A stretch of 64,000 nt of DNA, from NCBI RefSeq assembly GCF_001420005.1, contig NZ_LJAK01000003.1, positions 186,001-250,000 on the forward strand. The letters are read 5' to 3'. The notes beneath the pieces were generated by a model. The model did not search any database, had not been told where the DNA came from, and saw only the letters and a program-made list of their open reading frames with translations. Below are positions 1-64,000 of this stretch, one piece after another (position 1 is the stretch's first letter; every line of letters begins with the position of its first letter). Both the position numbers and the translations under genes were made by a program. Source of the stretch: Loktanella sp. 3ANDIMAR09 (lineage in GTDB: Bacteria > Pseudomonadota > Alphaproteobacteria > Rhodobacterales > Rhodobacteraceae).

Positions 1-504
1 TGGCTGAAGCGCATCCTGCCGACGCGCCAGGCCCCGCAGGGGGAAGATGTGACCGACGACATGCTGGAGATGGCGGCCTACCGCCTACAGAAAGATGGCG
101 ATCCGCAGGATGCCAGTCTGTCGAAAGATGATGCTCAGTCGCTGAGCCCGATCGATCGGTTCGGGGCCAATCCCTATACCGAAGAGGAGTCCAAGACCCT
201 CACGGAGATCATCCAGGCTTTCAATGCCCGTCACGGGACCGAGTTCTCGGAAGAAGACTACATCAGGTTCGAGACGGTGAACGACGACATCCTTGGCGAT
301 GACGACTGGGCCGAAATGCTGCGCAACAATGACCCGCGCGATGTGCGGCCGCGGTTTGACGCCGAGTTCATGCGGCGAGCGATCTCAGCATTCAAGCGCG
401 ACGGCGCGATGCGCAACGCGTTCATGCAGGATCAGGAGGCGCGGGATATGCTGATGGGGCTTATGTTCCAGCGGGCGGTGCGGGGTGCTGGGCGGGCGGC
501 CTGA
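1..504 (+). CDS. hsdR: Type I restriction enzyme R subunit, C-terminal fragment (partial)
   Basis: The frame is open from the first base of the window, so this is the 3' end of a longer gene; a GTG at 49 lies inside it and is unlikely to be the start. The visible ~167 residues are acidic and helical, with segments such as LTEIIQAFNARHGTEFSEED and EMLRNNDP, and end in FQRAVRGAGRAA. This resembles the helical C-terminal domain of HsdR, the ATP-dependent translocase/nuclease subunit of type I restriction systems, which contacts the HsdM/HsdS core. The nuclease and helicase motifs would lie upstream, outside the window. The assignment rests on recalled family resemblance of the tail only. The exonuclease and HEPN genes that follow on the other strand fit a defence-rich setting. 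Confidence 0.72.
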   Translation, partial: WLKRILPTRQAPQGEDVTDDMLEMAAYRLQKDGDPQDASLSKDDAQSLSPIDRFGANPYTEEESKTLTEIIQAFNARHGTEFSEEDYIRFETVNDDILGDDDWAEMLRNNDPRDVRPRFDAEFMRRAISAFKRDGAMRNAFMQDQEARDMLMGLMFQRAVRGAGRAA

Positions 505-733
505 ATGCGCAAACCATAGTTGTATTAGATCAGGATTAGAGGCCGACAGTCTGTCTCTTGAAACTCCATACGAATTGCTTTGGATTTTAAAGGATACGCA
601 GTGCAGCCAAAACATATCTCAAATTTTTAGGCAAGATCGCGGATACTATCATGCGGAGCGTTTCAGTGCCGGTAGGTCGCTGTGGACCCCAGTTGAGCCT
701 TTACACAGACTGACATAGTGAAAGCTCCACCGT

Positions 734-1258
734 TTACGGAGCAGTCCTGCCAGCCGTCGTTCCGTGCAGGACCGCGCGAGCCAGCCGCGCGGCATCCGGT
801 CCCGCCCGATGCGGCGTATGGATCGTCTCGAGATGCGCAAAAACATCATTCAAACGCGCCATATCCCCCTGACAGAGAGCGCCAAGCACGCTGTCGAAGT
901 CGACAAACGTGGTTGGGACAATGCCGACCGTCTCGGTCAGACGCGTTGCCCAGGCGTGATCGAACGCGGGCGCGTCACTGACAGCCAGCTTTCCGTGCAG
1001 TTGGTCCATTACTTGGAGCGCCACATCACTTGCCAAGGGTGCTTTGTTGAGCATGCTCCGGGAAATGCCATGGATATGGGCGGAATCGTCCGACCACGCA
1101 TCCGGATCCCACCCGAGGTCAGGTCGGATTAGGGAAGACCAACTCTGGACCGTGCCATCCTCAATCCAGGCCAGCCCGACCTCAATTGGCCAAGAGCCCT
1201 CCGATAGACTGCAGGCCTCAAAATCGATGAAGATCAATCTGTTGGTTGGGATCGTCAT
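734..1258 (-). CDS. DEDDh-family 3'-5' exonuclease (DnaQ-like)
   Basis: The 174-aa protein has the exonuclease fold signature in order: Exo I with D12 and E14 in FIDFEACSL, an Asp in the AFDHAW segment, and an H-x4-D motif near the C-terminus (HRAGPDAARL). These are the DEDDh metal ligands of stand-alone proofreading-type exonucleases, which remove nucleotides from 3' ends. I chose ATG at 1258 because AGGTG lies six bases upstream; a GTG at 1267 would add three residues. It follows the CBS-HEPN gene on the same strand with 64 bp between them, so the two may be co-transcribed. The 5' end and upstream region are duplicated at 8226-8365. The substrate is unknown. A role in defence or repair is inferred from position only. 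Confidence 0.75.
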   Translation of the reverse strand: MTIPTNRLIFIDFEACSLSEGSWPIEVGLAWIEDGTVQSWSSLIRPDLGWDPDAWSDDSAHIHGISRSMLNKAPLASDVALQVMDQLHGKLAVSDAPAFDHAWATRLTETVGIVPTTFVDFDSVLGALCQGDMARLNDVFAHLETIHTPHRAGPDAARLARAVLHGTTAGRTAP

Positions 1259-1328
1259 GGATTTCACCTATTGAGGACGTTCTGCCCTGCTGACCAGATA
1301 GATGATTCACAGATGCTTTTCCTCAGCC
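1188..1328. repeat. Copy 1 of a ~141-bp duplicated segment
   Basis: This segment holds the first 24 codons of the exonuclease gene, its upstream region and the last bases of the CBS-HEPN gene. It matches 8226-8365 in the same orientation. By eye I count 9 substitutions and one single-base indel. The second copy is cut off inside the exonuclease gene by an IS3 fragment. Confidence 0.9.
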
Positions 1329-2462
1329 AGCCAGTTGATCAAGCTGCTCAAGAAGACGCGAAAACCTGCGAAGCTGCTCGAAATCGCCGTCTTCTATCAC
1401 ATCGGGGTGAAAATGCATGATCTCGTTGCGAAGCTTGCGAACCTCATCCAGCTCCTTGCAGAAGGTTTTCCGGCAAGCGACGAACCCGAGCTGAGCCCAG
1501 TTTTCCTCCTTCTCAAAAATCCTCTGATACTCACCAAAGGTCAGCTGGGACGCTTTGGTGACTACTGCCTTGCGATCTGGATCATTGTCATCACAGGCCG
1601 CGCGCAGGGTATCGACGTCGAACACATCCTGAATAAGCCTCCGGATTTGGTTCTCGATCCTACCCAATAAAAGAAACGGCTCCGACAAACCTTGGAACTG
1701 CTCACTGAGGTCGGTAGCCGTCACGATCCCCGTGATTTTTCTGTCTGCGGCCGCTCGGACAAAGACATAGTCCCTCTGAATAATGGTTTTCGTGACCTCA
1801 AAAAGCGAGCCCGCGTCAGAGACCTCTATCGCTTGCTCCATGGCATCACTGACATTGGTCAACTCGTTGCGTTGGCTGAGCCTGCTTCCGATTGATTTCC
1901 AGCTGATTGCACCTTTCAGATCGCGCGGGCCGGTCATGACGGCCAGTTGCGAAAAGTCATAGGCCAGCATCAGCGTGACGGCCCGTTCGATCGGGTCCTG
2001 CGGATTGACCGAAATCACCGCACGGTTTGCAGCCTCGAGCATGCGCACGAGATGAGTCATGTCCGCGACATCTGCTGGTTTGGCAGCCTCCAAGGCCTCG
2101 GCGTCTGGCTGGGCAGCAACGATAGGATCGGCCTCAACTGCAAGTGCTTCCGCCTCTTGCTTTTTGAAGATCACCGGCGCATCGATCCATGTCGTCGTGA
2201 AATGAGGAACGGTCTGAAGTCCCGCGGCTTCAAGTTCTGCTTCGATGCGCTCGACTACTCCGCCACGTCTGCGGCGCGCGCCAAACCAGCGAAGCAACTC
2301 CCTTACACTGCGCGAAGGTTCTCGGCCCGCTGCGACGTCGGCTTTTACCTCTTCAAACTCGGCGGCAACGACTTCGTTTTCGGCGTTCAGTGCCTCCCCA
2401 ACAATCACTTCATCTTGCATAGTTCGCATCTCCATCGCGGTAAATTTGCTGTTCACTCTCAT
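1323..2462 (-). CDS. CBS-domain protein with C-terminal HEPN domain
   Basis: The protein has up to 379 aa. Residues ~50-100 form a small basic domain (SVRELLRWFGARRRRGG, then APVIFKK) seen N-terminally in proteins associated with restriction or HEPN genes. Residues ~136-258 look like a CBS pair (AVISVNPQDPIERAVTLM; ITGIVTATDLSE), which in other proteins binds adenine nucleotides. Residues ~264-379 resemble a HEPN domain, with RNEIMH (R345, H350) matching the Rx4-6H motif of HEPN RNases. A nucleotide-sensing RNase or translation-blocking effector is my inference. Start is uncertain: ATG 2462 overlaps the stop of the IS3 fragment (TGATG), while ATG 2420 has GGAG upstream. The IS3 fragment directly upstream may have replaced the native promoter. 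Confidence 0.7.
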   Translation of the reverse strand: MRVNSKFTAMEMRTMQDEVIVGEALNAENEVVAAEFEEVKADVAAGREPSRSVRELLRWFGARRRRGGVVERIEAELEAAGLQTVPHFTTTWIDAPVIFKKQEAEALAVEADPIVAAQPDAEALEAAKPADVADMTHLVRMLEAANRAVISVNPQDPIERAVTLMLAYDFSQLAVMTGPRDLKGAISWKSIGSRLSQRNELTNVSDAMEQAIEVSDAGSLFEVTKTIIQRDYVFVRAAADRKITGIVTATDLSEQFQGLSEPFLLLGRIENQIRRLIQDVFDVDTLRAACDDNDPDRKAVVTKASQLTFGEYQRIFEKEENWAQLGFVACRKTFCKELDEVRKLRNEIMHFHPDVIEDGDFEQLRRFSRLLEQLDQLAG

Positions 2463-2728
2463 ACCGTTCCAGGCGATGTGGCTTGTCGCGCCGTGTCGCC
2501 AGATAACCGGCGCTTGCCAGCTTCGAGAAATTCCTTCGACCAGCTATAATACAGGCTCTCAGCAATGCCCTTCCGGCGGCATCGCACCGAGATGCTTTCC
2601 TCGCCGCGCAGGCATGCCGTTACAATGCGGATTTTTTCTTCAGCTGAGTATGTCTGCTGGGTCTTACGGCGGATATTTTTAACCACCTTCTCGGCGGCGT
2701 CTTTCGACGTCTGGGGTTTCTTTGCCAT
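2459..2728 (-). pseudogene. IS3-family transposase OrfA, 3'-truncated
   Basis: The 89-aa frame begins with an OrfA N-terminus (MAKKPQTSKDAAEKVVKNI, then YSAEEKIRIV, then GIAESLYYSWSKEFLEAGKR), the helix-turn-helix part of IS3-family transposases. It stops matching after ~84 residues (GDTARQATS) and ends with foreign residues at the junction with the CBS-HEPN gene. The coiled-coil part of OrfA and all of OrfB are missing. Sequence upstream to ~2813 (ending TGTCTGACGTCAG on the minus strand) is probably the element's terminal region. This is a dead remnant. Confidence 0.8.
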
Positions 2729-2840
2729 CTCGATCTCCTAATCGAATAGGTGAACCAGAAATCCTCCCTTATTCAAATCCACAAATCTGTCCCATGGGTG
2801 CTGACGTCAGACAAAATCACAGTCGGAACGTCTCTTTCTG

Positions 2841-3641
2841 TCAGAGACGCGCAGGGGGTTCTATCGCGGGCTTGGTCTGTTCGGTCGGCACCGGATTGTT
2901 TAACGAAGGTGGTTCATCACAGATCGGGTCTCGCATTTCTGCACCGACCGAGCAGTCAGCAAGACCGGTGTTCCCAAGCATGACGTGCTGCAACTCCTTC
3001 AACGAATACCCACAAGCTGGAATTTCTTCGATCACTGTGCCGTCGAACAGCGCATTCAATTCGCGAACATCTCGAAGCGACTGGCAGGCGTCGTAGACCT
3101 CTGCCGCGGTGAAACCAACGACGGCCGCCGCTCCGATGAACGGAAGCGTTTCGGCAGCCATGCTACCAAAGTTCTTGGCAATGCTGCGCTGGGTCCTCTG
3201 GGCCATACCTGCCGCAATGTCAGCGGCCCGAGCCCGCGCGACGCGGTTTTCCGCTAAATCACTGGCGGTGCGTCGCAGTTCGGCGTTCAGCCGACGATTG
3301 TCGAGTGCCACATCATCCAGTTGGCTCGCAAGCCTCGCGTTGCGCGTCTGTAGGCTATCATTATCAAGCTTCAGGTCATCCAGCTGCTGACCAAGCACCA
3401 CGTTGCGGGTCCGAAGCTCTTCGATATCCGGTGCGCGCGTCCGCCGCCTGTCCGGCGTGTCCAAGGACGATAGAGGGCGAACAACCGCACTGCGGATCGC
3501 GTCCCTGATCGAGTCCGATACCAACAAGGCTGCGTTGGTGAACAGAGAGAATGCCAAGAAGGCGATGAGGATTGCCACGCGGACACTCATCCGCATGGCA
3601 AATGTGCCAATTCTCCAAACGATCCTGCCCCCTATGCTCAT
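2841..3641 (-). CDS. Membrane-anchored coiled-coil protein of unknown function
   Basis: The 266-aa protein has one N-terminal hydrophobic segment (VRVAILIAFLAFSLFTNAAL, residues ~21-40), then a long charged heptad-like stretch (residues ~70-150) rich in L, D, R and N that should form a coiled coil. A short hydrophobic Ala/Gly-rich segment follows (FIGAAAVVGFTAAEVYDAC). The C-terminal part has four Cys residues and a Pro-rich tail. ATG 3641 overlaps the stop of the ankyrin gene as ATGA, with GAGG upstream, so the two genes are translationally coupled. I do not recognise a family. The pairing with a secreted ankyrin protein suggests a joint envelope function, which is inference. Confidence 0.65.
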   Translation of the reverse strand: MSIGGRIVWRIGTFAMRMSVRVAILIAFLAFSLFTNAALLVSDSIRDAIRSAVVRPLSSLDTPDRRRTRAPDIEELRTRNVVLGQQLDDLKLDNDSLQTRNARLASQLDDVALDNRRLNAELRRTASDLAENRVARARAADIAAGMAQRTQRSIAKNFGSMAAETLPFIGAAAVVGFTAAEVYDACQSLRDVRELNALFDGTVIEEIPACGYSLKELQHVMLGNTGLADCSVGAEMRDPICDEPPSLNNPVPTEQTKPAIEPPARL

Positions 3642-4573
3642 TGTGCCGCCTCTACACATGTTTCATGGAATCGTCTTGCGAGCGCGCGATCCGACGTCAG
3701 GGGCGACGTTGGAAGATCGAGCAGTTGACCCGCAGTCCGGTTTTGAGCGTCGGCCACGCAGGCGTCATCTGTCGCATCCATGACCGCCATCACAACGGCC
3801 GGATCAGAAGCGTATGTGGTCGCGAAATGGAGCGGGGTGACCTTGTCGGCGTTGGCGATGTTTGCGTCGGCCCCCATCGCCAATAGGAACCGGACGGCTT
3901 CGATTGGCCGGTCTCGCGCAAGTGCGACCATGAGCGGCGTGTTCCCCTCGTCATTGGCAAGGTTGATTGCCTGCACGCCTCTCTCATCGGACAACAGCGC
4001 CGAAAGGACATCAACGTCAGTCGCATTCCCGGCCGCCAGATAGACCGCCGTTTCGCCACCGTCACGCTTGCGCCACGTCTGATCGATCCCACCTGCCAAC
4101 AGCGCGGTTACGACACCGGTTGCATCCGGACGTTCGACTGCCAGGTGAAGGGCCGTTGTCCCACGATTTCCGCGAAGTGGGTTCAACCGATTGTTTTCGT
4201 AATCGATGACAGCGTTTGCATCAGCCCCGTAGCTGAGCAGCCTCGTCACGAACCGCGCGTCCGCGTATGTGGATGCGATGTGCAATGCTGTTTCATTGGC
4301 ACTGGTTTGGCGATCGATCAAGGTCTCCCAAAACTCCAACGCCAATGTGTCGCGCATCATATCGACAATTGTCGCATCGGTGCCGGCAGCTGCGGCAAGG
4401 TGCAGGACTGACGACTGGTCTTCTGCGCGTCTGTCCAGAAATTCTTCGGTCATGCAATCCGACAGTATTTCGACCGAGCTCGTCTCAAAAAACTGAAGCG
4501 AGGCCTCGCAGGCCGATAGGCCAGTCGCGCTAAGGGAAAGGGCAGCAGCAGCGATCACAAAGTATGGTCTCAT
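3638..4573 (-). CDS. Ankyrin-repeat lipoprotein (periplasmic)
   Basis: The 311-aa protein starts at ATG 4573 with a signal peptide ending in the lipobox LSAC (Cys22), so it is probably lipidated and membrane-anchored. From residue ~50 onward there are about six ankyrin-like repeats (SVLHLAAAAG, ETALHIASTYAD, TTALHLAVERPD, ETAVYLAAGNATD, NTPLMVALARD, VTPLHFATTYASD). Ankyrin repeats bind proteins and have no catalytic role. The gene is coupled to the coiled-coil protein downstream (ATGA overlap) and follows a secreted ClpP-like protein 395 bp upstream on the same strand. The partner is unknown. It could be a regulator or inhibitor of the neighbouring protease-like protein, which is speculation. 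Confidence 0.8.
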   Translation of the reverse strand: MRPYFVIAAAALSLSATGLSACEASLQFFETSSVEILSDCMTEEFLDRRAEDQSSVLHLAAAAGTDATIVDMMRDTLALEFWETLIDRQTSANETALHIASTYADARFVTRLLSYGADANAVIDYENNRLNPLRGNRGTTALHLAVERPDATGVVTALLAGGIDQTWRKRDGGETAVYLAAGNATDVDVLSALLSDERGVQAINLANDEGNTPLMVALARDRPIEAVRFLLAMGADANIANADKVTPLHFATTYASDPAVVMAVMDATDDACVADAQNRTAGQLLDLPTSPLTSDRALARRFHETCVEAAQ

Positions 4574-4968
4574 GTGGCAATCTCTAAAATAGGTTCTGCT
4601 TCCTGTAAGGTATCGTCGCATACTGGCCGTCAGCAAAGCCGTTCCGGCGTCCCATACATGTTTTTTCGGATGTATCGTAGGAATGACGCGCCCGATTGGC
4701 GCATTTGGAGAAATCGAAATCCGCGCGGAGCTCTCAGATGGCGCAGCCCGGGTGACCTCCAGTTGATTTATATGCTTGCTGACACCGAGCTGGCTTTGCT
4801 TCGACTTGGTTCGCATAGCGAATTGTTTTGCCCTTGGCACAGACCACGGTAATCAGGCTGGCTTTGTTGAGATACGGCCGAGCATTGGTTTCCATCGGAT
4901 GTGAGAAAATGAATGCCGACCGCGCAACGGGCGCTTCGCCATTGCTTCCTGCGGCCATTGGAGAACCA
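4574..4968 (-). other. Gap between ClpP-like and ankyrin genes
   Basis: No convincing gene here. A minus-strand frame at 4734-4895 (53 codons from ATG 4895, three Cys) has no ribosome binding site. The same frame runs upstream as an overlap with the end of the ClpP-like gene, so it is more likely chance. The stretch must hold the promoter of the ankyrin operon, but I see no clear -35/-10 pair. Confidence 0.4.
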
Positions 4969-6159
4969 TCAAATGCAGTTTCTCCAGGCAAGCGCGATGG
5001 ATTGTCGTGCCGCGTCATCGAGTTCTCCGCCTTCATTAAAGCCACCCATGACGCGGGCGGCATCAAGCCGGAAGTTAATCTCTTTGGCATTGAGAACCCG
5101 GTCCTTCAAACCACCCATCGACGCGGTGACGAGGATTGTGCCGTCGCCGTATCGAACATCCATGTCGCGTCGGGGGAGGCTGCTCATCTGCCCATTGATC
5201 GTCACCTCAAGCGCGTTGAGTGGAAGATCGTCCGGGTTCGGGTAGGACGGAGTTTGCAAGCTCATCGTCACCAACAATCTTGGCTCACCACTTCCGGCGC
5301 GGCAATACGCCGTAACCTGTTCCAGCATGGAATCGGATCGGTGAGGTCTCGCAGCTGCTACCAGGCCATCAGCATAGGGTTCCATGAACCAAGCGCTCAG
5401 ACCCTCTCCTGATGCGATAGACAGTTCGTCGAGTTCGGCAGATGTCGGGTAGTAAAGGTCATCGCTTGGTGTCGACGATGCAAGCGCGACGATCCGCGGG
5501 TCCACCCCCATTTCGATCGCGTATAGAACGATCTGACCTGTGATGGCCTGAGCCACGGAGAGAGTGCTTGTCTCGATTGCAGCCACCTCATCGGCTGAAA
5601 GCATCTCTGCTCCCCTGTCCGGGCTGCCATAGAACTGGTGGAAGCCGAGCAAGCTCGAGCTGGTTGGATAGTAGGGCGAATTCACGAACCGCTCTCGGCC
5701 ACCCAGAAACGCATAAGCGCAGGAGCTGGCGCACATGCCGGAGTTCACCTCATCCCACCACGTGTCGCAGTTTGCGCTGTAACTCTCGAAGATGCGCGCA
5801 GTCTGCCCGATATGCGTCGATAGTCCTGCCCTACGGATCATTCGTCCAAGCTCAAGGCCAGCCGCCAGATTTCCACCGGGCGAGTGCAGGACGATCTGTC
5901 GAAAGTTCCGACCCTCACTTTCAAGGAAGACTCTGAAACGCTCCGGTGTCTCCGGTCCGATTTTCCCGGTCGCTGCGATCCACTCCGATGTCGTCATGTT
6001 GCCTTTTGTAGTTGCGCTGGAAAATGTCATTGGGCGCTCAAAGGCATCCATCTGTAGAGCCGACGGAGTGGGACAGTTTGATGCTACCGACTGTGCACTG
6101 GCTGGGGCGGTCATCCATATGAGCGCAGCGAAGGTTGATATAAGTCGAGAATTGATCAT
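4969..6159 (-). CDS. Periplasmic ClpP/crotonase-like protein (COG3904 type) 1
   Basis: The 396-aa protein starts at ATG 6159 (AAGG six bases upstream) and has a signal peptide (MINSRLISTFAALIWM, cut after PASA). The ClpP-like core shows an oxyanion-type SPGG in IVLHSPGGN, followed by GLELGRMIRRAGLSTHIG. Next is MCASSCAYAFLGG, where the central Ser sits where ClpP-fold peptidases keep their nucleophile. The paired Cys around it are typical of secreted members. The C-terminal ~150 residues have no known domain. Such proteins are annotated as predicted periplasmic proteins and I know of no proven substrate. The gene is divergent from a second ClpP-like gene 129 bp away and upstream of the ankyrin operon. 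Confidence 0.8.
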   Translation of the reverse strand: MINSRLISTFAALIWMTAPASAQSVASNCPTPSALQMDAFERPMTFSSATTKGNMTTSEWIAATGKIGPETPERFRVFLESEGRNFRQIVLHSPGGNLAAGLELGRMIRRAGLSTHIGQTARIFESYSANCDTWWDEVNSGMCASSCAYAFLGGRERFVNSPYYPTSSSLLGFHQFYGSPDRGAEMLSADEVAAIETSTLSVAQAITGQIVLYAIEMGVDPRIVALASSTPSDDLYYPTSAELDELSIASGEGLSAWFMEPYADGLVAAARPHRSDSMLEQVTAYCRAGSGEPRLLVTMSLQTPSYPNPDDLPLNALEVTINGQMSSLPRRDMDVRYGDGTILVTASMGGLKDRVLNAKEINFRLDAARVMGGFNEGGELDDAARQSIALAWRNCI

Positions 6160-6288
6160 GAAATACCTTGTTAACTTTTGGATCGCATTTGCAAAGTCGC
6201 ACTCAGATAGCGGATTTGCATTTCCGCAGGTTGTCAGACTGTAATCCATGAATGATAGTAAGTGGGACCATATAATTAAGGGATTTAC

Positions 6289-7854
6289 ATGCCGCTGGTC
6301 CGTTCGTGCATTGTCGCCACGTGGCTTCTGTCTGCTGCAGGGGCTGCCTCAGCCGCTGAAATAACGTTGGACAAGTTCGACGTCTTCGACGGCAGAACCC
6401 ACCACATGCATATCGAAGGCCGGATCGAGCCGGGCGATACTGCGCGCGTTCGAGCACTGACGGCCTCGCTTCCGGCGGGCCGTGACGAGATGCTGGTTGT
6501 GTCTCTGAATTCGCCGGGAGGCAGCGTTCAGGAGGGACTGGACATTGCGCGCACACTGCAGGCGATGGATCTCAATGTGATTGTGGATGTGATGACGCGC
6601 GACGGTGACCCGGGCATTTGCGCCTCGGCATGTTCCTATGTTTTCGTTGGCGGGACATACCGGTTTCTAAGCGCAGGATCGCAACTGGGCGTGCATCAGT
6701 TCCGCTTCGTTGATGACGACTTGGTAAGGCTTTCTGAGGTGACGCGGGACGTTCAGAACAGATCGGCCGACATTACGGCTTTGCTGTCTGATGCCAATGT
6801 CGATCCGGGTTTTTTCTCCCTGATGGGCGCAACTGCGCCGGATGATATGACCTGGGTTGATCTTACCACCTTGGAGCGGTTCAACGTGGTCAATCGTGAG
6901 CGGGCTTACCAAGATAACGCATTCACGCTCAAAGGCGGCGCGATAAAGCTGGTCATGACCCATATCGGCCTTTACGGCATCAACCGCCTAACGGTCCAAT
7001 GCCTCGACAGCGATGTCATCTTCTCATCCGAGATCCTGCTGTCGGACCCGCTTGACTTGGGGAGTGGCCAGAGCGACGGTGCCGAAATTCCGCAACGTTT
7101 CGACTTCAACGTGATGATTGATCGCTTCAATACCGCGCCCATCCTGCATGAAACACAGACATATGCAGATCAAGCCATCACTACGGTTTTTGGACTGCCG
7201 GCCGATCAACTTGCTGCAATACTGGCATCAGATCTTGTCGATGTGCGTCTTGTGGAAAAATCTGGGGCCTTCATCGGCGCTGGCTTTGATGTCAGTGATG
7301 GAAAGATCAAGGACATGGTCGAGAGCTGCGTGGACCTGTCGCGGCATCCTGCATCGCGCCTTGAAGGCCTGCAGGACACGCAGACGACGTTATCACCTGT
7401 GTTCGTTGCGGCATCGCTCGGTGCCGCGCGTCGCGGTCAACCGCTATCCGAGGGTTCTGATGTGGCCGTTTCGCCAGAAGAGATGGCAGTAACGCTCTAC
7501 AACGACTACCTTGCAGCTTGGTCTAAGCCCAATGAATTGGCCTTGCCACTTATGAATGCGCGATATGGCGACGTTCTGGACTTCTATGGCGCTGAGATGA
7601 CCAAAGACGCACTGATGTCCGAAAAAATTACCTTCGCTGAACGCTGGCCAGAGCGCCGCTACGCCGCACGTCCAGGAACATTCGAGATCAGTTGCCCAGA
7701 CGCGTCATCATGTCTTGTGGCGTCCATCATCGACTGGGAGGCCCACAGCGCAGCGCGTGGGAAATCTGCCAGCGGTGTGGCATGGTATGGCTTGGGCTTT
7801 GACATGGAGACAGGCCTCGTCCTTTTTGAGGATGGGAAAAGTCAAAAGCGATAA
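6289..7854 (+). CDS. Periplasmic ClpP/crotonase-like protein (COG3904 type) 2, with C-terminal extension
   Basis: The 521-aa protein has AAGGGA before ATG 6289 and a signal peptide (cut near AASA). The protease-like core repeats the neighbour's motifs: VSLNSPGGSVQEGLDIARTL, then ICASACSYVFVGG with the candidate nucleophile Ser, then GVHQFRF. The first ~200 residues are thus paralogous to the divergent gene. Beyond ~residue 360 there is an extra region (EEMAVTLYNDYLAAWSKPN ... WYGLGF) resembling secreted proteins that bind cell-surface material, but I cannot name it. The shared 129-bp intergenic region suggests co-regulation of the pair. Confidence 0.8.
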   Translation: MPLVRSCIVATWLLSAAGAASAAEITLDKFDVFDGRTHHMHIEGRIEPGDTARVRALTASLPAGRDEMLVVSLNSPGGSVQEGLDIARTLQAMDLNVIVDVMTRDGDPGICASACSYVFVGGTYRFLSAGSQLGVHQFRFVDDDLVRLSEVTRDVQNRSADITALLSDANVDPGFFSLMGATAPDDMTWVDLTTLERFNVVNRERAYQDNAFTLKGGAIKLVMTHIGLYGINRLTVQCLDSDVIFSSEILLSDPLDLGSGQSDGAEIPQRFDFNVMIDRFNTAPILHETQTYADQAITTVFGLPADQLAAILASDLVDVRLVEKSGAFIGAGFDVSDGKIKDMVESCVDLSRHPASRLEGLQDTQTTLSPVFVAASLGAARRGQPLSEGSDVAVSPEEMAVTLYNDYLAAWSKPNELALPLMNARYGDVLDFYGAEMTKDALMSEKITFAERWPERRYAARPGTFEISCPDASSCLVASIIDWEAHSAARGKSASGVAWYGLGFDMETGLVLFEDGKSQKR

Positions 7855-8013
7855 TGTTGCTCAAAAGCGGGCAGGCCAGCCGCATAAAGTTCAATATTAT
7901 AAATGCTATACCTCAGATACTGCACGCTCAACTTGCGTTCAACTTGCGCTAAATCGAGCGCTGACCAAGCCGTGTGAACCGCGCCGGGTTTGCTGGAGGC
8001 TGATTTGTCTTAG

Positions 8014-8225
8014 TTACGCAGCCATGTCTGATCTTTCTAGAGCTGCGTAGAAGTTTGCCTCGGCCTCTGCCGATGGGATGTTCCCGATAGGCTCCAGCAG
8101 GCGTCGGTTGTTGAACCAATCCACCCATTCGAGAGTGGCGTATTCCACGGCGTCGAAGCTGCGCCATGTCCCACGGCGGTGAATTACCTCAGCCCTGAAA
8201 AGACCGTCGGTCGTCTCGGCCAACC
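8014..8225 (-). pseudogene. IS3-family transposase OrfB, C-terminal fragment
   Basis: The last ~68 residues of an IS3 OrfB integrase-core transposase remain, including GLFRAEVIHRRGTWRSF, EWVDWFNNRR and EPIGNIP, ending SDMAA. Of the catalytic DDE residues only the Glu in the AET-type segment is within the fragment. The terminal inverted repeat of the element is probably at 7974-8000 (TGAACCGCGCCGGGTTTGC...). At 8225 the fragment is joined to the duplicated 5' end of the exonuclease gene, so it is a deletion/insertion scar. It need not come from the same element as the OrfA fragment at 2459-2728. Confidence 0.8.
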
Positions 8226-8297
8226 GGCCAAGAGTCCGCCGACAGACTGCAGGCTTCAAAGTCGATGAAGATCAATCTGTCGGTCGGGATCGTCATG
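8226..8297 (-). pseudogene. Truncated second copy of the exonuclease gene
   Basis: Twenty-four codons matching the exonuclease N-terminus remain (MTIPTDRLIFIDFEACSL..., ending SWP), with the same AGGTGAAATCC leader. After that the frame enters IS3 DNA and stops. Several differences from the intact copy are synonymous, so the duplication is not recent. Confidence 0.85.
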
Positions 8298-8365
8298 GAT
8301 TTCACCTATGAGGACGTTCTGCCCTGCTGACCAGGTCGATGATTCACAGATGCTTTTCCTCAGCC
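8226..8365. repeat. Copy 2 of the ~141-bp duplicated segment
   Basis: Direct repeat of 1188-1328, ending 8 bp after the equivalent of the CBS-HEPN stop codon. At 8365 similarity ends abruptly and unrelated sequence leads to the phosphatase gene. Confidence 0.9.
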
Positions 8366-8440
8366 TGATCGGCTTTGCAATGATCCGGTGTGGCGCGTTG
8401 GCAATCAATCCAGCGGTAAAGATTGAACAGCGCAGGCAAT

Positions 8441-9298
8441 TTACGCTGTGAATGTCGCGCTGATCTGCACGTGACTGCCTGTGGCGTCCGACCAGAACCG
8501 CGCCCAGCCGATCTGGGGACGGTAGGCGGCCCCGGCATCAAGGCAGATCGCCCGGTAGCCGTCGATCCCGTCCATCTGGGTCAGCTCTGCCTTGGTTTCC
8601 GACAGAGATGTCCGGATGGCGGGCGTGTGGCCATGCACGACGACCGTGGGTCCCTTTGTCGGCTGTCCGTTTGCATCGCGGTCCCAGCCGCGATCCCACG
8701 TGGTGAATTCGTGCCGGATGGTGGCCCAGTGCGTATCATCCATCTCGCGCCCGCGACTGAGAAAGGATTTCCGGTCTTGCTCGGGATCCAGGCCGGCATG
8801 GACAAAGATCAAGCTGTCAACACGCAGATGCGATGGCGCAATATCAATCGACAGAAACCACTCCGCCGGGAATGCTGCGCGCAACTCGGCCAGTGTCTCT
8901 GCCCAAGGCCGGTCGGTCCAGGCGGGGTCGATCTCTGCCATGACCGTCTTGCCACCGTTGATTAGCCAAAGGTCGGGATCATGGCCGTCCAGCACCTCCA
9001 GCAGCAGCAACTCGTGATTGCCGGGCAACAGAACGACTTCGTCAGCTTGGGTGAGAGTCGTCGCCTGCATCGCCAGATGAGCTGCGCCGATACTGTCCGG
9101 GCCACGATCAATCAGATCACCAAGAAACACGATCATGCGCCGCGTGTCAGCCTGACGTGGCATGTCAGCAATTTCCGACAGGATCGCCGCCAGCACTGCT
9201 GCCTGGCCATGCACATCACCAATGGCGAAGACCTCGAGGCTCGGATCAATAGCACCTGGCAGGAGGCGACTGGGAAAAGAGGCCGTCGTGATGTCCAT
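8441..9298 (-). CDS. PP2A-like metallophosphoesterase (serine/threonine phosphatase family)
   Basis: The 285-aa protein carries all signature motifs of the PPP-type calcineurin-like phosphatases: GDVHGQ (residues ~27-32), GDLIDRG (~60), LPGNHE (~91), and VHGHTP near residue 225. These His/Asp/Asn residues bind two metal ions. Bacterial relatives such as PrpA/PrpB and ApaH dephosphorylate proteins or dinucleotides; the lack of a longer C-terminal domain fits PrpA-like enzymes better than ApaH. It is cytoplasmic. It stands alone after the duplicated repeat, with no operon partner visible. Confidence 0.88.
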   Translation of the reverse strand: MDITTASFPSRLLPGAIDPSLEVFAIGDVHGQAAVLAAILSEIADMPRQADTRRMIVFLGDLIDRGPDSIGAAHLAMQATTLTQADEVVLLPGNHELLLLEVLDGHDPDLWLINGGKTVMAEIDPAWTDRPWAETLAELRAAFPAEWFLSIDIAPSHLRVDSLIFVHAGLDPEQDRKSFLSRGREMDDTHWATIRHEFTTWDRGWDRDANGQPTKGPTVVVHGHTPAIRTSLSETKAELTQMDGIDGYRAICLDAGAAYRPQIGWARFWSDATGSHVQISATFTA

Positions 9299-9469
9299 GT
9301 CATAGGTCCTGTGAAAGTGTGGTTGCGGTCAGTATAGCAAATGCGGCGATCGAAGTTCCGTGGGTGGTCGTCTCAGCATATAACCGCTGCTGCCGCAAAG
9401 ATCGCCACACGCGATGAGTTGCAGCCGATTTAAGGTGCCTGACCCGTGTCGGGTGGCTATCGTGCGCTC

Positions 9470-10159
9470 ATGTGCAATCTCTATTCCAATACGATGGCCA
9501 AGGACGCGATGCGGCAGCTGTTCGCGGTCGACGCGGGACACGATGGCCTCGGCAATGCCGAGCCGCTACCGGCCATCTTTCCAAAAGGCATGGCACCGGT
9601 CGTGGGACGAAATACCGACGGCTCCCGGTGGCTACAAAATGCACATTGGGGTTTCGTGATGCCGCAGGTCTCGAAGAAGACCGGACAGCCGATCCAGCCG
9701 AAAGCTGTGAACAACGCGCGCGATGATAAGCTGCGCACGTCGTCCTTCTGGCGGAAAAGCTTTGAGGAGCGGCGCTGCCTGATCCCGGCCACGAGCTTTT
9801 GCGAGGCCAAGGGCCGCAATCCCGCGACCTATGTTTGGTTCGGCGTCAGAGGAGATGGGCCTCGGCCACCCTTCGCATTCGCGGGCATCTGGCGGGCCTT
9901 CGAGGGCAACTACGGCGGCGAAGCACGTGAGATGCTGACGTCTTCCATGGTCACAACGACGCCGAACGATCTGGTTAGGGACACCCATCCTGACCGGATG
10001 CCGATGATCTTGGCACCGGAGGACTATGCGCAGTGGCTGGAGGGCACACCGGATGAGGCATTCGACTTAATCAAGCCGTATCTTGCCGATCGCATGTTGA
10101 TCCACCAGAGCGGCGAAGGACTGAAGTCTGATCGCGGTGGGCTGGGGGATGTTGGGTGA
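9470..10159 (+). CDS. yedK: SRAP domain protein (HMCES/YedK family)
   Basis: The start was set at ATG 9470 because the family needs Cys at position 2 (MCNLYS) after Met removal; this Cys forms a thiazolidine crosslink with abasic sites in single-stranded DNA. Other conserved elements are present: WGFVMP, the Asn/Arg of NNARDD, the catalytic Glu in SFCEAKG, and THPDRMPMIL with the conserved His. Length (229 aa) is normal. The role is shielding abasic sites at replication forks. It lies ~150 bp from the divergent phosphatase gene and has no clear operon. Confidence 0.92.
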   Translation: MCNLYSNTMAKDAMRQLFAVDAGHDGLGNAEPLPAIFPKGMAPVVGRNTDGSRWLQNAHWGFVMPQVSKKTGQPIQPKAVNNARDDKLRTSSFWRKSFEERRCLIPATSFCEAKGRNPATYVWFGVRGDGPRPPFAFAGIWRAFEGNYGGEAREMLTSSMVTTTPNDLVRDTHPDRMPMILAPEDYAQWLEGTPDEAFDLIKPYLADRMLIHQSGEGLKSDRGGLGDVG

Positions 10160-10483
10160 GATATGTCGCTTCTGCTGTCGAACGCACGAGCGCAGAAACC
10201 GGACGTTCGCTGCAATCTGCAACAAGGTCAGCTATGGGGACTTTACTGCCGTTTGCGGCAGGGGCACAGATGTCTGGTTTGGTAAGTCGTCCGACAAACG
10301 GTGATTTATGCTGTCAATATAAAAGTCGGGTTTTGACCGTTCATTCAATTGAAGCCGACGTAAAGATGTGGCGGTAAGATAACCGCAATGCAGAGCAAAG
10401 CTAATCTTAGAGTAACACTTTTGAAGATCTCGTGTTCACAGTAGGAAAGTCGGAAATGAAGAACGGCCAGCTCACGCTGATCG
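10160..10483. other. Intergenic stretch with a dispersed 24-bp repeat
   Basis: No gene seen. It contains GGGACTTTACTGCCGTTTGC at 10237 onward, part of a 24-bp motif that recurs with three mismatches at 34833-34856. Otherwise it looks like degenerate intergenic DNA. Confidence 0.45.
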
Positions 10484-10912
10484 TCAAGGGTTCCTCCCGA
10501 AAATTACGCGCAGCAGAAATGCACCAGAACCGGTTATTACGAGAAAACCGAGCAAAGCTTCCATTGCGGTCAAAACGCGCAAATGGCCGGTTGGAATAAG
10601 ATCCCCGCGCCCGAGCGTCGTGTAGTTGACCAGCGAAAAATAGAAGCGATCCATGAATGTAAGCGGATCGGCCATGTTATTAGCCGAGGATAGAGTGCCG
10701 AGGTGCCACCACGTCTCGGCAGCGTGGAACGATCCCGCAAAAATTGCGGCAATCAACAGATGCGACACGATTATGATCTGAATCGAGAACATGAAGCACT
10801 TGACCGGATGGCGATCTGGGTTAATCGCACGCGCGCCGGCTTTCAGCGCATAAAAGTGGAGAAGTGCCCCCAGATTCACGAGGGCAATCCCTATGATCAG
10901 CGCGAGGATCAT
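10484..10912 (-). CDS. Small two-TM ion channel-like protein
   Basis: The 142-aa protein has four hydrophobic segments (residues ~2-22, ~42-62, ~85-98 re-entrant, ~112-135). The third is followed by NYTTLGRGDL, which lines up with the TTVGYGD selectivity filter of bacterial K+ channels (Ion_trans_2). Here L and R replace V and Y of the filter, so potassium selectivity cannot be assumed. It is an inner-membrane protein. Its start overlaps the stop of the permease gene as ATGA, so it ends the operon running leftward from the CsoR operator. Confidence 0.75.
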   Translation of the reverse strand: MILALIIGIALVNLGALLHFYALKAGARAINPDRHPVKCFMFSIQIIIVSHLLIAAIFAGSFHAAETWWHLGTLSSANNMADPLTFMDRFYFSLVNYTTLGRGDLIPTGHLRVLTAMEALLGFLVITGSGAFLLRVIFGRNP

Positions 10913-12108
10913 CCGATGAACAGTCCGATGCCGAGCCAGACGTAGGCAACAAGCGCGAGCCAGAAGAGTAGCTTTTCTAGGAAGCCTTTACCGAGTGATG
11001 CATCGAAACCGCTTTTCTTAACCTTCCAACCGACGAAGGCGGCAGACAGCGCGAGGAAGGCCATGTTGAGCCAGAACGTGTAGTCAATCACGAAGAACTC
11101 ACGATCCGTCACAGCTTTTACCTGATCGGCAGACGGCAGAAGCCCCAAAGCAGCGAAACCGTAATGCAGAAGCAGCGCGGTCGCGACGATAATAACAAGA
11201 AAGACACCGAGGATATAGAGCGCCATCTTCCAACCGTAGTATTTGGCATGCACGCGCAGGACTGGAATGACCACGAGATCGGAGAAGATAAAAGCCATGA
11301 TTCCGGCGAAGGCTACCCCATTGCCATATAGAACGGCGGCGAGAGGAATATTTCCCATTGAACCGATGAAGGTGAAGAACGCAGCGATAGGGCCGACGAG
11401 AGATTGTGCGACCAGCTCCAGAAAGTTTGGATCTTCTCCACCGATGAACAGCCACTCGAAGAACTCTTTTGGCACGAAGGCCGCAATGATGCCCGCAATG
11501 GTAAATCCGACAGTCACGTCCTTCCATACCATCTGCCATTCCATGAAATAGCGTTTCGCCACTTCGGCCCAAACCTCGCGAGAGCGTAGTTTTTCGGACC
11601 AGCTTTTGCTTTCGTCAGTATCGCCCTCTTCGTCGGCCTGGCTTTCCTGTGCTTTCTTACGTGCTTCTTCGATAGGTGCCATACCGCGCGTCATGCGAAT
11701 GACCAGCCACATGAGCAGGATCAGAAGGATGCCACCTATGTATTCACCAACAACAAACTGCCATCCGAGAAAGATGCCGATGATGATGCCCAGTTCAATC
11801 ACCAGATTGGTGGAGGCAAGCAGGAAGGCCATCGATGGCACCAGCCCCGCACCTTTGGCAAAGAAAGCCCGCGCGCCGGAAAGTGCGGCAAAGCTGCACG
11901 AGGAGCTGATGAAGCCGAAGAACGTGCCGAGCGCCACAGAACGTGGGCCATCCTCGCCCATGGTGTCCTGCATTTTCTCTCGGGTTACGAAGACCTGGAT
12001 CATCGCCGAGATTAGATAACCCAGCCCGAAGGCCCAGAAGGCCGTCCAGAAGAGGCCGAGGGCGGTCACTGATGACTGGTGCCAGGTTGCAAGAAAAGAG
12101 CTGTCCAT
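10909..12108 (-). CDS. Permease of the COG0701 (UPF0718/ArsP-like) family
   Basis: The 399-aa protein has about ten membrane segments in two halves separated by a charged loop (~residues 140-180, rich in E, K and D). The first half has the family's ISSSCSFAA motif, with a membrane Cys often tied to metal or metalloid handling; the second half has IGSMGNIPLAAVLYGNG. Relatives include ArsP and uncharacterised permeases. ATG 12108 (GGAT nearby) was chosen; a GTG at 12135 would overlap the DsbA gene more. Its place between a DsbA-like gene and an ion-channel gene under a CsoR operator suggests metal or thiol stress, but the substrate is unknown. Confidence 0.82.
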   Translation of the reverse strand: MDSSFLATWHQSSVTALGLFWTAFWAFGLGYLISAMIQVFVTREKMQDTMGEDGPRSVALGTFFGFISSSCSFAALSGARAFFAKGAGLVPSMAFLLASTNLVIELGIIIGIFLGWQFVVGEYIGGILLILLMWLVIRMTRGMAPIEEARKKAQESQADEEGDTDESKSWSEKLRSREVWAEVAKRYFMEWQMVWKDVTVGFTIAGIIAAFVPKEFFEWLFIGGEDPNFLELVAQSLVGPIAAFFTFIGSMGNIPLAAVLYGNGVAFAGIMAFIFSDLVVIPVLRVHAKYYGWKMALYILGVFLVIIVATALLLHYGFAALGLLPSADQVKAVTDREFFVIDYTFWLNMAFLALSAAFVGWKVKKSGFDASLGKGFLEKLLFWLALVAYVWLGIGLFIG

Positions 12109-12119
12109 GAATTTATCCG

Positions 12120-12899
12120 TTAAGTTTGAAGCCACGTCGTGTCGTGCTTTTTGTTGAGATTGGAGCCTTGCAGCGAATTATACGCCGCCATACAGGGGTT
12201 TTCTTTTTCGGCGTCGATCAGTTTCTTCAGTGATCGAGAGTCCATCAAGCCCATGAAAACGGTCCTGCCTACGGCGAAAGCTGGTGTCCCGTAAAAGCCG
12301 AAGACATCGGCGATGGCCGCTGACGTGCTAAGACGTGTATCTATGGCATCCGACTGCATATCGGCACATAGACGTGCCGCATCGATATCGAGGCTTTCCG
12401 CAATGGCCGCGACGTAGCTTTCATCCGTTACTACCGGGGTGCGGATCAGTCGCGCATGCATATCTCGGTATCGGCCTTGCAGATCGGCAGCAAGGACCGC
12501 GCGGCTGGCAGTAGCCGACGCGACACCAAGGAGCGGGAGCTGATGCCGGATAATCTGAAACGACCCAGGATCACTCTCTTCGAGATCAGTAAGACGATCA
12601 TCCATCACGCGACAGATCGGACAGGCGAAGTCCGAGAACATAGCAACGGGAACAGTATTGGTCGTAGTGCCACCAAAGAAGGCAACGCATTGATTTGACC
12701 TGATAAACTGTCCAAGCTCGTTGTTATCCTCAGCTTTAGCTTCACCCATATCGAGACCAGCAAAGACCGCCGCGCCCGGCGTAGATGCCCCGGCTCCCTG
12801 CAAACGCCGAAAGGGCGCAAGGTCGGAAATGTCCTCAAATACAAAATCCGGTTGATCGAGCGAGGCCAGATAGGGCACGCCTTTGACCCATCCGAACAC
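12120..12899 (-). CDS. DsbA-family thiol-disulfide oxidoreductase; N-terminus interrupted by a stop codon
   Basis: The thioredoxin-fold domain has the redox motif CPIC in FSDFACPICRVMDD, and a cis-Pro loop in YGTPAFAV, typical of DsbA-like periplasmic proteins. The natural start is almost certainly ATG 12956, which overlaps the upstream stop as TGATG. In that frame codon 7 is TGA (12936-12938), followed by KRRALLAGGVLAVFG, a typical positively charged signal sequence. Only CTG codons and GTG 12899 follow. Starting at GTG 12899 would remove the basic part of the signal, so export may fail. The gene is either a recent pseudogene (for example CGA to TGA), a readthrough case or an assembly error. 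It sits second-last but one in the operon. Confidence 0.72.
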   Translation of the reverse strand: MFGWVKGVPYLASLDQPDFVFEDISDLAPFRRLQGAGASTPGAAVFAGLDMGEAKAEDNNELGQFIRSNQCVAFFGGTTTNTVPVAMFSDFACPICRVMDDRLTDLEESDPGSFQIIRHQLPLLGVASATASRAVLAADLQGRYRDMHARLIRTPVVTDESYVAAIAESLDIDAARLCADMQSDAIDTRLSTSAAIADVFGFYGTPAFAVGRTVFMGLMDSRSLKKLIDAEKENPCMAAYNSLQGSNLNKKHDTTWLQT

Positions 12900-12955
12900 G
12901 GCGAGGACACCGCCAGCCAGCAGTGCCCGTCGCTTTCAATCGGCTTTCCTTTCCA

Positions 12956-13747
12956 TCAGCCAGCAATCAGTCTGACCAGCATGACAATGGCCATTCCCAT
13001 CATCATCAAGTTTTCGGTCAGGCTGACAAATCCCAAGGGCACGTTCGAATTGCCGCCGACGCAGGCGCATTTCAACTCTCGTTTGTCGATGTAGACCGCC
13101 TTGAACACGCTGATCGCACCCACCGTCGCGATAAAGAGCGCCGCAGGCGCGGCAAGCGGGGTCAGCAGCATGCCGGTCATCAGAATACCCGCACCCGTTT
13201 CGACCCAGGGGTAGATGTAGGCGTAGGGCACCCATTTGCGCGCCAGCAGATCGTAGTTCAGGAACATCGTGGAGAAACTCTCGATATCGCGCAGCTTTTG
13301 CATCCCAAGAAGGATCATCGAGATGGAGATGAACCAGCCAAGCGTCTGCCACGTGATCGCGCCCAGAAAGCCGATGGACAGCGCGAGTGCCGTCGCGGCG
13401 GCCACGGCAAAGAGATAGATCACCGGTTTATAGGTCGTGGCGGCCGGGTCGTAGTCTGTCAGTTTCTGGCGCAGCGCGTCATAGCCGCCGACGCGCGCGC
13501 CCTCGATCCAGACCTGCGGCGTGGTAGGCACGTCGAATTCTTCCTTGAACGCATCGACCTCCGGCGGTGCACGAAACAGGCGGTCGTCGACCTCGTAGCC
13601 TTTGCTGTGCAAAAGCCAGCGCGCCTTTTGCCCTGCCGGACACAGGTGGTTCGGCAGGGCCATGCGATAGAGGACGGCGGTTTTACCGGTCGCGCCGGTT
13701 GCGGGATCGGACGATACGTCTGCTGCGTTGCGGGTGTCCTTGGGCAT
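12956..13747 (-). CDS. Glutaredoxin-MauE/DoxX-like membrane fusion protein
   Basis: The 263-aa protein joins two parts. Residues ~22-100 form a glutaredoxin domain with HLCPAGQKAR (monothiol-type CPAG in place of CPYC) and the cis-Pro loop TTPQVWIEG. Residues ~108-263 have four membrane helices of the MauE/DoxX type, with KCACVGGNSNVPLGF near the end. MauE-like proteins work with DsbA-like partners in periplasmic disulfide chemistry, which matches the adjacent DsbA-like gene coupled by TGATG. The likely role is supplying redox equivalents across the membrane during copper stress; this is inference. Confidence 0.8.
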   Translation of the reverse strand: MPKDTRNAADVSSDPATGATGKTAVLYRMALPNHLCPAGQKARWLLHSKGYEVDDRLFRAPPEVDAFKEEFDVPTTPQVWIEGARVGGYDALRQKLTDYDPAATTYKPVIYLFAVAAATALALSIGFLGAITWQTLGWFISISMILLGMQKLRDIESFSTMFLNYDLLARKWVPYAYIYPWVETGAGILMTGMLLTPLAAPAALFIATVGAISVFKAVYIDKRELKCACVGGNSNVPLGFVSLTENLMMMGMAIVMLVRLIAG

Positions 13748-13764
13748 TGTGAATCTCTTTACTT

Positions 13765-14307
13765 TCAGGGTTCAAAACGGGGGGTGCCAGCGGGCGCATC
13801 GCCAGTGGCTGTGATATCCGCGATGTAGCGCTTCATTTCGGCGATCTCGCTGCGCTGCGCTTCGATGATCGCATCGGCCAACGCGCGGACCCGCGGGTCG
13901 GATATGTCGGCGCGTTCGCTGGTCAGGATCGCGATGGAATGGTGCGGGATCATCGCCTTCATCCAGGCGACGTCGCCCACAGTGTCCTGTGACCGCACGA
14001 GGTAGACGCCGGCGGCGAACGCAATGGCCGCACCCGCAAAAATGGCGATGTTGGCCCTGCGGTCGGAATACATGCCCAGCATAAAGGCGAGCATGACGAT
14101 CGCCATCATCCCACCCATATAGAGCGCCATCCACATCCGCGTCTGCGAAAAGAAGATGTGATCAAGGGCATAGGTATTCAGATACATCAGGCCATACATC
14201 ACGACCGTCGAGGTGGCGATCATCGCAAGGAACCGGCCATAGCCGCTGCCATTGCTATCTTGATGCGTGTTGGATCGGTTCATTGTAGTGTCGTTCCGAT
14301 GTGCCAT
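13765..14307 (-). CDS. DUF305 domain membrane protein
   Basis: The 180-aa protein starts at ATG 14307, with AAGGAG eight bases upstream. It has three membrane helices (residues ~20-105, Met-rich: MALYMGGMMAIVMLAFMLGM) and then a DUF305 helical domain with the metal-binding type motif WMKAMIPHHSIAI and EIAEMKRYI. DUF305 proteins such as CopM bind copper via Met/His and occur widely in copper-resistance loci. First gene of the leftward operon; its promoter region contains the CsoR-type operator at 14324-14340 shared with csoR. Confidence 0.85.
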   Translation of the reverse strand: MAHRNDTTMNRSNTHQDSNGSGYGRFLAMIATSTVVMYGLMYLNTYALDHIFFSQTRMWMALYMGGMMAIVMLAFMLGMYSDRRANIAIFAGAAIAFAAGVYLVRSQDTVGDVAWMKAMIPHHSIAILTSERADISDPRVRALADAIIEAQRSEIAEMKRYIADITATGDAPAGTPRFEP

Positions 14308-14323
14308 TGTCTGTCTCCTTGCT

Positions 14324-14340
14324 ATACCCATATGGGGTAT
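14324..14340. promoter_or_regulatory. CsoR-type operator between DUF305 gene and csoR
   Basis: A perfect dyad ATACCC-N5-GGGTAT lies 16 bp from the DUF305 start and 47 bp from csoR. CsoR-family repressors bind such GC-flanked ATACCC/GGGTAT palindromes and release on Cu(I). The same N5 arrangement recurs at 20635-20651. Confidence 0.8.
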
Positions 14341-14387
14341 GCAACGGGAATTTCAGCCCTTTGGTTCCCGAAAAGGAGTATCGCCGC

Positions 14388-14660
14388 ATGAAAGCGAACA
14401 AGCAAAAGACGCTGGACCGACTGTCACGGCTTGAAGGACAGGTGCGCGGTGTCGCCAAAATGGTCGAAAGCGACCGCTACTGCATGGACATTCTGGCGCA
14501 GACGGCGGCGATCCGGTCCGCCGTGCTGGGGGTGGAAAAGCTGATCCTCGAACACCACGCGGACCATTGCGTCGAATCCGCGATCGCAAGCGGCGACCCC
14601 GAAGAACAACGCGCCAAGTTCGATGAATTGATCGGATTGTTGCAGAAGGCGTCGCGGTAG
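14388..14660 (+). CDS. csoR: Copper-sensing repressor CsoR (DUF156 family)
   Basis: The 90-aa all-helical protein has AAGGAG nine bases before ATG 14388. The ligand set Cys32, His57 and Cys61 keeps the exact Cys-x24-His-x3-Cys spacing of Cu(I)-binding CsoR proteins (C36, H61, C65 in the M. tuberculosis protein). RLSRLEGQVRGVAKM is the family's DNA-contacting helix. It probably represses itself and both copper operons via the operators at 14324 and 20635. It is transcribed opposite to its targets. An FrmR or RcnR identity is less likely because those lack this ligand set. Confidence 0.92.
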   Translation: MKANKQKTLDRLSRLEGQVRGVAKMVESDRYCMDILAQTAAIRSAVLGVEKLILEHHADHCVESAIASGDPEEQRAKFDELIGLLQKASR

Positions 14661-14665
14661 GGTTT

Positions 14666-15067
14666 TCAATCGAGCACTTGCCCCCGCCAGAGCATCGCGG
14701 CAAGTGCCGCCGCCAAAACCACGTCGATCCCGAGGCAGAACGGTCCCCACCACCCCGGCGCGGGATTGGCAATCACCTGTCCGGCGAACACATCGAATAC
14801 CCCGTGTCCGAGCAGGGCAGCGGCCAGAATCCATGACGAGATGCGCGCCCCGACGATCGCCAGTGCCGCGAAGCCCGTCGCAAGTCCGGTATGGACGACG
14901 ATTTCCAGCGTGTCGCCCGACTGAATGGCGAAAACCACATAGAAGGATGCGATAGCCACCATTGTGGTGGCCCAGGTTCCACGCTGGTTCGTCACGTCGC
15001 CAATCGCCATGAGTGCAACCGTGGCACCGCCCAGAACAACCCCGGCAAAAAGGGGAAGCCAGAACAT
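14666..15067 (-). CDS. Four-TM membrane protein of the copper operon
   Basis: The 133-aa protein is almost wholly hydrophobic, with four predicted helices (start MFWLPLFAGVVLGGATVALM; end CLGIDVVLAAALAAMLW) and a conserved-looking LLGHGVFDVF in the third. ATG 15067 overlaps the stop of the multicopper oxidase gene as TGATG, so it is translated with it. I do not recognise a named family. It is the last gene of the leftward copper operon and converges on csoR with 5 bp between the stops. Confidence 0.65.
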   Translation of the reverse strand: MFWLPLFAGVVLGGATVALMAIGDVTNQRGTWATTMVAIASFYVVFAIQSGDTLEIVVHTGLATGFAALAIVGARISSWILAAALLGHGVFDVFAGQVIANPAPGWWGPFCLGIDVVLAAALAAMLWRGQVLD

Positions 15068-16494
15068 CAGGCGACCTCGAACCAGCCCATCATGCCCGCC
15101 TTCTGATGCGAGAGCATGTGACAATGCAGCATCCACTGCCCCGGATTGTCCGCGACAAAGGCAATTTCCAGCGTTTCATCCGCGCCGATCAGCACAGTGT
15201 CGCGCACATCGCCGGGTGTATTCAGGGCGCCGCTGCGGGCCAGAACCTCGAAATGATGGCCGTGCAGGTGAATGGCGTGCGGAAACACGGAGCGGTTGGT
15301 CATTTCCAGATGCACCGTCCGGCCAAGGGCCGCGCGGAACATCGGCGCATCCATGCCGTGCGCTACGCCGTTGAAGGCCCATACCATGCCGTTCGAGGCC
15401 AGTTCGCGGAAGTCCATCGTCTCACCGCGATAGACGGCCTCGCTCATTCCCCGCATCGCCCCGCCTTCCATCAGCAGCACCTCGCGCTGCGGGTCGGAGA
15501 GGTTTGGGGCCGAAAGGGTGCCCCAGCCAGGCAGCGGCCGCACATCATCCTCAACCGGTGCGAGTGGCTCGCCTGTTGCAACGAAGGCCGCGACATCCAC
15601 CCATTCCCCGTTGCCGGGATCGAGGAGCAGAGCGGTCGGGGCGTCTGCAGCCAGCGGCATGTCGATCACGACATCCGCACGCTGCGCTGGTCCCAACAGG
15701 ATTGTTTCAACCGCACGTGGCGGAACCGGATGGCCATCGAGGGCAATCAGATGTGGTGAGAGACCCGGCAAGGCCAACGCCAAAATGCGGGCCGTTGCGG
15801 TGTTCATGAGGCGCAACCGCACGCGCTCGCCCGGTTGCATGTGCAGTTCCGGATAGGCGCTGCCGTTGACTGTGACGGTGTTGCACATCCGACCGTCATG
15901 TGCGGCTGAATGAAGATCGTCCCACCGGTCCTCGACAATGGCGGCGTCCGCATCGAGCAGCCAATCGTCCAGAACCAGCGTCAACTCACGCGTCGCGGCC
16001 CCCTGCTCGCCAAGCCACGGCGCGCGGTCGTCCACGATCAGGGGACCGGCCAGCCCCCGCGCGACCTGTTCGAAGCCACGGTCGTGGGAGTGATACCAGT
16101 AGGTGCCAGGATCGGGGGCAACGAAGTCATAGTCAAACGTCCCGCCTGGCGGCACCGCGGCCTGCGTCAAGGGGGCAGCCCCATCCATCGCATTTTCGAT
16201 GCGGATGCCGTGCCAATGCACGGCTGTCGGCTGCGGTAGATCGTTGACCAGGCGATGCCGGACGCGCTCGCCCGCCGTGATACGGATTTCTGGTCCGGGG
16301 ATCACGCCTGCGCCCTCCGTTGCATATGCCCAAACCGGCGTGGACGGGTATCCGGCAGGCGCGAGCTGTGCCGTGGACGGTGCAGCGCGCAGGACCGGCA
16401 GACTTGTATCGGCCCTTACGGCGCGAGGCAGAAACGCGGTTCCGCCAAAAGCGGCAGCGCCGGTCAGAAATGAGCGTCGTGAGCTTTGTGTCAT
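15067..16494 (-). CDS. Multicopper oxidase, Tat-exported (copper-resistance type)
   Basis: The 475-aa protein starts at ATG 16494 with a Tat signal (SRRSFLTGAAAFGG). All four copper motifs are present in order: HWHG (~residue 94), HSHD (~137), HAIHLHGHHFEV (~407) and HCHMLSHQKAGMM (~455), giving type 1 and trinuclear copper sites. Such periplasmic oxidases convert Cu(I) to less toxic Cu(II). The gene follows copD with 14 bp between and is coupled to the small membrane gene after it. It is the second multicopper oxidase of the same operon, shorter and less Met-rich than that at 17771. Confidence 0.9.
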   Translation of the reverse strand: MTQSSRRSFLTGAAAFGGTAFLPRAVRADTSLPVLRAAPSTAQLAPAGYPSTPVWAYATEGAGVIPGPEIRITAGERVRHRLVNDLPQPTAVHWHGIRIENAMDGAAPLTQAAVPPGGTFDYDFVAPDPGTYWYHSHDRGFEQVARGLAGPLIVDDRAPWLGEQGAATRELTLVLDDWLLDADAAIVEDRWDDLHSAAHDGRMCNTVTVNGSAYPELHMQPGERVRLRLMNTATARILALALPGLSPHLIALDGHPVPPRAVETILLGPAQRADVVIDMPLAADAPTALLLDPGNGEWVDVAAFVATGEPLAPVEDDVRPLPGWGTLSAPNLSDPQREVLLMEGGAMRGMSEAVYRGETMDFRELASNGMVWAFNGVAHGMDAPMFRAALGRTVHLEMTNRSVFPHAIHLHGHHFEVLARSGALNTPGDVRDTVLIGADETLEIAFVADNPGQWMLHCHMLSHQKAGMMGWFEVA

Positions 16495-16508
16495 TCTTGG
16501 TTTCCCAG

Positions 16509-17387
16509 TCACAGGTTCACCGGGGGCGTGGTGATCGAGGTTAACGTAGCTGTCGCCAGCAAGATCAGGGCGACGGCAATAATTTCCATGCGGATTGATC
16601 GGCGCAGCCCCCCGGCAGCCGAAGGTTCGCCGGACGCGAGTGCCGGCACGAGCCGGAGTTTATTCTTTGCGGCCAGCCCCAGAAGGCTTGCGACGACAAT
16701 GAGCTTGGTAATAAGCGTCCAGCCATAGGCCGTCCCGAACAGATCGCTAATCGAGCCGATCATCACCCAGGCAAATATCAGACCAACGACGATGAGCACT
16801 GCCACCGTTCCACTGGCAATCGTGCCAAAGCGGTGAAGCAGGGCAGCGCCGCCCGTTGTCGCTGCCGCGCGGTGCAACGGTGCCAGAGCGCCGACCCAGA
16901 ACGCCCCGGCTACCAGATGCGTGCCTACCAGAGTTGCAAGCAGCCAGTGTGGATCGCCGAGAGAATGACCGACCAGCGTGTAGGAGACAGCCACCAGCAA
17001 AGCGCCTAAAAGGCTTACCGTCAGGCCGATGGTCCCTTCGAACAGCACCATGAGGATCAGCAGATTGCCTGCCCACCGACATACCGCCGCTGTGCCGAGG
17101 GGGCTGTCCCAGACGAGGCCCAGCATCATGGGATTGACAGCGCCCGCTAATCCCATTCCTGAAATTCGCGCCGATCGAATGCCGAAGCTCAGGGCGAGAA
17201 CCGCAATGCCGACAAAAGCGGCAACTGCGGCGAGCCGGCGTGCAAGACGCGACACGTCGTCAGAAGCGGACCGGAAGACCGCGACGAAGACCGGCCCGCC
17301 CATGGCAACGAGCGCCGCCGCATACCCAGCCGCTTTCGCTACTATCGCCAGCAGCGCCCAGCCGTCGACCGGTGCCAACCCGTCCAC
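16509..17387 (-). CDS. copD: Copper resistance protein CopD-like membrane protein
   Basis: The 292-aa protein has about eight membrane segments and matches CopD/PcoD. It has a family-typical His in SYTLVGHSLG and in TLVGTHLVAGAFWVGALAPLH, and FGTIASGTVAVLIVVGL in the later helices. CopD works with CopC to move copper across the inner membrane. The start is GTG 17387, three bases after the copC stop. This CopC-CopD order is usual. Confidence 0.88.
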   Translation of the reverse strand: MDGLAPVDGWALLAIVAKAAGYAAALVAMGGPVFVAVFRSASDDVSRLARRLAAVAAFVGIAVLALSFGIRSARISGMGLAGAVNPMMLGLVWDSPLGTAAVCRWAGNLLILMVLFEGTIGLTVSLLGALLVAVSYTLVGHSLGDPHWLLATLVGTHLVAGAFWVGALAPLHRAAATTGGAALLHRFGTIASGTVAVLIVVGLIFAWVMIGSISDLFGTAYGWTLITKLIVVASLLGLAAKNKLRLVPALASGEPSAAGGLRRSIRMEIIAVALILLATATLTSITTPPVNL

Positions 17388-17390
17388 CGA

Positions 17391-17741
17391 TCAGTCCGCG
17401 ACCATAAAACCGAAACCGCCCTGCATCGGGTGCCCGTCTTTCGACAGCCCGCGCCAGTCTACGGTGTAGGCGCCTTCGGGCATGGTTTCGGGCGGGATCG
17501 CGCGAAACTCCGTCACCGGGTCGAGGCCGGTTTCACGGGTGATGTCCACGTTGCCATCCGGCCCGGTGAGGCTGATCATGGTGATGCGCATCGGATCGTC
17601 GAAGCGCAACTCAATCACTTCGACCGTCTCCACCGTCGTCTCGTGCGCCGGTGTCGTGTCCTCAGCCTTTGAGTGGGCCAGCACGCTTGTCGCCGACACG
17701 GATGCAAACAATGTGGTGAAGGCATATTTTTTAAGTGTCAT
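17391..17741 (-). CDS. copC: Copper-binding periplasmic protein CopC
   Basis: The 116-aa precursor has a signal peptide cut at VLA before HSKAED, which places a His at or near the mature N-terminus as needed for the Cu(II) site. A beta-sandwich follows with VIELRFDDPM, then YTVDWRGLSKDGHPMQGGFGF, where the second His and Met of the CopC signature occur. It is the periplasmic carrier for CopD. It follows the multicopper oxidase gene by 29 bp. Confidence 0.92.
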   Translation of the reverse strand: MTLKKYAFTTLFASVSATSVLAHSKAEDTTPAHETTVETVEVIELRFDDPMRITMISLTGPDGNVDITRETGLDPVTEFRAIPPETMPEGAYTVDWRGLSKDGHPMQGGFGFMVAD

Positions 17742-17770
17742 GAAAAGGTTCTTTCGTTTGGTTCGAGTGA

Positions 17771-19270
17771 TCAGGCGGTCAGGAACTGTCCCATCATGCC
17801 GGCATCCTCGTGCTCAAGGATGTGGCAATGAAACATGAAAGGCACGTCGCCTGTGGTCGGTGCCTCGATGGCGACCAGCAGATCGCGGGTGCCATCGATA
17901 GCGACAACGTCCTTCCAACCGGTCTCCTCGGGGCGTTGGGGGTCGGGGATCAGGAACTTTACGCCGTGGGCATGGAACGGATGTGCCATGTCTTCGGCCG
18001 TTATCGTCCAGCGCTCGACCGTTCCGATCCGCGCGGTAAAGGAAATCCGGTCCGGATCGTAGGGTTCGTCGTTGATCGCCATTGTGGGGCCGCGCCCCAT
18101 CATGCCGCGCACGTGCTGCATCGGCCCCATGTTTTCCTGCAGAACGAAAGACCGTTCGGCGACCGGTGCCGACAGCGGTTCGAGATCTGCGGTCAATCGT
18201 TCGGGGACGCGACCCGTCGCCGGTGCATCGGGATCGGCGGTGAGCGTCAGCAACGTATGCTGCACGCCGTCGTTTCCCATCATGCCCATCATCATGCCGC
18301 CCATCAGCGACGCAGTCACCGAGATCGGCGCGCTGCCGCCGTCGCTCATATCGACGACCACCTCGATCCGTTCGCCTGGCGCGATCGTCGCCTCGTCGAT
18401 CTCGATGGGTCGCGGAAGAAGGCCCTGATCCACGCCGATCAGTGTTGCCGGTCGCGGAAATGAAATCCGGTGCTGAGCCGAAGTCGACGCGTTGATGAAG
18501 CGCAGCCGCACCGGGCCCTCGGGCGTCCGTGCGGCCGGCGCGAACTGACCGTTCACGAGGACGGCGTCGCCCAGATAACCGTGCATGATCGTCATCATGT
18601 CGGGTTGGTATACGGCCCGACCGTCCTCATCGAACCGCTTGTCCTGAAGGATCAGAACGAAATCGTCCAATCCGGGCGTCGATGGAAGTCCCAGCGCGTC
18701 GCTGTCGTCGTCATCGACGATCAGCGCCCCGGCAAGGCCCGCCCATTGGTCCGGCGCGGTCCGTCCGTGAACGTGCGTGTGATACCAAAGCGTTGCGGCG
18801 GGTTGCGCAACCGGCAGTGTCGCGCGCCAGCTGGCGTCGGGGGCGATCACCGACTGCGGCGCGCCGCCATCCGCGTTGGAGGGCACGTTCAGCCCGTGCC
18901 AATGCGTGGAAACGGGGCCACCCGTGCCGTTGGTGACCATCGCATCCACGGTTTTTCCACGTCGCACCCTGACGGTCGGTCCCAGATAGGATCCTTCAAA
19001 GCCCATCGTCGGTGTGAGCGCTCCGCTGCCGAAGCGGGTTTCGCCCGACATGGCCCGCAGGCGAAGGGTCCCGCCACGTGCGTCGATTTCCGGCAAGTGA
19101 CGGAAAGGTTCACCCGCCTGCAACGTGCCCGCAGCGGATGTGTGCGAGCCCTCCATCGTTTCCCCGGACATACCGCCATCCATCATTCCCTGCGCCCGTG
19201 CACGGTGCACGAATGCCGGCGCTGCCAGGACAAGCCCTGCGCCGAGGAGCATATTTCGTTTCGTGATCAT
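17771..19270 (-). CDS. Multicopper oxidase (CueO/CopA-like), Met-rich
   Basis: The 499-aa protein starts at ATG 19270, overlapping the cytochrome c stop as ATGA. A signal peptide (MITKRNMLLGAGLVLAAP) is followed by a Met-rich segment. The copper motifs are HWHG, HTHVHG, HPFHAHGVKFL and HCHILEHEDAGMM. Met-rich stretches (MMGGMMMGMMG-type, and MGPMQHVRGMMGRGP) resemble the CueO Met-rich segment that binds extra Cu(I). Probable periplasmic cuprous oxidase. Electron transfer to or from the adjacent cytochrome c is possible but unproven. Confidence 0.9.
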   Translation of the reverse strand: MITKRNMLLGAGLVLAAPAFVHRARAQGMMDGGMSGETMEGSHTSAAGTLQAGEPFRHLPEIDARGGTLRLRAMSGETRFGSGALTPTMGFEGSYLGPTVRVRRGKTVDAMVTNGTGGPVSTHWHGLNVPSNADGGAPQSVIAPDASWRATLPVAQPAATLWYHTHVHGRTAPDQWAGLAGALIVDDDDSDALGLPSTPGLDDFVLILQDKRFDEDGRAVYQPDMMTIMHGYLGDAVLVNGQFAPAARTPEGPVRLRFINASTSAQHRISFPRPATLIGVDQGLLPRPIEIDEATIAPGERIEVVVDMSDGGSAPISVTASLMGGMMMGMMGNDGVQHTLLTLTADPDAPATGRVPERLTADLEPLSAPVAERSFVLQENMGPMQHVRGMMGRGPTMAINDEPYDPDRISFTARIGTVERWTITAEDMAHPFHAHGVKFLIPDPQRPEETGWKDVVAIDGTRDLLVAIEAPTTGDVPFMFHCHILEHEDAGMMGQFLTA

Positions 19271-19731
19271 TTTGATGAGTCCCGTTCGCTGTGTGCCGCG
19301 CGAATGCCCGCGGGCCATGTCGATTTGATGTAGCTGAGAACGGCGAAGATTTCGGCGTCCGTTAGAATACCCTCGTAAATGGGCATGTCGGATTCGTAGT
19401 CAGGATCGCCGATCAGCGCGCCTGTCCCGTATTTCGTGAGCCGAAACAGCGTGTCGCTGTCGTGGTGCCAGGTGTGTCCGGTCTCGTCATGCGGCGGCGC
19501 GGGCAGTCTCCCGTCCGCACCGGGCGAGCGCCAGTTCGGCTGACCTTCGAGGTCAGCACCGTGGCAGGACGCGCAGTTGTCTGCGTAAACGTCCTGCCCA
19601 ACGGCCACCACGTCGGGGTCCAGATCATCCAGTTCGGTCCCGGCCGGTGCGGACGTGCCCCAGCCAAAGGCAAGGACAGCAGCGCCCGCAAGAACCGCTG
19701 TCCCGACGCCCAGCACGGCGATCCGGTTCAT
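19267..19731 (-). CDS. c-type cytochrome, membrane-anchored
   Basis: The 154-aa protein has an N-terminal uncleaved-looking hydrophobic segment, one haem motif CASCH (~residues 53-57) and the axial Met candidate in SDMPIYEG. It is a class I monohaem cytochrome of the kind found beside multicopper oxidases. Starts and stops are coupled: its ATG overlaps the DUF411 stop, and its stop overlaps the oxidase ATG. The likely role is carrying electrons in the periplasm for the copper operon. Confidence 0.9.
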   Translation of the reverse strand: MNRIAVLGVGTAVLAGAAVLAFGWGTSAPAGTELDDLDPDVVAVGQDVYADNCASCHGADLEGQPNWRSPGADGRLPAPPHDETGHTWHHDSDTLFRLTKYGTGALIGDPDYESDMPIYEGILTDAEIFAVLSYIKSTWPAGIRAAHSERDSSK

Positions 19732-20222
19732 AGACCGGCCCGGTAAAAGACGTCGCCTTGGCCCGCATCGCCGCCGAACGCCATCACGTCATATCGGGCC
19801 GCGGGATCGTTCCCCATGCCGGGGGACCCGCCGGGCATTCCTGGCACGGCGATCCCGGTGATATCCGGGCGCTGTTCCAGCAGCTTGGCAAGGGCTGCAA
19901 ACGGCACGTGGCCCTCGACCACGTAGCCGTCGATCATTGCGGTATGGCAGGCCCACATCGGGCCGGGCACGGCGTTGTCCACTTTGACGCTGGCCACATC
20001 GGCAGTATCCGTGACCGCGATGTCGTAGCCCTCTTCGCGGGCCAGAGCGACCCAGGCGCCGCAGCAGCCGCAGGTCGGACTTTTCGTGACGTCCATCGTG
20101 CCGTGGTCCATCATGCCGCCATGACTGTCGGCGTGGGCCAACCCGACCGCGCCAAAGGTGGCAAAGCTCATCGTGATAACAGCGGCTGGAACGAAGGTGA
20201 GAAGTGTCTTGATCGGTTTCAT
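19728..20222 (-). CDS. DUF411 metal-binding periplasmic protein
   Basis: The 164-aa precursor starts at ATG 20222, with GAGAGGA upstream. A signal peptide ends near AHA, then a short His/Met-rich stretch. The DUF411 core contains the CGCCGAW motif, AVPGPMWACHTAMIDGYVVEGHVP and GIAVPGMPGGSPGM. DUF411 proteins occur in copper and silver resistance loci and are thought to bind Cu(I) through the Cys cluster. Second gene of the operon. Confidence 0.9.
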   Translation of the reverse strand: MKPIKTLLTFVPAAVITMSFATFGAVGLAHADSHGGMMDHGTMDVTKSPTCGCCGAWVALAREEGYDIAVTDTADVASVKVDNAVPGPMWACHTAMIDGYVVEGHVPFAALAKLLEQRPDITGIAVPGMPGGSPGMGNDPAARYDVMAFGGDAGQGDVFYRAGL

Positions 20223-20314
20223 GTCATGTCCTCTCGACAGAAAATCGCGCGGGCAAAGCCCGTTCAGATGTGATTGCAGATTTGAAAACCGCGCCCCGAG
20301 AGACGCGGCGCACA

Positions 20315-20629
20315 TCACACCGCGCGCGGAGGGTCGAGCGGACCGGAAGGCGCGATCCCCGTCAGACGCAGGCTTGCGGTGACAAAGACATCCCCGCAGG
20401 TCGCGGGAGCGGTATCCTGCAAGCCCGCGACGGGCAGCAGTGCGGGAAGGGCATGGCAGGTCTGGCTGCGCTCCGCGCTGTCCGAACAACAGACCGGTTG
20501 ATCGTCCGCTATTTCGTTCACCGTCGCGTGGCGATGCTCAGTCGCAGCCGAGTGGCCCGCGTCCATCGCCCCGGAGACCGAAGCGGACAACGCAAGCATT
20601 ACGACAAGGAGAAGCCGGATCAAACCCAT
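20315..20629 (-). CDS. Small secreted Cys/His-containing protein, first gene of the copper operon
   Basis: The 104-aa protein has a signal peptide (MGLIRLLLVVMLALSASVSG) and a short mature part with His-rich HSAATEHRHAT and the Cys residues VCCSDSAERSQTCH and TCGDVF. I do not recognise the family; small Cys/His secreted proteins are common in copper operons and may bind metal. Its start lies 6 bp from the CsoR-type operator, so it leads the operon running to 14666. Confidence 0.7.
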   Translation of the reverse strand: MGLIRLLLVVMLALSASVSGAMDAGHSAATEHRHATVNEIADDQPVCCSDSAERSQTCHALPALLPVAGLQDTAPATCGDVFVTASLRLTGIAPSGPLDPPRAV

Positions 20630-20634
20630 GCACG

Positions 20635-20651
20635 ATACCTACATGGGGTAT
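20635..20651. promoter_or_regulatory. CsoR-type operator upstream of the main copper operon
   Basis: The dyad ATACCT-N5-GGGTAT differs by one base from the operator next to csoR and has the same spacing. It lies directly before the first gene of the leftward operon, overlapping the expected ribosome-binding region. Confidence 0.75.
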
Positions 20652-20697
20652 GCTTGAATTTGCAAGTGGCAAACTGAGTTGCATCCTGTCGCGGGAC

Positions 20698-21190
20698 TCA
20701 ATGTGTGTGCGCACCGTCCCCGAGGGCAATCATCAGGCGATGTTCAAGGTGGTGGTCTTGGCCCGCCATCAGATCGAGAAAGCCCAGCCTGTTGATGCGG
20801 AAGACGACGTCGGAATCATCGCCCGTTACCGTAGAATCCATCCGTAATTGATGGGCTCGGCCACCACTGTCCCACGGGCGTCCTTCGCACGCTATGCGGC
20901 GTGTGCGACGGGCATTCAGCGACGTGTTTCCAGCGTCTCTGCATTACCGGTCACGAACGCGGGCAGCCCCTCGGGCAAAGTTGTCTCTGTCACGACAGTG
21001 TCTGCTACCAGTCCATCCATTTCGACCGGATGAGCACGAAAACTGCCAAATCGACGCGAGCCCAGTCCGTTGCCGGGTCATTTTCCATCACGTGCACGGT
21101 TTCGGAAAGAGCCTCAAAAGCGCCTGGCCCCGGCTCTGTCAACATTGCGTCCCTTAACGGGCGATCGTGATCATGCGCCGCGTGGGTCAT
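20698..21190 (-). pseudogene. Decayed gene of unknown function, with frameshifts and stops
   Basis: Reading the minus strand from ATG 21190 gives a coherent protein (MTHAAHDHDRPLRDAMLTEP...) that breaks near 21038 by loss of one base and resumes as RAHPVEMDGLVADTVV. It then meets TGA and TAG codons and shifts frame again before TVTGDDSDVVFRINRLGF... ending GDGAHTH at 20698. The pieces join into one ~160-aa protein, with His-rich ends. I do not know its function; it has been inactivated. It lies between the two copper operons. Confidence 0.65.
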
Positions 21191-21664
21191 CCGTTCGCCA
21201 TCAACGGAATGCATCGTTTGAACCAATAAAAGGGGCCGAACCGCGGAAGACAGCGATGGCGAAAATGAAAACGATAACTTTCAGACGCATCTGCAAACCT
21301 TGCTTCAAGTCGGGTGCTGCCCATACGGGCATATCCAGAAGGCTGTATGAATTGCATCATGTCTATTCGAACGAACCTACTCTATGAAAACACACCCTCT
21401 CTCGTAAAACCGTTTGTCCAGAAGCGAGCCACTGTCCTTCGTGTGCAGCGCAAGATCGCTCAAGTGCAAATTAACGGACCGTGGTCGTGATCCGCGGCGT
21501 CGGGGCAATGCCTGCGTCCGGCACAATATCCTTGCCCAGCATAGCGACGCCCCTTTTTTTGAGTCGTCGCGAAGAAGCCTGGGTTTGCATCGTGATGGCA
21601 TTTGAAACAACATCTGTTGATTTTGTGACTTGCAGTTTTTCGCCGCCGCAGTCATCTCAAAGGC
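21191..21664. other. Gene-free stretch before the Cus operon
   Basis: No gene with a credible start and ribosome binding site was found. Short coding-like scraps occur on both strands, suggesting decayed DNA. The promoter for the rightward operon must lie near its right end, but no CsoR-type dyad was found here. Confidence 0.4.
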
Positions 21665-22024
21665 ATGTCGTTGTCACTGCTATCACGCGCGTTCGCGATC
21701 CTGCGGCACTTTACGGTGCTGTTTGCCGTCGTGAGCCTGCTTGCTCCGCAAGCTGTCCATGCTGGAATGAGCATGGACGCTGAGGAGGTCGTGGCCGACA
21801 CGATTGCGGACGGACACCATGCAAGCGTCGGAGAGGCAACGACGATGGACCATGGCACGAGCGATGCCTGCGCGGGCATGATCTGCTTTTACGCTATGCC
21901 TCTCACTATGTTGCAAGGCGAAGCGCATCCTATCGTAATCCTTGTCGAAAACGTGCTGCCCCAGAATGTAGCACCTGTCGGCATCGACCCTGCGACGCTG
22001 CGCAAACCCCCCAAACACGCCTGA
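21665..22024 (+). CDS. Small secreted/membrane protein upstream of cusB
   Basis: The 119-aa protein has a hydrophobic signal (FTVLFAVVSLLAPQAVHA) and a mature part with GMSMDAEE, a His-containing middle (DGHHASVGEATTMDHG) and CAGMICFYAMP. It is not a named family to me; Met/His/Cys content and position 92 bp before cusB suggest a copper-related accessory protein. A short hairpin at 22042-22059 lies between the two genes. Confidence 0.62.
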   Translation: MSLSLLSRAFAILRHFTVLFAVVSLLAPQAVHAGMSMDAEEVVADTIADGHHASVGEATTMDHGTSDACAGMICFYAMPLTMLQGEAHPIVILVENVLPQNVAPVGIDPATLRKPPKHA

Positions 22025-22116
22025 TCAGAAACTTGGGTTTGTGCTGTCCCGTTGGGCAGCGCCACCTCTGAAATAGATCTTGATCACCGGTCCGAACTTA
22101 TGGGCCGCGAAGGGGC

Positions 22117-24324
22117 ATGACGATGAGCGGACGCTACGCAGCACTTAGCATTCTGGCACTTGCGGCTGGACTGGCCGGCGGTCTTTCGGCCGAACGATTT
22201 TACTTCAACCGCGATGATGCCACGGACGACACAGGGCCAGAGATCCTGTATTGGGTCGCACCGATGGACGCGAATTTTCGCATGGACACCCCCGGCAAAT
22301 CGCCCATGGGCATGGACCTGATCCCGGTTTACGCAGGCGACGCACCCGCGGCGGACCCGTCAACAGTCACCTTATCCCCGGCGGAAATCAACGCCATCGG
22401 CGTGCGCACGGCCGTTGCCACCGCGCAGGACATTTCGCAGACCATCCAGACTGTCGGCTATGTCGGCTATGACGAGCACCTGACCAGCCATGTTCACACC
22501 CGCGTCGAAGGTTGGATCGAGGACCTCGAGGTGCGTGCGATCGGTGATCTTGTGGAAGCGGGAAATTTGCTGTTCTCGATGTTCTCTCCTGAAATTGGAT
22601 CAGCCAGCGCGGACCACATTCGCGCCCTTGAGGACGGGAATAGCCGTATCGTCGAAATTTCGCGCAACCGCCTGCGCAGCGTTGGCATGTCCGACCGCCA
22701 GATCGAAGAGATCGAGTCCACCCGCGAAGTTGCCCGCAACCTGGCGGTCTATGCCCCGCAAGACGGCGTCGTCATCGGGATCGAGGCAGCGGATGGCATG
22801 TTTCTGCAACCCAATACGCGTGCGGTTTCTCTGACCGACCTCGCGACCGTCTGGCTGGTCGTCGATGTGTTCGAGCGTGATATCGACCGCCTGACCGACG
22901 ATATGACTGCCGCAATCCGGTTCGACCATATGAATGGGCGCGTCTTCGAAGGCCGCGTCGACTACATTTATCCAGAGCTCGACGCCAAGACGCGAACACT
23001 GCCCGTGCGACTGGTCGTGGACAACGCCGAAGGATTGTTGAAGCCCAACATGTTTGCCTCTGTCGCGCTGTCACCCGACGCCTCGCGCCTTGCACTGACC
23101 GTCCCGACAGAGTCGATTATCCGCACGGGCAGCGCGGAGCGTGTTATCTTGAAAACCGGCGAAGGCACCTTTGCACCACGCCTGGTCACCACCGGCCTGC
23201 GCGACGATTTCGACGAAGGCGGCCGCACGGAAATCGTGCAGGGACTGGCGGCCGGCGACGAAGTCGTGGCCTCTGCTCAGTTCCTGATCGACAGCGAAAG
23301 TGCCCTCAGTGCGGGCTTAATGCGTATGGCACCGACGGACGCGGCGCCCGCAAAGGGTGCTGGAACTCTGATGGCCTTCGATCCGGACACCAGAATGGCG
23401 ACGATCAAACACGCAGCGCTCGATGTAATCGGCTGGCCAGCGATGACGACTGACTTTCCGGTTCGCGCCGACGTAGATGTGGATCGGATGACAAACGGAC
23501 AGGACGTGGCTTTTCAGATCGCTCGGGGCGCTGGCGGACTGCTGTATCTCTCCGATCTGGGTCGCGACGACGGCATCGCCGCGACCGGGACGGGCGTGGT
23601 CGAAGCCGTCACCGCCGACGGCAAGTTAACGATGAACCACGACCCGATCCCCGACTTGGGCTGGCCCGCGATGGTGATGGACATGCCCGTGATGGGCATA
23701 GATCCGGCCGGCGTCACGGTCGGCACGCCCGTAAAATTTGATCTGGCAAAAGATGGGGATACCTATCTGATCGTCGACGTCCGCCCTGCGGATGGTTCGA
23801 TGGAAATGGCCATGGCAGAAACCCCGGCAGCCTCGCCAGACCCAGAGTCCGCCGCAGCGATAACAGTTACGGGCACGATCGACGCCGTCGATGTCGCCGC
23901 CCGACGCGCCACCATCACCCATGGCAATATCACCGAAACCGGCATGCCCGGTATGACGATGGATTTCGATCTAACTGACGCTGTTGACCCCGCAACCTTG
24001 CCTATCGGCGTGGAGACCACCCTGACATTCGACCGTCCCGATGGTTTGACGATGGTGCTGGCGCAAGTCGAAGCACCGGAACCTCCAATGGAAGTGTCCG
24101 GCACGATCAACGCCATAGACCCCGATACAGGCATGGCCAACATCACCCACGGTCCGATGGTAGCCATTGGGATGCCTGGCATGACAATGGACTTTGACGT
24201 GGCATCGACGCTGGCGGCGGTGGATCTGCCGACAGGGCAGGACGTGACGCTTCTGATGGCGCGCAACGCGGATTTCAGTCTGACGTTGGTCGGAATCGCC
24301 AATGACCGGCAGGTCGGCCAATGA
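22117..24324 (+). CDS. cusB: CusB-like RND adaptor with heavy-metal-binding N-terminus and four CusF-like C-terminal repeats
   Basis: The 735-aa protein is far longer than E. coli CusB (~400 aa). Residues ~1-25 are the membrane anchor; ~43-72 form the heavy-metal-binding domain (YWVAPMDANFRM ... KSPMGMDLIPVY). Residues ~75-410 are the membrane-fusion hairpin and barrel. Then come four CusF-like domains at about 414-481, 488-560, 580-657 and 658-731. Their metal motifs are HAALDVIGWPAMTTDF, HDPIPDLGWPAMVMDM, HGNITETGMPGMTMDF and HGPMVAIGMPGMTMDF. CusF binds Cu(I)/Ag(I) through His, two Met and a Trp. Repeats 3 and 4 replace the Trp by Met, and repeat 1 has lost one Met. The stop overlaps cusA as ATGA. 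Confidence 0.9.
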   Translation: MTMSGRYAALSILALAAGLAGGLSAERFYFNRDDATDDTGPEILYWVAPMDANFRMDTPGKSPMGMDLIPVYAGDAPAADPSTVTLSPAEINAIGVRTAVATAQDISQTIQTVGYVGYDEHLTSHVHTRVEGWIEDLEVRAIGDLVEAGNLLFSMFSPEIGSASADHIRALEDGNSRIVEISRNRLRSVGMSDRQIEEIESTREVARNLAVYAPQDGVVIGIEAADGMFLQPNTRAVSLTDLATVWLVVDVFERDIDRLTDDMTAAIRFDHMNGRVFEGRVDYIYPELDAKTRTLPVRLVVDNAEGLLKPNMFASVALSPDASRLALTVPTESIIRTGSAERVILKTGEGTFAPRLVTTGLRDDFDEGGRTEIVQGLAAGDEVVASAQFLIDSESALSAGLMRMAPTDAAPAKGAGTLMAFDPDTRMATIKHAALDVIGWPAMTTDFPVRADVDVDRMTNGQDVAFQIARGAGGLLYLSDLGRDDGIAATGTGVVEAVTADGKLTMNHDPIPDLGWPAMVMDMPVMGIDPAGVTVGTPVKFDLAKDGDTYLIVDVRPADGSMEMAMAETPAASPDPESAAAITVTGTIDAVDVAARRATITHGNITETGMPGMTMDFDLTDAVDPATLPIGVETTLTFDRPDGLTMVLAQVEAPEPPMEVSGTINAIDPDTGMANITHGPMVAIGMPGMTMDFDVASTLAAVDLPTGQDVTLLMARNADFSLTLVGIANDRQVGQ

Positions 24325-27300
24325 TCCCCGCCATCATCCGCGCGTCGATCGCGAACCGGTTTCTGGTGCTTGCGATCTCCGTGATGATCGCCATCGCGGG
24401 CGTCTGGGCCGTGCGCGCGACCCCCGTCGACGCAATCCCCGACCTGTCCGATGTGCAGGTCATCATCAAGACGCCCTATGCGGGCCAAGCCCCGCAGGTG
24501 GTCGAGGATCAGGTAACTTATCCAATCACCACGGCAATGCTGGCGGTGCCGGGTGCCACGGATGTGCGCGGATTTTCGTTCTTTGGCGACAGCTACGTCT
24601 ACGTCGTGTTCGAGGATGGCACGGACCTTTACTGGGCGCGGACCCGCGTGCTGGAGTATCTTGGTCAGATCACGTCGAACCTGCCCGAAGGGGTGTCGCC
24701 GGAACTGGGGCCGGACGCGACGGGCGTTGGCTGGATCTACCAATATGCGCTGATCGACCGGACCGGGAATCACGATCTGGCCGAGTTGCGCACGCTTCAG
24801 GACTGGTTCCTGAAATACGAACTTCAGACCGTCGATGGCGTATCAGAGGTCGCGACCATCGGCGGTATGGTCAAGCAGTATCAGGTCGTCATCGACCCTA
24901 ACAAGCTGCGCGCCTACGACCTGACGCTGGCGCAAGTGCGCGATGCCATCCAGGGCGCGAACCGCGAAACCGGCGGCAGCGTGATCGAAATGGGCGAGGC
25001 GGAATATATGGTCCGCTCGACCGGATACGTGGACGAGTTATCCGATCTGGCCAGTGCGCCGCTTATCGTCAATGCACGCGGTGCGGCCGTCACGCTGGGT
25101 GACGTGGCCGACATCCGGCTGGGGCCGGAACTGCGGCGCGGTGTGGGTGAATTCGACGGTCAGGGCGACGCCGTCGGCGGTGTCGTGATCCTGCGCTGGG
25201 GGGGCAACGCGCTGTCCACGATCAAGGCCGTCGAGGCGCGGATCGAGGAGCTGCGCCCCAACCTGCCCGAGGGCGTCGAGATTGTCACGACCTACAACCG
25301 CGCCGGTGTGATCGAACGCGCCATCGAAAACCTGTCCGACAAGCTGCTGGAAGAGTTTATCGTCGTTGTTCTGGTTTGTGCGGCCTTCCTTTTGCACATC
25401 CGGTCATCGCTGGTGATCGTGCTCTCATTGCCATTGGGTATTTTCGCCGCCGTCATCATCATGAAGCTGCAGGGGGTGAACGCCAATATCATGTCCCTTG
25501 GTGGCATCGCCATCGCCATCGGCGCAATGGTCGATGCCGCCATCGTCATGATCGAGGCGATGCACAGGCGCATTGAAAAAGAGCCCCTGACGCCGCAGAA
25601 CAGGTGGCGGATCGTCACCGAATGCTGCGAGGAAGTCGGCCCGGCCCTGTTCTTTTCGCTGGCTATCATCGCGGTCAGTTTCCTGCCCGTGTTCGTGCTG
25701 GAAAGCCAGGAAGGCCGCCTGTTCAAGCCGCTTGCGTTCACAAAGACCTACGCCATGGCCGCCGCGTCGATCCTGTCGATCACATTGGTCCCTGTGCTGA
25801 TGGGCTACTTCGTGCGTGGCCGGATCCTACCGGAACACAAGAACCCGCTGAACCGCTTTGTCATCTGGATCTACCGACCTTTTCTGGATGCCGCAGTTGC
25901 TTGGCCCTATGCGACGACATTGCTGGCCGTAGCGCTGGTAGGGTCAATGGCGTGGCCCCTGCAGCGTATCGGCACAGAGTTTATGCCCGAACTGAATGAG
26001 GGTGATTTCCTTTACATGCCGTCGCTTTATCCCGGCGTATCCATCGGCAAAGCGCGCGAGGTGCTGCAACAGACCGACCGACTGATCGCCACAGTGCCCG
26101 AAGTGCTGACCGTCCACGGCAAGCTGGGCCGCGCCGACAGCGCCACCGACCCTGCGCCCCTGACGATGATCGAGACTACTGTCCAATTGCGGCCAGAGGC
26201 AGAATGGCGCGATGGTATGACGATGGACGGCATCCGCGCCGAACTGGACCGCGCCGTGCAGATCCCCGGTGTCACCAACGTTTGGATACAACCGATCAAG
26301 AACCGCATCGACATGCTGGCGACCGGCATAAAAACCCCCGTCGGCGTCAAAATATCTGGCGCTGACCTGACCGTGATCGAAACCATCGGCATCGCGGTGG
26401 AACAGGCTGTCGCTGGGATCGACGGCACAGCCTCTGCCTATGCCGAGCGCCCCGTTGGTGGTCGCTTTATCGAAATCAACGTCGATCGCGATGCGGCCGC
26501 CCGATACATGATGAGCGTCCGGGATGTGCAGGATGTCGTGCAGACCGCGATCGGCGGCATGCAGGTGTCAGAAAGCGTCGAAGGACTTGAACGCTTTCCG
26601 ATCAACCTGCGCTATCCACAGGAATGGCGCGACAGCCCCGAACGTCTGCGCGATCTGCCGGTCGTCACGCCGTCAGGTGCCCATATCCCGTTGGGATCGA
26701 TTGCAGAGGTCGACATCGTCGACGGTCCCGGCATGATCCGTTCCGAAAACGCGCGGCGCACCGGGTTCGTCTTTATCGATATCGCAGGGCGCGACTTGGG
26801 CGGCTACGTGAACGAGGCGCGCGATCTTGTCGCCCGCACCGTCGATCTGCCGTCGGGGTATTCCATCGCCTGGTCGGGACAATACGAATACATCGAACGG
26901 ATGCAGGACCGGCTGACGCTCGTAGCGCCGGCAACGCTGCTGATCATCACGCTCATGCTGTTCATGGCCTTCAGCCGCGTGACGGAAGTGGCCATCATCC
27001 TTGCCGCTTTGCCAGTGGCCTTGGCGGGTGGGGTCTGGCTGATCTGGTATCTCAGCTTCGACATCTCCGTCGCGGTGTTGGTCGGATTTATCGCTCTGGC
27101 CGGGGTCGCTGTAGAGACCGCCATCGTCATGCTGCTTTACCTCAATCTCGCGTGGGACAAGCGCAGGAACCTGGCCGCAACCCAGCAGCGTGATTTGACG
27201 CCGATGGATGTCGAACAGGTCGTGTTCGAAGGCGCGCTGCTGCGCGTTCGGCCCAAGGTGATGACCGTGGCCACGATCTTCGCCGGGCTCATCCCGATCA

Positions 27301-27512
27301 TGTATGGCCATGGCACCGGCTCAGAGATCATGCAGCGCATCGCCGCCCCGATGGTCGGCGGTATGGCGACCGCGACCCTGCTGACCCTGCTGGTCATTCC
27401 CGCAGTCTTTGTGATCTGGAAACGCTTTGCGTTGAACCGGGTCAATGCCGAACGACGGACCGCAGCGCATGACGCGTCCGCTGTCCCACCCCAAGCGGTG
27501 CCGGGCGAATGA
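24321..27512 (+). CDS. cusA: CusA-like heavy-metal RND efflux pump
   Basis: The 1063-aa protein has the full RND layout: TM1 (MIPAIIRASIANRFLVLAIS), two large periplasmic loops and two sets of TM helices. The heavy-metal (HME) signature is clear in IAIGAMVDAAIVMIEAMHRR (proton-relay Asp in TM4) and in FMPELNEGDFLYMP. This trimeric pump drives Cu(I)/Ag(I) from the periplasm to the outside using the proton gradient, with CusB as adaptor. An outer-membrane CusC is not in the window. It overlaps cusB by four bases. Confidence 0.93.
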   Translation: MIPAIIRASIANRFLVLAISVMIAIAGVWAVRATPVDAIPDLSDVQVIIKTPYAGQAPQVVEDQVTYPITTAMLAVPGATDVRGFSFFGDSYVYVVFEDGTDLYWARTRVLEYLGQITSNLPEGVSPELGPDATGVGWIYQYALIDRTGNHDLAELRTLQDWFLKYELQTVDGVSEVATIGGMVKQYQVVIDPNKLRAYDLTLAQVRDAIQGANRETGGSVIEMGEAEYMVRSTGYVDELSDLASAPLIVNARGAAVTLGDVADIRLGPELRRGVGEFDGQGDAVGGVVILRWGGNALSTIKAVEARIEELRPNLPEGVEIVTTYNRAGVIERAIENLSDKLLEEFIVVVLVCAAFLLHIRSSLVIVLSLPLGIFAAVIIMKLQGVNANIMSLGGIAIAIGAMVDAAIVMIEAMHRRIEKEPLTPQNRWRIVTECCEEVGPALFFSLAIIAVSFLPVFVLESQEGRLFKPLAFTKTYAMAAASILSITLVPVLMGYFVRGRILPEHKNPLNRFVIWIYRPFLDAAVAWPYATTLLAVALVGSMAWPLQRIGTEFMPELNEGDFLYMPSLYPGVSIGKAREVLQQTDRLIATVPEVLTVHGKLGRADSATDPAPLTMIETTVQLRPEAEWRDGMTMDGIRAELDRAVQIPGVTNVWIQPIKNRIDMLATGIKTPVGVKISGADLTVIETIGIAVEQAVAGIDGTASAYAERPVGGRFIEINVDRDAAARYMMSVRDVQDVVQTAIGGMQVSESVEGLERFPINLRYPQEWRDSPERLRDLPVVTPSGAHIPLGSIAEVDIVDGPGMIRSENARRTGFVFIDIAGRDLGGYVNEARDLVARTVDLPSGYSIAWSGQYEYIERMQDRLTLVAPATLLIITLMLFMAFSRVTEVAIILAALPVALAGGVWLIWYLSFDISVAVLVGFIALAGVAVETAIVMLLYLNLAWDKRRNLAATQQRDLTPMDVEQVVFEGALLRVRPKVMTVATIFAGLIPIMYGHGTGSEIMQRIAAPMVGGMATATLLTLLVIPAVFVIWKRFALNRVNAERRTAAHDASAVPPQAVPGE

Positions 27513-27559
27513 CCGCCCAGTTCCGTAACCCAAACCCCAACCCCAAGAAGGAAACGACG

Positions 27560-27946
27560 ATGAAAAAGACACTGATTTTGGCCACAGGACTGACCCTGAG
27601 CGCAGGCATGGCCTTTGCTCAGACCACCGAGACAACCGGCATGGATCACGGCACGATGTCGATGGACCACGGCGAGATGGACCACGGCGACATGGCAATG
27701 GACGAGGCGATGCTTGAGGGCGCTGTTCACGTGAAAGCAGTCGTCAATTCGTTCGGCGAAGGAACTGTCAACGTCAGCCACGAGCCAATCCCCGAGATTG
27801 GCTGGCCCGCAATGACGATGGACATGACCTTGGTAGAGAACGCCGAAGTCATGGACGAGATCGCGGATGGTCAGGCTGTAACGATGATGCTGATCAAGGG
27901 CGAAGACGGTATGTATAGCGTTGCCGCACTCGTGCCGGAGATGTGA
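27560..27946 (+). CDS. cusF: CusF-type periplasmic copper chaperone
   Basis: The 128-aa precursor starts at ATG 27560, with AAGGA upstream. After the signal peptide (cut at AFA) there is a Met/His-rich linker (MDHGTMSMDHGEMDHGDM) and then an OB-fold CusF domain with the complete ligand set SHEPIPEIGWPAMTMDM (His, Trp, Met, Met). It passes Cu(I)/Ag(I) to the CusBA pump. It lies 47 bp after cusA. The motif is nearly the same as that of CusB repeat 2. Confidence 0.92.
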   Translation: MKKTLILATGLTLSAGMAFAQTTETTGMDHGTMSMDHGEMDHGDMAMDEAMLEGAVHVKAVVNSFGEGTVNVSHEPIPEIGWPAMTMDMTLVENAEVMDEIADGQAVTMMLIKGEDGMYSVAALVPEM

Positions 27947-27953
27947 ACAAGTA

Positions 27954-27982
27954 ATCGGGGCTTGGAGTATCCAGGCCCCGAT
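27954..27982 (+). terminator. Stem-loop after cusF
   Basis: ATCGGGGCTTGG-agtat-CCAGGCCCCGAT forms a 12-bp stem with one G-T pair. There is no T-run, so it may be a Rho-aided terminator or an mRNA-stabilising end. Confidence 0.55.
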
Positions 27983-28126
27983 CCGCTATCCCCCAAAAGC
28001 ACCTTTTCCTCAACTCGATTTCAGAACGCCGAGAACGAAATTTGCCGGCGGTCCCAGAGATCTTGAGCTTTCCCATCTCTGCAGGGAAAATGCCGTTTAG
28101 CGAGCTGACAAACTCAAAGTGGGACC

Positions 28127-28552
28127 CTACACGCTATGCGCGCCGATGCAGTGTCGGTGATCGCCGAGAACCTGGATCACGCGGCAATCACCGGCGTGGC
28201 CCGGATCGTCCGCATCGGCCATCCGCGCCAGTTCGGTGCGCAGTTGTGTCAGGATGGCAAGCCGTCGATCCACGGCCATCAGTTGCTTGCGCGCGATCTG
28301 ATTGGCGGGTGCGCAGTCCTGTGACGGTGCTGCGGCAAGCGCCATCAGGTCGGCGATATCATCGAGGCCAAAGCCAAGTTCCCGCGCGTGACGCAGGAAG
28401 GCCAGCCGTTCAAGCGCGGCGGCGTCGTAGCGCCGCTGCCCGCCGCCAGTGCGCGCGGGCGGCGGGATCAACCCCCGGCTTTCGTAGTAGCGGATCGTTG
28501 TCACCTTTACACCGGTCCGGCGCGACATCTGTCCGATTGAATATTCTTTCAT
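28127..28552 (-). CDS. MerR-family metal-responsive regulator
   Basis: The 141-aa protein has the MerR winged-helix (YSIGQMSRRTGVKVTTIRYYESRGLIPPP), a dimerisation helix and Cys residues where ZntR/PbrR/CueR-type proteins bind metal: Cys near residue 80 (QDCAPAN) and a C-terminal CRVIQVLGDHRHC. A spacing of Cys-x10 to Cys with His residues fits divalent metal (zinc, cadmium, lead) better than the CueR type. It is divergent from a CDF exporter with a MerR-type promoter between, so it should activate that exporter by twisting the DNA. Confidence 0.88.
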   Translation of the reverse strand: MKEYSIGQMSRRTGVKVTTIRYYESRGLIPPPARTGGGQRRYDAAALERLAFLRHARELGFGLDDIADLMALAAAPSQDCAPANQIARKQLMAVDRRLAILTQLRTELARMADADDPGHAGDCRVIQVLGDHRHCIGAHSV

Positions 28553-28560
28553 GCCACCCC

Positions 28561-28591
28561 TTGAACCTACAGTCGCTGTAGATCGTATCTA
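28561..28591 (+). promoter_or_regulatory. MerR-type promoter/operator of the CDF exporter
   Basis: TTGAAC (28561-28566) and TATCTA (28586-28591) are 19 bp apart. The spacer holds the perfect dyad CTACAG-tcg-CTGTAG (28567-28581). A 19-bp spacer with a central dyad is the hallmark of promoters activated by MerR-family proteins. Confidence 0.85.
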
Positions 28592-28623
28592 ATCTGCAAT
28601 GACACGAATCGAAAGGCGCCGTC

Positions 28624-29559
28624 ATGGCCAACGGTCACCACCACCACATCGATCCAGAAGCGGGCGACCGCCGGCTCATCGCCGCCATTGCGGTCAACAT
28701 GGGTCTGACGGTCGCGCAAATCGTCGGCGGCATCTTGTCCGGCTCGCTGGCGCTGATCGCGGATGCGCTGCACAATTTTTCCGACGCGATATCGCTCATC
28801 ATCGCGTTCGGCGCGCGCAAGATCGCGCGGCGGCCAAGGGACGCGGACATGACGTTCGGCTACGGTCGGGTCGAGGTTGTCGCAGCACTCATCAACTACA
28901 CGACGCTGATCGTAATCGGCCTTTACCTACTTTACGAGGCCGCGATGCGCTTTGCCGACCCGCAGCCGGTTGAGGGCTGGCTGATCGTCATCATTGCGGG
29001 CATCGCGCTGGTCGTGGACGCAGCGACGGCGGCGCTGACCTACGCCATGTCTAAATCCAGCGTGAACATCCGCGCCGCTTTCCTGCACAACGTGGCCGAC
29101 GCGCTCGGCTCCGTCGCGGTCATCGTCGCGGGGACACTGATCCTGCTCTACGACTGGCGGCTGATCGACCCGCTCGTGACGGTGCTGATTGCGGGCTACA
29201 TCCTGTGGCAATCGTTCCGGGAGATCGGCCCGGTGATCCGTATCCTGATGCTCGGCTCGCCGCCGGAGATCGAAATGGACGCGGTTCTCGAAACCGTGCG
29301 CGGGATCGACGGCGTAACGGACATTCACCACGCGCATTTCTGGCAGATGGATGAACACAGCGCCGCATTGGACGCGCATATCGTCATTGCCGAGGGTCGC
29401 TGGAGTGATGCCGATGCCGTCAAGGACCAGATCAAAGCGGCACTGGCTGAACGGTTCGATATCACGCACACGACGCTGGAATTGGAATGCGCGCGTCACG
29501 CCTGCGACAACCCGTCCGAGTTCGGCGGGCGCGGACATGGCGAGGAGCGATACGGATGA
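28624..29559 (+). CDS. Cation diffusion facilitator (zinc/cadmium exporter, CzcD/ZitB type)
   Basis: The 311-aa protein begins with His-rich NGHHHHID, then six membrane helices. TM2 has DALHNFSD and TM5 has HNVADALGS, giving the His/Asp tetrahedral zinc site of CDF proteins. A cytoplasmic C-terminal domain follows (IHHAHFWQMDEHSAALDAHIV). It exports Zn2+, Cd2+ or similar ions in exchange for protons. Expressed from the MerR-type promoter upstream. Its stop overlaps the next gene as ATGA. Confidence 0.92.
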   Translation: MANGHHHHIDPEAGDRRLIAAIAVNMGLTVAQIVGGILSGSLALIADALHNFSDAISLIIAFGARKIARRPRDADMTFGYGRVEVVAALINYTTLIVIGLYLLYEAAMRFADPQPVEGWLIVIIAGIALVVDAATAALTYAMSKSSVNIRAAFLHNVADALGSVAVIVAGTLILLYDWRLIDPLVTVLIAGYILWQSFREIGPVIRILMLGSPPEIEMDAVLETVRGIDGVTDIHHAHFWQMDEHSAALDAHIVIAEGRWSDADAVKDQIKAALAERFDITHTTLELECARHACDNPSEFGGRGHGEERYG

Positions 29560-30149
29560 GCGACTTCGCTTCCACCGCGCTAATCGTCGCGCTCGTCTGC
29601 GAAGTCGCTCTGATCGTGATGCTGATCTGGTCGATCCTTTTCCCAAAGCGTCGTCTCTGGCCCCCCCAACGGGTGAACTGGCTCAGCCAACTCATGGTCT
29701 GGCTACCCACCCTCGCGGTTTTCGGAGCTGGCATTGCCGTGGGCCTCGCCGAATGGAATGCTCTGGATTGGCCGCTCTGGCTTCGTTGGGGCGCGGGCCT
29801 GCCCCTGATCCTGGCGGGCAACGCCGTTGTCTGGCCTGCGGCTTTGGGCATCGGCCTCGATGCAACCAGTGGCGCGGCGGCCGAGCTAAAGACCGATGGC
29901 TTCTACCTCTGGTCGCGAAACCCGCAATACGTGGCAGACATGGGCATTCTGGTTGGATGGGCGATCTTGTCGGCCTCTCCCGCAGCATGGATCATCGCGA
30001 TAGGCGGTGTGATTGCCTTTGCGCTCGCTGCGTTCGCCGAAGAGCCGTGGCTGGAAGAGATCTATGGCGCGCCCTACCGCACGTATCGGAAACGGAGGCC
30101 GAGGTTTTTCGGGTTTCCCAGCCGACAGGACCCTGACTACTCGGTGTAG
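29556..30149 (+). CDS. ICMT/PEMT-family membrane methyltransferase-like protein
   Basis: The 197-aa protein has about five membrane helices and the C-terminal signature of isoprenylcysteine carboxyl methyltransferase-like proteins: GFYLWSRNPQYVADMG, then EEPWLEEIYGAPYRTYRKR. The conserved Arg-Asn-Pro and Glu-Glu residues bind S-adenosylmethionine in this family. Bacterial members often occur next to metal exporters, substrate unknown. Coupled to the CDF gene (ATGA). Its end overlaps the convergent ArsR gene by 13 bp. Confidence 0.82.
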   Translation: MSDFASTALIVALVCEVALIVMLIWSILFPKRRLWPPQRVNWLSQLMVWLPTLAVFGAGIAVGLAEWNALDWPLWLRWGAGLPLILAGNAVVWPAALGIGLDATSGAAAELKTDGFYLWSRNPQYVADMGILVGWAILSASPAAWIIAIGGVIAFALAAFAEEPWLEEIYGAPYRTYRKRRPRFFGFPSRQDPDYSV

Positions 30150-30487
30150 CGCTCGCAGTTGTCGATACCGGTAGCGGTCGAGGCAAGAAGCTGATCCGCA
30201 TCACGGATCAGCCCAGCGACCCGCCTGTCCGCCAGACTATATCTAACGAACCGGCCCTCGCTGCGGCGACTGACCAGCCCGCATTCCAGCAGGCAGCGCA
30301 GATGGTTCGAGACGTTGGGCTGCCCCAGCCCGGTATAACCGACGATTTCCTGCACGCTGCTTTCACCTGATATCAATGCGTCCAGGATTGCTAAACGACT
30401 GGGATCGCCGAGACCCCGGAAGAGCTTTGCCCGCAGTTCCAAGGGATCGGGTGCCGAAAGATCGTCTTGAATATTTTGCGCTGTCAT
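30137..30487 (-). CDS. ArsR/SmtB-family repressor, CmtR-like
   Basis: The 116-aa winged-helix protein has recognition helix GLGQPNVSNHLRCLLECGLV. The CLLEC pair matches the Cys-x3-Cys of CmtR in the same helix, and a Cys near the C-terminus (GIDNCERYTE) could be the third ligand, as in the Cd/Pb sensor CmtR. It lies divergent from the HMA-CDF gene with 63 bp between. TATCA-N8-TGATA just upstream of its start is a candidate operator. It should repress the exporter gene until metal binds. Confidence 0.88.
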   Translation of the reverse strand: MTAQNIQDDLSAPDPLELRAKLFRGLGDPSRLAILDALISGESSVQEIVGYTGLGQPNVSNHLRCLLECGLVSRRSEGRFVRYSLADRRVAGLIRDADQLLASTATGIDNCERYTE

Positions 30488-30550
30488 ATCATTATCCACT
30501 GATACGTTAGAGGCGATCTCTTTCGCCCGCCACCTCGAATAGGATCGCAC

Positions 30551-31402
30551 ATGAGCCAGCCCGACAACAGCACATTGCCGACAGCATCCTCGCCCATCCG
30601 GATGCGGGTGCAGGGCATGGATTGCGCTAAGGATGCGGCCGAGATCGAGCGCGCGGCCCGGTCGGCGGGCGTGGCGACCGGCGATGTGAAAGTGTCTGCC
30701 GCGACCCATATCATCACGTTGCAGATCGCAGCGGAAGACTTGCCGAAAGTGCAGCCCGCGCTCGACGCGACTGGCTATGGGTTCGAGAAGATGGAGGACG
30801 GCGATACATCGTCCGATCCAGCCTACAAGGACCCACTTTATCGCCGCGCCCTTTGGATCGTGGTCGCGCTGAACCTCGGGTATGGCGTCGTCGAGATGTT
30901 CGGCGGCTTTTTGTCCGGGTCACAGGCGCTAAAGGCGGACGCGCTCGACTTTCTGGGTGACGGCGCGATCACGTTCTTGGGCCTTCTCGCCATCGGTTGG
31001 AGCCTGACGTGGCGGGCGCGGTCCGCGATGATCCAAGGAGTGTTTCTGGGGCTTCTGGGCCTTGGCGTCGTCGGCAGCACTTTTTGGCGCGTTCTCAATC
31101 AGACGACGCCCGAAGCCGGGTTGATGGGAGCCTTCGCTGTGGGGGCGTTGATCGTGAACATACTCGCGGTCCTGCCGTTGCTGAAGCACCGCAACGGCGA
31201 TGCCAATATGCGGGCGGTCTGGTTGTTCTCGCGCAACGACGCCATCGGCAACCTTGCCGTGGTAATCGCCGCCGGGCTGGTCGCGTGGCTTGGCAGTGCC
31301 TGGCCTGATCTTATTGTCGCGTTCGCCATTGCAGGGCTGTTTCTGCATTCATCTTGGATGATTATTCGGGATGCCCGAAGTGACTTGGTGGAAGCTGACT
31401 AA
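30551..31402 (+). CDS. HMA domain-CDF cation transporter
   Basis: The 283-aa protein joins an N-terminal HMA-like domain (residues ~15-78, RMRVQGMDCAKDAAEIERAA) to a CDF-type membrane part with six helices. The HMA motif has only one Cys (MDCAKDA where CxxC is usual). The membrane part has KADALDFLGDGAI in TM2 and SRNDAIGNLAVV in TM5; the TM5 motif has Asn-Asp in place of the His-x3-Asp seen at 28624, so metal choice may differ. Likely cadmium, lead or cobalt export, controlled by the CmtR-like repressor. Confidence 0.85.
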   Translation: MSQPDNSTLPTASSPIRMRVQGMDCAKDAAEIERAARSAGVATGDVKVSAATHIITLQIAAEDLPKVQPALDATGYGFEKMEDGDTSSDPAYKDPLYRRALWIVVALNLGYGVVEMFGGFLSGSQALKADALDFLGDGAITFLGLLAIGWSLTWRARSAMIQGVFLGLLGLGVVGSTFWRVLNQTTPEAGLMGAFAVGALIVNILAVLPLLKHRNGDANMRAVWLFSRNDAIGNLAVVIAAGLVAWLGSAWPDLIVAFAIAGLFLHSSWMIIRDARSDLVEAD

Positions 31403-31552
31403 CTCCATCAAGGCGTGACGCGGTCGGACGGAAGCCGACATTCGTGCGCACCGCAGCATCGGTGAGTCTGGGCTCGTTCCAGACCTTCGCCGCGCGTTGT
31501 CTGAAAGTCTGCTGAGGTCCGGCAGCAATGTAGACCTTACGCCATGCCGCAA

Positions 31553-32935
31553 TCAGAACGAAGCAAAGTGCGTGTCCTGATCGGCCACGGGCCTCCCGCT
31601 GAAATCTGCATCGTCCGGAATCCGACCGAACGCGATTTTGGCGCCAACGTAACCGCCCGGGATTTCGGTTTGCGGTCCGATGGAGAGGGCCTGGGGGCCC
31701 AGCTTGGCACGCAAGCCGTCCATCATATCGCTGACTTGTTCCCACCTTTTCCGGTCCGCGGTATGGCACGTGCCACCTGAATCGCTGGGCGACTCCGCAA
31801 ACAGATCTGACATCACCTCGTTTTTGCCGATCAGGCCGTGGATCATCACGCTGACTGACCGCGGCTGAAACGGCATCCTGCGCTCTGCCTCTGACAGACC
31901 ACCGGCAAGTGCGACCAAGAACGTATGGTCATCACGGGCGGGCAGGAACGATGTCTCCCAGTCCCAGCGCTGACCGGCGGACCGCTTGTTTGACGCCGTC
32001 CTTGCGCCCCCTTTAAAGCTCAGCGTCAGTCGCGTTGCGCGCACGTCAGCCCGACGCACCCGGCGACCAGCGCTTTCCGTCAGCATCCGGGCGCAGATCT
32101 TGACCTTCTCCGGATTGCGCCAGTCCCGCGGCAGGATGCGACTATGCCCGAACATGCTCTTTTGTGTCGGAGGACGCTCCAAATGATACCCATGCAGCCC
32201 GTTCCAGAATCTCTCGCCTTCGACGTTACCCCAGATCGCGCGCGCCTGTTTCGGTGCCAATGCCCAAAGACCGTCAAAGTCGCGCACATGTGCTGCGTCC
32301 AGCCGTGCGCGCATGCCTTTGGAGATACCGGGCAGATCTCCAAGGTCAACGCATGAGAGGGCTTGCGGCAAGTCGCACGCATGGATCAGCTTAAAACCAT
32401 CCGGCTTGTGCATCTCCGCCGCGATCTTGGCCAGCAATTCCGTCGGTGCCATTCCGATCGAGCAGGTCAGCACCTCGCTGAACGCTGACGCGAGCGCGGT
32501 CTTCAGTTGTCGCGCCAGATCCTCGGCGCGGTTGCCTTCTGATGGCAGTAGGTTGCAGACGACCTCGTCGATCGATCTGACGTGCGCAACTGGCACGACC
32601 GTCTCGATGACGTCGAGGATACGCTTGTGCAGGCGAACATAAACATCGTGCCGGGCCACGACGAAGATCATATCTGGGATGATCTCTCGCGCTTTCGCGA
32701 TGGTCGCACCGGACTTTACGCCGAGGGCCTTGGCCTGACGGCTGACCGCGATGCATCCGGTATGCGGTGAATCCAAGGGGACTACGCCCAGCGGGCGGTC
32801 GCGAAGGTCGGGATTGAAGTGCTGTTCGGCAGAGGCAAAGAAGCTGTCGAAATCAAGATACAGCCGCTCGATGCCACGCGCCTGACCGCGCGGGTCGTGT
32901 TTCATCCCGTTGCTCCGGAAGTGGGTGGTCATCAT
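31553..32935 (-). CDS. Y-family translesion DNA polymerase (DinB-like)
   Basis: The ~460-aa protein has the catalytic acids of active Y-family polymerases: YLDFDSFFASAEQ (first Asp) and VRSIDEVVCN (Asp-Glu). Helix-hairpin-helix sequence LGDLPGISKGMRARL and a little-finger domain follow. Because both acidic sites are kept it is not ImuB, whose sites are lost. The start is uncertain among ATG 32935, 32932 and 32905. The gene is divergent from umuDC with the LexA box at 33048-33062 between, so it is probably SOS-induced. The C-terminal ~90 residues are an extension I cannot assign. Confidence 0.88.
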   Translation of the reverse strand: MMTTHFRSNGMKHDPRGQARGIERLYLDFDSFFASAEQHFNPDLRDRPLGVVPLDSPHTGCIAVSRQAKALGVKSGATIAKAREIIPDMIFVVARHDVYVRLHKRILDVIETVVPVAHVRSIDEVVCNLLPSEGNRAEDLARQLKTALASAFSEVLTCSIGMAPTELLAKIAAEMHKPDGFKLIHACDLPQALSCVDLGDLPGISKGMRARLDAAHVRDFDGLWALAPKQARAIWGNVEGERFWNGLHGYHLERPPTQKSMFGHSRILPRDWRNPEKVKICARMLTESAGRRVRRADVRATRLTLSFKGGARTASNKRSAGQRWDWETSFLPARDDHTFLVALAGGLSEAERRMPFQPRSVSVMIHGLIGKNEVMSDLFAESPSDSGGTCHTADRKRWEQVSDMMDGLRAKLGPQALSIGPQTEIPGGYVGAKIAFGRIPDDADFSGRPVADQDTHFASF

Positions 32936-33047
32936 AGCCTCTGCGTCATTTTGAACAAGCTCACGATCTACTGAGGGGTCCGGCAAAGATTCCGAGACGG
33001 TCGGCCGCGGCTCGGTTGACAGGTCCGACACCGGTAGCAGATATGTA

Positions 33048-33062
33048 GAACAGAAGTAGAAC
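33048..33062. promoter_or_regulatory. LexA (SOS) box shared by the polymerase gene and umuDC
   Basis: GAAC-agaagta-GAAC is, on the other strand, GTTC-N7-GTTC, the exact alphaproteobacterial LexA target. It lies 16 bp from the umuD start and ~113 bp from the polymerase start, so one site can control both directions. Confidence 0.9.
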
Positions 33063-33078
33063 ATGCAAGGATTCGCAG

Positions 33079-33513
33079 ATGCCAGTCTTCCAAATCGACG
33101 CCCCCGTTCTGGCGGAGGGTCACGTCATTCCATTGCCGCTCCTTCGGGCCAGCGCAGGGTTTCCGTCGCCTGCGGGAGACGATCTCGAAGACGAGATCGA
33201 CCCCATCGCTTGGGTCGTGCGCCATCCGGCATCAACGTTCTGGTGGCGTGTTGAGGGCGACTGTCTGTGGGATGTCGGCATACGTGACGGTGACATCATC
33301 GCAGTGGACCGCGCTGGCAAACGCCGCCTTGGACGAGCCGTTCTGGCCGTAGTCGAGGGGGCTGTTACGGCAAAGATCCTGCGCAAACGAGAAGGTAAGT
33401 ATTTTCTGGCACCGGCCAACAGTCGTGAGCCATTTCCGGAAATCGAGCTGTCGGAAGATAGCGAGATCTGGGGCGTCATCGCCGGGATCGTGCGGCGGTA
33501 TGATCTGGCGTGA
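33079..33513 (+). CDS. umuD: UmuD-like S24 peptidase with Cys in place of the catalytic Ser
   Basis: The 144-aa protein matches UmuD in length and order. The self-cleavage site is kept ([13 protein letters not shown], Ala26-Gly27). The core reads [22 protein letters not shown], where UmuD and LexA have GDSM. Cys62 (TGT at 33262-33264) therefore replaces the Ser nucleophile. The general-base Lys is present (VTAKILRK, Lys99). UmuD cleaves itself with RecA filaments and then joins UmuC as polymerase V. A Cys may still act as a nucleophile, or the protein may be locked uncleaved. Stop overlaps umuC as GTGA. Confidence 0.88.
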
Positions 33514-34781
33514 CACGGCGCATCGCGATCAGCGACAGCGCGAACTTCTATGTGAGCGCCGAGCGGATCTTTGACCCCACCTTGAAGAACGTTCCGGTCA
33601 TCGTGCTGTCAAACAACGACGGCTGTGCGGTGGCCCGCAGCGACGAGGCCAAGGCACTTGGTATCAAGATGGGCGAACCGCTGCACCTTATCCGGGACAA
33701 GGTTGAAGCGCATGGGATCCGCGTGTTCTCGTCGAACTATACGCTTTATGGCGACATCAGCCGCCGGGTGGTCGAGGTCTACGAGGATTACACGCCAAAC
33801 GTCGAGATCTACTCCATCGATGAATGCTTTCTGGACTTCGCTGGATTCCGGGATCGCACCGCGCATGCACGCGCGCTGCGCCGCGATGTGCTGCGGCGTG
33901 TGGGTGTTCCGGTGCGGATCGGCATTGCCCCGACGAAAACGCTGGCAAAGTGCGCTAATGACATCGCGAAGAAGAATCCGATCTTTGCGGGCGTGTTGGA
34001 CATAATGGACCCGACGCTGGCGGATTGGCTGCTGCCCATGGTGCCGGTCGGTGACATCTGGGGCATCGGCCGCAAGACCGAAGCCAAGCTCCGCGGTATC
34101 GGGTTCAATACCGCTGGCGATCTTCGCGACATGCCGCTGCGCCAGGCGCGGGCGCTGGGAACCGTCGTGCTGGAGCGGACGGTTCTCGAACTGCAAGGCG
34201 AGGCCTGCATCGCATTCGACAAGGTCGAACCGCAACGCAAGGGCATGGCCGTTACCCGGTCGGCCGGCACACCTATGACTGACTTCGACACGCTGTTCCA
34301 AGCCATCACGGCCCACGCAACGCGCGCGGCCGAAAAGCTTCGACAGCATGGTCTGGTCGCGGGCACCCTGACGGTGTTCTACCACACCAACCGGCACCGG
34401 CCTGACCGTCCACAGTATGCCGGATCGCGGTCGACGCGGCTGACGCCGATGTCGTCGGACACGTTTGACCTCGTGGCCGCAGCCAAGCGCTGTGCGCTCG
34501 CGGCCTGGCCGAAGATCGACACCCAGAGGTTCGGATTTACGAAAGCCGGGATCATGCTGGATGACCTTCTGCCATTCGAGGACCGGCCGCGCACGCTGTT
34601 CGACAGCGTCAAACCGACGTCCCCGGCACTCATGTCAGCGTTGGACGATGTGAACGGGCGGTTCGGAAAAAAGACGATGGTGCTCGCCAGCGAAGGCATG
34701 AAGAGGTCATGGCAGTTGCGCGCAGATCATCGCAGCCCGCGCTATACGACGCGACTGACGGATCTGCCGGTGGTGAGGTAA
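33510..34781 (+). CDS. umuC: UmuC-like DNA polymerase V catalytic subunit
   Basis: The 423-aa protein is full length for UmuC. It has the palm motifs [15 protein letters not shown] (first Asp; Asn and Ala are swapped relative to the usual DxNxFY order) and [10 protein letters not shown] (Asp-Glu). [15 protein letters not shown] and [15 protein letters not shown] (helix-hairpin-helix) follow, with a C-terminal little finger and UmuC-type tail. GTG 33510 overlaps the umuD stop. It performs translesion synthesis with cleaved UmuD during the SOS response. Confidence 0.92.
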
Positions 34782-35060
34782 GGCGATGGAGATGCGAACC
34801 TTCTTTGCACTACGTCCGAAAGTTCCCAGTGCGGGACTTTTCCGCCGTTCGCGGCAACCGCTGAAAAACTGACCTGGAGGCGATAGCATTGACAGCAAGG
34901 GCGGAAAGAAGCCATTGGCTGCATGTGCGAAAAACACGGCTAACAGTGTCAAAGCGGTCATCGAACGACAAGTTTTCTTACACCAAAAAATGTCCGGTGC
35001 GGGCGTTTCATTGAGTTTTCTGCAAATGAAAGACCATGCGCAGCGGGGCACTATCCGCCG

Positions 35061-37334
35061 GTGTATCCAATCGATAAGCTAAAAGCATACTGCAACAAGG
35101 ATTATTGCGTGGCGATGGTGAAAAACGAGCTTTACATCCACGGATACGATCTGACTGACCAATGGCACGATCAGGACGAGGATACAGACGAAGGCATTGT
35201 CGACTGGGACGCGGAATTCCAAGCTAAGAAGACCAAACTTGAGACCTTCCTGGGTTGCCGCGATATCGATATTGCTCTCGGAAAAACCGCTCATCAGTGC
35301 CTTACAGAAACCCTCGTATTCAAGAACAGATATCCGACTATCGAACTTGCCGCGCTGGAAGCATTTCAGGCGCTGTTCCTGACAATGCCCATCCATTCCA
35401 GCAGTGTGCCTACGTCGCCCGGGAATTTCTCCAGGCACTGGAAGGCCTTGGCCCGCTTGTTCCAGGCGTTCTCAAAGAAGCAATCTAATCTGGTGGACCC
35501 GAAAGACCCCATCAAGGTTCTAACGTGGCGCACCAAGTTGCAGACGATCTACTACAGATTTCCCTTCGACCAGGACGTTTGTGCAGAAATCGCCGCTGAT
35601 ATTCTCGGACGGATCGACAGGAAGGGAAACGTCGCTACAGACTTCGCTACCCAGTTCAAAATGCTGATCGGGATTTCGCAGCTGGTCGCGAAGCGCCTTC
35701 ATGATTTCATGTCACACATTGGCCAGATGATGAGGGCTGTCTCTCAGGAAGAAACAATCGCTCACATTGAGTATTTCTGCTCTCTCAGCCCAGCCACAAA
35801 TCGAATGTGGGAACGCTGCAAACTGAAGCAGCGGCCCCTTGATGACATGAAACACCTGGGCTACCAGCTCTCCGAGCTTTCGACGCCTTGGTTGTTCATT
35901 CTTAAGAAGGATGAACTGATCAGGGAGTTTGGGACGGAATGCGTTCCGTTGATTAAATCGCTGTCCCTTCGCCCCGGCGAGTTGGCGGGAAAGAATTTTG
36001 AGCATTTCGTCATGGACAACCCGGTATGGGATAAGCCGTTCATCGCACGCCCTGATGGTAACTTCTTTCTTGCAATCCAGTATTTTCCGTTCAGTTACCC
36101 ATTCAGGATTATTGAGCGGCTTATTGTTGATGGCAAGACGGACTTGCTGGGTGCGTACAGCGACGCCCGCTCTGACTTCCTTGAGGATGCGATAGCTGCA
36201 ACATTGAAACAGGCGATGCCAAGCGCTGAGATATACCGCAGCGTGCTATGGGATGATCCGGACACAGGTATTAGATACGAGAACGACGTTGTTGCAGTTG
36301 TCGGAAATTTCATTTTTGCATTTGAGGCGAAGTCCGGCAAGATCAGCCCGGCGGCACGACGCGGCGCGGAAAAGAGCCTGCTGAAAAACGTTAAATCGTT
36401 GTTCGTTGAACCTTGGCAGCAGTCGCAGAGGCTTCAAAGATACCTGAACGAACATGGCAAGACCGCGAAGCTTTGGGAAAAAGTCGGCGGGCGACCCGTG
36501 AAGATCGACCTGGACAAACCGAAAATCGCATTCAGCTACAGCGTGTGCTTGGAACATCTTGCCGCCCTGTCAAGCAGCAAGCACTTCTTTCTCGAAGCCG
36601 GACTCGTGAGCAATAACTACATCTGGGCACCGGTCCTTTCCATTGGCGAACTGTTCATGCTCTCGAAGTTCCTGGATTCGGAAGTCTCGTTTGTTCACTA
36701 CCTGACCAGACGGTTCCGGATCGGAGAGCAATTTGACTTCGACGGCGACGAGCAGGACCTGTTGTCAATGTACCTGACCAATGGTTTCTGTCTTTTCGGA
36801 GAAGCGCCGCCGGATAAGCGGATCATGTTCCGCGATTCCGACGATACGGTAAGGGTTAACCGGACGCCGAATCCGGAGAGAGCCAGAGCTGAAGTTATCG
36901 GGATAAGCCTGCCACCGATTTGGACCAAGACAGTCGAAGAAATCTACACAAGCACGGTCGGCACCGTGCGCCATAGGTTTGATATCATCTGCGCGATTCT
37001 GAACCAGCCGCCACCCTCGCTGCTCGAACTCCAGAAACGCATCCGAAGTTGGAGGCGCGGAGGCGGCGGTAAAGAGCCGCGAGTTTCCAACTACGCCGTC
37101 GGCTCGCAGCAATACGTTGTGGCGACCATGTTCCTGAACAAGCCCATTTTGGCCGAGGATGACCTCAGAAACGAAGCGCGGATGCTTGCCATGGAGATTT
37201 CGAGCAATTTCGAGGGAATGACCGACTGCGCGATCTTCCTCTATCTTAAGAAGTCAAAGCAGATGACCCATGACGGCGTGTTCTTCTTCCGGGCAGGGCC
37301 ACAAGATCACGGAAAGGCTGCACTTTTCTTTTGA
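35061..37334 (+). CDS. Large protein with a PD-(D/E)XK nuclease-like motif, function unknown
   Basis: The 757-aa protein starts at GTG 35061 or ATG 35115. I do not recognise the whole. The first ~380 residues are helical and include a nearly all-alpha region rich in charged and aromatic residues. At residues 405-427 there is RYENDVVAVVGNFIFAFEAK followed by SGK: Asp409, then Glu422-x-Lys424, a good match to the D...ExK core of the PD-(D/E)XK nuclease fold (as in NERD and restriction-like nucleases). The C-terminal ~300 residues are unassigned. It is monocistronic in an AT-richer island with no methylase nearby. A defence nuclease is plausible but not shown. Confidence 0.75.
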   Translation: MYPIDKLKAYCNKDYCVAMVKNELYIHGYDLTDQWHDQDEDTDEGIVDWDAEFQAKKTKLETFLGCRDIDIALGKTAHQCLTETLVFKNRYPTIELAALEAFQALFLTMPIHSSSVPTSPGNFSRHWKALARLFQAFSKKQSNLVDPKDPIKVLTWRTKLQTIYYRFPFDQDVCAEIAADILGRIDRKGNVATDFATQFKMLIGISQLVAKRLHDFMSHIGQMMRAVSQEETIAHIEYFCSLSPATNRMWERCKLKQRPLDDMKHLGYQLSELSTPWLFILKKDELIREFGTECVPLIKSLSLRPGELAGKNFEHFVMDNPVWDKPFIARPDGNFFLAIQYFPFSYPFRIIERLIVDGKTDLLGAYSDARSDFLEDAIAATLKQAMPSAEIYRSVLWDDPDTGIRYENDVVAVVGNFIFAFEAKSGKISPAARRGAEKSLLKNVKSLFVEPWQQSQRLQRYLNEHGKTAKLWEKVGGRPVKIDLDKPKIAFSYSVCLEHLAALSSSKHFFLEAGLVSNNYIWAPVLSIGELFMLSKFLDSEVSFVHYLTRRFRIGEQFDFDGDEQDLLSMYLTNGFCLFGEAPPDKRIMFRDSDDTVRVNRTPNPERARAEVIGISLPPIWTKTVEEIYTSTVGTVRHRFDIICAILNQPPPSLLELQKRIRSWRRGGGGKEPRVSNYAVGSQQYVVATMFLNKPILAEDDLRNEARMLAMEISSNFEGMTDCAIFLYLKKSKQMTHDGVFFFRAGPQDHGKAALFF

Positions 37335-37761
37335 ATACAGGACCGCCTCCAGCCCTGCGCTTTCGCCTTCGCATGGACAGTGCGCTCGCAGCGAATGACC
37401 GGATTGATGAAGCTGCGCCGCAGCACCATTAGATACCACCAATGTCCGGTATGGGCCGTTCTCTTCGGCCGCCGCAAGGGGCGGAAACCGGTCCTTAGCT
37501 GCGTCTGCGAAGATTCTGTGGCAGAATTGAAAAAGCGGCCATTCAAGCTGTAGCCGACCGAAGACCTAAGCTGCGCTGCGCACCAAGGTTGGCTGCGCGC
37601 AGGAAGCAGATTTTGCAAAGTTGTGAGCTTTCATCACAGATTGATGTCGTATCGGCTCAAAGCGGAACTGCTTGTTTCACTGCAAGCCGCCAAGATTATA
37701 GAACCCGATCAGCGTTGTGGTTAGTATGCTTGTGAGCAGCACCTAGTAAAATGGACCGAAA
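37335..37761. other. Intergenic stretch without a gene
   Basis: No gene is seen. It contains GC-rich fragments of degenerate repeat-like sequence around 37440-37600 (GGCCGTTCTCTTCGGCCGCC), similar in style to 34800-34930, and an AT-rich right end that should hold the promoter of the next gene. Confidence 0.4.
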
Positions 37762-39510
37762 ATGCCCGATACTTTTCAATCTAGTATCTCTACTTGGTTC
37801 AGCAGCTTAAAGACCTGGTGGCTTGAAAACCTCACACATTACACGCGTGATAATTACGATCCGTTTCTCGATGTAGGCGGCTTTCTGGGAATCCTTGCGT
37901 TTTCAGTTGCGGTGTTCACACTCAGCAGCCCCAAATTTCAAATCAGACAAGCCACAGCAATGGTGCCATTTAGACCTGTGTTCTTCGGAACGCTCGTTTT
38001 GTCGGGCATTATCATGTTCGTAATTGAAGGTCTCATTTTGTATGGCATCCGAATTCCATCATTCATGAACCCGAATACCGTAAACTATCTGATTACAACG
38101 GTTATCGCGCTGCTGATACTGTATTGGATGAAGATCTGCTTCATCATCCCTCCACGTTTTTCTCGATTTACTGCCCATCGATTCTTTCGGGAAACATATT
38201 TCTACATTGCGAACGGCAGCAGAGAAGAAATGCTGGCATTGGCACGCGAACTCATGCGCGAAGCACCGAGACTAATACGCCATACGCCGCGCAGAAAGCG
38301 ACATCCTATAGATAGCAAAAAACCGGTCAAATTTTCAAAGCTACAAACTGAAGCTCATTTTCTCAACGGGCTTCTATCAGACACAAGATTTTGCGAAGTT
38401 GTTGCGGAAGAAATCCCCTCGTTTCCAGCACATTTGGTGGAGGTGGCGGTCGATCTAGAAAGGCTGGATGTTCCAATACACCTCATGGTGAAGCGTACAG
38501 TCGTGGCAATGTTATCCAAACCCGGATCGGCCTTGAGGGTAGAGAATGAGTGGCTTGGCCAGGGCTACATTGGAGAAGCGAAACCAATCACGCGCTCAGT
38601 ATTTTGGAATTGGCACTTGCTCGAAAGTTACGAGCTGGGCTTGGAGTCACCGCTAGACCTACACTACCCTTACGCCCGCGACTGGGACAAGGATACTTGG
38701 AGAACGTACTTTGGTATGGCGCGGCTATACGTAGATGGTTTGACGTCCAAGGGGAGAGCGAACTGGCATGCTCAAGGTATCCGCTACATTCTGACAACGA
38801 CGGAAAAAGCCTTTGAAAATATCGGCTCCGAAGAAAAATACAGTGATGTGTTCAGCTCTCATAACCCAACCTGGATCGCAAACGAGGCAAATGACTTTTT
38901 GAAAGATTTAGTTAAGGCATTTGATAAAGCAGATGGTTGGGTCGACTTCAACAGGAGTGATGACTTTCGTTACGGGAGTGATCTATCCTCGGATCTTGCA
39001 TCTCTTTATTTCGAAGTTATTTTCAACGCCGCTCAGATCAATACCAAGGAATTCAGAATGTGGGACGTCCAGCACAATACTGTGTGGTCTCCCATCAACG
39101 GCCATGAGGTGCAAGATACGAAGCTGATGAAAATGGTTCGTCGAAAGCTTCGTCGGATGATTTGGGATGAAGTAAAGCGGATGGACGAATTCGGTCCTAA
39201 CTACAAGGGAGCGGGATACACCCGTTTCTGTCTGAACGTTCTAGGGTTCTATGATGAGAAAATGCACCGCAAAGATCCCCTGGAGAGAGATTTTTGGCCG
39301 CTTGCGAAAGTCTTGTCCAATTGGGTGAAGAAGAACTATCAGACCATTGCGGTCTCGCATCCGCCAGTTGCCAAAGCGATGCTTCCCGCCAATATTGAAT
39401 ATGATCCGGTATCTCAGATCCTAGTCAGGTCGCGAGATGACACTCTTACTGGTGTGCCACGATTGAAAGCTTTCCCGCTTGATCCGGCGCGACCCAACTC
39501 TGACACTTAA
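37762..39510 (+). CDS. Membrane protein with large cytoplasmic domain, unknown function
   Basis: The 582-aa protein has three membrane helices near the N-terminus (~residues 40-58, ~72-95, ~107-130), then a ~450-residue soluble part rich in Trp, Tyr, Arg and Lys, with no motif I can name. Base composition is AT-rich relative to its neighbours (codons such as AAA and TTT are frequent), indicating foreign origin. It stands alone, 240 bp before the Cys-rich peptide gene. No catalytic motif seen. Confidence 0.7.
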   Translation: MPDTFQSSISTWFSSLKTWWLENLTHYTRDNYDPFLDVGGFLGILAFSVAVFTLSSPKFQIRQATAMVPFRPVFFGTLVLSGIIMFVIEGLILYGIRIPSFMNPNTVNYLITTVIALLILYWMKICFIIPPRFSRFTAHRFFRETYFYIANGSREEMLALARELMREAPRLIRHTPRRKRHPIDSKKPVKFSKLQTEAHFLNGLLSDTRFCEVVAEEIPSFPAHLVEVAVDLERLDVPIHLMVKRTVVAMLSKPGSALRVENEWLGQGYIGEAKPITRSVFWNWHLLESYELGLESPLDLHYPYARDWDKDTWRTYFGMARLYVDGLTSKGRANWHAQGIRYILTTTEKAFENIGSEEKYSDVFSSHNPTWIANEANDFLKDLVKAFDKADGWVDFNRSDDFRYGSDLSSDLASLYFEVIFNAAQINTKEFRMWDVQHNTVWSPINGHEVQDTKLMKMVRRKLRRMIWDEVKRMDEFGPNYKGAGYTRFCLNVLGFYDEKMHRKDPLERDFWPLAKVLSNWVKKNYQTIAVSHPPVAKAMLPANIEYDPVSQILVRSRDDTLTGVPRLKAFPLDPARPNSDT

Positions 39511-39750
39511 ACAAGGATTTTCTTCAGTACCGAAGCGACCTTCCACTTTACCGCCATGTCCGCTTTGGGGCTGCAACCGGTCATCGGGCAACGCCTCAGG
39601 GGTGCTGATGGCTCAGAATGGAGTGCTGCACCGCCGCAAGTCTGCTTGGAGCCCATTCTGGCGATTGCTGCACGGCCAACGAACGGCAGCTTTCAAGTTT
39701 GCAATTAACCAAATTTATGCGAAGACTACTTTACACAGAGGAGAATTGTA

Positions 39751-39963
39751 GTGACACGTGAAGAATTCTTAGAAATCGCTGGCAAAGCTTTTGATGCAGC
39801 AATGGAAGCGGGCTGCAGCAATAGCGATGTCGAAATAATGTTCGATATTGACAGTGCAAAAGCGACGACATTCGAGCAACAAGACGGTTCTGCACTTCCT
39901 CAAGGATGCAAGTTCTGCTGCAAAGGTGGACGCTGCGGTGTTTGCTGTACCTTCCCTCTCTGA
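39751..39963 (+). CDS. Small Cys-rich peptide (candidate RiPP-like or metal-binding peptide)
   Basis: The 70-aa product starts at GTG 39751 behind a strong AGAGGAG site eight to nine bases upstream, which supports real translation. The first ~48 residues are acidic and helical (MTREEFLEIAGKAFDAAMEA..., then NSDVEIMFDIDSA). The last 18 hold CKFCCKGGRCGVCC then TFPL: two CxxCC units four residues apart. This leader-plus-Cys-rich-core layout resembles ribosomal peptide precursors, but no maturation enzyme is next to it. A zinc- or copper-binding peptide, or a disulfide-rich toxin, are alternatives. The family is unknown to me. Confidence 0.65.
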   Translation: MTREEFLEIAGKAFDAAMEAGCSNSDVEIMFDIDSAKATTFEQQDGSALPQGCKFCCKGGRCGVCCTFPL

Positions 39964-40222
39964 AATCGAAAATTGGGGGCCAGCTAAGTATCGAAGTGCT
40001 TGGGCATAGACCCCCAAGCCGCAAAAGCAGACGTTCAGTCGAATTATTTAGATCGCTGCATTGTCCGCTGAGCCGCCACTCGTCCCCTGCAAATGCTGCA
40101 AGTTGCACGAATGGCCGCTTCGACGGGCCGCAACGCAGCGTCCCGAATGACTGACGAACGGCAGCAAAGGGCCGTTCATGTCGATCATAGAGGCGGGGCA
40201 CGCAGGATGAAGGTAGTGTAAA

Positions 40223-40600
40223 TCACAGATCCTGAAGACCTAAACCAAGCCGCCGCTTTAACTCCTCCTTTGCAACAGCAAGAACGAGGTCGAGCGTCCA
40301 GCCACCTGCCTTGCTGAGGCGATTTTTAGTCTTGTCCCAAACACCTTGATCGCGGATTGCATCAAGAAAATCGTGGCCTGACATCGTCATACCGCTAATT
40401 GGAAAGTCGCCGCTCAAAAGTGGCTGTCCAGCCAAGTCGATCAAACCAGCGTCGCGAAGCATTTTTATGTGATGATAGTTTTCCGCTTCTGTGCCTGAAA
40501 AATCTTTGGGGGAAAGCGTTTGTAAGGAACTTATCCGTTCTGGCTCGTAGTCCTCGATGGCGATTAAGATTTCGCGGATCAAGTCGAGGCTGCGTTTCAT
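40223..40600 (-). CDS. DUF2513 domain protein
   Basis: The 125-aa protein matches DUF2513: MKRSLDLIREILIAIEDYEPERI, then AENYHHIKMLRDAGLIDL, then GHDFLDAIRDQGVWDKTKNRLSKAGGWTLDLV. This is a winged-helix-like domain common in prophages and genomic islands, function unknown. It may be regulatory. A long hairpin lies just upstream (40627-40671). Confidence 0.82.
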   Translation of the reverse strand: MKRSLDLIREILIAIEDYEPERISSLQTLSPKDFSGTEAENYHHIKMLRDAGLIDLAGQPLLSGDFPISGMTMSGHDFLDAIRDQGVWDKTKNRLSKAGGWTLDLVLAVAKEELKRRLGLGLQDL

Positions 40601-41108
40601 CGTAGCTTACCCTGTTTCTTGTATTACCGTTTGTAGGGAGAACCGTTGTTCTCCCTACCACAGCAAACGCAAGCTTTGCCACGCTCGGTTGGACAAAGCT
40701 GCGCAGTGCTATGAATGATCACTTTTGGGAAGCTGCACCGCAGCAATGACCATCGTGAAGAAAGTCCGATTTGGGCCGACAACGAACGGCGAGGGCAGCC
40801 GAGCGGCAAGGACATCTTGAATCGAATGGGGTCTCTTGGATCGCACTGAAAACGCTTTGAGGCAGACACCATCCTGTGGTTTGTGAACTGTCAACAATCG
40901 CTCGAAAATCAGACGCTGCAGAGCGTTCCTGGATGAGTTTGAGGCTTGGTCTTCAGCCGACACGCTTGCCCACCAGAACGGGAAGAAATATCATTTTCTG
41001 ACCTGCAAACGAACCGATAAAGAATGAAGCCACGGCGCAGTGGTTGAAGGGTTTTGAAGTCGTCGATGTCTTCTCCAGCCACGCCACGCCAATCAAAAGA
41101 GTGCCCCA
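40601..41108. other. Gene-free stretch with a strong stem-loop
   Basis: At 40633-40658 GTAGGGAGAAC-CGTT-GTTCTCCCTAC is a perfect 11-bp hairpin, flanked by CGTTTG/CAAACG that can extend it (40627 to ~40671). It lies ~30 bp upstream of the DUF2513 start, with no T-run in either direction. The rest of the interval shows no gene. Confidence 0.6.
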
Positions 41109-41432
41109 ATGACGATCAGGATATTTTGCGCAATCGCAGCGATTTCGACCATGGCCTCATGCGCGGGGATCGGTCCCGAGGCAATAGTCTCGCCCACTGC
41201 GGTCGAGGTTCCCAGCGTGGAACAGCAGATCAAGGATCAGATCGTCGCGCGCTCCGCACCGAATCAGGATATCGCGTCTGCGCGACTGCGGCCGGACGAC
41301 AACTGTTTCTGGTATAGCTACGTTGGTCCGGTCGAGACGACAGAACTGCCGTTGCTGACGAAAGACGGTAGGCACCTTTGCGGCCCGGAACGGACGGTGG
41401 CAGAGACAGCCGCGGACACCGCCGGCGGTTAA
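41109..41432 (+). CDS. Small lipoprotein, unknown function
   Basis: The 107-aa protein has a lipoprotein signal (MTIRIFCAIAAISTMAS then Cys18, lipobox MASC). The mature part has two Cys residues (DNCFWYSY, RHLCGPERT) but no family I recognise. It converges on the L,D-transpeptidase gene, the two stop codons overlapping in GTTAAC. Periplasmic or envelope location is expected. Confidence 0.7.
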   Translation: MTIRIFCAIAAISTMASCAGIGPEAIVSPTAVEVPSVEQQIKDQIVARSAPNQDIASARLRPDDNCFWYSYVGPVETTELPLLTKDGRHLCGPERTVAETAADTAGG

Positions 41433-42103
41433 CTGCGCGCTGTGACGCCGTCCTCGGCGGGGTAGAGGATGGCGTTCGATCCGGTTGCCACCTGATCGTA
41501 GAGACCGATGATATGCGCCATCACCATGCGGACGCATCCCGAACTGGCCCGACTTCCGATTGACCTGGGCGATGGGGTGCCGTGTATCCTCAGATAGGTG
41601 TCGCGGTCGCCTACGTAGAGATACAGCGCGCGTGAACCCAAAGGATTCGTCGGGCCGCCGTCCATACCGTCTTTGTATTGGGCGTAGGAACCGGGATCGC
41701 GTTCGATCATCGCGGATGTCGGTGTCCAGACCGGCCACTTTGCCTTTCGGCGGATGTTGTAGCGGCCGGGTTCGTATAGGTCGCCTTTCGCAATCGCCAC
41801 ACCGTAGCGCATGGCCATGCCGTCTGCGCGGATGTGATAAAGGTATCTGGCCACCGCATCGACATGCACATCACCCGGCACCAGACCGTCGTTGGCCTGA
41901 ACAAGCTGTGGCAGGAACCGGTCGTGGAACCCCCAGGGATTCGTCGTCGCTGGATCGTAATTTGGGGGTGTTACGCGGGCGTCCCATTCAGCCCAGCGCG
42001 ACCGATCCGAAGTGGGCGCACCGAAAGCGGGACCGGCGATCGGAACGGAGAACAGCGCGGCGGTCGTTTGGATGAAGTGGCGTCGGGTCAACATATCGGT
42101 CAT
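41429..42103 (-). CDS. L,D-transpeptidase (YkuD domain), exported
   Basis: The ~224-aa protein has a Tat-like signal (LTRRHFIQTTAALFSVP) and the YkuD catalytic motif HGTPSPRSIGSRASSGCVRM, where His and the terminal Cys are the active-site pair. It forms 3-3 cross-links in peptidoglycan or attaches proteins to it. The start is ATG 42103, or ATG 42094 just before RRHF. Monocistronic as far as seen; convergent with the lipoprotein gene. Confidence 0.9.
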   Translation of the reverse strand: MTDMLTRRHFIQTTAALFSVPIAGPAFGAPTSDRSRWAEWDARVTPPNYDPATTNPWGFHDRFLPQLVQANDGLVPGDVHVDAVARYLYHIRADGMAMRYGVAIAKGDLYEPGRYNIRRKAKWPVWTPTSAMIERDPGSYAQYKDGMDGGPTNPLGSRALYLYVGDRDTYLRIHGTPSPRSIGSRASSGCVRMVMAHIIGLYDQVATGSNAILYPAEDGVTARS

Positions 42104-42472
42104 CCAGAACTTGAACAGCAGAGACATCCATCGAATAAAGGACGCAGAAGGCGTTACCATCATCCGGTCGGATCAGGCAAAGGATTCTTGGTGCAATCCG
42201 CTGGAACAGTTCGATCAAAGGAATTTTGACTGTGGCTCAAGGTTTGGTCATTGCTATCTGAGCCTACTTCGATTCCCTCCTCAATTTTACTCAGAGCGCC
42301 GTCAATATCTCACAATAATCTCGTCGGATTTCTCAAGGCCATCACCGCATACTGCGCCAAGCACGCAATTCCGAACGCTAAAAGCCAGCGCTGAATGTGC
42401 GAGGCGTGAAGTTTTAATACTGTTTTCCGTTCGGATATCGTTCGCGTCTATCAGGAACAATGATTGGCGATC

Positions 42473-42563
42473 TGGTAGGAGACCCGGGTAACGATCCCGG
42501 CCGTCTACGCTTATCTGGCGCTCCGGGTGTATAAATCCCAGCCGCACACCTGTGCTGTCTCCC
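42473..42563 (-). other. tRNA-like sequence with encoded CCA
   Basis: The minus strand can pair GGGAGAC with GTCTCCT (7-bp acceptor with one G-U), followed by A and CCA. Directly inside the acceptor is CCGGG-ATCGTTA-CCCGG, a 5-bp stem with a 7-nt loop, abutting the acceptor without a gap as in a tRNA T-arm. The 91-nt length fits a long-variable-arm tRNA. However, the T-loop lacks the usual TTC, the D-arm is minimal (GCAC-AGGT-GTGC) and the anticodon-like hairpin (CTGGG...CCCGG) has a 9-nt loop. It may be a decayed or unusual tRNA, or a mimic. I assign no amino acid. Confidence 0.35.
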
Positions 42564-43143
42564 AAAGGTAGGAAGTCAGCGTATCGAGGAAAACAGCTTT
42601 TCCAGCTGGATCGTCTTAGTAGCGGTGTTCATGGGAAGTCCTGGGTGAGCGCCAAAGATGTTTCGAGGCCCGCTGTTGGGGCTCAAGCTATCGAATGTAT
42701 GAGTGCGCTATTTTTGGACATGTCGCATGTGTGATCGTAGATGTGTATTCAGTCAAGAACCTTGACCGCTGGTCTTGAGTTTTCTGCGCCGGTGGGTGTT
42801 CTGCCTGCTTACTTACACCTTATAGGTGAGGGTGCAGGCCGCTCGAGTATGAACAAACACCAGAAACAGCCTTTGAAAAATTTTGGTTGAACCACAACTT
42901 TTTGATTGACGGCGCAATCTTCTACCAGATATTGAGATCGCTATGAACATGAACTCGCATATCCTCGTCATTGCTCGGCAATTGATAGACTGATCTTTCT
43001 GGATCAGGTGATGGATGTCGTTCTGTTTGCCTCTCGCTACCCAGTTTCTAAAACGAATCGTATCTGCATCGACGTAGTTTGACGCAGTTGATTGTTTCGG
43101 AATCCGGAGTTTCGCGCTGACGCATGCAATTCTTTCTTCACCG

Positions 43144-43166
43144 CTCGATTTTCCAATCGAGTTTTT
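43144..43166 (+). terminator. Intrinsic terminator-like hairpin in the hairpin-rich region
   Basis: CTCGATT-TTCC-AATCGAG followed by TTTTT. This is a perfect 7-bp stem and T-run for rightward transcription, with no coding gene upstream; it may end a non-coding transcript. Confidence 0.6.
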
Positions 43167-43449
43167 CGCAATCTGTTTCAGATCGCGAAAATGACCGGGA
43201 ATTTGGTCGGAAGAACTGGATGTTGCGTTCAGGTGCGGTTTTGAAGCTACTTACTGTAGCTTTCTCTGGGGCACCTCATCACAATCATTTCATTCTCGCA
43301 AGGCATTGATGCCTATGAGAAAAATGTTCTTTCGATCGGCTTGCTTTGCTAAGTTTGAGCTGTGCTCAGGCGAGCGCACCGAAGAGCAAGACCCAGCACT
43401 GAGCCGTGTTGATCGAAGGAGAGTAAAATGACTTACGGATAGCACTCAA

Positions 43450-43494
43450 AACGAAAACACCCGAACCGTTGGCGCGGTTCGAGTGCGTTTCGTT
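43450..43494. repeat. Long imperfect inverted repeat upstream of tnsA
   Basis: Arms AACGAAAACAC-CC-GAACCG and CGGTTCGAGTGCGTTTCGTT pair over ~19 bp around a 6-nt loop, with a perfect 7-bp inner stem CGAACCG/CGGTTCG. Possibly a transposase-binding or regulatory site. Confidence 0.55.
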
Positions 43495-43762
43495 GGAAGG
43501 CAGATACGACTGCGCTCGTTGTTGAGTTCCGCATATCGAATTCCCCTGGGAATTTCAATACCTGTATCTGCCTGTCGTAAATTTGAGGTCGAGCCCAATC
43601 CGAACCAGCACCCGCTGGTCGGTTATGGATATCGGCTTGTCTGGCATTTTGCATAAGAAAGCCCGAGGTTTCTCGAGCCGCATGAATTTTGAGTGCCTGA
43701 CCCATTGCGAATGCATGACGCCCAATTCCGGGCGCCAGCACTTTCAAATGATGGGGCATACT

Positions 43763-44443
43763 ATGTCTTACGATATTGCAGATAAAATCTATCTGCCTGA
43801 ACCGTCTCGCGCCGAGCGTTCCATTGCGGGCGCTGCAAAGGGGCACTGCACCGCAAATCTTGTCTTGGGGGACGACAATGGTGTCCGCGTTCAAGCTGAA
43901 AGCTGGCTTGAGCTCTGCCATCTCTTGCAGCTGGACGCGAAAAGCTCAGTCGTCGATCTGCAGGAACAGGTTTTCTTTTACTATGGGCATGACCGGAAAA
44001 AGCTGAACCACAAAATTCTGGACGTCGTCACCGTGCAAGAAGACGGCCAGCGCATTGCCTACACAATCAAGCCCGAAGTTCGCTTGGTGTCCGGGTCTTT
44101 CCTTGCAGAAATGCAAATCGTCGCTGGCTGGATGAAAAAGCTGAATTTTGTGGACGACTTTCGTCTCCTCACGGATCAGGACATTGACCCCATCGATCTG
44201 AATAGCGCTCTGATGTTCACCGCAGTCAGGAAAGCAGATCCGGATGCAGATGCTGTGGCGCAATATGTCGTGGGCAAGTTGCATGGGGGACGCAGCATTT
44301 CTGATCTAACTGCCGATACGGGAATGATGGAGCGTGGTTATCGTGCCGTCGTTCGCCTCATGCGCAACGGGGTTCTGAAGCCGTTGGTTCGTGAGATGAT
44401 TACACCAAAGACAATCGTCATCAAATCTGGAGAGTTCGCATGA
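43763..44443 (+). CDS. tnsA: TnsA-like transposon endonuclease
   Basis: The 226-aa protein starts at ATG 43763 (weak GGGG site). The segment VRVQAESWLELCHLLQLD ... VVDLQEQVFFYYGHDRKKLNHKILDVVTVQEDG ... YTIKPE matches the TnsA nuclease core, with Glu46/Glu50, Asp87 and Lys103 as likely active-site residues. The end region SISDLTADTGMMERGYRAVVRLMRNGVL is helix-turn-helix-like. TnsA cuts the 5' ends so that the transposon is excised (cut-and-paste) rather than copied. First gene of a coupled operon with a small ORF, tnsB, tnsC and tniQ. Confidence 0.72.
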   Translation: MSYDIADKIYLPEPSRAERSIAGAAKGHCTANLVLGDDNGVRVQAESWLELCHLLQLDAKSSVVDLQEQVFFYYGHDRKKLNHKILDVVTVQEDGQRIAYTIKPEVRLVSGSFLAEMQIVAGWMKKLNFVDDFRLLTDQDIDPIDLNSALMFTAVRKADPDADAVAQYVVGKLHGGRSISDLTADTGMMERGYRAVVRLMRNGVLKPLVREMITPKTIVIKSGEFA

Positions 44444-44610
44444 GCCCGATCAAATATACGCTCCACTATCGCCCGAAAGGCAGCGCGCTGATCAAGCGCA
44501 CCTTCAATGAAATCTTGCTGGATGCTCAAGAGTGCCACGCTCATGCCTGCGATCAAAGTCAGGCATGGCAGCGGTCCCTCCCACGCGTTCGACGCAGTCC
44601 GCTGAAGTAA
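44440..44610 (+). CDS. Small ORF between tnsA and tnsB
   Basis: This 56-aa frame overlaps the tnsA stop as ATGA and has GGAGAG upstream. It encodes a basic peptide (MSPIKYTLHYRPKGSALIKR..., with CHAHAC in the middle and an Arg-rich end). Coupling suggests it is translated. Function is unknown; it could be a DNA-binding accessory factor or the remnant of a larger gene. There are 113 bp after it before tnsB. Confidence 0.45.
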   Translation: MSPIKYTLHYRPKGSALIKRTFNEILLDAQECHAHACDQSQAWQRSLPRVRRSPLK

Positions 44611-44723
44611 CCTCACAGTTTTATCAACATGCCAAGTGTCCCGGCCCATCAAAACGATGGGCACCGGCTCCACTTCTGCACTCAATCGACGCCCACAGCC
44701 GTCGCAATAGAGAAAGACAAAAG

Positions 44724-46940
44724 ATGACAATGCAAATCGCCAAAGACTTCTTCGACCGGTTCCCCAGTTTCTTACTTCGCGAGCATGATCGCGTGACCAT
44801 CGACGGCTGGGTTACACGTTATGCCGGGACGCACGGAGGGTTTCTCGAATTCATGGATGCAGACAACCCGCATTTGACGGAGGTGTTTGAAGTCCAACGT
44901 TTCAATCGTCTGAACGCAGCGGGAAAAATCATCCACGAGCCTGATTATTTCCTGCACAAAATGACCAATGCCGCATCTCCGGCTATGACGTGCGACGACT
45001 CGATTGCTGAGCTGACACCTGCGCATCGCGCAAGGGTGGAGGCGAGGTATGCTTTGGTGCGCGCCTATGACGAACGCAGAATTGCGGGTCTTTTAAAGGT
45101 AAACGACAAAGCGATTGCGGCTTGCATGGATGATCTTTGTCGCGCAGCCGAAGAATACATGACCTATGAGCTTCCGGATCCGGAAGTCGCGGAGGCCCGT
45201 CGGCGCTGGAAAGAAGAGGGTGGTCGGAAGCCGAAATCAGCAGGGGTCGTGGCCCGTCCTGACGCCTGCAGTCCCCGAATCTTGAGGGAATGGACGTCAC
45301 GATACCGGCGGTTTGGCAAGTCGGGCCTGAAGGACAACGTCGAGGGACAAGGAAACACAAAGAGCCAGTTCTCGCTCGAAGAACAGGCGCTGCTTTCGAA
45401 GGTCGTGCGGGATCACTATTTCACCTTACGGCGTCCTCCTCAGACTAAAACGGTTGAAGCGGTCGCGCTTGCATTTCTGAAGGAAAACAAGATTCGCGAG
45501 GCCGAGCAGCGGCCATTGTTGCAAACACCAAGGCGCGATGCCGTCAGGCGCGAGATTGGGACCTATGGAGAGTTCGAAAAACTGGTTCTGCGATTTGGTG
45601 CCGAAGAGGCCATGCGGAAGATGCGGGCGGTTAAGGCTGGCCTAAAGCACGCAAGGCCGCTGGAGCGGGTCGAGATGGACGAATGGAAAGTTGACCTTCA
45701 TACGATCATGAGCCGCTGTGGTTTATTCGAACTGTTCGACAACGACGAACTTGAGCGCCTTGGCCTGCTTGACCCCACGCGGCGTTGGTGGGTCGTCGTT
45801 GCGATCGACAGCCGGACCCGCGTCATTCTGGGTATGGTGTTAACGAGCAATCCGAGATCGAGTGCAGCGGTTCGCTGTCTGGATATGATTGTTAGCGATA
45901 AGGGCGTAATCGCAACGGCAGCTGGAGCAGAAAGCCCATGGAATATGCTGGGCCTCCCTGAGATTCTCGCGACTGACAACGGCAGCGCTTTCAAATCAGG
46001 TGTCTTTACAAATGCATGTTCAGACCTCGGCATCCATGCGCTTCAAACCATCGCGGGCAGTCCTGGGATGCGGGGAAAGATTGAGCGTCTGTTCAGGACG
46101 GCATCGCTCTCCGCGTTGTCCGATTTGAGCGGAAAAACGTTCTCGAACGCCTATGAGAAGGGTGAATATGGTTCAGAGAAAATGGCCTGTCTGTCGGCGG
46201 AGGATCTCTCGCGCATCCTCGTGCGCTGGGTCGTAGATATTTATCACAATACGCCGCATGAAGGCCTGAACGGTCTGACCCCGCTTGAACAATGGCAGGT
46301 GGATCTCTCGAGCGGCAACTACCCTTTGCGCGCTGCCCCGACATATCGGCAGAAGCGACTGGCCTTCGGTATTCACGCGACCCGCAAAGTTCAAAAAACG
46401 GGGATTCAGGTCCTCAACGTTCAGTATCACTCAGGTGCTTTGCATGAATGGTTCCTGAAGCACGGCAATCAGTCAGTTCAGATCAGGTGGAGTAGTCGGA
46501 ACATCGGACAAATCGAGGCCAAGCTCGACTACGGATGGCTTGAGATCCCTGCCGTAGAAAATCGGTTCGATGGCGTTACTGCGCAGGAGTGGACAGCAAC
46601 AATGCGGGCATTGACGGCCAAATATGCGAAGAGCCGTGAAATTTCCGATGCCGTCGTTTTCCGTGCATTGGCCGACATTCGAGCGCTCAATTCCGAGCGG
46701 ATGCTGTCCACGGGCATCTTGGACGATGGGATGGATACAAAAGGTCTGGAACTTCTCGAGAAGCAGGCGAAAGGCAGCTTTGATATCGTGCCTGCACAGC
46801 CCGGCCTCACGAAATCACCTGACGGTCTTGGTCATTCAATTCTGCCTGTTCGACCCGCTGCACAACAGCCTCAGAAGTCCAAGCAGGCCGACCGAAAAGC
46901 GCCAGACACAAAAAATCTTTGGCTGGAGGGTAAGAAATGA
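44724..46940 (+). CDS. tnsB: TnsB/TniA-like DDE transposase
   Basis: The 738-aa protein has N-terminal helix-turn-helix regions (residues ~100-260) and an RNase H-fold integrase core with Asp319 (VEMDEWKVDL), Asp418 (LATDNGSAF) and Glu454 (MRGKIERLFR). The last two are exactly 35 residues apart, the DD(35)E spacing. A beta-barrel and a C-terminal tail (PVRPAAQQPQKSKQADRK...) that would contact TnsC follow. It binds the transposon ends and joins the 3' ends to target DNA. Its stop overlaps tnsC as ATGA. Confidence 0.88.
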   Translation: MTMQIAKDFFDRFPSFLLREHDRVTIDGWVTRYAGTHGGFLEFMDADNPHLTEVFEVQRFNRLNAAGKIIHEPDYFLHKMTNAASPAMTCDDSIAELTPAHRARVEARYALVRAYDERRIAGLLKVNDKAIAACMDDLCRAAEEYMTYELPDPEVAEARRRWKEEGGRKPKSAGVVARPDACSPRILREWTSRYRRFGKSGLKDNVEGQGNTKSQFSLEEQALLSKVVRDHYFTLRRPPQTKTVEAVALAFLKENKIREAEQRPLLQTPRRDAVRREIGTYGEFEKLVLRFGAEEAMRKMRAVKAGLKHARPLERVEMDEWKVDLHTIMSRCGLFELFDNDELERLGLLDPTRRWWVVVAIDSRTRVILGMVLTSNPRSSAAVRCLDMIVSDKGVIATAAGAESPWNMLGLPEILATDNGSAFKSGVFTNACSDLGIHALQTIAGSPGMRGKIERLFRTASLSALSDLSGKTFSNAYEKGEYGSEKMACLSAEDLSRILVRWVVDIYHNTPHEGLNGLTPLEQWQVDLSSGNYPLRAAPTYRQKRLAFGIHATRKVQKTGIQVLNVQYHSGALHEWFLKHGNQSVQIRWSSRNIGQIEAKLDYGWLEIPAVENRFDGVTAQEWTATMRALTAKYAKSREISDAVVFRALADIRALNSERMLSTGILDDGMDTKGLELLEKQAKGSFDIVPAQPGLTKSPDGLGHSILPVRPAAQQPQKSKQADRKAPDTKNLWLEGKK

Positions 46941-47962
46941 ACAACCACAACAATATTGTATCATCGAGCGGCCAGAGCACTCCCGAAATGCTAAGGGATA
47001 TCCGCTTTCAGACGGAGCACGGAAAACTGTTCAGCAAGCAAGTCTCCCGGCTGTTTAGGCCGGGAGGTGACGGACAGCCAACGTATGAGCCGGCTCTTGT
47101 GACTGCAGGAACTGAAACCAACGGGGTGATCATGATCGACGCTTCAGGTGGCGGTAAAACGACAACGATCCAAGAGGTTCTCAGCAAGTTCGACGCGTTG
47201 CAGGACAACCCGGAAACGGGGCGGCCGAGGTATTTGAAGATCAAGGTTGAAAGCCCTGCGACGCAAAAAAGTCTCGGAACAACAATTCTGGAAAAACTTG
47301 GGGTCGATCACATCGCTGAACGCGCAAAAGTCTGGGAGATCTGGCGTGCAGTCCGAGTGCGGCTGGACCGGATGGGAATTACCCTACTGTGGATCGACGA
47401 AGCGCAAGACATGTTCAAGGATACAGCTGCGACAGAAACCGACAATATGCTGAAGATGCTCAAGTCGCTGATGCAGGGCGAACACCCGGTCGTCTTGGTC
47501 CTGAGCGGAACAGAACGCTTGGGACGGATTGCCGGACTTGATCCGCAGTTGAGCCGCCGGTTTGCGAAGATCAAGCCGCGAGATCTCGAGATTGGTGCTG
47601 ATAATAAGGACCTTGAAGAGCTGGTCAGCTTTCTGTCTGGCAAGGCCGGTCTAACGTTCAATTCTGATTTCGATGTCATTAGCCGCCTCATTCACGGGAG
47701 CCGCTACAAGTTCGGGAGGGCGATCGAATCCACCATTCTCGCCATCGAAGAGGCTTTGGATCAGGATAGCTCCTGCTTGGCAGTTGAGCATTTTGAGGTG
47801 AGTTGGGGGGAGCGTGAGATCTGCGAACCAGGCCGGAACGTATTCGCGGCCGAGGACTGGATCGAAATTGAGCTGGACGTCGATGAGGATGAATACGAGG
47901 CACAACGCACTGCCGCAACGAATAAGGCTCGGCAAAAGGCCAAGCGGAGGAAGAAGAAGTGA
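46937..47962 (+). CDS. tnsC: TnsC/TniB-like AAA+ ATPase
   Basis: The 341-aa protein has Walker A DASGGGKTT (Lys74), Walker B LLWIDEAQD (Asp154, Glu155), and an Arg-finger region SRRFAKIKPR. The Lys-rich C-terminus (KARQKAKRRKKK) may bind DNA. In Tn7-like systems it links the target selector (TniQ/TnsD) to the TnsAB transposase and gives target immunity. It is coupled to both neighbours by ATGA and GTGA overlaps. Confidence 0.9.
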   Translation: MNNHNNIVSSSGQSTPEMLRDIRFQTEHGKLFSKQVSRLFRPGGDGQPTYEPALVTAGTETNGVIMIDASGGGKTTTIQEVLSKFDALQDNPETGRPRYLKIKVESPATQKSLGTTILEKLGVDHIAERAKVWEIWRAVRVRLDRMGITLLWIDEAQDMFKDTAATETDNMLKMLKSLMQGEHPVVLVLSGTERLGRIAGLDPQLSRRFAKIKPRDLEIGADNKDLEELVSFLSGKAGLTFNSDFDVISRLIHGSRYKFGRAIESTILAIEEALDQDSSCLAVEHFEVSWGEREICEPGRNVFAAEDWIEIELDVDEDEYEAQRTAATNKARQKAKRRKKK

Positions 47963-49809
47963 CTCTCCGACCAGAATTGCCAATTTGCGAAGATGAAACG
48001 CTGACGTCCTACCTCGGGCGGGTCGGTAAATTCCACTTCGACCTATCTGCGTATCGATTTCTGGATCTTATCGAGTTTTCACGTGAAAGGGCGAAATATC
48101 CGTCCCATGAAGACCTTGATCGCATCTCAGGTCTCACAGGCGTGGCAAAGGATAGGTTGGTCGATGCCGTCGCCTTGCGTGCTGAATCGCGGCAACGCCG
48201 TTATCGAGGGCAGACGTTCAGCACGGAGTTTATGAATGCCAATCAAACGTCCTTCTGTCCGTCCTGCCTGTTAGAGGATGAGAAGTTTGACAGTGCTTCT
48301 AACGGTTCAAGGGTTGCGCGCATGTTGTGGCGCGTCGAGCCCGTCCGAGTTTGCGGAAAGCACCATATTGAACTGGTCAGACGACCTAACCGATCCGTGT
48401 CCGAACAGTTTCAAGACATGGAGCTTGTCGCGCCATCGACCAAGGACCTGAAAGACCTGAGTGCGGCCGCTCGAAAGAGTTCACCTTCAGCCCTACAGGT
48501 CTACGTTGAACGCCGATTTGCGGGAGAGATTGGCCCTGCTTGGTTAGATGAGCAGGATATCGACCAAGCCGCCCGCGCCTGCGAAATGCTTGGGATCGTG
48601 TTATCGCTCGGCACTCACATCAACCTGAATAAGCTTTCAGCCAACCAACGCATTGCGGCGGAAGACGTCGGCTACGATTTTGCATGCCGAGGGCAGGAGG
48701 GGGTGACCGAAGCGCTTCGTATTTTACTCGAAAGAAAAGGCGACCGACTTGGGAAAAGTGGACCGCAATTCGTGTTTGGACGTCTCTACCAGTGGCTTCA
48801 GTTCAATGGGAACAAGCGTGAAATTGGTCCGGTGAAAGGCATCGTTCGAGATTTCGTGATCGATAATTTTCCCATCGCTACCGGAACTGAACTATTTGGT
48901 GACACGGTGCAACAGCGCAAACTCCACTCTATCGACAGCCTGTCGAAGCAGACCGGCGTTCATCACAAAACGCTCAATCGTGCTGTGGTTCTGAGCGGCC
49001 TGGCAGATGGTGATCCCGAAAATCCCGCCCTGACCCGTCCAATTCCTTCAGGTGCGGGCGAGGATCTTGCGGCCCGAATTCTGTCCGCGATCCCGCGGTC
49101 CGAGGTGTGCTCGCTATTGAACTGTAATCGCGTCCAGGGCGATCAGTTCGTCAGTTCCGGCCTGATCCCCGTGATCTGCAAAACTCCGGGGCTTACCAAG
49201 GGTGCTTTGTGCAGGACAACCAAAGCTGATGTGGAGTCGTTTTTGACGAAAATGATGTCCGCGGCCAAGCATGTTGGAGAGGCGTCAAATGGTATGCTGT
49301 CGATCCACGATGCAGCTGCGCGAAGCCGATCCCCAATCGTTGATATCACGCGTTCAATTGTCGAAGGCCGGCTGCTGCACGTCGAGACGCTCGATCCTGA
49401 TCAGAAATTCAAAGGTCTTCTTGTCAACGTGGATGAGATCGAAGAAAATCTTGTTGCGGGCGGCCGGGAAGATCTGATGTCGCGCAATCAAGCCGCCGAC
49501 TATTTGGGTATGAAAACATATGAAGCATACGCACTTACAACGGCCTTGAAGGCAGGCGAAATTCCATATCTGCGGCTGCGCCAAGTGAAGAACGGCAAGG
49601 GTGTTTGGCACGAATTTTTTGTCAGGTCAGATGTCGTCAGATTTCGGGATACCTTCGTGTCGCTTGAAGAGGTTTCACAAGCCCACAACCTCACTTCACG
49701 TTGGATGAAACCTAAGTTGGAAAAGGCAGGGATAAAACCATGGCTGCCCAAGGATCGACTGGGCGGATACTATTACCGACGATCGGATATAGACCGCGCC
49801 AGGATCTAA
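47959..49809 (+). CDS. tniQ: TniQ/TnsD-like target-site selector
   Basis: The 616-aa protein has an N-terminal TniQ domain (PICEDETLTSYLGRVGKFH) with a zinc knuckle formed by Cys100-x2-Cys103 and Cys132-x2-His135. Residues ~330-360 (SLSKQTGVHHKTLNRAV) and ~509-550 (MSRNQAADYLGMKTYEAY) look like helix-turn-helix or excisionase-type DNA-binding units. Its length is nearer TnsD than the short TniQ of CRISPR-guided elements, so direct recognition of a fixed attachment site is likely. Last gene of the operon; followed by a perfect terminator. Confidence 0.88.
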   Translation: MTLRPELPICEDETLTSYLGRVGKFHFDLSAYRFLDLIEFSRERAKYPSHEDLDRISGLTGVAKDRLVDAVALRAESRQRRYRGQTFSTEFMNANQTSFCPSCLLEDEKFDSASNGSRVARMLWRVEPVRVCGKHHIELVRRPNRSVSEQFQDMELVAPSTKDLKDLSAAARKSSPSALQVYVERRFAGEIGPAWLDEQDIDQAARACEMLGIVLSLGTHINLNKLSANQRIAAEDVGYDFACRGQEGVTEALRILLERKGDRLGKSGPQFVFGRLYQWLQFNGNKREIGPVKGIVRDFVIDNFPIATGTELFGDTVQQRKLHSIDSLSKQTGVHHKTLNRAVVLSGLADGDPENPALTRPIPSGAGEDLAARILSAIPRSEVCSLLNCNRVQGDQFVSSGLIPVICKTPGLTKGALCRTTKADVESFLTKMMSAAKHVGEASNGMLSIHDAAARSRSPIVDITRSIVEGRLLHVETLDPDQKFKGLLVNVDEIEENLVAGGREDLMSRNQAADYLGMKTYEAYALTTALKAGEIPYLRLRQVKNGKGVWHEFFVRSDVVRFRDTFVSLEEVSQAHNLTSRWMKPKLEKAGIKPWLPKDRLGGYYYRRSDIDRARI

Positions 49810-49827
49810 ATGGTCATCTGTAAAACC

Positions 49828-49849
49828 GCCGCCTTCGGGCGGCTTTTTT
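49828..49849 (+). terminator. Intrinsic terminator after tniQ
   Basis: GCCGCC-TTCG-GGCGGC followed by six T. A perfect 6-bp GC stem with a UUCG tetraloop 19 bp after the tniQ stop. Confidence 0.95.
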
Positions 49850-49983
49850 GTTGTCTGAAGCATGAGCACTGGCAGAATTACGGCAGCTGAAGTGGCAGAG
49901 GTAACCGCCGATTTAATCCACTGCACTCCACAGGGATGGGGTTTGGTGTGATCCAGTGGCAGAGAAAGGCCTGCTTTTACAGT

Positions 49984-50029
49984 GAATCACCTCATCCGAG
50001 TTCCGGGAATCACCTCATCTGATTTCCGG
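49984..50029. repeat. Two tandem 23-bp direct repeats
   Basis: GAATCACCTCATCCGAGTTC(CGG) is followed directly by a second copy with 2 differences (T for C and T for G). Could be transposase-binding sites or a residue of an insertion-sequence end. Confidence 0.7.
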
Positions 50030-50234
50030 AACGGGAGCCATGGGATCGCCAAATAGAGCCAAGGCCTAGGCCGCGCGGCAGCGCGGCCTTTGTTTTTTCT
50101 ACTCTTGACGATAACCCCCGCAACATCCGTCTGTCGAAAAGGCCGCGACCGGGACCCGACCTCATGCCCCGGTCGGCTGATCGGGGACAGCCTCAAGAGG
50201 TCAGGTGACCCATGGCTGTCCCCGATGCGGTGCG

Positions 50235-52427
50235 TTAGCTGCCGTTGGCCGTCGCGGGGGTGGCCCGCTTTTGGTAGGCGATCAGGACCGCTGCTATGCC
50301 GAGGCCGATTGCATCCGTGGTCCAACCACCCGCGATCATGAACAGTCCTGCGATCAGAACAAGCACCCGAACCACCGCGTTGGCATGTCCCATCAGCCAA
50401 CCCTGCACCGCGCAGGACAGCAGATAAACGCCAATCACGGCCGTAATCGCGATGTGGGTGATCTCGAACCAGCTTCCGTCCAGCAGCATCGCGGGCGAAT
50501 AAAAGAACATGTAGGGCACCACAAAGGCCGCAAGGCCGATCTTGAAGCTTTCGACGCTGGTCTTGACGGGGTCTGACCCTGCCAGGGCCGACCCGGCATA
50601 GGCCGCCAGCGCGACGGGAGGCGTGATGGCTGACATGACCGCAAAGTAAAAGATGAACAGATGTGCAATCAGCGGCTCTACCCCGAGGTTGACGACCCCG
50701 GGCGCGATGACGCTGGCGGCGACGGCATAGGCCGCAGTGGTCGGCATCCCCATCCCCAGCACGATGGACACGACCATCGCAAAGAACAGCGCCAACAGCT
50801 GGCTTTGGTCAGCCAGTGCCAGCAGCACCGTCGAAAAGCGTGACCCGATCCCCGTCAGGGCGATGACCCCGACGATGATGCCTGCCGTTGCACAGACGGC
50901 CACCAGTTGCAGAACCATCCGCGCACCGTTGTTGAGCGCGAAAAACAGCTGTTTCGGTCCCATCCGGTGTGGCGTCAGCCAGGACACGACAGCAGCCGAA
51001 ATCATCGCAAGTGTGCCGCAACGGATGACCGAATAGCCCGAAAACAGCGCCACGATCAGCACGATGATCGGCGTCAGCAGATAGATCTGCCGGACCAGAA
51101 TGCCGAACTTGGGCAACTGGTCGCGTGACAGCCCCTTGAGGTTGGCCTTTTGCGCGGCCAGGTCGATCATGAAATAGACCGAGATAAAGTAGAGCGCAGC
51201 AGGGATGATCGCTGCGGAAACGATCTGCATGTACGCAATGCCGGTGATTTCGGCCATGATGAATGCGCCCGCGCCCATGATCGGCGGCATGATCTGACCA
51301 CCCGTTGATGCGGCGGCCTCGACCGATGCAGCGGTCTGCGGCTTGTATCCGACCTTTTTCATCATCGGGATCGTCAACGACCCGGTTGCGACGACATTGC
51401 CGGCAGAGGTGCCGTTGATCATCCCCATCAGACCGGACGCGAAAATCGCCACCTTGGCGGGGCCGCCGCGTTTGTGCCCTGCGGCAGCAAAGGCGAGGTT
51501 GACAAAGTATTCACCGACACGGGTCGTCTGCAGAAAGGCTGCAAAGATCACGAACAGGATGATATAGGTCGAGGAAATCGCAATCGGCGCACCCAGAATC
51601 CCGTTGTCGGTAAAGATGTAGGAAAAGAACCGTTTGGCGTCGTAGCCACGGTGTTCAAAGATACCTGGCAACCACGGGCCCAGAAACGCATAGGCCACAA
51701 AGATGGCTGCGATGATCACCAGTGCCATACCGGCCAGGCGCCGTGTCAGCTCGATAATCAGGATCACGCCGGTGACGGCAGCCCACATGTCGCCAGGCAG
51801 CGCCATCGGCATGCCGGCGCGCAACTGAAGCTGGCGCGCAAAGAAAATCAGGTAGGCCGTGGCCACGACCGCGGCAATCGCCAGAAGGATGTCAGCGATG
51901 GCGAACTGGCGACGGTCAAGCTGCGGGAACAGCCAGCCATGAATCACCGCGAGTGAAGCACCCAGAACCAGCGGGATGCCGAATGTCGACATCGCCCAGG
52001 CAGGCGGCGCTGTATTGCCAAGGTAGCTGCCGTTGATCCAGATCGCGGCAACAGCGACAGCACCATACAGGATGCCCGCGCCAGCAAGAGCCAAGAGTGC
52101 AACCGACGCAGGATTACGCGTCGTTCTGGCGCTTGCGTCTGACAGGGACGTGGCCCCGAACAGCAAGAATCCCAGAAACAGGCCGCCGCCCACATGCGAC
52201 AGGCGGTAGGCCCATGTTTCCAGCGGATAGACGTTCATGACCAGCAGGTGAAAGACCGAATAGGCCACGCACATGGCAGCAACGACCAGGTTTCGCGTGC
52301 CCTGGAAATCCCGCTGGTTGCTGGTCATGACCTCGTCATCGACATTCGCCCTCGCGGTCTCTTGTTCGATCAAGGAGAGGTTGGCCGCAGCGCGCGTCTG
52401 GGTATCGGTGGCTTGGTGGGATGTCAT
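50235..52427 (-). CDS. TRAP-TAXI fused permease (DctQM type) 1
   Basis: The 730-aa membrane protein joins the small 4-TM and large 12-TM TRAP subunits, as in TAXI systems. Signature stretches are GLMGMINGTSAGNVVATGSL, AAASTGGQIMPPIMGAGAFIM and LGMGMPTTAAYAVAA. It imports an organic acid with sodium or proton cotransport, using the TAXI binding protein encoded directly upstream. Start taken at ATG 52427; a TTG at 52445 is possible. Separated from the binding-protein gene by a hairpin with a T-run that likely limits permease expression. Confidence 0.92.
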   Translation of the reverse strand: MTSHQATDTQTRAAANLSLIEQETARANVDDEVMTSNQRDFQGTRNLVVAAMCVAYSVFHLLVMNVYPLETWAYRLSHVGGGLFLGFLLFGATSLSDASARTTRNPASVALLALAGAGILYGAVAVAAIWINGSYLGNTAPPAWAMSTFGIPLVLGASLAVIHGWLFPQLDRRQFAIADILLAIAAVVATAYLIFFARQLQLRAGMPMALPGDMWAAVTGVILIIELTRRLAGMALVIIAAIFVAYAFLGPWLPGIFEHRGYDAKRFFSYIFTDNGILGAPIAISSTYIILFVIFAAFLQTTRVGEYFVNLAFAAAGHKRGGPAKVAIFASGLMGMINGTSAGNVVATGSLTIPMMKKVGYKPQTAASVEAAASTGGQIMPPIMGAGAFIMAEITGIAYMQIVSAAIIPAALYFISVYFMIDLAAQKANLKGLSRDQLPKFGILVRQIYLLTPIIVLIVALFSGYSVIRCGTLAMISAAVVSWLTPHRMGPKQLFFALNNGARMVLQLVAVCATAGIIVGVIALTGIGSRFSTVLLALADQSQLLALFFAMVVSIVLGMGMPTTAAYAVAASVIAPGVVNLGVEPLIAHLFIFYFAVMSAITPPVALAAYAGSALAGSDPVKTSVESFKIGLAAFVVPYMFFYSPAMLLDGSWFEITHIAITAVIGVYLLSCAVQGWLMGHANAVVRVLVLIAGLFMIAGGWTTDAIGLGIAAVLIAYQKRATPATANGS

Positions 52428-52456
52428 CTTGGGTTGCCCGAACAAGGAAATGGAAG

Positions 52457-52492
52457 AAAAACACGGGCGGGAACAAGTTCTACCGCCCGTGT
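52457..52492 (-). terminator. Intercistronic terminator/attenuator between TAXI binding protein and permease
   Basis: On the minus strand ACACGGGCGG and CCGCCCGTGT form a perfect 10-bp stem with a 12-nt loop, followed by TTTTC. It lies between the binding-protein stop (52515) and permease start (52427) and would make the binding protein more abundant than the permease. Confidence 0.85.
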
Positions 52493-52514
52493 CGACAACA
52501 GTTGGAAATCCGCC

Positions 52515-53480
52515 TTACTTCAGGTTTTCGGGGATCTCGTATCCGTTCTCTTCGAACCAGCGCACGGCACCGGGGTGGAATGGAATGACCGCGTTCTTGT
52601 CCACGTTTTCAGCCAGCGTTTCGCGCGCGGCTGCGTGGTTCTGAACCATGCGGTCGGGGTTTTCCATCGCAAGAGCCGTGATTTCATATGCGAGGCTCTC
52701 GGGCATGTCCTGATGGGCAATCGCAAAGTTCCACAGCGACACGGTCTGAACATCTTCTGGCTGATCTTCATAGGTGTTGGCGGGGATGGTAAATGTCTGC
52801 ATCGACGGTGCGACTGCCATCATGGCGGCCAGCGTTTCGTCGTCCATCGACAGGAAACGGACATCGTTTTCGACGGCGAGCTGTGCATAGGCGCCGGTCG
52901 GCAATCCTGCGGCATAGACGAAGGCGTCGATCAGACCATCCTTGAGCTGCCCTGCGGTGTCAGACGCACCGGCGTTGCTGATGTCGGCGCTGTCATCGGT
53001 GGCCTCGAAAAAGCGCGTCCAATAGGTGGCCGATGTGCCGCCGGCCGGACCCACACCGATCCGCTTGCCAGCCAGATCCTGAAAGGTTTCGATGTCGGTG
53101 CTGGCCAGAACGGCGGCTTGCAGCGGTGTCTGATACATCGGGAAAAGCGCGCGGATGTTCTCGTGTGGTGTGGGCATCAGGGGGCTTTCGCCGCGGCGCG
53201 CTTCGTCTGCCGGTCCCAACGTCACAAAGCCAACTTGGTGCTCACCGGTTTCGACGAGGGTCACGTTCTGGACCGGTCCGCCGGTGATTTCGACACCTGC
53301 GTTCAGAGCAAGCGCCTCATTGATCATCGCGCCAAAACCGCTGCCATAGGTGAAATACGTGCCGCCCTGGCTGCCGGTCCCGATGGTGATGCTGCTGGGC
53401 CAGCCGTCGCGGTCCTGGGCAGAAGCAGGCAGCGCGATTGCGGTGCAAAGTGCCGCGGCTGTAAAAGTTGCGAATTTCAT
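52515..53480 (-). CDS. TAXI-family TRAP solute-binding protein 1
   Basis: The 321-aa precursor starts at ATG 53480 behind AGGAGGAAC. Its signal peptide is cut at PASA. The TAXI signature ITIGTGSQGGTYFTYGSGFG is at the mature N-terminus, then GKRIGVGPAGGTSATYWTRF. The C-terminus has FHPGAVRWFEENG, typical of the family. It binds the substrate in the periplasm and passes it to the permease. Substrate is not evident; the neighbouring tartrate-type genes suggest a hydroxy-dicarboxylate. Confidence 0.92.
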   Translation of the reverse strand: MKFATFTAAALCTAIALPASAQDRDGWPSSITIGTGSQGGTYFTYGSGFGAMINEALALNAGVEITGGPVQNVTLVETGEHQVGFVTLGPADEARRGESPLMPTPHENIRALFPMYQTPLQAAVLASTDIETFQDLAGKRIGVGPAGGTSATYWTRFFEATDDSADISNAGASDTAGQLKDGLIDAFVYAAGLPTGAYAQLAVENDVRFLSMDDETLAAMMAVAPSMQTFTIPANTYEDQPEDVQTVSLWNFAIAHQDMPESLAYEITALAMENPDRMVQNHAAARETLAENVDKNAVIPFHPGAVRWFEENGYEIPENLK

Positions 53481-53603
53481 GGATGTTCCTCCTCCAAGGT
53501 ATGTCCTCCAATGCGTCCTCAAGACGGGATGCATCTCAGGCCATGATGGGAAGAACGGCGCAATACTGCTATCTGCTATAAATTATATTCCAAAACGAAA
53601 TAA

Positions 53604-54524
53604 TCAGGCCGTGCGCTCAAGCTCGGGCAGGTTTTTTTCCAGAACGGACAAGAAGGCGTCACGCTTTGCGTCGCGGGTTCCGCGGGTCCAGGCCGCCGCC
53701 AGGATCAGCTTGGATCGCGTGGCACCCGGTGGCATCGACAATGGCACGAATGCGACGCCCGGAACCTGAAACCGGGATGTCCAGCGCGGCACGATCGCAA
53801 GGCCCGTCCCGGCTGCGACCAGATTGACGATGGTCTGTTTTTCCTCGGCCACCTGCGCGATCCGCGCGGTCAGACCAATATCGACGAACAGTTTGATCGT
53901 CAGATCATGCGAATGGGGCCGTGATCTGCGATCCGGCACGATCAGGGGTTCGTCAGCCAGTTCCGAAATCGAAATGGCGCGATTGCCCGAAAGCGGGTGT
54001 GTTTCCGGCAGCGCGACAACGGCGGTTTCGAAAAACAACGTGCGAAAGTTCAGCCGCTGGTCACGCACATCGGGCGGACGACAAAAGGCGATATCAATCG
54101 AGCCGCTCAGAAGTTTGGGCAGAAGGTGGATCGTTTTCTGTTCGAACAGCTGCACCTCCAGGTCAGGGTGCTCTTGGCGTATCATCATCAGCAACCGGGG
54201 CATCAGTCCGGCGGCGGCACTGTCGATTGCGCCGACCTTCAGGACGGGTGTTTCCGATTTTCTGACGTCACGGATCTTGGTTTCCAGCCGTTCCGCCTGC
54301 GCGACCAACGCCCGTGCATCGTCCAGGATGCTGTGACCGGCCTCTGTCAGGGTCACTGATCGGGTCGTCCGCAGAAACAGACGGCATTCCAGCTTTTCCT
54401 CGAGCAGCCTGATCTGGCGTCCCAGCGAGGCGGGCAAGATATCAAGCGATTGCGCTGCCCTGCCGAAATGCAGGGTCTCGGCCACAGCAAGAAAGCTCTT
54501 GATCTGCAAGATGTCCAAAGCCAT
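53604..54524 (-). CDS. LysR-family transcriptional regulator
   Basis: The 306-aa protein has the N-terminal winged helix (LQIKSFLAVAETLHFGRAAQSLDILPASLGRQIRLLEEKL) and a two-lobed effector domain (VGAIDSAAAGLMPRL onward). It is divergent from the tartrate dehydrogenase gene. The AT-rich region 54533-54575 between them contains TTAT-N11-ATAA-like dyads that suit LysR binding. It also lies upstream of the TAXI operon (start 53480), so it probably controls both in response to the transported acid. Confidence 0.9.
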   Translation of the reverse strand: MALDILQIKSFLAVAETLHFGRAAQSLDILPASLGRQIRLLEEKLECRLFLRTTRSVTLTEAGHSILDDARALVAQAERLETKIRDVRKSETPVLKVGAIDSAAAGLMPRLLMMIRQEHPDLEVQLFEQKTIHLLPKLLSGSIDIAFCRPPDVRDQRLNFRTLFFETAVVALPETHPLSGNRAISISELADEPLIVPDRRSRPHSHDLTIKLFVDIGLTARIAQVAEEKQTIVNLVAAGTGLAIVPRWTSRFQVPGVAFVPLSMPPGATRSKLILAAAWTRGTRDAKRDAFLSVLEKNLPELERTA

Positions 54525-54699
54525 GCCCCGCGTTATTATTCAATTTAAGTATATAATCATTAACTGATTGAGCGCAACGTTTCAGAAAAGGTAGCCTCGC
54601 CCGAGGTGCCAAGGAACGTCCCGGAATGAAATCAGCCCAATGCGGGCTATCGTTCCCGGGTCCAATGTCGCGCAGAACCTATCAGATCGGAAGAACGCT

Positions 54700-55773
54700 A
54701 TGAAAACCTATAAAATCGCCTCCATTCCAGCTGATGGAATTGGTCCGGAAGTCATCGCTGCAGGGCATCAGGCACTGGAAGCACTGGCGCGCCGCGACGG
54801 TGGTTTTACCTTTGACGTGACAGAATTCGACTGGAGCTCGGAGCGCTACAAACGGACGGGCGCGCTGATGCCCGAAGACGGCACGGATCAGCTCCGGCAG
54901 TTTGACGCGATCTTTTTCGGCGCTGTCGGCGCACCGGATGTTCCCGATCATGTGACGCTCTGGGGGCTCCGGCTTCCGATCTGTCAGGGGTTCGACCAAT
55001 ATGCCAACGTCCGGCCGACCCGTATTCTGCCGGGCATCTCGGCACCTCTCAAGGACGTGGGTCCGGGTGATCTGGACTGGGTCATCGTGCGCGAAAATTC
55101 CGAAGGTGAATATTCGGGCATCGGTGGGCGTGCGCACAAAGGCATGCCAGAAGAAGTAGCCACCGAAGTGTCCATTTTCACGCGCGTCGGTGTGGAACGG
55201 ATCATGCGTTACGCCTTTAAGCTCGCGCAGTCGCGCCCGCGCAAGTTTCTGACGGTCGTGACCAAATCCAACGCGCAGCGCCACGGCATGGTGATGTGGG
55301 ACGAAATAGCACTGGAAGTGTCCAAGGACTTTCCCGATGTGACCTGGGACAAGATGCTGGTCGATGCCATGACCGTGCGGATGGTCAAGGACCCCAAGTC
55401 GCTGGATACGATTGTCGCCACCAACCTGCACGCGGACATCCTGTCGGATCTTGCGGGTGCCCTTGCAGGGTCGTTGGGTGTTGCGCCGACGGCCAACATT
55501 GATCCCGAACGCCGTTTTCCGTCCATGTTCGAACCGATCCACGGGTCTGCGTTCGACATCACGGGCAAAGGTATTGCAAACCCCGTCGCGACGTTCTGGA
55601 CGGCCAGCCAGATGCTGGAACATCTGGGGGAAACCGCAGCGGCCGAACGATTGATGCGTGCCGTCGAAAAGGTTTGCGCAGATGGTATCATGACGCCAGA
55701 CGTCGGTGGTACAGCCACGACGCAGGACGTGACCGACGCCGTCTGCGAAGCGATCCGCGGCGAAAATATCTGA
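54700..55773 (+). CDS. ttuC: Tartrate dehydrogenase/decarboxylase-type enzyme
   Basis: The 357-aa protein starts at ATG 54700. It belongs to the isocitrate/isopropylmalate dehydrogenase family: IPADGIGPEVIAAG (NAD and substrate loop), LPICQGFDQYANVRPTRI (substrate Arg), VIVRENSEGEYSG, metal-binding Asp in VDAMTVRM and in TNLHADILSDLAG, and EPIHGSAFDITGKGIANP. The VRENSEGEYSG and PICQGFDQY forms match tartrate/D-malate dehydrogenases rather than LeuB. It oxidises tartrate and D-malate and decarboxylates meso-tartrate to D-glycerate with NAD+. Next to a glycerate kinase, as in known tartrate-use loci. Confidence 0.88.
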   Translation: MKTYKIASIPADGIGPEVIAAGHQALEALARRDGGFTFDVTEFDWSSERYKRTGALMPEDGTDQLRQFDAIFFGAVGAPDVPDHVTLWGLRLPICQGFDQYANVRPTRILPGISAPLKDVGPGDLDWVIVRENSEGEYSGIGGRAHKGMPEEVATEVSIFTRVGVERIMRYAFKLAQSRPRKFLTVVTKSNAQRHGMVMWDEIALEVSKDFPDVTWDKMLVDAMTVRMVKDPKSLDTIVATNLHADILSDLAGALAGSLGVAPTANIDPERRFPSMFEPIHGSAFDITGKGIANPVATFWTASQMLEHLGETAAAERLMRAVEKVCADGIMTPDVGGTATTQDVTDAVCEAIRGENI

Positions 55774-55783
55774 GGGTTTGCAA

Positions 55784-57040
55784 ATGACCGATGACGATGC
55801 AGTAGCGCTGCTCCGCCGGATGATGGATGCAGCGATCGCCGCAGCTGATCCGGCGACTGTTCTGGCCTCGCACCTCCCCGAGAAGCCAGCGGGCCGCTGC
55901 ATCGTCATCGGGGCTGGCAAATCAGCTGCTGCGATGGCGCTGGCCCTTGAACGGGCCTGGCCGGATGTGGACCTGTCTGGCGTCGTCGTGACACGCTATG
56001 GTCACGCCGTTCCGACGACCCGGATACGCGTGCGCGAGGCATCGCATCCTGTCCCTGACGCGGCAGGGCTGGAGGCATCGCGTGACATCATGCAGACGGC
56101 CGCCGCTGCCGGTGCGGATGATCTGGTGATTGCCTTGATTTCCGGCGGTGGCTCGTCCCTGTTGCCGATGCCGGTCGAACCGCTGACCCTGCCGGACAAG
56201 ATTACCGTCAACAAACTGCTGTTGGCCTCGGGCCTGACGATCGACGACATGAACAAGGTCAGGCGCAGGCTGTCCGCGATCAAAGGCGGCGGTCTGGCGC
56301 GCGCGGTGCATCCGGCCCGGCTGGTGACTCTGGCAATATCCGATGTGCCGGGCGATGATCCGGCGGCCATCGCATCCGGTCCCACCGTGCCTGACCCCTC
56401 GGCTGGTGAAAATCTGGGCTATCTCGTCGACCGGCTTGGCCCGGACCTGCCTGCCGCTGCGCGCGACATTCTAGTGCAGCCAGTCCGGGACGTTCCTGCA
56501 TTCGAATATGATTACCGTCTCATTGCCACACCGGCCTTGTCGCTCGAGGCCGCGGCACAGGTCGCCCGCGATGCAGGTGTCACGCCGACGATCCTCGGCG
56601 ACGCCCTCGAAGGCGAGGCACGGGAATTGGGAATAGCCATGTCGGGCATGGCCAAATGGGTGGCGCGGCAGCACACGCCCGCCTCAGGGCCCACCGTGTT
56701 GTTGTCAGGTGGTGAAACGACCGTTTCAACAACTGGGACCATGCCCGGTCGCGGTGGGCGCAATACCGAATTTCTGCTGAGTCTTGCCATCGCGCTGAAC
56801 GGCCATGACAAAATCCATGCGCTGGCGGCCGATACGGACGGGATTGACGGGACCGAAGACGCAGCCGGCGCCATGATCGGGCCAGATGTGCTGATGCGCG
56901 CCCGGCACGTCGGTGCCGATGCCAAGGCATGTCTTGCGCGCCATGACAGCTATGCGTTTTTCGATGCGACGGGCGATCTGATCCGAACGGGACCGACCCT
57001 GACAAACGTCAATGATTTCCGCGCGGTCCTTGTGCGCTGA
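55784..57040 (+). CDS. ttuD: Glycerate 2-kinase (MOFRL family, TtuD-like)
   Basis: The 418-aa protein has the two-domain layout of glycerate 2-kinases formerly called hydroxypyruvate reductase TtuD. The N-terminal part has VIGAGKSAAAMA and LISGGGSSLLPMP; the MOFRL C-terminal part has VLLSGGETTV, GRGGRNTEFLL, AADTDGIDGTEDAAGA and the closing TGPTLTNVNDFRAVLV. It phosphorylates D-glycerate to 2-phosphoglycerate using ATP. ATG 55784 lies 10 bp after the ttuC stop, so they form one operon that would feed tartrate carbon into glycolysis. Confidence 0.92.
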   Translation: MTDDDAVALLRRMMDAAIAAADPATVLASHLPEKPAGRCIVIGAGKSAAAMALALERAWPDVDLSGVVVTRYGHAVPTTRIRVREASHPVPDAAGLEASRDIMQTAAAAGADDLVIALISGGGSSLLPMPVEPLTLPDKITVNKLLLASGLTIDDMNKVRRRLSAIKGGGLARAVHPARLVTLAISDVPGDDPAAIASGPTVPDPSAGENLGYLVDRLGPDLPAAARDILVQPVRDVPAFEYDYRLIATPALSLEAAAQVARDAGVTPTILGDALEGEARELGIAMSGMAKWVARQHTPASGPTVLLSGGETTVSTTGTMPGRGGRNTEFLLSLAIALNGHDKIHALAADTDGIDGTEDAAGAMIGPDVLMRARHVGADAKACLARHDSYAFFDATGDLIRTGPTLTNVNDFRAVLVR

Positions 57041-57262
57041 TATCAGCACAGGCGCAGGTTCAACAGTTTGCGCCGCGGGTGCTGTGGGCCCGCCGCGCTC
57101 ATCTGCGGGCGTGCCGCACCTCTGCTGCAGCCCTGCGACGGACCGTCTTCTCCAAGGCGCGAAAAAAGGGGTCCAGTTCCGTTCAGAAATCTGTATCTTT
57201 CCCACGAACCCGGGAGGAGCCGGGTCAAACCTTGGGTGACACACCCGATTTGGGAGGACGAT

Positions 57263-58249
57263 ATGTTCAAAGAAGTCTTGCGTGGGCCGTTGGGCCTGAT
57301 CGGAACCGCGGCGATTGTAACGCTGGGCCTTGCTGCGCCGGCCGTGGCACAGCAGCAGCTGTCCATCGCCACTGGTGGCACGGGCGGGGTCTATTATCCG
57401 ATGGGCGGCGGCCTTGCCGAAGTCATCAACAACCACATCGAAGGCTATTCCGCGACCGCAGAGGTTACGGGTGCCTCGGTCGAGAACATGGGTCTGATTG
57501 CCACCGGTGACGCCGATTTGGCCATCGGTCTGGCTGACACCGTGGCACAGGCCTATTCCGGCACCGGCCGGTTCGAGGGCCAGCAGCTGCCGATGATCCG
57601 TGGTCTTGCCTCGCTCTACGCAAACATGGTGCACATCGTCGCCCTCGAGGGGTCGGGGATCACGTCGCTGGCAGATCTGACCGGCAAGCGTGTGTCCATC
57701 GGTGCGCCCGGTTCCGGCACCGAGGTCAATACCAATGCCATCCTCGAGGCCAATGGCATCAGCTATGACGACATCGACGAACAGCGCCTGAATTTCAACG
57801 AAACCGCTGACGCCTTGGCCAACGGCGATATCGACGCGGGATTCTGGTCTGTGGGTGCGCCGACCTCTTCGATCCTGAACCTTGCGACCACGCAGGACAT
57901 CACGATCATCGCCCTGTCAGAGGCCGAATTGCAGGCCGCGATGGATGCGGATTCCACCTTTGCGACGACGACCCTTGCCGGTGGCAGCTACAACGGTGTT
58001 GACGAAGACCTCACCGTTCTGGGCATTCCGAACGTCCTGGCGGTGTCGTCGGAAATGACCGACGATGTGGCCTATGCGATCACCAAGGCCATGTTCGAGA
58101 ATATCGCGGACATGCAGGCAATCCACCCGGCGGCGAACGAAACAACGGTCGAGTTCACGATGTCCGCCACCCCCGTGCCGCTGCATCCCGGTGCGATCCG
58201 GTACTACGAAGAAATCGGCGCGACGATTCCTGACGATCTGCGTCCATGA
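57263..58249 (+). CDS. TAXI-family TRAP solute-binding protein 2
   Basis: The 328-aa precursor starts at ATG 57263, with GGGAGGA upstream. Signal peptide cut at AVA, then LSIATGGTGGVYYPMGGG (TAXI signature), GKRVSIGAPGSGTEVNTNAIL and the C-terminal LHPGAIRYYEE. It is only distantly like the binding protein at 52515, so it may carry a different acid. It overlaps the DUF1850 gene by four bases. Confidence 0.93.
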   Translation: MFKEVLRGPLGLIGTAAIVTLGLAAPAVAQQQLSIATGGTGGVYYPMGGGLAEVINNHIEGYSATAEVTGASVENMGLIATGDADLAIGLADTVAQAYSGTGRFEGQQLPMIRGLASLYANMVHIVALEGSGITSLADLTGKRVSIGAPGSGTEVNTNAILEANGISYDDIDEQRLNFNETADALANGDIDAGFWSVGAPTSSILNLATTQDITIIALSEAELQAAMDADSTFATTTLAGGSYNGVDEDLTVLGIPNVLAVSSEMTDDVAYAITKAMFENIADMQAIHPAANETTVEFTMSATPVPLHPGAIRYYEEIGATIPDDLRP

Positions 58250-58740
58250 TTGCAGACCACCGAGGGGGGAGGGGCATTGTCCTCTCCCTTTTCATTTGGC
58301 TGCTGCCATGCGTGGCATTGGCAGACGCGCTTGTCGCGACCCGCGCCGATGGGACCGAAATCGCGCGCTTTGACGTGGCTGACGGCACAGAGTGGTGCGT
58401 GCTCTGGAACCACTCCGTCAAGGGATTCCCGGTGTCGGACTGCTATGAAAACAGGGCAGGGCGCATGGTTCTGGTGCATGCCCATCTGCCGGATTTCGCC
58501 GCCGGACTGGACCACATCCCGGGTCGCGGACGGCAGGTCACGGACGGACAAGGCGGCTATTATATCCTTGATATCAACGAGCCTGTGCCGGGAAACGCCT
58601 ATATTTTGCGCCCGGGGCGCGGCCCTGTCGATCATCGTTTGCAGGTCGGTGACAGGGTCGTGTCGCTATCGGCGGTTGCCCCGCGTGAACGGGTGCGGAT
58701 TGCCCTTTTAGGAAATACGAATAATGACGACGATACCTGA
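58246..58740 (+). CDS. DUF1850 protein of a TAXI transport cluster
   Basis: The 164-aa precursor has a signal peptide (cut near ALA) and a DUF1850 core (WCVLWNHSVKGFPVSDCYEN ... MVLVHAHLPDFAAGLDHIPGRGR). DUF1850 genes commonly sit between the binding protein and permease of TAXI systems; the function is not known. It overlaps both neighbours (4 bp and 17 bp), so the three are translated together. Confidence 0.88.
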   Translation: MIADHRGGRGIVLSLFIWLLPCVALADALVATRADGTEIARFDVADGTEWCVLWNHSVKGFPVSDCYENRAGRMVLVHAHLPDFAAGLDHIPGRGRQVTDGQGGYYILDINEPVPGNAYILRPGRGPVDHRLQVGDRVVSLSAVAPRERVRIALLGNTNNDDDT

Positions 58741-60724
58741 CATTCCCGCAGCCGAGGTCCCGCAGCCTTGGTTCGTCATCCGCGCCATTACCGTGATCGG
58801 TATCGCGCTGTCGCTGTTCCAGCTCTACGCCGCCGGTGTGCAGCCGCTGGGTCTGTTTTTTCAGCGTCCCATCCATCTGGGTTTCGTTCTGGTCCTGTGT
58901 TTTCTGCTGTATCCCGCCTTTGGCCGAGGCAAGGCGCGGGGTCCCTTGGGCTGGGCCATCGACGGTGTGCTGATCCTCGCAGGGATTGCCGCTGGGGCCT
59001 GGGTGCCGTTGAACATCGACATCATTGCGAACCAGATTTTCCCGCGTCCCATCGACGTCTGGATGGGCATCGTCACGATCATCGTCGTGCTCGAGGCCGC
59101 GCGCCGGGCCGTGGGCCTTGGCATGACGCTGATCGGCGCGTTCTTTATCGTTTATGCCTTTGCCGGCAACCGCGGTGAGCTGCCGTTTCTGGCAGACTGG
59201 ATGCCCGGCATCCTCAATCACCGGGGCTATTCGCTGGACCGGCTGGCCAGCCAGATGACGCTGGGGGCCGAGGGGATTTTCGGGATTCCGCTGGGCGTCG
59301 CTGCGACCTTTGTTTTCATCTTTGTGCTGTTCGGTGCCTTTCTCGAAGTCACCGGCGCGGGCAAATTCTTTATCGACCTCGCCTATGCGGCTGCGGGCAA
59401 GCAGCGCGGCGGACCGGCCAAGGCCGCCGTGATCGCAAGCGCAGGCATGGGGTCGATTTCAGGTTCGGCCATTGCGAACGTGGTGACGACCGGCGCCTTT
59501 ACCATTCCGCTGATGAAAAAGCTGGGCTACCGCCCCGCGCAGGCAGGCGGGATCGAGGCCGCCGCCTCGACCGGTGGACAGATCATGCCGCCGTTGATGG
59601 GCGCGGGCGCGTTCCTGATGAGCGAATTTACCCGGATGCCCTATGTCGACATCGTGCTTGTTTCGATTTTTCCGGCGGTGCTGTATTTCGGGACGGTCTA
59701 TCTGCTGGTCCATATTGCCGCCGTCAAACAGGGCATGCAGGGATTGTCCGCCGCCGAATTGCCAAGGGTGCGCACGGTGCTGGCCGAAGGCTGGCATTTC
59801 TTGTTGCCGCTCGTCGCGCTCGTGATCCTGTTGGTCGCGGGATATTCGCCGATGCGTGTCGGATTTTACGCGATCCTGTCGATCATGGCGGCTGCCGCCG
59901 CACGCGCGATGTGGGATTTCCAACGCAACGGGCCAACGGCAGACCGGTTTGTCGCGATGTGTCGCCGTGGCGTGGCGCTGACACTCGAGGCACTGGATCT
60001 GGGCGCGCGCAACGCCGTCGCGGTGTCCGTGGCCTGCGCTGTTGCAGGCATCATTGTGGGTGTCGTGGGGTTGACCGGCCTGGGCCTGAAATTCTCGGCG
60101 ATGATGATCGCGTTTTCGGGGGGCAACATCGTCCTGGCGCTGATCCTCGTGCTGTTGGCCAGCCTCGTGCTGGGCATGGGGCTGCCCGTGACGGCGGCCT
60201 ATATCGTCCTGATCATCCTGGTGGGTCCGGCCCTGACGGAACAATTCGGCATGCCGATCCTGATCGCGCATCTGGTGGTGTTCTGGTATTCGCAGGACAG
60301 CAACGTGACACCACCCGTCGCATTGGCCGGGTTCGCGGGTGCCGCCATCGCCGGGTCCAAGCCAATGGAAACCAGCGTGCAGGCGTGGAAATACGCCAAG
60401 GGGCTGTACCTGATCCCGCTGTTCATGGTGTTCAATCCGGAAATCATCTTGGGCGGGCCGCTGCCGTTGGTGCTGTGGTCCGGGGCGATTGCCATATTGG
60501 GTCTGGTCGCATTTGCCGCCGTGCTCGAGGGCTATCTGTGGGGGCCGATGCCGGTCTGGATGCGTATACTGCTGGTGCCCGGTGTCATCGCATTGTTCTG
60601 GCCCGACCTGACCGTCGAAATCGTCGGATCGCTGTTGATCGCGGTCTTGCTGGGGCTGAATTGGTCAGTGGCGCGCCGCACGGCTGGCGATGCCGGGCCG
60701 CGGCCTGCTTCATCCGGGTCATGA
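58724..60724 (+). CDS. TRAP-TAXI fused permease (DctQM type) 2
   Basis: The 666-aa protein is again a fused 4TM-12TM permease. Shared signatures are ASAGMGSISGSAIANVVTTG, AAASTGGQIMPPLMGAGAFLM and LGMGLPVTAAYIV. Pairs with the binding protein and DUF1850 protein just upstream. The operon ends here, facing the RND pump gene across a long hairpin at 60731-60762. Confidence 0.93.
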   Translation: MTTIPDIPAAEVPQPWFVIRAITVIGIALSLFQLYAAGVQPLGLFFQRPIHLGFVLVLCFLLYPAFGRGKARGPLGWAIDGVLILAGIAAGAWVPLNIDIIANQIFPRPIDVWMGIVTIIVVLEAARRAVGLGMTLIGAFFIVYAFAGNRGELPFLADWMPGILNHRGYSLDRLASQMTLGAEGIFGIPLGVAATFVFIFVLFGAFLEVTGAGKFFIDLAYAAAGKQRGGPAKAAVIASAGMGSISGSAIANVVTTGAFTIPLMKKLGYRPAQAGGIEAAASTGGQIMPPLMGAGAFLMSEFTRMPYVDIVLVSIFPAVLYFGTVYLLVHIAAVKQGMQGLSAAELPRVRTVLAEGWHFLLPLVALVILLVAGYSPMRVGFYAILSIMAAAAARAMWDFQRNGPTADRFVAMCRRGVALTLEALDLGARNAVAVSVACAVAGIIVGVVGLTGLGLKFSAMMIAFSGGNIVLALILVLLASLVLGMGLPVTAAYIVLIILVGPALTEQFGMPILIAHLVVFWYSQDSNVTPPVALAGFAGAAIAGSKPMETSVQAWKYAKGLYLIPLFMVFNPEIILGGPLPLVLWSGAIAILGLVAFAAVLEGYLWGPMPVWMRILLVPGVIALFWPDLTVEIVGSLLIAVLLGLNWSVARRTAGDAGPRPASSGS

Positions 60725-60730
60725 CCCGGC

Positions 60731-60762
60731 GGGCGCGTCCAGGTGATACCGTGGCCGCGCCC
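60731..60762. terminator. Hairpin between convergent permease and RND genes
   Basis: GGGCGCG and CGCGCCC pair perfectly around an inner stem CCAGGT/ACC(g)TGG with a GAT loop. It sits between two convergent stop codons and can serve transcription from either side; no clear T-run. Confidence 0.7.
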
Positions 60763-60771
60763 CCGTAGGCA

Positions 60772-63700
60772 TCAGGCGGGTGCCGGCACGGCCCCGTCGG
60801 CTGCCTTTTTGTCGGCGATCCGCTCCTTGCGCAGATAGGTGTGATACAGGACCGGTACACCGACCAGCGTCAGGACCGACGCAAATCCCAATCCGCCCAT
60901 GATCGTCACCGACATCGCCGCAAAGAAGCTGTCGGAGAGCAACGGCACCATGCCAAGGATCGTGGTGGCCGCAGCCAGAACCACGGGCCGCAGACGGCTG
61001 ACACTGGCTGTGACGATGGCCTCGTGTTGTGGCAGGCCTTCGGCCTTTTGCGCGTCGATCTCTTCGACAAGAACGATGGCGTTCTTGATCAACATGCCCG
61101 ACAGCGACAGCAGGCCCAGCAAAGCGGTAAAGCTGAAGGGGATGTTCGACAGCAGCAGACCGATGGCCACGCCGTTGATGGCCATGGGCACAATGGTCCA
61201 GATGACTGCAGTCTGGCGCAGCTTGCCGAACAGCAGAATGGTGATCAGCAGCATTGTCCCGAACGAAAGCGGCATCTGCCGGCCCAGCGATTCCTGTGCC
61301 TGGCTCGAACTTTCGAATTCGCCGCCCCACTCCAATTCATAGCCTGCCGGAACCTCGATCGCCTCGATTGCTGGACGCACCAGGGCAAACACGGTGGGGG
61401 GTGTCAGACCTTCGATGACATTGCCGCGCACCGAAATGGTCTGGACGCGGTTGCGCCGTTCGATCACGGGGTTTTCCGGAACGACGGTGAAACCGTCCAC
61501 AACCTGGCTCAGCGGCAGATAGCCCCCGATGGCCTGGCTATAGACAATCTGGTCCAAAAGCTGGCTGTCGCGTTCGGCCTCGTCACGGGGTTTGCGCACG
61601 ATGATGTCGATCAGGCGGTCACGTTCGCGGTAGGTGCCGGCAGGTATACCATTGGTGGCCAGGGCGATGGCGGTCGCCACATCGCTGCGGGTGATCCCCG
61701 CCGCCTGTGCGCGATCCTCTGCATAGATGGGACGGGTCGCGATTTCGACCTCGCGCCAGTCGGTATATTCGGTGTGCAACAGGTCGGTGCTGTTACGCAG
61801 GATCGCCTCTGCCTCTGCGGCCAGTTCGCGCAGCACGGCAGGGTCGGGCCCGGAAAAGCGCGCCTCGATATCCGATCCGGTCGCGGGACCAAAGATGATG
61901 CGTTTCGACTGAAGCTCTGCCCAGGGCAGCGCCTCGATCACGAATTGATCCAGCTCTGTGCGCAGGGCGGGGATCGCCTCTGGGGACGTGGCACGGATCA
62001 CCAGCTGCGCATAGGAGCTGTCGGCGCGGGCAGGGCTGTAGGTCAGCACATAGCGCGACAGGCCTTGTCCGACGGTTGCGGTCACGGCCTGGACGTCGTC
62101 GCGGGCCAGCAGCCAGTCCTCGACCACGGCGATGTCGGCGGATGATTCCTCGATCGCGGTGCCCTGTGCCGCCTTGTAATCAAGATAGAAGATGGGTGTC
62201 GTCGCCGCAGGGAAAAACTGCTGTTTGACCTGACCAAAGGCCATGATGCAGGCGACAGTCGTGCCCAGCAGGCCCGCGATCACCAGCCAGCGCAATTTCA
62301 GCGCCCAGCGGACCAGTTTGCCGTAGGTGCGGAACACCGGGCCGTTGTAGCCGGAATCGTCTGCATCCAGCCCGCCGACCTTGAACAGGTAGTGACCCAG
62401 CAACGGGGTGATGGTGACGCCGACGATCCATGACAGCATCAGCGAAATGCCGATCACCGCAAACAACGAGAACATGAATTCGCCGGACGCATCGGGTGAC
62501 AGGCCGATCCCGGCAAAGGCCAGGATCCCGATGATCGTGGCCCCCAGCAACGGGATCTGGGTTTTCTGCGTGGCAATATCCGCCGCATCGCGGGAATTCT
62601 TGCCCTTGCGCATTTCCTGCTGCATGCCTTCGGCCACCACGATGGCGTTATCGACCAGCATCCCCATCGCGATGATCAGCGCACCCAGGCTGATGCGTTC
62701 GACCTTGACGTCGAACAGATACATGAAAAAGAACGTCGACAGCACGGTCAGCAGCAACGAGACACCGACGACAACCGCCGCCCGGGGACCCATGAAGATC
62801 GCCAGCACCACGATCACGACCGCGACCGACAGGGCAAGCGACACCAGAAAGCTGCTGTTGGCCTCGTCCACGACCTGGTGCTGTTCGTAGACCGGGCTGA
62901 CTTCGACGCCGACGGGCAGCAGCGTTTCCAGCACGGCCAGCTCTGCCTCGACCCGGCGACCGACATCCACGATATTTTCGGATACCAGGCCGGACACGCC
63001 CAATGTGAACACCTCCTGGCCATTGTGGCGCAGGATGTGGTCGGGGTTCTCGATGCGTGCGCGCTTGACGTCCGCAATGTCCAGCAGGTTCAGGACCTCG
63101 CCGCCGAAACCAAAGGTCAGGCCGCTGATTTCGCGCACGCTGTCCTCTGCCGATGGTCCCTGGATTTGCAGGTTTGCACTGCCGTTGTTGACGAAACCGG
63201 TCGGGTTGATCGCGGTGGAATCACTGATCGCGCCGATAATGACCGCCGGATCGACCCCCAGCTGCGACAGTGTCTGCGATGAGGGTTCGACGAAAATCGC
63301 CTCTTGTGGCAGGCCTTGCAGCTGGACATTGGCCACGCCGTCCACGGTCAGCAGTTCGCGGCGCATGAAACTGGCGATGTCCCAGATTTCCGAATCGCTA
63401 TAGCCGGGCGCCGCAACGGCATAGAGGATGCCATAGACGTCACCGAAATCGTCGTTCACGGTCGATGGCAACGCATCCGCCGGCAGGGATGCCCGCGCGT
63501 CGGACACACGGTCACGCAGGTCGTCCCAGACCTGCGGCAGCGTCTCACCGTCGTATTGATCCTCGACTTCGACCTCGATGACCGACACGCCCTGGGTATT
63601 GCGCGATTTGACGGTCTTTACCTCGTCCATCTGCTGGATCGCGGCTTCCAGCACCTCTGACACTTCGGTGGCGACCTCGGCCGATGTCGCGCCGGGATAG

Positions 63701-63849
63701 GGCGTGATGACCAGCGCATTCTTGAGCGTAAAGGTCGGGTCTTCCAGCTTGCCGACGGACATATAGCCGAACAATCCGCCAAAAATGGCGAACAGGATGA
63801 ACATCCAGGTATAGAGAGGGGATTCGATCGAAAAACGCGCGATTTTCAT
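60772..63849 (-). CDS. RND-family efflux pump (hydrophobe/multidrug type)
   Basis: The 1025-aa protein has the RND layout: TM1 (MKIARFSIESPLYTWMFILF), periplasmic loop with PYPGATSAEVATEVSEVLE, the TM4 proton-relay stretch GMLVDNAIVVAEGMQQEM, and a second half with LSLSGMLIKNAIVLVEEI. It resembles the AcrB/MexF-like HAE group, in a less-studied branch common in alphaproteobacteria. It exports lipophilic compounds with an adaptor, encoded directly upstream (63854 onward), and an outer-membrane channel not seen here. The substrate is unknown. Confidence 0.9.
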   Translation of the reverse strand: MKIARFSIESPLYTWMFILFAIFGGLFGYMSVGKLEDPTFTLKNALVITPYPGATSAEVATEVSEVLEAAIQQMDEVKTVKSRNTQGVSVIEVEVEDQYDGETLPQVWDDLRDRVSDARASLPADALPSTVNDDFGDVYGILYAVAAPGYSDSEIWDIASFMRRELLTVDGVANVQLQGLPQEAIFVEPSSQTLSQLGVDPAVIIGAISDSTAINPTGFVNNGSANLQIQGPSAEDSVREISGLTFGFGGEVLNLLDIADVKRARIENPDHILRHNGQEVFTLGVSGLVSENIVDVGRRVEAELAVLETLLPVGVEVSPVYEQHQVVDEANSSFLVSLALSVAVVIVVLAIFMGPRAAVVVGVSLLLTVLSTFFFMYLFDVKVERISLGALIIAMGMLVDNAIVVAEGMQQEMRKGKNSRDAADIATQKTQIPLLGATIIGILAFAGIGLSPDASGEFMFSLFAVIGISLMLSWIVGVTITPLLGHYLFKVGGLDADDSGYNGPVFRTYGKLVRWALKLRWLVIAGLLGTTVACIMAFGQVKQQFFPAATTPIFYLDYKAAQGTAIEESSADIAVVEDWLLARDDVQAVTATVGQGLSRYVLTYSPARADSSYAQLVIRATSPEAIPALRTELDQFVIEALPWAELQSKRIIFGPATGSDIEARFSGPDPAVLRELAAEAEAILRNSTDLLHTEYTDWREVEIATRPIYAEDRAQAAGITRSDVATAIALATNGIPAGTYRERDRLIDIIVRKPRDEAERDSQLLDQIVYSQAIGGYLPLSQVVDGFTVVPENPVIERRNRVQTISVRGNVIEGLTPPTVFALVRPAIEAIEVPAGYELEWGGEFESSSQAQESLGRQMPLSFGTMLLITILLFGKLRQTAVIWTIVPMAINGVAIGLLLSNIPFSFTALLGLLSLSGMLIKNAIVLVEEIDAQKAEGLPQHEAIVTASVSRLRPVVLAAATTILGMVPLLSDSFFAAMSVTIMGGLGFASVLTLVGVPVLYHTYLRKERIADKKAADGAVPAPA

Positions 63850-63853
63850 GGGG

Positions 63854-64000
63854 CTATTCCACCGTCAGGCCGATGAAAGGACGCACGGTTTCGCCCTCTG
63901 TCAGCATTTGCAGTCCGGCGGCCACGATCTGCGTGTCGCCCGCGATGCCGCTGACCAGCAGGTCCGTCCCGTTCGGAGAGCTGACCTCGACCGGTTGCCA
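63854..64000 (-). CDS. RND periplasmic adaptor, C-terminal end (partial)
   Basis: The minus strand is open from the window edge to TAG at 63854 and encodes ~48 residues ending QIVAAGLQMLTEGETVRPFIGLTVE. The GL..GE.V stretch and the place four bases upstream of the RND pump gene fit the membrane-proximal domain of a membrane-fusion protein. Most of the gene is outside the window. Confidence 0.75.
   Translation of the reverse strand, partial: WQPVEVSSPNGTDLLVSGIAGDTQIVAAGLQMLTEGETVRPFIGLTVE

Follow-up and report, generated by a model that had tools for sequence, protein, structure and literature searches.

LexA, UmuD, and the phage repressors of the S24 family are treated as proteins defined by a Ser-Lys dyad, which together with an Ala-Gly bond forms the conserved family signature (PMC8565304, PMC13148647, PMC12984324). 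An 'omega' loop positions nucleophile and base in the superfamily (PMC12984324). The closest described system is E. coli UmuD/Pol V (PF00717; PDB 1umu, 1ay9, and 8gmt), with which the locus reported here shares the fold, the position of the Lys base, the umuC operon, LexA control, and an X-Gly cleavage bond that precedes the nucleophile by 36 residues. It differs in bearing Cys for Ser60, Ala-Gly for Cys-Gly, and Ile for Lys98. LexA and the S24 phage repressors have the peptidase fold and the RecA-dependent logic of self-cutting in common with it, but carry DNA-binding domains and, in the described members considered, a Ser nucleophile. Cys-dependent autoproteolysis, predicted for this UmuD, is known in an SOS-associated protein from the thiol autopeptidase SRAP/YedK, whose fold and mechanism are unrelated (PMC3765255). 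No Cys-nucleophile UmuD or LexA was described in the literature searched, most subscription journals being outside its coverage. Cys-for-Ser variants have reportedly been engineered in E. coli UmuD (as part of monocysteine work) and in signal peptidase I.

A Cys-type umuD in a Pol V operon

The window, a stretch of 64,000 nucleotides on contig C3 of the 3.67 Mb genome of Loktanella sp. 3ANDIMAR09, contains a umuD gene (33079–33513, + strand) encoding a 144-residue S24 peptidase-like protein, as judged by its open reading frame, Pfam, profile alignment, and Foldseek. The Peptidase_S24 domain (PF00717) scored 63 bits against a Pfam cut-off of 23.3. UmuD' (1umu) and RecA-bound UmuD (8gmt) were among the best Foldseek matches to its AlphaFold model, a monomer with a mean pLDDT of 76 and an arm below 50 whose active-site geometry is unusable. 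Residues were mapped by profile alignment to E. coli UmuD and UmuD' (8gmt and 1umu), which paired Cys62 with Ser60, Lys99 with Lys97, and Ala26-Gly27 with Cys24-Gly25.

As originally predicted, the codon at the nucleophile position (33262–33264, + strand) is TGT, a single-base step from an AGY Ser codon. The prediction had placed this Cys in a GDSM motif. The exchange of Cys for Ser was borne out, but the fourth letter is not Met: the motif reads GDCL, and its Leu is common to the Ser-type sister clade. Cys62, the sole cysteine of the protein, thus occupies the place of the catalytic Ser required in the S24/UmuD family. The window UmuD belongs to this family by descent, lies outside a strictly Ser-defined peptidase class, and is a variant of the known S24 autopeptidase and Pol V switch.

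The end of umuD is overlapped by the start codon of umuC (33510–34781, + strand; Pfam IMS, IMS_C, IMS_HHH, and DUF4113), the Y-family polymerase of Pol V, and the two genes form an operon. The claim that umuC is intact was upheld, and each of 60 full-length relatives examined (60/60) retains the catalytic residues Asp9, Asp104, and Glu105. In most Cys-type loci an intact umuC lay directly downstream of umuD.

An alphaproteobacterial LexA box (GAACAGAAGTAGAAC, 33048–33062; GTTC-N7-GTTC on the other strand) precedes umuD. A GAAC-N7-GAAC element was found 24–36 nt upstream of umuD in nearly all Rhodobacteraceae Cys-type loci, and near-identical boxes preceded lexA (GAACAGAGGTAGAAC) and recA (GAACACAATAAGAAC) in the window genome. 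Because the bare motif also turns up at random (the genome has 124 matches, compared with 84 for a reversed control), the case for SOS control rests on this conserved placement. A divergent gene for a second Y-family polymerase (31553–33064, − strand; Pfam IMS/IMS_C) shares the region of the box, and in some other loci (L001, L010, L013, L014, L066, and L236) such a gene likewise adjoined Cys-type umuDC. As the LexA box falls inside the start of its longest open reading frame, translation of this gene probably begins near 32905; several alignments of this polymerase begin only at residues 36–59. The divergent polymerase and umuDC may share one operator.

Conservation and origins of Cys62

A scan of genome contigs yielded a sample of 68 homologous loci. 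Alignment, the check proposed in the original prediction, revealed Cys62 in all 47 distinct full-length sequences of the Cys clade (window included), encoded by TGC in 35 and TGT in 12. The prediction would have failed had homologues carried only Ser, whereas every homologue with at least 67% identity across its full length had Cys62, as did one Rhodobacteraceae homologue of 62% identity and, at greater distance, those of Robiginitomaculum and Hellea (L045 and L047). The predicted scissile bond Ala26-Gly27 (33154–33159, + strand; context S-A/G-F-P-S-P-A) and the predicted catalytic base Lys99 (33373–33375, + strand) were likewise invariant (47/47), as had been claimed for the window alone. Lys99 is the only one of the four lysines with this property, and SAGFPSPA was among the most conserved stretches, with Ala26-Gly27-FPSPA invariant.

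With a median dS of about 1.7, synonymous sites in the Cys clade are nearly saturated. The median dN/dS was 0.07 over the entire gene, 0.03 across residues 25–143, and 0.39 in the N-terminal arm, while pN/pS of the body in close pairs was 0.12. By these measures, purifying selection on Cys-type UmuD is strong outside the N-terminal arm. Codon 62 is one step from Ser, yet toggles only between TGC and TGT, and is thus under selection to stay Cys. A pseudogene or relaxed sequence was ruled out on the dN/dS values and on motif conservation. Copies that have really decayed look different: L017 and L048 have frames broken early, and L048 reads ASF rather than AGF at the cleavage site.

The next relatives are Ser-type and 55–65% identical (Paracoccus, Brucella/Ochrobactrum, Rhizobium, and others). 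The Ser-type sister clade (Paracoccus, Brucella/Ochrobactrum, Rhizobium, and one genome of the same family) is 55–63% identical and shares the WWRV-x-G-x-(C/S)-L motif and a linked umuC with the window UmuD. Cys is the derived state. Besides residue 62, few positions are fixed differently between the two clades, and these cluster at the scissile bond, beside Lys99, and at the omega loop. Residue 25, which precedes the scissile Ala, is Ser in the Cys clade and Pro in the sister clade. Ile100 (33376–33378, + strand), next to the catalytic Lys, corresponds to Lys or Arg in the sister clade and most other UmuDs, and looks derived. Ala113-Asn114 (33415–33420, + strand), at the omega loop (E. coli UmuD 109-PMNSA), is fixed in the Cys clade and differs in the sister clade. 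Weaker differences were seen at positions 12, 120, and 124. These positions are hints of coadaptation, although Ser25 and Asn114 are present in other Ser-type UmuDs too.

In a survey of 385 alphaproteobacterial genomes, nearly every UmuD-like protein read was Ser/Lys (64 rows), apart from two in which the nucleophile is lost (Ala/Lys and Ala/Arg) and the Cys/Lys form. A second Cys/Lys lineage came from three genomes of about 1 Mb in one distant alphaproteobacterial genus; it has the motif GNCMLQAGIHSGD, a CAG cleavage site, umuC as the next gene, and a GAACN7GAAC box before it. Strongly supported branches of the UmuD tree force two origins of Cys, although the UmuD alignment, which is short, did not by itself reject a single origin (AU p 0.19). 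For this reason the longer partner UmuC was tested. In its tree the Rhodobacteraceae Cys clade (support 99) fell beside its Ser sister, with the second genus far away, and holding the Cys lineages together was rejected (AU p 2.3e-11). On these trees Cys arose more than once with Lys kept; a single origin would now require that umuD was exchanged between operons.

The Ser nucleophile was otherwise nearly invariant among sampled UmuDs, which shows that Cys is rarely tolerated, or rarely favoured. A wide spread of Cys through Pseudomonadota found no support for the canonical motif: G-x-C-M...GI..GD, a pattern that excludes the GDCL form, had no match in 398 genomes, compared with 31 of 200 for its Ser (AGY) version. 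Cys as a general trait of host S24 proteins was also ruled out, since the LexA of the window genome is Ser/Lys. Several viral contigs bear other variants. UmuD-like proteins of L240 (about 1913–2386) and L241 (about 253–729), both open frames, have a Cys nucleophile with Arg for Lys, so a Cys does not guarantee an intact dyad; they keep the Ala-Gly site, and umuC follows in L240. L237, L242, L246, and L247 encode distant, repressor-like S24 proteins whose nucleophile position is Cys; of these, L237 keeps the aligned Lys and has no obvious Ala-Gly site. L179 encodes a UmuD-like protein, next to umuC, in which Arg replaces the nucleophile and the Lys alike; it is a candidate for a truly uncleavable UmuD.

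Probable cleavage by a Cys/Lys pair

We consider it likely that the Pol V switch of the window functions as a Cys/Lys autoprotease, yielding UmuD' once RecA has activated it. DNA damage would relieve LexA repression and allow expression of umuDC. By homology, a RecA-ssDNA filament would then drive the N-terminal arm into the active site, where Lys99 would activate Cys62 for attack on the Ala26-Gly27 bond, and the UmuD' product would join UmuC for mutagenic lesion bypass. Cys is shared by an entire family of intact genes and arose more than once, so this umuD is probably a working variant of the switch, neither broken nor misread. The thiol probably alters the rate, pH dependence, or redox sensitivity of the cut while still permitting it.

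The original prediction had left two readings side by side, a working variant with altered kinetics and an uncleavable UmuD that keeps polymerase V inactive. The first is favoured by the joint fixation of Cys62, Lys99, and Ala-Gly under purifying selection, by the retained LexA boxes, and by the independent origin of Cys with Lys. Were Cys62 dead, full-length UmuD might hold UmuC inactive as a damage-induced brake or serve a checkpoint role. The near-invariance of Ser elsewhere agrees with such a loss, and stable full-length UmuD has effects, since the uncleavable E. coli UmuD-S60A lowers UV mutagenesis and sensitises cells (PMC3901139). However, death of the enzyme would not explain why precisely Cys, Lys99, and Ala-Gly have persisted over such a time, given that Ala, Arg, or Gly would inactivate it just as well, or why Cys was reached twice with Lys kept. 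The high conservation of SAGFPSPA and the retained catalytic residues of UmuC also count against it. Homologues without a nucleophile side chain often lose the Lys too (Ala/Arg in L223, Arg/Arg in L179), and broken copies tend to lose other parts, whereas here all three elements persist together. Lys99 and Ala-Gly could still be kept for structural or binding reasons. Overall, we regard a dead Cys62 as unlikely.

Somewhat less probable still is that Cys62 redox-gates the switch, with oxidation of the nucleophile or a disulphide blocking UmuD maturation and so linking mutagenesis to both damage and redox state. A Lys-activated thiol nucleophile is generically oxidisable, and this one is the only cysteine of the window protein and invariant in its clade. 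The extra Cys just before the scissile Ala in the second lineage and the copper-resistance genes near the window umuDC would also fit. Against this, E. coli UmuD likewise has a Cys at its scissile bond, for which we know of no redox role, and the gene context is not common to all members. Neutral drift, a relic, or a sequencing error at codon 62 has in its favour that TGT is one base from AGT. The base-calling error that would have undone the original prediction fails on the presence of Cys in dozens of independent genomes under two codons, and with purifying selection added we give this explanation almost no weight.

If the working Cys/Lys reading is true, a natural, conserved, and recurrent form would show that the catalytic residue of an SOS switch is exchangeable in evolution. 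Such proteins would be a natural experiment on nucleophile identity, and their thiol would offer a handle, through covalent probes or redox control, on an enzyme by which mutation rate is set. Annotation rules that insist on Ser would label Cys-type UmuDs inactive. More speculatively, and in our view doubtfully, S24 switches may run on a Cys/Lys dyad and have come to do so several times (in the marine Rhodobacteraceae clade, the distant small-genome alphaproteobacterial genus, and perhaps phage-borne proteins), making SOS mutagenesis thiol-sensitive or differently thresholded.

Distribution and gene surroundings

UmuD is rare in the host family, occurring in 8 of 295 sampled genomes. Seven of its nine UmuD genes there were Cys-type, spread over six genomes including that of the window. 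Cys-type umuD was also present on a Yoonia plasmid, in several copies in some genomes, and on IMG/VR contigs, from which we infer that it is probably mobile. Roseobacter sp. MED193 carries both a Cys-type and a Ser-type umuDC no more than about 4 kb from one another (L011, 5001–5432 and 9090–9470).

In the window, umuDC has copper/cation-resistance genes on one side and, on the other, a TniA/TniQ-like transposition block (44532–49809, + strand). The block comprises an rve/Mu-transposase-C gene (TniA-like), a 341-residue open reading frame (46937–47962), and TniQ, and suggests a Tn7/Tn5053-like element near umuDC. The description of these UmuDs as island-borne is compatible with the metal-resistance and Tni-type genes nearby and with the patchy, plasmid-associated distribution. 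Two open reading frames 3' of umuC (35061–37334, 757 residues, and 37762–39510, 582 residues; both + strand) matched no Pfam family. On the copper-resistance side, a CusB/HlyD-type membrane-fusion protein (22117–24324, + strand) has four matches to the CusF copper-binding domain within one polypeptide, and its gene adjoins that of an RND pump (24321–27512).
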